This document shows positions 1-15,554 of a DNA stretch of 15,554 nt, piece after piece. Within the stretch, counting starts at the first letter, position 1; every line of letters starts with the position of its first letter. A model generated the notes under the pieces. It was not told the origin of the DNA, searched no databases, and saw nothing but the letters and a program-made list of their open reading frames with translations. The stretch covers positions 1 to 15,554 of the forward strand of contig DAHXPE010000163.1 of assembly GCA_027364495.1 (NCBI GenBank), given 5' to 3'. Made by a program: the position numbers and the translations under genes. This DNA is from Candidatus Heimdallarchaeota archaeon (lineage in GTDB: Archaea > Asgardarchaeota > Heimdallarchaeia > Hodarchaeales > LC-3).

Positions 1-4
1 CCTA

Positions 5-142
5 TCAATCTGCCGAAAGAATTTTAATTTTAATTTCTGAATCCATACTATCAAGTAAAAATTTGTGTTCCAAAAGATGCTTATCGTAGAGATGGAGAAA
101 TATTTCTTCTGTGGATTGCGTTATTTTTGGAAAGTTTTTCAT
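5..142 (-). CDS. Possible small protein of 45 residues (doubtful)
   Basis: A short ATG-started ORF encodes a 45-residue peptide that begins MKNFPKITQSTEEIF and ends ILSAD, followed at once by two stops (TGA, TAG). The middle is rich in Leu, His, Glu and Lys and could form an amphipathic helix. No family is recognised. A stop codon lies two codons before the ATG in the same frame and no good Shine-Dalgarno sequence precedes it. A second ATG at 186, preceded by AAAGGAT, opens only an 11-codon frame. An AAATT/AAAATT repeat at about 19-35 precedes the end, and a one-base shift there would keep the frame open to the window edge. It could therefore be the decayed or frameshifted start of a longer gene. 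No function is proposed. Confidence 0.2.
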   Translation of the reverse strand: MKNFPKITQSTEEIFLHLYDKHLLEHKFLLDSMDSEIKIKILSAD

Positions 143-230
143 ACTTCATACATCTAATTATTATCAAAAATTATTGAGTTGTCCATTGATTTATCCTTTT
201 AATTCATTGCAATTTTTTAATTACAAAGTC

Positions 231-275
231 ATAATAAAAATAAAAAGGAAATATTGAATATTTTGGCAATATTTC
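231..275 (-). terminator. Hairpin plus T-tract after dppF
   Basis: A perfect 9-bp inverted repeat (GAAATATTG at 248-256, CAATATTTC at 267-275) with a 10-nt loop is followed, in the direction of dppF transcription, by a T-rich run (complement of 231-247). It lies about 60 bases past the dppF stop codon. T-tracts alone can terminate archaeal RNA polymerase, so the stem may be an addition or may protect the 3' end. The rest of 1-335 holds only the doubtful small ORF and AT-rich sequence. Confidence 0.5.
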
Positions 276-335
276 ATTTCTATTATAAAAAATTGATTGA
301 ATGAGATGATATTTCTGGTTTATTAAGAATTTGTT

Positions 336-1568
336 TTAAATTAAACGCAATTTACTTTCAGTTGCTAATTCATTTTGAAAATGGCATGCTACTTTATGTG
401 AATCAGAAACTTCCATTAATTCAGGTTTGACCTCCATACATTTTTTTTGCATGAAAGGACATCTAGGATGAAATCTGCATCCTGATGGAGGGTTAAGTGC
501 ATCAGCTACTTCGGATTCAGGAATCTCAAAATCAGATTTGTAGTTTGGATCAGGGATAGGGATAGCTTTGAGGAGTGTGTAAGTATAAGGATGTCTGGGT
601 TGCTTGAATACCTCGTTTATATTTCCTGTTTCTACTATTTCACCTACATACATTATTGCGATTTTATTGCAGAAATGTTTTGCAACAGCCAAATCGTGAG
701 TAATGAATAAAATTGACAAATTTAATCGTTCTTTAACCTGGAGGATTAAATCCAATATAGATGCTCTAATTGACACATCAAGCATAGATGTTGGCTCATC
801 AGCAATTAATACCTGCGGATTAACAATAATTGATCTAGCTATGGCAACTCTTTGTCTTTCACCGCCGCTCAATTCATGAGGATATTTATTATAATAATCC
901 ATTGCTGGGTTTAAACCCACTAAAGATAAGATTAATAAAACATCTTTGTCTTGGAATTTTTTGTCTCGTTGGAGTTTGAATCGATAATAAGTATACAACC
1001 CAATAAAGAAAAAGACGACACCATAATAAAAAGCGGGTTGTTGACCAAAAATTAATTTTAATTTATTTGAATAACCTATCATAAAGAAAAAGATCGCTAT
1101 GATACTAAAAATAATTAAACTTATTTCGCCAATATTAGATCCTTTATGGACATTTTTTCTTTCTTCATCTTCGAAACGTCCTTGAATTGCTAAGGCGTTT
1201 GAAAGCTGTTTACCTATTTTTAGTCTTGGATGAAGACTGGTAAAGGGATTCTGAAAAATAAATTGAATATTTTTCCTAAATAACCTACCTTTACGTTCAG
1301 ATGGGAGCATTTTATTGCCTCTCCAATAAAATTCACCCCCTGTTTCAAAATTTAATCCTGCAATGATACGTGCTGTTGTTGTTTTACCACAACCTGATTC
1401 GCCAGCTAATCCAAAAATGTCACCTTGATCAATTTTCAAAGAAATATCATCAACAGCCTTTACTGCTTTTTCTTTTCCTCCTAATATTTTCGCAAACAAA
1501 CTGCCTTCAACAGGAAAATATTTTTTAATGTTTCGTAATTCGATTACAGTTTCTTTTGTATTACTCAT
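336..1568 (-). CDS. dppF: Dipeptide/oligopeptide ABC importer, ATP-binding subunit DppF-like, with membrane insertion
   Basis: This is one of two ATPases that power the peptide importer encoded just upstream. In the 410-residue product, Walker A is GESGCGKTT (56-64), the Q-loop Gln is 106, the signature LSGGERQ is 233-239, Walker B is VLIADEPT (253-260) and the H-loop His is 291. The C-terminal oligo-HPY region (about 363-395) carries Cys364, 370, 377 and 395, a pattern linked to an iron-sulfur cluster in some Dpp ATPases. The odd part is about residues 138-208. Two hydrophobic helices (about 148-165 and 178-195) replace the short link normally found between Q-loop and signature. The ATG at 1568 is preferred because AGGAG lies 12 bases upstream and homology starts there. 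A longer reading from TTG at 1688 adds 40 unlike residues inside dppD. The start overlaps the dppD stop by 8 bases, suggesting translational coupling. Confidence 0.9.
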   Translation of the reverse strand: MSNTKETVIELRNIKKYFPVEGSLFAKILGGKEKAVKAVDDISLKIDQGDIFGLAGESGCGKTTTARIIAGLNFETGGEFYWRGNKMLPSERKGRLFRKNIQFIFQNPFTSLHPRLKIGKQLSNALAIQGRFEDEERKNVHKGSNIGEISLIIFSIIAIFFFMIGYSNKLKLIFGQQPAFYYGVVFFFIGLYTYYRFKLQRDKKFQDKDVLLILSLVGLNPAMDYYNKYPHELSGGERQRVAIARSIIVNPQVLIADEPTSMLDVSIRASILDLILQVKERLNLSILFITHDLAVAKHFCNKIAIMYVGEIVETGNINEVFKQPRHPYTYTLLKAIPIPDPNYKSDFEIPESEVADALNPPSGCRFHPRCPFMQKKCMEVKPELMEVSDSHKVACHFQNELATESKLRLI

Positions 1569-2607
1569 TGTTCGCCAATTCTCCTGATTTTTCATATTCT
1601 GACGTTCCAATGTGACATCTGATAAGATGATTAAAGGAATTAATTTTCCGAAATTCTGGCTCTTCTTTAATACAGATAGTCTTTGCAAATGAACAACGGG
1701 GATTGAAGCGACATCCTGTGGGAGGATTCTTTAAATCTGGGGGGCTACCAGGTATTGATTTCATAGTTTGGTTTTCTTCTAAAATATTGGGAATAGAATT
1801 CATTAAACCTACGGTATACGGATGTTGGGGATTTTTGAATATTTCATTCGTTGAACCAAATTCAACCAGCTTTCCGGCATACATTACTGCTACTTTAGTT
1901 GCTATTTGAGATATAACCCCTAAATCATGGCTAATAAAGATTAAGGACAGTCTTTTTCTTTCTTTTAGTCTTTTGAGAAGAGAAATAATTTTAGCTTGAA
2001 CTAAAACATCTAAAGCAGTAGTTGGTTCATCACAAATAACTAGTTTAGGCTCCAAAATTAATGCTAAAGCAATAGATAATCTTTGCTGCATACCACCAGA
2101 AAATTGAAATGGATAATCATACAATCGACTATAAGGAATATCTAAATCCCCGAAAATTTCTTTAATCCGGTTTACAAATGTTTTTTTATCAAAGTTATGG
2201 GCTTCTAACGTATCAAAGAAATGGTTTTTGATGTTTTGTAATGGATTCAAGGCGTCTTGTGCAGCTTGAAAAACCATCGAGACATATTTCCCCCGCAAAT
2301 TATTCAGATATTCATCAGGGAGTGTCACGATATCAACATATTGTTTATCATTTACTCTAAAAAGGATCTTTCCAGTAGGAATCCTCTTATTACCTTTCAA
2401 TAAATTAATGATTGAAAAGCCTAAAGTAGATTTTCCACAACCAGATTCACCTACTAGACCAATAGAGTCTCCTGGAAAAATATCCATGGAAACTCCATCA
2501 ACTGCTTTGACAAATTCACTTTTATCTTCATAATAAACACGAAGATCCTGAATAGTTAATAGAGGTTTTTCAGGACTTATATTCGAATTATTTACTTGAT
2601 AGTTCAC
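1561..2607 (-). CDS. dppD: Dipeptide/oligopeptide ABC importer, ATP-binding subunit DppD-like
   Basis: This is the second ATPase of the peptide importer, expected to pair with DppF under the DppB/DppC membrane core. The 348-residue product has Walker A GESGCGKST (53-61), Q-loop Gln114, signature FSGGMQQ (169-175), Walker B LVICDEPT (189-196) and H-loop His227. The C-terminal oligo-HPY domain contains GCRFNPRC with Cys299, 305 and 312, plus Cys331. Length is normal for the family, and unlike its partner it has no hydrophobic insert. The start is a GTG at 2607, with GTGGA just upstream and no nearby ATG. It follows dppC by 21 bases and its end overlaps dppF. Assignment to Dpp rather than Opp or nickel transport is not possible from the sequence. 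Confidence 0.93.
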   Translation of the reverse strand: MNYQVNNSNISPEKPLLTIQDLRVYYEDKSEFVKAVDGVSMDIFPGDSIGLVGESGCGKSTLGFSIINLLKGNKRIPTGKILFRVNDKQYVDIVTLPDEYLNNLRGKYVSMVFQAAQDALNPLQNIKNHFFDTLEAHNFDKKTFVNRIKEIFGDLDIPYSRLYDYPFQFSGGMQQRLSIALALILEPKLVICDEPTTALDVLVQAKIISLLKRLKERKRLSLIFISHDLGVISQIATKVAVMYAGKLVEFGSTNEIFKNPQHPYTVGLMNSIPNILEENQTMKSIPGSPPDLKNPPTGCRFNPRCSFAKTICIKEEPEFRKINSFNHLIRCHIGTSEYEKSGELANNE

Positions 2608-2628
2608 AATTGTCCACTTATTAATTTA

Positions 2629-3798
2629 TTAGTTACGTTTTTGGATCAGAGGGTTATATTTTTCGTTTAATGAGTCGCCTACAAGGGCAAATGAAAAAGC
2701 TAATAAAAAGAGCATTATACCAGGAAAAGTTATTAGCCAAGGAGCCAATTGAATGTTAGGAATAGCAGCAGTTAAATCGTAACCCCAATCAGGAGTTGGT
2801 GGCAGTATTCCTATTCCTAAAAATGCCAATGCTGCCCCCGTTAATATAGCATCGGTCATAGAAAATGGAATTAATGCCATTGGTGCAGCAATAACATTTG
2901 GTAAAATATATCTAAACATTATCGTAAAATCACTAGCACCTAATACCTTAGCTGATTCAACAAATGAAGATTCTCTTATTTGTAACACAATGGATCTTAC
3001 TATAACAAAGAAAGATGGAATATACAGGAGACCCACTGAAAATGAGACTACTAAAATAATTCTCAAAGTTTGTCCTGAGGGAGTATTAGTGTCAATGATA
3101 GAAAAATGTGTGAAAGGGATGAAAATTTGAATATTTTGGATAAAAGTTGATAAAAGAATAGCCAATAACAATGCTGGGAAAGAAACGATTATATCACTAA
3201 CTGTTTTTAAGATACTGTCAATTCGACCTCCATAATACCCACTAATTAATCCTAAAGGTACACCTGCAAAAAAGCATATAAATGCTGCAATAAAGGACAT
3301 TTGAAGAGGAATTTGAGCACCGTAAATAATTCTTGAATAGACATCGTAACCGAATAGAGTGGTGCCCATAATTATTCCGGGACCTGGAGGTTGTTGCCTG
3401 CAATATGCATTATGAGCAGCTCCACAAATATACAATGATTTATCATAACTATAGGGAGCTAAAATAGGAGCAAAGATAGCCATGATTCCAAATATTGTTA
3501 AAATAGCTAACCCAATACCTAATAATTTGTCATTCTTAAATTTCCAGATGAAAATCGAAATAACAATTAACACAAAAATTATTTGAGGTAGGAGTATAAT
3601 AGCAGTGTTGATTAAAATTTCTAGGTTAAAAATCAGATTAAAATTTACTTCTCCTGGTAAACCTATAAGCCAATAGAGAAACAAACATAAAAATATAATT
3701 AAAATTACCCATTTCTTTTTAAAAACATTATAAATTGTGGTTGGAACTGACTGATTAAGTCGAGGATTTTTCAATTCTTCTGGTAATTCTAAAGTCAT
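2629..3798 (-). CDS. dppC: Dipeptide/oligopeptide ABC importer, permease DppC-like, with N-terminal membrane extension
   Basis: This is one of the two membrane permeases of the peptide importer. The 389-residue product is longer than the usual roughly 280-320. The family's usual start (a basic patch, a helix, then FAPILAPYSYDK) is only reached at about residues 86-119. Before it lie two extra hydrophobic helices (about 30-46 and 62-85). The rest is typical: a core of about five helices and the EAA coupling loop ESAKVLGASDFTIMFRYILP (281-300), which contacts the ATPase. The ATG at 3798 is preferred over an upstream TTG at 3819 because AGGCGA lies just upstream. The gene sits 37 bases after dppB and 21 before dppD, consistent with one operon. 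Confidence 0.92.
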   Translation of the reverse strand: MTLELPEELKNPRLNQSVPTTIYNVFKKKWVILIIFLCLFLYWLIGLPGEVNFNLIFNLEILINTAIILLPQIIFVLIVISIFIWKFKNDKLLGIGLAILTIFGIMAIFAPILAPYSYDKSLYICGAAHNAYCRQQPPGPGIIMGTTLFGYDVYSRIIYGAQIPLQMSFIAAFICFFAGVPLGLISGYYGGRIDSILKTVSDIIVSFPALLLAILLSTFIQNIQIFIPFTHFSIIDTNTPSGQTLRIILVVSFSVGLLYIPSFFVIVRSIVLQIRESSFVESAKVLGASDFTIMFRYILPNVIAAPMALIPFSMTDAILTGAALAFLGIGILPPTPDWGYDLTAAIPNIQLAPWLITFPGIMLFLLAFSFALVGDSLNEKYNPLIQKRN

Positions 3799-3835
3799 TT
3801 TTGGTCGCCTTTGTATCAAATTTATTTAATTTCTT

Positions 3836-5299
3836 TTATAATCGCACTCTTTTATCTATTGATGCGTAAATAATGTCAGAAATGAAACTAACAATCGCAA
3901 CACAAATAGAAAATAATATAACTGCTGCCTGTATCTGTGGATAATCTTTACTAACTATAGCATTGTATAAATAAAGACCTAACCCAAAATAAGAAAATGT
4001 AGTTTCAGTTAAAATAGCACCACCTAGCAAAATTGCAAATTGCAAACCAATAATAGGAATAGAAGGAATAGTGGCATTTTTCAAGGCATAATCATATGTT
4101 ATTTTTCTATCTGATATACCACGAGCTTTAGAAGAATCAATAAACTGTTCATATACCACAGTAACCATGTTAGTACGAACAAGACGTGCAACAACACCAG
4201 AAAGCAATAATCCAAGAGTTAAACCAGGTAAGAGTAAGTGGCTAAAAACATCCTGGAATAAAGTTAAACCAGTATAGCTAGCACCCACTGAAACATCAGT
4301 TTTAATGACAAACCAAGATTCATAAAAGTAAGGAATCAAAGGGATAAGACTAAGAAGGATAGCTAAAACGAATATTTTTTTGAAATATCCTTTAGCTTCA
4401 TTTTCAAATGTCGTGTAAAAATATAGCCAGATGAAGAATGAAAAGAAAAAAAGTAAACCTTTAGCCAAAAAGGTATATGTTCCTAATATTGCATCTAATG
4501 ATATAAGTCCTTTATTAAAAACCAAAAACTGAGCAACCTCAGAAATTACAAAGGTAATTCCCAACATGATAAGAGTTTGTTGATTAACTTCTTTTTCGTA
4601 AATTTTGGTATAATAGAAATAAGCGATTAAGAAACTTAAAAACCATACAGCAAATATTACATAATAAATAACATCCCAACCAGGGGGACCTGAAAATAAA
4701 AGTGTATCAACTGAATAAATACCCGTAATACGATGAATATAAGAAGTCACATTAGTACCAGTTCGTAAGTTCGATGGTATCCAACCTAGAGAACCAATAG
4801 TTGTTTTTTGGAATATCTGAGAAAAAATAACTTGCATCCAAATACCCATCCAAAAAATAGGGATGGAATAAACAGCTATTGTATAAATTCTTAATAAATG
4901 ATCGCGATTTTGACCTCGATATTTACCTGAATAGGTTCCAATTAAAATACCTAAAGGTACACCTATAATAGAAGCTAGAATCGAGAGTTCGATTGTTGCC
5001 ATAAATCGAGGAATGATATCATTGATTATCGGTGTGTTACTTTGAATAGCTGATCCAAAATCAAATTTTATAAAAATATTTTGAATAAATAATAAATATT
5101 GATCCCAAAGTGATTTATTAAGTCCGAACTGTGCATTCAATCTAGCAACTTGTGCTGGAGATAACTTCAAATTTAACACTCTAACGGGACTGGCTCCGGG
5201 TAATACCCTAATCAAAAAAAATACTATCGTTGTCAGAACGAATATAGAGACAGGAATCAGAATGATACGTCGGATAACATAACTGCGATAACTAGCCAT
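3836..5299 (-). CDS. dppB: Dipeptide/oligopeptide ABC importer, permease DppB-like, with large membrane insertion
   Basis: This is the first gene of the peptide importer operon and the second half of its membrane channel. The N-terminus is typical of DppB: a basic RSYVIRR, a first helix and FFLIRVLPG at 27-35. The EAA loop is at about 383-412 (QFIDSSKARGISDRKITYDY) and the end ASIDKRVRL is also typical. At 487 residues it is much longer than the usual roughly 310-340. The extra length lies at about 205-345, between the third and fourth family helices, and contains about four hydrophobic helices (near 208-230, 242-262, 272-295 and 308-325). The ATG at 5299 is chosen because family homology begins there. 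A reading from TTG at 5380 would add 27 Phe/Ile/Tyr-rich residues that look like translated AT-rich leader. Confidence 0.92.
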   Translation of the reverse strand: MASYRSYVIRRIILIPVSIFVLTTIVFFLIRVLPGASPVRVLNLKLSPAQVARLNAQFGLNKSLWDQYLLFIQNIFIKFDFGSAIQSNTPIINDIIPRFMATIELSILASIIGVPLGILIGTYSGKYRGQNRDHLLRIYTIAVYSIPIFWMGIWMQVIFSQIFQKTTIGSLGWIPSNLRTGTNVTSYIHRITGIYSVDTLLFSGPPGWDVIYYVIFAVWFLSFLIAYFYYTKIYEKEVNQQTLIMLGITFVISEVAQFLVFNKGLISLDAILGTYTFLAKGLLFFFSFFIWLYFYTTFENEAKGYFKKIFVLAILLSLIPLIPYFYESWFVIKTDVSVGASYTGLTLFQDVFSHLLLPGLTLGLLLSGVVARLVRTNMVTVVYEQFIDSSKARGISDRKITYDYALKNATIPSIPIIGLQFAILLGGAILTETTFSYFGLGLYLYNAIVSKDYPQIQAAVILFSICVAIVSFISDIIYASIDKRVRL

Positions 5300-5360
5300 T
5301 GAACAGTCCAGAATAAAAAGAATGAAAATAAAAGAATAAGAAAAATAAATAAAATAGTTT

Positions 5361-5369
5361 TTTATAAAA
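5361..5369 (-). promoter_or_regulatory. Candidate TATA box for the dpp operon
   Basis: TTTTATAAA on the minus strand resembles an archaeal TATA box. It lies about 60 bases upstream of the preferred dppB start, which would give a leader of about 35 bases. In such AT-rich DNA, chance matches are common. If correct, it argues against the upstream TTG start at 5380. Confidence 0.25.
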
Positions 5370-5509
5370 TTTTGTGTCAAAAGTTGAGCAAATTTAGTTA
5401 GATTGGTTATGGAATTTTTATTGAATGATTTTTTAATATCAGCCTTTCTTTCTTATCAAAAACAAGTATTGAAATTATTCTCTAGGTTGGATAAAAAATA
5501 ACCGATCTA

Positions 5510-5545
5510 CTCTATAAATAGAGCTCTGATTAAAAATTATTAATC
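5510..5545 (-). promoter_or_regulatory. Two adjacent inverted repeats between livF and dppB
   Basis: In the 5300-5593 gap, CTCTAT-AA-ATAGAG (5510-5523) is a near-perfect palindrome with a TATA-like core. GATTAA-6-TTAATC (5528-5545) is an inverted repeat next to it. On the minus strand a T-rich run (complement of 5491-5498) follows. The pair could be the liv operon terminator, an operator over a second dpp promoter, or both. The sequence alone does not decide. Confidence 0.3.
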
Positions 5546-5593
5546 AAATGCAAATTTATTTATCTTAAAAATACATTTTCCAATGTTAAATAA

Positions 5594-6394
5594 TTATAAT
5601 CCTAAAAATGCTTCTCTTACATATGGATTATTAAGAATTTCTTCTTTGGATCCTGCTAGTTTTATTCGACCATTTTCCATGACATATCCTCTTTCACAAA
5701 TATTAAAAGCCATGGTAATATCCTGTTCAACCATTAATATGCTCATATCTTTTTTTCTTTTTTTCATTGCATTAATGGCATCCAAAATATTGTTTTTAAT
5801 TAAGGGCGCTAGACCTAAACTTGGTTCATCAAGCAGTAATAATTTAGGATCTCCCATTAATGCTCTTCCGATGGCAATCATTTGTTGTTGACCACCGCTA
5901 AATTTACTGGCTTCATCAAATAACCGTTCTTGTAATACTGGGAATAGATTTAGAACATCTTCTAACAATTTTGCCTTTTTTCCCTCATCTTTGATAGTAT
6001 AGGCTCCAAGCATTAAATTTTGTTCGACAGTGGATTCGGGGAATAAATGTCTTCTTTCTGGACAATGAATGATACCTTGTTGTACAATTTGATGAGGTTT
6101 CATAGAATTATTTAATTTTATTTTTCTAAAATCAGATTTTGATGATTCCCTTATTATTTTATTATTAAAATATATTTTTCCACGTTCTAATTCTACTAAT
6201 CCAGAAATAGCATTCATTAATGTAGTTTTACCAGTTCCATTCGGACCAATGATTCCAACACTCTCACCTTTTAGAATCTTTAATGTAATTCCCGCAATTG
6301 CAATTGCTCTACCATAATGGACACTAACATCTTGTAATTCGAGTGTATGATCTTTTACATTAGAGGAATTAGAATCCACATTATTATATAACAT
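5594..6394 (-). CDS. livF: Branched-chain amino acid-type ABC importer, ATP-binding subunit LivF
   Basis: This is one of the two ATPases of the HAAT/Liv importer and the last gene of its operon. The 266-residue product has Walker A GPNGTGKTT (50-58), the LivF-type segment IIHCPERRHLFPESTVEQNL (108-127), signature FSGGQQQ (165-171) and Walker B LLLLDEPSLGLAP (185-197). The switch position is MVEQD with Gln224 rather than His, which is normal for LivF. The C-terminus EAFLGL also fits the family. About 20 non-conserved residues precede the first conserved strand. The ATG at 6394 follows livG by 25 bases and has only a weak A-rich ribosome site, so coupling to upstream translation is likely. Confidence 0.94.
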   Translation of the reverse strand: MLYNNVDSNSSNVKDHTLELQDVSVHYGRAIAIAGITLKILKGESVGIIGPNGTGKTTLMNAISGLVELERGKIYFNNKIIRESSKSDFRKIKLNNSMKPHQIVQQGIIHCPERRHLFPESTVEQNLMLGAYTIKDEGKKAKLLEDVLNLFPVLQERLFDEASKFSGGQQQMIAIGRALMGDPKLLLLDEPSLGLAPLIKNNILDAINAMKKRKKDMSILMVEQDITMAFNICERGYVMENGRIKLAGSKEEILNNPYVREAFLGL

Positions 6395-6419
6395 ATCTTT
6401 TTAACCAAAATCCATTTTT

Positions 6420-7205
6420 TTAATAATTTGTTCCTAAATATGCATTAATAACTTCATTGTTTGAAACAATTTCCTTGGGAGTACCAATCGCCAAAACTTT
6501 TCCTTGATTAATGACAATTACCCTATCTACTAATTTCATCAAAATATTTAATTTATGCTCAACTATTATGGCAGTCATTCCATTTTTTCTAGATTCTCTA
6601 ATAACACGTTCTATCCTAAATGCTTCTTCAACCGAAACTCCAGCAAATGGTTCATCTAGTAATAACAATTCAGGAAATAATGCCATTGCTCTAGCAAAAT
6701 CTAATCTTTTCAAATCTCCTTGTGGTAAAATAAAGGCAGGATAATTTTTCTTTTCGGACAAATCGACGGTTATTAAAGACCAAATAGCACGATTTTTCAG
6801 TGTTTTTGGACTCTGAAAAAAATTTCTAGAAACATGAGAAACCAACGTGTTTTGAGTTGCAGTAAGCATTTTGAATGGTCTAGCTTGCTGAAATGTTCTT
6901 GCCATTCCAATTTTTGCTATTTTTGAAGATGATCGACCTGTAATATCCATATTTTTAAATATAATAGTTCCATGATCTGGTTTTAGATATCCCGTTAATA
7001 AATTGAATAATGTAGTTTTACCTGCACCATTGGGCCCAATGATTCCAATTATTTCTCCTTTTTTAACCTCAAAACTTACATAATTAACTGCTATTAGCCC
7101 TTTAAAAGTCTTTTTTAGGTTTTGAACAGAAAGGATAACTTCATTTGAAATAAATTTTCCTGAATCTTCTTCTTGCTCATGTTCATCAATAATATTTTCA
7201 GACAT
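6420..7205 (-). CDS. livG: Branched-chain amino acid-type ABC importer, ATP-binding subunit LivG
   Basis: This is the partner ATPase of LivF. Counting from the ATG at 7205 (261 residues), Walker A is GPNGAGKTT (57-65), the Q-loop lies in MARTFQQARPF (101-111), Walker B is ELLLLDEPFAGV (179-190) and the switch His is 217 in IIVEH. The signature is unusual: LPQGDLKRLDFARA (160-173), where LivG normally reads like L-(S/A/P)-Y-G-x-Q-R-x-L-E-x-A-R-A. The segment just before it is short. A GTG at 7217 in the same frame overlaps the livM stop (TAGTG) and would add four residues. The ATG is preferred mildly, since neither start has a well-spaced ribosome site. The N-terminus is acidic and not conserved. 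Confidence 0.92.
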   Translation of the reverse strand: MSENIIDEHEQEEDSGKFISNEVILSVQNLKKTFKGLIAVNYVSFEVKKGEIIGIIGPNGAGKTTLFNLLTGYLKPDHGTIIFKNMDITGRSSSKIAKIGMARTFQQARPFKMLTATQNTLVSHVSRNFFQSPKTLKNRAIWSLITVDLSEKKNYPAFILPQGDLKRLDFARAMALFPELLLLDEPFAGVSVEEAFRIERVIRESRKNGMTAIIVEHKLNILMKLVDRVIVINQGKVLAIGTPKEIVSNNEVINAYLGTNY

Positions 7206-7216
7206 CGTTATTTTCA

Positions 7217-8737
7217 CTATTCCGGTTCATATAATCCAATAGATGGCCAAATACCAAAAATTCTCAATCGTATTTTTTTGAAAATTTTTGGATAATAATA
7301 TGCTAACGGAATTCCAACAACAATATCAATAAGAAATAAAGCTCTTATAGCTCTTGTTGGATGGTTGGTTAGATTTAAATTTAAAAAATTGTTCAAAACA
7401 AAAATACCAATTTGTTCAGCTATTATAAAGAATGGAATCAATGGTAATGTTAAAAGAGCTATTATAGTAATGACAATAGTATCCAATAAATTCAGATTTG
7501 AATAATTAGCGTGGCTTATTAAAATCCAGCTTAGTGCAAATAAAACTCCTAGCACCATAGCTCTTTTTTGTTCACTTTTTGCTCTGACAATTCCATTCTT
7601 CATAAATAAAAGCACAAAAACTAAACCTAATCCATAAATTAAATAATCAGAACCTGGTATATTAAAAACTTCAACTACAAAAATCTGCATTAATAAAGTT
7701 AATATGATTGCTCCCAATGCACCACCATAAACAGTACCTATTCCACCTATTACTGAATAGATAATTGGAGTAAAAGAGTTGGTTGTATAAAACATTGTAG
7801 GATAAACAGTTGTTTGCCACTGAGCAAATAAATTACCAGCTATACCAGCAAAATATGCACTAACAACAAATGCTAGGATTTTGTAACGTGTTATATTTAT
7901 CCCAATGGATTCAGCAGCTTCTTCATCCTCTCTAATTGCTTTGAATGTGTCGCCTAGTCTGGAATAAGCAAAGAGCATCATAATACCTATTGAAATAAAA
8001 AATATTAATAAAGTAAAATAGTAGAGATTTAATGCATTTATTTGAGCTGCCAGAGGGTTATTCGGATTTACAGGTGTAATTATTTGAGGAATGTTTGAAA
8101 CTCCAAATTCCCCTCCAGGAAAAAGATTTAAATTTGGATTCAATATCGCGTAATAGACAATTAACGGCAGAATTAATGAGACAAGGGCAAAATATGCCCC
8201 TTTTAAACGCAAAGCAATAAATCCAATAAATAGTGCTAATAAAGCTGAAACCAAAGCAGAGACAAAAAATGCTTCAAGTGGAGGCAATAAACTAAATTGA
8301 TTGATAAGTGAGACAATAGCTTTTGTCAAAGGATTTAATTCAATATTGCTTTTTAATATTTGATTTGCACTAGTAAATAGATAAAAGAAATAAGCAGAAA
8401 ATCCGAAAAATAAAGCATGTCCAAAATTGAATTGACCAGTGTAACCTGATAGCAAATCCCAACTAGCAGCAAATATTCCGAAGATTAATGCTAAGGTAAA
8501 AAACGAGAGTATTAAATAATTATTCTGGGATGAAGTTGACGTTGGATTTCCAAATAGACCAGTTTGTACCAGTACCGAATAAAGGTCCGATAAAATAAAA
8601 ATATTAGGGTATTTACCAGCTATTTCGACAGCTCCTTGTAATAAAGGTAAGAAGATCAAGATAAAAAACATTATAATGAAATATTTTTTATCATTTAATT
8701 TCCTACTTATTTTTTCGTAAAATTTTTCTTTAGCCAT
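7217..8737 (-). CDS. livM: Branched-chain amino acid-type ABC importer, permease LivM, with C-terminal membrane extension
   Basis: This is one of the two membrane permeases of the Liv importer. LivM landmarks are LLSGYTGQFNFGHALFFGFS (95-114), the cytoplasmic coupling segment KAIREDEEAAESIGIN (266-281) and GGIGTVYGGALGA (331-343). At 506 residues it is longer than most LivM proteins (about 300-430). Family homology ends near KNGIV at 380-384. The remaining 120 or so residues form an extension with about three hydrophobic helices (near 392-410, 417-444 and 465-482) and a basic end. The ATG at 8737 is supported by GGAG 11 bases upstream. It follows livH by 21 bases and its stop touches the alternative GTG start of livG. 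Confidence 0.93.
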   Translation of the reverse strand: MAKEKFYEKISRKLNDKKYFIIMFFILIFLPLLQGAVEIAGKYPNIFILSDLYSVLVQTGLFGNPTSTSSQNNYLILSFFTLALIFGIFAASWDLLSGYTGQFNFGHALFFGFSAYFFYLFTSANQILKSNIELNPLTKAIVSLINQFSLLPPLEAFFVSALVSALLALFIGFIALRLKGAYFALVSLILPLIVYYAILNPNLNLFPGGEFGVSNIPQIITPVNPNNPLAAQINALNLYYFTLLIFFISIGIMMLFAYSRLGDTFKAIREDEEAAESIGINITRYKILAFVVSAYFAGIAGNLFAQWQTTVYPTMFYTTNSFTPIIYSVIGGIGTVYGGALGAIILTLLMQIFVVEVFNIPGSDYLIYGLGLVFVLLFMKNGIVRAKSEQKRAMVLGVLFALSWILISHANYSNLNLLDTIVITIIALLTLPLIPFFIIAEQIGIFVLNNFLNLNLTNHPTRAIRALFLIDIVVGIPLAYYYPKIFKKIRLRIFGIWPSIGLYEPE

Positions 8738-8758
8738 TTACGATTGAACTCCGATTTA

Positions 8759-10159
8759 TTAGGTTTGTCCCTCTTTTTTACCAAACAATCCATAAGGTTT
8801 GATAATCATAACTAAAATTACAATAACTAGAGGGACGATTATTGCATATGTAGAATCAATTGTTATTGAAAAAATTGTAATATTTAAAATGCTTACCAAA
8901 ACTGTTGACAGACCTAAAATTAGTGAGGCTATTACAGTTCCTGAAAGAGAACCCATTCCCCCTAAAGTCACGACGACTATTGCAAATATCAATATAGTCC
9001 AACCCATGTTTGGATTCCAAATAGGAATAGCGGAAAAAGAAGAAGTCAATACTGCGGCTAAACCAACTAGCCCCATACCTATCCCTGAAACAATCATGGT
9101 GATTTTTTTAATATTGATTCCAGCTAATGATGATGCAACCTCATCTTGAGAAACAGCTTTTATTGCAAGACCAATTCTAGAATAATTTATAAACACAAAT
9201 AATAATATAAGAACAAAAATAAAGACAATTAGAGAAAAAACTTTTACTGTATTGATACCTGCTCCAAATATAATCATAATATCACTTTTCACGACAATTG
9301 TATCAACATTGTGTGTTCCGGTACCAAATATAGCAAAACTAGTACCATTTTTTGGATAGGACATTAATGAGACAAAACTTTGAAAAATTATAGCTAGAGC
9401 AAAGGTAACTATCATAATATTGACTGTTGAACTTCGTATTCTATCAATTAAATATCTATCAGCTAACATTGCTAAAACAGCAGTAAAAAAAGTAGCTACA
9501 ATAACTAAATTAATATAAATGACAGTAAAATTAAAAATAAAATAAAAAATGGGATTTAAAATACTTATGAATAAAATAATGATTATAGTAGGTTTTTTAT
9601 TAAATTCTAGATACCAGCCAGCTAATACTAAGCACGCTATAGCTAAGCCAGAAAATAATCCACTTGCAAATGAATGACTTAAAATTGATATTCCAGCTAA
9701 AGTTATTAAAGGAGAACACACAAATAAAAATTTAAAAACTAAAATTTCCTCAAAATATCTAAATAGCAAAAAAACTGTTAGTAAAATTATTATAATCGGC
9801 ATTAAAAGAATTAATAACAATAATCCTGATGTTATAGGATCATTAATAGAAAATCCAAGACTGACAGCTATTGCATTTTGCAAAAATACCATTGTGTACG
9901 CACCAATTACATAATAGCCTCCAACAGATAATTTAAACTGCTTTGCTACACCAAATATTAAAGAAAAGCCTATGGACGTAGTTAGATAGATTGATGATAA
10001 AACAATACCTAGCAAAAATGTTTGAAATGCAGTTGTTGGATCAGTTATAGCAAAAGGTGCTAACGATAGGAGAATAATTAAAATAAGGATTGAAATTATT
10101 GTTGTTTTTTCTTGTTTAAAATAATCATTTTCCCAAAATTTAAGTTCCATAATCATCAT
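8759..10159 (-). CDS. livH: Branched-chain amino acid-type ABC importer, permease LivH, with membrane insertion
   Basis: This is the second membrane permease of the Liv importer. Landmarks are the first core helix ending GFSLIFGV (64-71), the coupling segment KAVSQDEVASSLAGINIKKI (334-353), GGMGSLSGTV (400-409) and KPYGLFG (454-460). LivH is usually about 290-310 residues and this product has 466. About 105 of the extra residues lie at roughly 108-214, between the second core helix and the segment RYLIDRIRSST. They contain about four additional hydrophobic helices. One more helix (20-37) precedes the family start. The NFAHG-like motif usual after the first helix reads KLSVGG here. Three in-frame ATGs (10159, 10156, 10150) are possible and none has a strong ribosome site. 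It is separated from livJ by 108 AT-rich bases. Confidence 0.92.
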   Translation of the reverse strand: MMIMELKFWENDYFKQEKTTIISILILIILLSLAPFAITDPTTAFQTFLLGIVLSSIYLTTSIGFSLIFGVAKQFKLSVGGYYVIGAYTMVFLQNAIAVSLGFSINDPITSGLLLLILLMPIIIILLTVFLLFRYFEEILVFKFLFVCSPLITLAGISILSHSFASGLFSGLAIACLVLAGWYLEFNKKPTIIIILFISILNPIFYFIFNFTVIYINLVIVATFFTAVLAMLADRYLIDRIRSSTVNIMIVTFALAIIFQSFVSLMSYPKNGTSFAIFGTGTHNVDTIVVKSDIMIIFGAGINTVKVFSLIVFIFVLILLFVFINYSRIGLAIKAVSQDEVASSLAGINIKKITMIVSGIGMGLVGLAAVLTSSFSAIPIWNPNMGWTILIFAIVVVTLGGMGSLSGTVIASLILGLSTVLVSILNITIFSITIDSTYAIIVPLVIVILVMIIKPYGLFGKKEGQT

Positions 10160-10231
10160 TCTATCTTTGGATGTGAATTTAACTTTTATTAAATCAATTC
10201 AATAAATTTACAATTCTTTAAAGTAAAATAG

Positions 10232-10250
10232 AAAATAAAAAAAAATAACA
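10232..10250 (-). terminator. T-rich tract after livJ
   Basis: The minus strand reads TGTTATTTTTTTTTATTTT just downstream of livJ and before livH. A T-tract here could stop part of the transcripts, so that the binding protein is made in excess over the permeases, as is common for ABC importers. No GC-rich stem is present. Confidence 0.35.
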
Positions 10251-10267
10251 ATTAAAAATTATTTTTT

Positions 10268-11725
10268 TTACACTTTCTTATATTTTTTATAAGCAATAAC
10301 GGTGCCTAAGGTAACAAAGACCGCAAAGAATTCAAAACCGGGTGATGATTTTGCTGAAGTCGTATAACCATTATCTGAATGGTTAATAGGCCATTGTAAA
10401 CCATCCAATTTTACACTCAAAAAGTCTGGAAGATTTGAATAAATTTCTTTTTTCACACCACCTTTTTGCCATTGAACCATTACTGGATTAGGATAGATAC
10501 CACCACCCATGGTTATATTTTCTGGGGTATAAAGATCATGAACGGTAATTTTTTGAGTATAATTTACACCTGGAACGGGAGCCGTCATTCCTGAGGAGTT
10601 TACACCATATTGCGGACCTAACTCATTGGTAAATCTAGTTGTAAATGCGGTACCATTATAATTTGTACTATCAAGATTAGACTGTATTTGAGCACTAGTA
10701 GGAGAAGAGCTCTTTTCAAGTGCTTGAACTAAAATATTAACGGCATCATATGAAGCATAAGCCGTATAAGTTGGTTCTAGACTATATTTGCTATAAAATT
10801 CATTTCTAAATGCTACAGCTTGGGGTCTAGTAGTACTAGGATTTGTTGTTTCAAGTTCTATTTCACCATATGCAGCACCTGCTGTATCTTGGAAGTATGT
10901 AGAGAGTTGTGCTTGAACATTAATTCCAGCTAAAAACTGAGTCATGTTAAGAGCAGCCCATGCTTGGGTAACATATTGCCCTACTGGAGCAGAAAATAGT
11001 TCTAAAATTGCATTGGTATTAGATGGCACAGTTTTGAGAGAAGCTGTTACAGAGTCTTGCGATGCACTTGTACTGATAGGTATATCAGCACTAAATGTCA
11101 CATTGTCTGAAGCAAAAGCGGTAGCAAAAACATATTTTATTGCATTTGATATTGCTAGTGACCAATCGGCTTGTTCTCGAACAATGGTAATATTTTTAAC
11201 ACCCAAACCTTTGTACATATAGAACTGAAAGAATGATAACAAACAAGTTGCAAGATTTGTTCCATTCGTTGGTCCAACTCGCCAAAAGTATGGTGTAATT
11301 ATTGGGGCAGTACTTCCAACACCAAGGAAGGGGAGTTGCCCTAATTGGCTTTGAAGGGATATAGCAACTTCTGTTCTAAAACCACCAATTACAGCAACTA
11401 CTCCATCACCTTTCAATGTCGTCAATGAAGTACCTGCCACTGTGCTATCTGGAAGACCATCGGCTCCTGAAGTGGTTTGATAATCACCTTCTAAATTATA
11501 ATTAGTTCCAGCAACCGTCACACCACCATTGGAATTGACATCAGAAATGGCAAGTTCCATTGCTCTTTTCATATCTTGACCTGGAAGAATAGATAGAGGA
11601 CCTAGCCCACCTATCTTTATCACAGGTGTTGCTTCTTTTGTAGCAGTTACAGTTTGAATTGAAAACATCATTACCATCATTGCTACAATGAGAAAAACAC
11701 AGTAAAATTTCATTTTCTTTTTCAT
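10268..11725 (-). CDS. livJ: Branched-chain amino acid-type solute-binding protein LivJ/LivK-like, membrane-anchored
   Basis: This is the extracellular receptor of the Liv importer (periplasmic-binding-protein type 1 fold). The 485-residue product starts with a signal peptide: MKKKMK, a hydrophobic stretch to about residue 24, then a small-residue region TVTATKEA. The mature part opens with IKIGGLGPLS and contains AMELAISDVNSNGG (56-69), VVAVIGGFRTE (109-119) and TAYASYDAVN (321-330), as in LivJ. Several Asn-X-Ser/Thr sites fit a glycosylated surface protein. The C-terminus has Pro-Gly-Phe (462-464), one hydrophobic helix (about 466-478) and KKYKKV, resembling an archaeal PGF-CTERM-type anchor rather than the lipoprotein anchor common elsewhere. 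The ATG at 11725 has AAAGGG 9 bases upstream. Ligand choice is not readable. Confidence 0.92.
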   Translation of the reverse strand: MKKKMKFYCVFLIVAMMVMMFSIQTVTATKEATPVIKIGGLGPLSILPGQDMKRAMELAISDVNSNGGVTVAGTNYNLEGDYQTTSGADGLPDSTVAGTSLTTLKGDGVVAVIGGFRTEVAISLQSQLGQLPFLGVGSTAPIITPYFWRVGPTNGTNLATCLLSFFQFYMYKGLGVKNITIVREQADWSLAISNAIKYVFATAFASDNVTFSADIPISTSASQDSVTASLKTVPSNTNAILELFSAPVGQYVTQAWAALNMTQFLAGINVQAQLSTYFQDTAGAAYGEIELETTNPSTTRPQAVAFRNEFYSKYSLEPTYTAYASYDAVNILVQALEKSSSPTSAQIQSNLDSTNYNGTAFTTRFTNELGPQYGVNSSGMTAPVPGVNYTQKITVHDLYTPENITMGGGIYPNPVMVQWQKGGVKKEIYSNLPDFLSVKLDGLQWPINHSDNGYTTSAKSSPGFEFFAVFVTLGTVIAYKKYKKV

Positions 11726-11768
11726 TATTTAAAACCCTTTAAATCACTTTTATTTCTATAATCCTATC

Positions 11769-11793
11769 TATCTCAGATTTAATTATTGAGATA
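11769..11793. promoter_or_regulatory. Inverted repeat TATCTCA-N11-TGAGATA upstream of livJ
   Basis: Two perfect 7-bp arms (11769-11775 and 11787-11793) are centred 18 bases apart, roughly two helical turns, as expected for a dimeric repressor site. It lies 44-68 bases before the livJ start codon, between a TATA-like CCTTTTATC (minus strand, about 11790-11798) and the gene. A bound protein would cover the expected start of transcription. The regulator is unknown and none is encoded in the window. Confidence 0.35.
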
Positions 11794-11931
11794 AAAGGTA
11801 CTAGGTCAAAATTTTTACAAACTTAAATATTTTTTGTAAATTTTGAAAAGCGTTAAAAAATCCGAGTGGACAAAGATTATTTATTTCACATTTTATTAGA
11901 CAAAAGATTTTTTAACTAATTTAAAGGGGAA

Positions 11932-11945
11932 TTTATCTAAATATA
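11932..11945 (+). promoter_or_regulatory. Candidate TATA box for the acyl-CoA synthetase gene
   Basis: TTTATCTAAATATA is preceded by the purine-rich AAAGGGGA, which could act as a BRE. The start codon is at 11981, giving an expected leader of about 15-20 bases. A ribosome site AAAAGGT ends 8 bases before the ATG. This supports a separate plus-strand promoter, divergent from livJ. Confidence 0.35.
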
Positions 11946-11980
11946 CTACACGATTATATTGAAAATAAAAGGTAAAATTA

Positions 11981-13735
11981 ATGGTAGAAAATTCTCAAAT
12001 AGTTGAAAGATTATCAATAATGTCACCAGTTGATATAAAAAATTATCCTAGCTATTGTCCTACAAGTTTAAATTATTTTCATCATCCCATATATGAATTT
12101 TTAGAAAAAAGCGTACGTGATTACCCAAATAATATCAGTACAATTTTTTTTGATAAAAAATATACCTATAAACAACTAAAAGAAAAAGTTGATAGGTTAG
12201 CAACTGGTTTAAAAAATCTGGGCCTGAAGAAGAATGACAGAATTGCTATTTATTTGCCTAATTGTCCTCAGTTTGTCATCTCTTTTTTTGCAATCAATAA
12301 GATTGGAGCCATAATAGTTCCTTTTAACACACAATACGTAGATAAAGAAGTAATTTATCAAATAAATGATTCAGGTGCCAAAACTATAATTTGTGTAGAT
12401 ATCGTCTATCCAAGAGTGAATAGATTACAACACGAAGGCAAAATTAAACTGGATCATGTAATTGTAACTTCATTTAGAGAAGAATTAAGTTTAGCTAAAA
12501 AAATCGTTGGAACAGTATTTTTCAGGGTACCTCGGGAAAAAAAGCCAAAAAATGGTCATATTTCTTTTAAAAAATTAATTGAACAATCAGAACCATTTAC
12601 TGAAAACGTTCCGATTGATCCTAGTAATGATATAGCTTTATTGCAATATACTGGTGGAACCACCGGTGTATCTAAAGGATCAATGCTGACACATGATAAC
12701 ATAGTAATGAATCAGCAACAGGTGACTTCATGGATGAATCCCCCGGTAGATATTGGTCATGAAATTTACATGTGTGCCTTACCATTGTTTCATATTTATG
12801 CTTTAAATGTTATTATGATATCTGCTATTAGTCAAGCTTCACAATTAATTTTAATACCTGATCCTAGGGCAGGAAGACCTCGATTACAGGATTTACTGGA
12901 AACTATCCAAAAATATAAGCCAACATATTTTCATGCCATACCAACGCTGTATTTAGGACTCTTGTATCATCCAGATATTAAAAATTATGATCTAACTTCT
13001 TTAAAGGCTTGTTTAAGTGGTGCTGCTCCATTACCCGTTGAAATAATGCTTAATTTTGAAGAATTAACTAATGCTAATGTTGTTGAAGGGTATGGATCAA
13101 CTGAATTAAGTCCTGTCTCACATACAAATCCATTAGATCATTTTACAAAAAAACCTGGAACAGTCGGTTTCCCTTTACCAGATACCTATGTCAAAATTGT
13201 TGATCCCGAGAATCCAACTACTATACTACCTTGGGGAGAAGAAGGAGAGATAGCAATAAAAGGTCCACAGTTGATGAAAGGATACTGGAATAAAGAAGAA
13301 GAAACTATAAAGATAATAACAAAGGATGGTTATTATTTAAGTGGTGATATTGGAAAATTTGATGAGGATGGATATTTAACAATTACTGATCGAAAGAAAA
13401 ATATGATAGATGTTTCAGGACTAAAAGTTTATCCAAGAGAAGTTGAAGAAGTCCTTTTTGAGCATCCAGCAGTAGCAGAAGTAGCCGTTATCGGCATCCC
13501 TCATAAATTTAAAGGTGAAACAGTCAAAGCATTTATTGTTCTGCGTGATAATGAGACAGCAACTGAAGATGAGATGATAGATTTTTGTAAAGGAAGACTA
13601 GCAAGATTCAAAGTTCCAAGTGCGGTAGAATTTTTAGATGAATTACCACGTAGTGCAGTTGGTAAGATTCTTCATCGAGAACTTAGGTCTAGGGAATGGC
13701 AAAAAGCTGGTAAGGAAAAAAACATAGATTCATAG
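11981..13735 (+). CDS. AMP-forming acyl-CoA synthetase (long-chain fatty acid-CoA ligase family)
   Basis: This ANL-superfamily enzyme activates a carboxylic acid with ATP to an acyl-adenylate and then to acyl-CoA in the cytoplasm. The 584-residue product has the phosphate-binding loop YTGGTTGVSKG (223-233), YGSTELSP (371-378), YLSGD with Asp456, DRKKNMIDVSGLKVYPREVE (470-489, including Arg471 and the domain hinge) and PRSAVGKILHREL with the adenylation Lys562. No expected catalytic residue is missing. Length and motifs match bacterial and archaeal FadD-like enzymes. Chain length or acid type cannot be read, so medium-chain, branched or aromatic acids are also possible. The ATG at 11981 has AAAAGGT 8 bases upstream. 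It is transcribed away from livJ across a shared 255-base region, which hints at a linked role in uptake and activation or in amino-acid-derived acid metabolism. Confidence 0.93.
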   Translation: MVENSQIVERLSIMSPVDIKNYPSYCPTSLNYFHHPIYEFLEKSVRDYPNNISTIFFDKKYTYKQLKEKVDRLATGLKNLGLKKNDRIAIYLPNCPQFVISFFAINKIGAIIVPFNTQYVDKEVIYQINDSGAKTIICVDIVYPRVNRLQHEGKIKLDHVIVTSFREELSLAKKIVGTVFFRVPREKKPKNGHISFKKLIEQSEPFTENVPIDPSNDIALLQYTGGTTGVSKGSMLTHDNIVMNQQQVTSWMNPPVDIGHEIYMCALPLFHIYALNVIMISAISQASQLILIPDPRAGRPRLQDLLETIQKYKPTYFHAIPTLYLGLLYHPDIKNYDLTSLKACLSGAAPLPVEIMLNFEELTNANVVEGYGSTELSPVSHTNPLDHFTKKPGTVGFPLPDTYVKIVDPENPTTILPWGEEGEIAIKGPQLMKGYWNKEEETIKIITKDGYYLSGDIGKFDEDGYLTITDRKKNMIDVSGLKVYPREVEEVLFEHPAVAEVAVIGIPHKFKGETVKAFIVLRDNETATEDEMIDFCKGRLARFKVPSAVEFLDELPRSAVGKILHRELRSREWQKAGKEKNIDS

Positions 13736-13760
13736 ATAAAGTTGTTTTCAAATTCGATCG

Positions 13761-13775
13761 ATAAAAAATTTTTAT
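13761..13775 (+). terminator. A/T palindrome with T-run after the synthetase gene
   Basis: ATAAAAA-A-TTTTTAT lies 26 bases past the stop codon and places a T-run on the plus strand. This is a plausible archaeal terminator, but sequence this AT-rich gives frequent chance matches. Confidence 0.25.
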
Positions 13776-13835
13776 TAATAAACTTACATTCCACATATAT
13801 CACTTCTGAATTATATTTAAGTCACTGATGAGACC

Positions 13836-13858
13836 AATAAGGTAAATTTGACCTTATT
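13836..13858. terminator. Hairpin between convergent genes
   Basis: AATAAGGT (13836-13843) and ACCTTATT (13851-13858) form a perfect 8-bp stem with a 7-nt loop, about midway between the convergent synthetase and binding-protein genes. It could act on either strand as a terminator or RNA 3'-end structure. Neither side has a long adjacent T-run. Confidence 0.35.
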
Positions 13859-13963
13859 CTTTCCCAATGAACTAAAAAATATTCATGGAGTAATATAGAT
13901 TTCAAAATATAAACGAATTTTTAAAAAGATTTTTCTCTTGGAAAAAAATATAATAAGTTTTAT

Positions 13964-13979
13964 AAAAAATAAAAAAAAG
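13964..13979 (-). terminator. T-tract after the family-5 binding protein gene
   Basis: The minus strand reads TTTTTTTTATTTTTTA about 35 bases past the stop codon at 14013. This is the strongest T-run in the window and a likely archaeal terminator for the binding-protein gene. Confidence 0.45.
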
Positions 13980-14012
13980 AGAAATAAATTTATTCAAATT
14001 AAAGAATAAACT

Positions 14013-15419
14013 TTAATTTCTTCGTTTTTTGTATGAATAAGCTAAAACGGGGATAGCCATAAGTAAAGCCAAGTAAGTAAAACCAGGTGTAGCAGTAGAG
14101 GTTTTAGAGGCTAGACTTGAGACAACAGGAGCCATTAATTCTTGTGCTTTAGTAACGTTTCCACTTGGGAAGGCACAAGTGCTACCTTTAAGACAGGCAT
14201 TGGGGAATCCCGGTGGAACCATTGAATAAAGGGCTTGATTTGTATTATTAAAGATTTGAGTAACAAATTGGCTTCTATTAACGGAATATTCCATAGCTTG
14301 TCTAACAGCCAACTGAGGAACGGCATCAACATTGATGATAAGATACCTGGTTCCCAAAGTCGGCATAGATGCAGAACCTATGGATGAATCAGCAGAAAGT
14401 GAATTGATCTGATCTGGTGTGAAAGTGTGGAAACCTACATTTAGAACACCACTCTTTATATCGTCAGCTAAAGTAGCAGATGAAGTAAGGAATTTTACAT
14501 CCACCGCTGCATTCGCCGTCGGTTTCTCACCATAAGCAGTCGCGTTATATCCTGAATATGCTTGCAATTGTATGTTGTCTTGAGTCCAGCTGTTTGGTTG
14601 AACAGAGTATGGACCTAATCCTATTGGAACATAGCCAAATCCTTGTGCTGAAGTGGTAACGTTACCAGTATCATCTTCTTTCCAAATAAAAGCATTAGTA
14701 TAGGTCAATTTTTGAAGTGTTGTTCCGTCTTTCTGAAGTAATTTAAATGAGAAAGAGGTAGCGTTTATTGGCGTATAAGATTGGTTATTGATGTTTTGCA
14801 ATAAGAAAGCTGGTTGACCGTTTAATGTATAGCTCTCAGCTCTTTTTAATGACCAAATAACATCACTTACTTGTAATGGAGAACCATCTGTGAATGTCAG
14901 TCCTGGTTTTAAGTTAAAAGTATAGGTTAATCCATCAGGTGAGATAGAATAGCTTTTGGCGGCTCCTAGAACTGCAGCAGTACTGTTGACGGGTACTTCA
15001 AGTAAACCGTGGGACATTTGGACAAGCATGTTAGAACCCCAGTATTCATAAACATTTGCTGGGTCAAGATACGGTAGAGAGTCCGTTGTTCCGACACTAA
15101 TAACATCAGAAGATTTACCAGTTGAAATAGTGTTAAATCGCAAGTATTCAGAAGGTTCTAATTGAACACCAGTAACATTCTTACCATAAGCGACAAATTG
15201 TTTGGTCATGGTAAATAAGGGGAGAACAGGAACATCTTTAGCCATGAGACCTTGAGCATTCTGCTCAGCTTGTGCTCTCACTGCAGGATCAGACGATTGA
15301 AGCATAGTGCTAATATAACCAGCCATTGTAGTGGAGGTATAGTTAGTACCCATTGAAAAGGCACCACTTCCAACGAATGGATCAATATAATCGGATTCAT
15401 CTGGATAGTCCATGAACCA
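14013..15419 (-). CDS. Family-5 (peptide/nickel/opine) solute-binding protein, 5' end missing
   Basis: This is an extracellular receptor of the DppA/OppA type, probably serving the dppBCDF importer. Positions 15419 to about 15120 encode the end of one family-5 domain: WFMDYPDESDYIDPF, then VPVLPLFTMTKQFVAYGKNV and LRFNTIS. A domain beginning follows at once: LPYLDPAN, SYSISPDGLTYTFNLKPGLT, FTDGSPLQVSDVIWSLKRA, then VRQAMEYSVNRSQFV and NVTKAQELM. It stops there, without the second half of the domain. The end is TATPGF, a hydrophobic helix and KKRRN, a PGF-CTERM-like anchor. Real sequence is supported only up to 15419. Beyond that the frame gives unrelated residues and meets a stop at 15474-15476, because the window folds back. 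No genuine start, signal peptide or promoter is visible. Confidence 0.85.
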   Translation of the reverse strand, partial: WFMDYPDESDYIDPFVGSGAFSMGTNYTSTTMAGYISTMLQSSDPAVRAQAEQNAQGLMAKDVPVLPLFTMTKQFVAYGKNVTGVQLEPSEYLRFNTISTGKSSDVISVGTTDSLPYLDPANVYEYWGSNMLVQMSHGLLEVPVNSTAAVLGAAKSYSISPDGLTYTFNLKPGLTFTDGSPLQVSDVIWSLKRAESYTLNGQPAFLLQNINNQSYTPINATSFSFKLLQKDGTTLQKLTYTNAFIWKEDDTGNVTTSAQGFGYVPIGLGPYSVQPNSWTQDNIQLQAYSGYNATAYGEKPTANAAVDVKFLTSSATLADDIKSGVLNVGFHTFTPDQINSLSADSSIGSASMPTLGTRYLIINVDAVPQLAVRQAMEYSVNRSQFVTQIFNNTNQALYSMVPPGFPNACLKGSTCAFPSGNVTKAQELMAPVVSSLASKTSTATPGFTYLALLMAIPVLAYSYKKRRN

Positions 15420-15554
15420 GTTAGAAGCCACTGGAATGTTTGCAGTGACTTTACACTCAACAACTTGGTCAAACTATGTAAATCAATTAGATCAAATGCC
15501 GGTATTCTTGTTGGGTTGGTTCATGGACTATCCAGATGAATCCGATTATATTGA
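15382..15554. repeat. Inverted repeat (38-bp arms) at the right edge
   Basis: Positions 15382-15419 and 15517-15554 are perfect reverse complements, and the second arm runs to the last base of the window. The arms are separated by 97 bases. The match breaks at 15420/15516. Both arms encode the same protein segment WFMDYPDESDYI on opposite strands. The geometry fits a fold-back chimera at a contig end, or less likely a real inverted duplication. Confidence 0.9.
15418..15554 (+). pseudogene. Fragment of a family-5 solute-binding protein on the opposite strand
   Basis: The plus-strand frame starting at 15418 reads QLEATGMFAVTLHSTTW, then SNYVNQLDQMPVFLLGWFMD, then YPDESDYI, and is open to the window edge. 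This is the usual family-5 segment that precedes and includes the (G)WFxDYPDxxxYxDPF motif. It is the sequence expected immediately upstream of the minus-strand gene's WFMDYPDESD. The fragment has no start or upstream half, since the frame meets a stop at 15406-15408 inside the antisense of the other gene. It is therefore not an intact gene, and probably the misplaced 5' continuation of the minus-strand gene. Confidence 0.75.

Follow-up and report, generated by a model that had tools for sequence, protein, structure and literature searches.

A predicted membrane hairpin inserted into the nucleotide-binding domain of a DppF-like ATPase from a peptide-type importer of Asgard-type archaea

The locus and the DppF-like ATPase

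The window (the whole stretch of DNA analysed, 15,554 nt) carries genes in the order dppB-dppC-dppD-dppF-like on the minus strand, between 5380 and 336. Ahead of them stands an ABC cluster of the branched-chain-amino-acid (Liv) type (11725-5594). Neither tRNA genes nor Rfam families were found in the window. The following genes are relevant here.

336..1568, minus strand: DppF-like ATPase gene, 410 aa from the ATG at 1568 (open reading frame, motifs, Pfam)
1561..2607, minus strand: gene of the DppD-like partner ATPase, without the insert (open reading frame, Pfam, alignment)
2629..3819, minus strand: DppC-like permease gene (exact start codon uncertain)
3836..5380, minus strand: DppB-like permease gene
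7217-8737: LivM-like permease gene, within the Liv cluster
8759-10159: LivH-like permease gene, within the Liv cluster
10268-11725: binding protein of the Liv cluster
11981-13735, plus strand: acyl-CoA ligase gene
14013-15431, minus strand: family 5 binding-protein open reading frame, at the far end of the window

The DppF-like gene is thus adjoined by genes for DppB, DppC and DppD. A family 5 binding-protein gene lies nearby, about 8.6 kb upstream of the dppB start, beyond the Liv cluster and the CoA ligase gene; it may belong to the DppBCDF-like importer, this membership being only putative. The database copy of the ATPase (P0001) starts 9 codons upstream of the ATG at 1568. The motifs of the ATPase are listed below; the clade mentioned there comprises the protein and its ten database relatives.

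1377..1403, minus strand: Walker A GESGCGKTT, residues 56-64
1251..1253, minus strand: Q-loop Gln106
852..872, minus strand: ABC signature LSGGERQ, residues 233-239
792..806, minus strand: end of Walker B, IADEP, residues 255-259 (in IADEPTS at 255)
696..698, minus strand: H-loop His291 (in FITHDL at 288), invariant in 11 of 11 clade members
384..479, minus strand: four-cysteine stretch C364, C370, C377 and C395, matching the [4Fe-4S] ligands of DppF

All ATPase motifs are intact and no core residue is lost; the reading frame and coordinates bear out the initial annotation, according to which the catalytic motifs on both sides of an insert are intact and in frame. The four cysteines are invariant in the 11 clade members. 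Since they match the four that bind the [4Fe-4S] cluster of E. coli DppF (PMC12136057), the site is a candidate [4Fe-4S] site here as well.

Pfam finds a single ABC_tran domain (99 bits) and an oligo_HPY C-terminal region (69.8 bits against a cut-off of 27.1). The protein stays below the NCBIfam cut-offs for the equivalog DppF_dipep (NF043071; 278 bits against 660) and for the subfamily PRK11308.1 (315.9 bits against 408). Because of the NF043071 score we call it DppF-like and claim neither dipeptide specificity nor another substrate. With its one ABC_tran domain it is not assigned to the ABC-F proteins, which have two tandem nucleotide-binding domains (NBDs) and an arm insert in NBD1.

The permeases of the window, all four of them (DppB, DppC, LivH and LivM), have extra residues. 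In DppB, residues 195-374 (bases 4259-4798) replace 33 E. coli residues in the TM3-TM4 region (+147) and contain four strong extra hydrophobic stretches; DppC has an N-terminal extension (bases 3553-3819) of residues 1-89 against 21 in E. coli (+68), with two additional hydrophobic stretches (residues 37-55 and 74-92). The LivH-like permease has about 136 extra residues inside its domain, and the LivM-like permease about 130 at the C-terminus. Both binding proteins (10268-11725 and 14013-15431) end in Heimdall-CTERM-like membrane tails, which score 20.5 and 17.1 bits, below the cut-off of 24; these tails are a hint that the DNA stems from a Heimdallarchaeia-type organism.

The insert and its predicted hairpin

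The window protein and its relative P0002 are 78% identical in a gap-free BLAST alignment and share residue numbering. In phmmer, P0002 residues 8-138 align with residues 12-138 of E. coli DppF (8z1v_D), and residues 208-395 with 139-323. Because these blocks split between R138 and E139, the insert consists of 69 residues, 139-207, placed exactly between two adjoining E. coli residues in the helical subdomain. E. coli DppF in DppBCDF/DppABCDF (PDB 8z1v, 8z1y) has no insert, residues 138 and 139 being adjacent. The initial annotation had proposed about 70 inserted residues between the Q-loop and the signature, at 945-1157 (residues 138-208), and none in the partner DppD; both statements hold. 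The parts of the insert and its flanks are as follows.

948..1154, minus strand: insert, residues 139-207
1134..1166, minus strand: charged stalk at the N-terminus of the first helix, residues 135-145, continuous with TM1 (AlphaFold2 helix 135-167)
1068..1133, minus strand: predicted TM helix 1, residues 146-167
1038..1067, minus strand: short outer loop NKLKLIFGQQ, residues 168-177
978..1037, minus strand: predicted TM helix 2, residues 178-197
957..977, minus strand: charged C-terminal stalk, residues 198-204, ahead of a helix at 208-216 (AlphaFold2)

As controls we used 177 ATPases from the same match lists as the relatives, mostly fused two-NBD proteins. On the Wimley-White octanol scale the best 19-mers of the two helices score -14.3 (residues 149-167) and -10.5 (residues 179-197), and both surpass every 19-mer of the controls (best -7.7, median of best scores -3.0). 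On the Kyte-Doolittle scale the first helix again exceeds the controls (2.59 against a maximum of 1.76), whereas the second, which has many Tyr and Phe residues, scores 1.05-1.29, under the control median of 1.35. Of the two strongly hydrophobic stretches proposed initially, both are therefore found on the octanol scale, while the second is unremarkable on that of Kyte and Doolittle.

In the window protein the signature starts 127 residues after the start of the Q-loop motif, versus 53-81 in 287 of the 289 control NBDs (the motif pair was obtained in 167 of the 177 control proteins and in none of the other 10); a somewhat longer spacing, 77-81, occurs in 12 control NBDs. One of the two outliers, P0180 (388), reflects mispaired motifs from two different domains. 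The other is P0130 (133), a haloarchaeal-type ATPase with two fused NBDs. Its insert lies at the same loop, in the second NBD before the helix with VGL, so that the loop may be a general insertion site; it differs from the insert studied here in being hydrophilic and acidic.

In the AlphaFold2 single-chain model the insert is a confident two-helix hairpin (helices 135-167 and 178-204). The pLDDT block means are 89 and 94 over residues 141-160 and 75 over 161-170 in the first helix, and 93, 92 and 87 over 181-210 in the second; a structure search with this model returned ABC ATPases as all of the best 50 matches. The placement of Lys and Arg is consistent with cytoplasmic ends (inside-positive), with 2 Lys among the 11 residues counted as outer loop. 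We infer, with good support from composition and model, that the hairpin would cross the membrane and return, its N- and C-terminal ends lying inside. The initial suggestion of membrane helices in the helical subdomain, and of a possibly tethered ATPase, agrees with the hydrophobicity, the Lys/Arg placement, the predicted hairpin and the ten relatives.

With 67% identity versus 77-88% in the core, the insert evolves faster; residues 165-183, mostly outer loop, are identical at 16 of 19 positions between the window protein and P0002. The GC content is 27.5% in the insert versus 33.9% in the rest of the gene, which is what the codons of hydrophobic residues would presumably give. The direct and inverted repeats around the insert are A+T-rich and no more than short or imperfect; a mobile element with flanking repeats was rejected as the source of the insert.

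Relatives and tandem hairpins

Of 270 candidates, a search with residues 120-222 retrieved P0002 and, besides it, just the query protein. Two whole-protein profile searches, for each of which the best 120 matches were listed (mostly fused two-NBD proteins), added P0003, P0004 (Thorarchaeota), P0005 (Hodarchaeales), P0013, P0019, P0022, P0035, P0038 and P0122. In all ten database relatives, whose contigs differ in source, a hydrophobic insert occupies this site, which answers affirmatively the initial question of conservation in related archaea. In a tree computed with the insert columns left out, from the 11 proteins, 35 of the 177 controls (C-terminal halves) and six outgroup rows (the window DppD and five N-terminal halves), the window protein and its ten relatives form one clade with support 100/100. 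The insert is kept in all 11 clade members found among the best 120 matches listed. Because those matches are mostly fused two-NBD proteins, a single-chain Asgard DppF without the insert may lie beyond them.

The number of hairpins varies. One is present in the window protein, P0002, P0003, P0004, P0005 and P0013; four strong Kyte-Doolittle stretches are found in the inserts of P0019, P0022, P0035 and P0038. The octanol scale gives at least five stretches in the inserts of P0019, P0022 and P0038, and hence an even number of crossings is uncertain in these three. The insert of P0122 (774 aa, from a 111.6 kb contig) has twelve stretches on the octanol scale and eleven on that of Kyte and Doolittle. 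P0035 is paired with P0005 in the tree, and on this tree the copy number changed three times; perhaps fewer changes occurred, since constraining the four two-hairpin proteins together is not rejected (p-AU 0.18).

Kinship between hairpins was assessed by shuffles that keep the hydropathy pattern of each sequence (300 per pair; 105 pairs of 15 units from 9 proteins, with P0002, P0022 and P0038 left out). Six two-helix units lie in tandem in the ABC ATPase P0122, and five or more of them are kin: links join units 2 to 6 to one another (e.g., 4-5 with z 10.3, 2-4 with z 7.8, 4-6 with z 7.5 and 3-4 with z 6.4), and unit 1 has a marginal link (z 3.0, 4 of 300 shuffles). The array therefore arose at least mainly by hairpin duplication. 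Unit 6, the last one, shows links to both the window hairpin (z 7.5) and P0003 (z 12.0), as does the window hairpin to P0003 (z 10.6) and P0013 (z 5.9), with 0 of 300 shuffles in each case. A 70-residue BLAST alignment (30%) pairs unit 6 with the window hairpin, and the GQQ and RDKDVL ends of the two are joined in the alignment of the clade; the last unit is accordingly the counterpart of the single hairpin.

The inserts of P0004, P0005, P0019 and P0035 showed no link above z 3 to the window hairpin in the shuffle test. Their kinship to it is consequently a matter of position, clade and weaker links to other one-hairpin proteins. Links of some of these inserts to other units are P0019_a with P0013 (z 4.5, 1 of 300 shuffles), P0035_a with P0122 unit 4 (z 4.1, 0 of 300) and P0004 with P0122 unit 5 (z 3.2, 1 of 300). 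A derivation of the hairpin from helices of DppB, DppC, LivM or LivH was considered and found unsupported (best z 2.5 over the 15 units in the same kind of shuffles). A structure model of P0122 is poor (mean pLDDT 57) and could not be used to assign a fold to the 12-helix array.

Pfam scans gave nothing over the cut-off for the window insert or the insert regions of P0122, P0019, P0022, P0035, P0003, P0004, P0005 and P0013, nor did NCBIfam when searched with the P0122 array and with just the insert of the window protein; P0002 and P0038 were outside these scans. Below the threshold, DUF2207_C matched 3 of 8 inserts (E 0.68, 0.69 and 3.5; at most 10 bits against a cut-off of 33), and Claudin_2 matched the insert of P0022 (E 0.15). 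The P0122 array matched neither PDB sequences (searched up to E 10) nor plasmid records (up to E 1). The five plasmid-borne relatives listed, out of at least 5000 records, align with the protein in two pieces covering 79-83% of it, as expected if they are without the insert. One scan of GTDB genome contigs with a 133-residue query gave two bacterial loci, both long open reading frames with two ABC domains and both matching only residues 1-28 of the query. No relative was found in the viral contigs searched.

Possible role and alternative explanations

In ABC importers, the ATPase generally counts as a soluble motor whose sole contact with the membrane runs via the permeases' coupling helices. 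We presume, with a probability of about 0.6, that the insert is a conserved membrane-embedded accessory domain of the DppF-like ATPase in a peptide-type importer of Asgard-type archaea and tethers DppF beside DppC; the function of the hairpin as a tether is our hypothesis. DppF would then be made as an integral membrane protein and dock beside DppC, with the hairpin embedded in the membrane alongside DppC and possibly packed against the extra N-terminal helices of that permease. The hairpin would keep DppF at the translocator and orient it.

In E. coli, DppF residues N113 and E124 contact DppC, and the contacts between the membrane domains and the NBDs each run via a coupling helix (PMC12136057). 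The insertion point lies 14 residues after E124, so a membrane hairpin would adjoin DppC. In the alignment of P0002 with E. coli DppF the two contact residues correspond to H113 and N124; since they are not conserved residue for residue, the contact with DppC is assumed from position. The helical subdomain rotates by about 20 degrees in the course of the E. coli cycle (same source), and the hairpin would accordingly have to follow every ATP turnover by tilting or moving, unless it is held only loosely.

The main rival to the tether is a tolerated decoration: a permissive loop accumulates dispensable membrane hairpins by a ratchet or by constructive neutral evolution. We consider it considerably less probable than the tether, although it accounts for the variable copy number and for the faster evolution of the insert relative to the core. 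It also becomes more plausible because all four permeases of the window have extra residues and because a hydrophilic insert occupies this loop in P0130; the 12 control NBDs with a spacing of 77-81 point in this direction too. What speaks against dispensability is the retention of the insert by every clade member found among the best 120 matches listed, together with the near identity of residues 165-183 between the window protein and P0002. Another proposal, which seems to us unlikely, treats the hairpins as a regulatory or docking module that binds the extra helices of DppB or DppC, the predicted membrane tail of a binding protein or an inhibitor, and so switches the ATPase. The extra hydrophobic stretches of both Dpp permeases and the tails of both binding proteins (albeit below the curated cut-off) would provide partners for such a module; the hairpins, however, have no sequence kinship to the window permeases.

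It is quite improbable that the insert is a soluble helical hairpin whose greasy face packs on a cytoplasmic protein. The arm of the ABC-F proteins is a soluble example, without a permease partner, and the second helix is unexceptional on the Kyte-Doolittle scale. Nevertheless, the octanol scores of both helices and the inside-positive Lys/Arg pattern argue for the membrane, and the initially considered possibility of a soluble hairpin is further opposed by the inserts in which the hydrophobic stretches number four or more, or twelve. For MtbEttA, PMC8782954 describes an arm (residues 94-136) inserted in NBD1; the likeness is an insert within a nucleotide-binding domain, and the difference is that ABC-F proteins have two NBDs per chain and an arm that contacts the ribosomal L1 stalk. 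An assembly or frameshift error, also raised at the outset, can be dismissed: the insert is in frame, and relatives on other contigs of different sources carry it.

A far-reaching extension of the tether, which we regard as doubtful, would be a class of ABC importers whose ATPase has a tandemly multiplying membrane domain (one to six hairpins) and in which the ATP-driven rotation of the helical subdomain would pass directly into the bilayer, a second coupling route in addition to the coupling helices of the permeases. If the moving helical subdomain does carry membrane helices, up to six pairs of them, the clade would test how much freedom this subdomain needs and how the subunits of a heteromeric importer stay together. 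A site of the ATPase fold that tolerates very large inserts is exposed, and there are hints that this lineage embellishes its transporters by adding hydrophobic segments.

In ABC half-transporters and other proteins that fuse an NBD to a membrane part (e.g., MacB, ABCG2), the ATPase and membrane helices likewise share one chain; there, the membrane part precedes or follows the NBD and is the translocator itself. In the DppF-like ATPase, the predicted membrane part interrupts the NBD and the permeases DppB and DppC are separate. The DppF/OppF kind of ATPase is already known, as are inserts in NBDs (the ABC-F arm, PMC8782954); a membrane domain that interrupts an importer ATPase fold, with multiplying hairpins, had no match over the cut-offs of Pfam and NCBIfam nor, for the P0122 array, in PDB sequences or plasmid records. 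A survey of Asgard transporters records peptide-family importers in this group, and no insert of this type is reported in its accessible part (PMC7997004). Titles and abstract beginnings of the papers listed gave no membrane insert in an ABC ATPase subunit, which is weak evidence considering that few subscription journals were covered.

A minor observation concerns the family 5 binding-protein open reading frame at the far end of the window. About 154 residues stand ahead of its domain, which covers only PF00496 positions 4-274. Judged by eye, the frame starts like the end of one such domain, and the upstream frame 15278-15520 reads like the stretch preceding its start; this may be a binding protein of tandem or permuted architecture, broken by a frameshift close to the end of the window.
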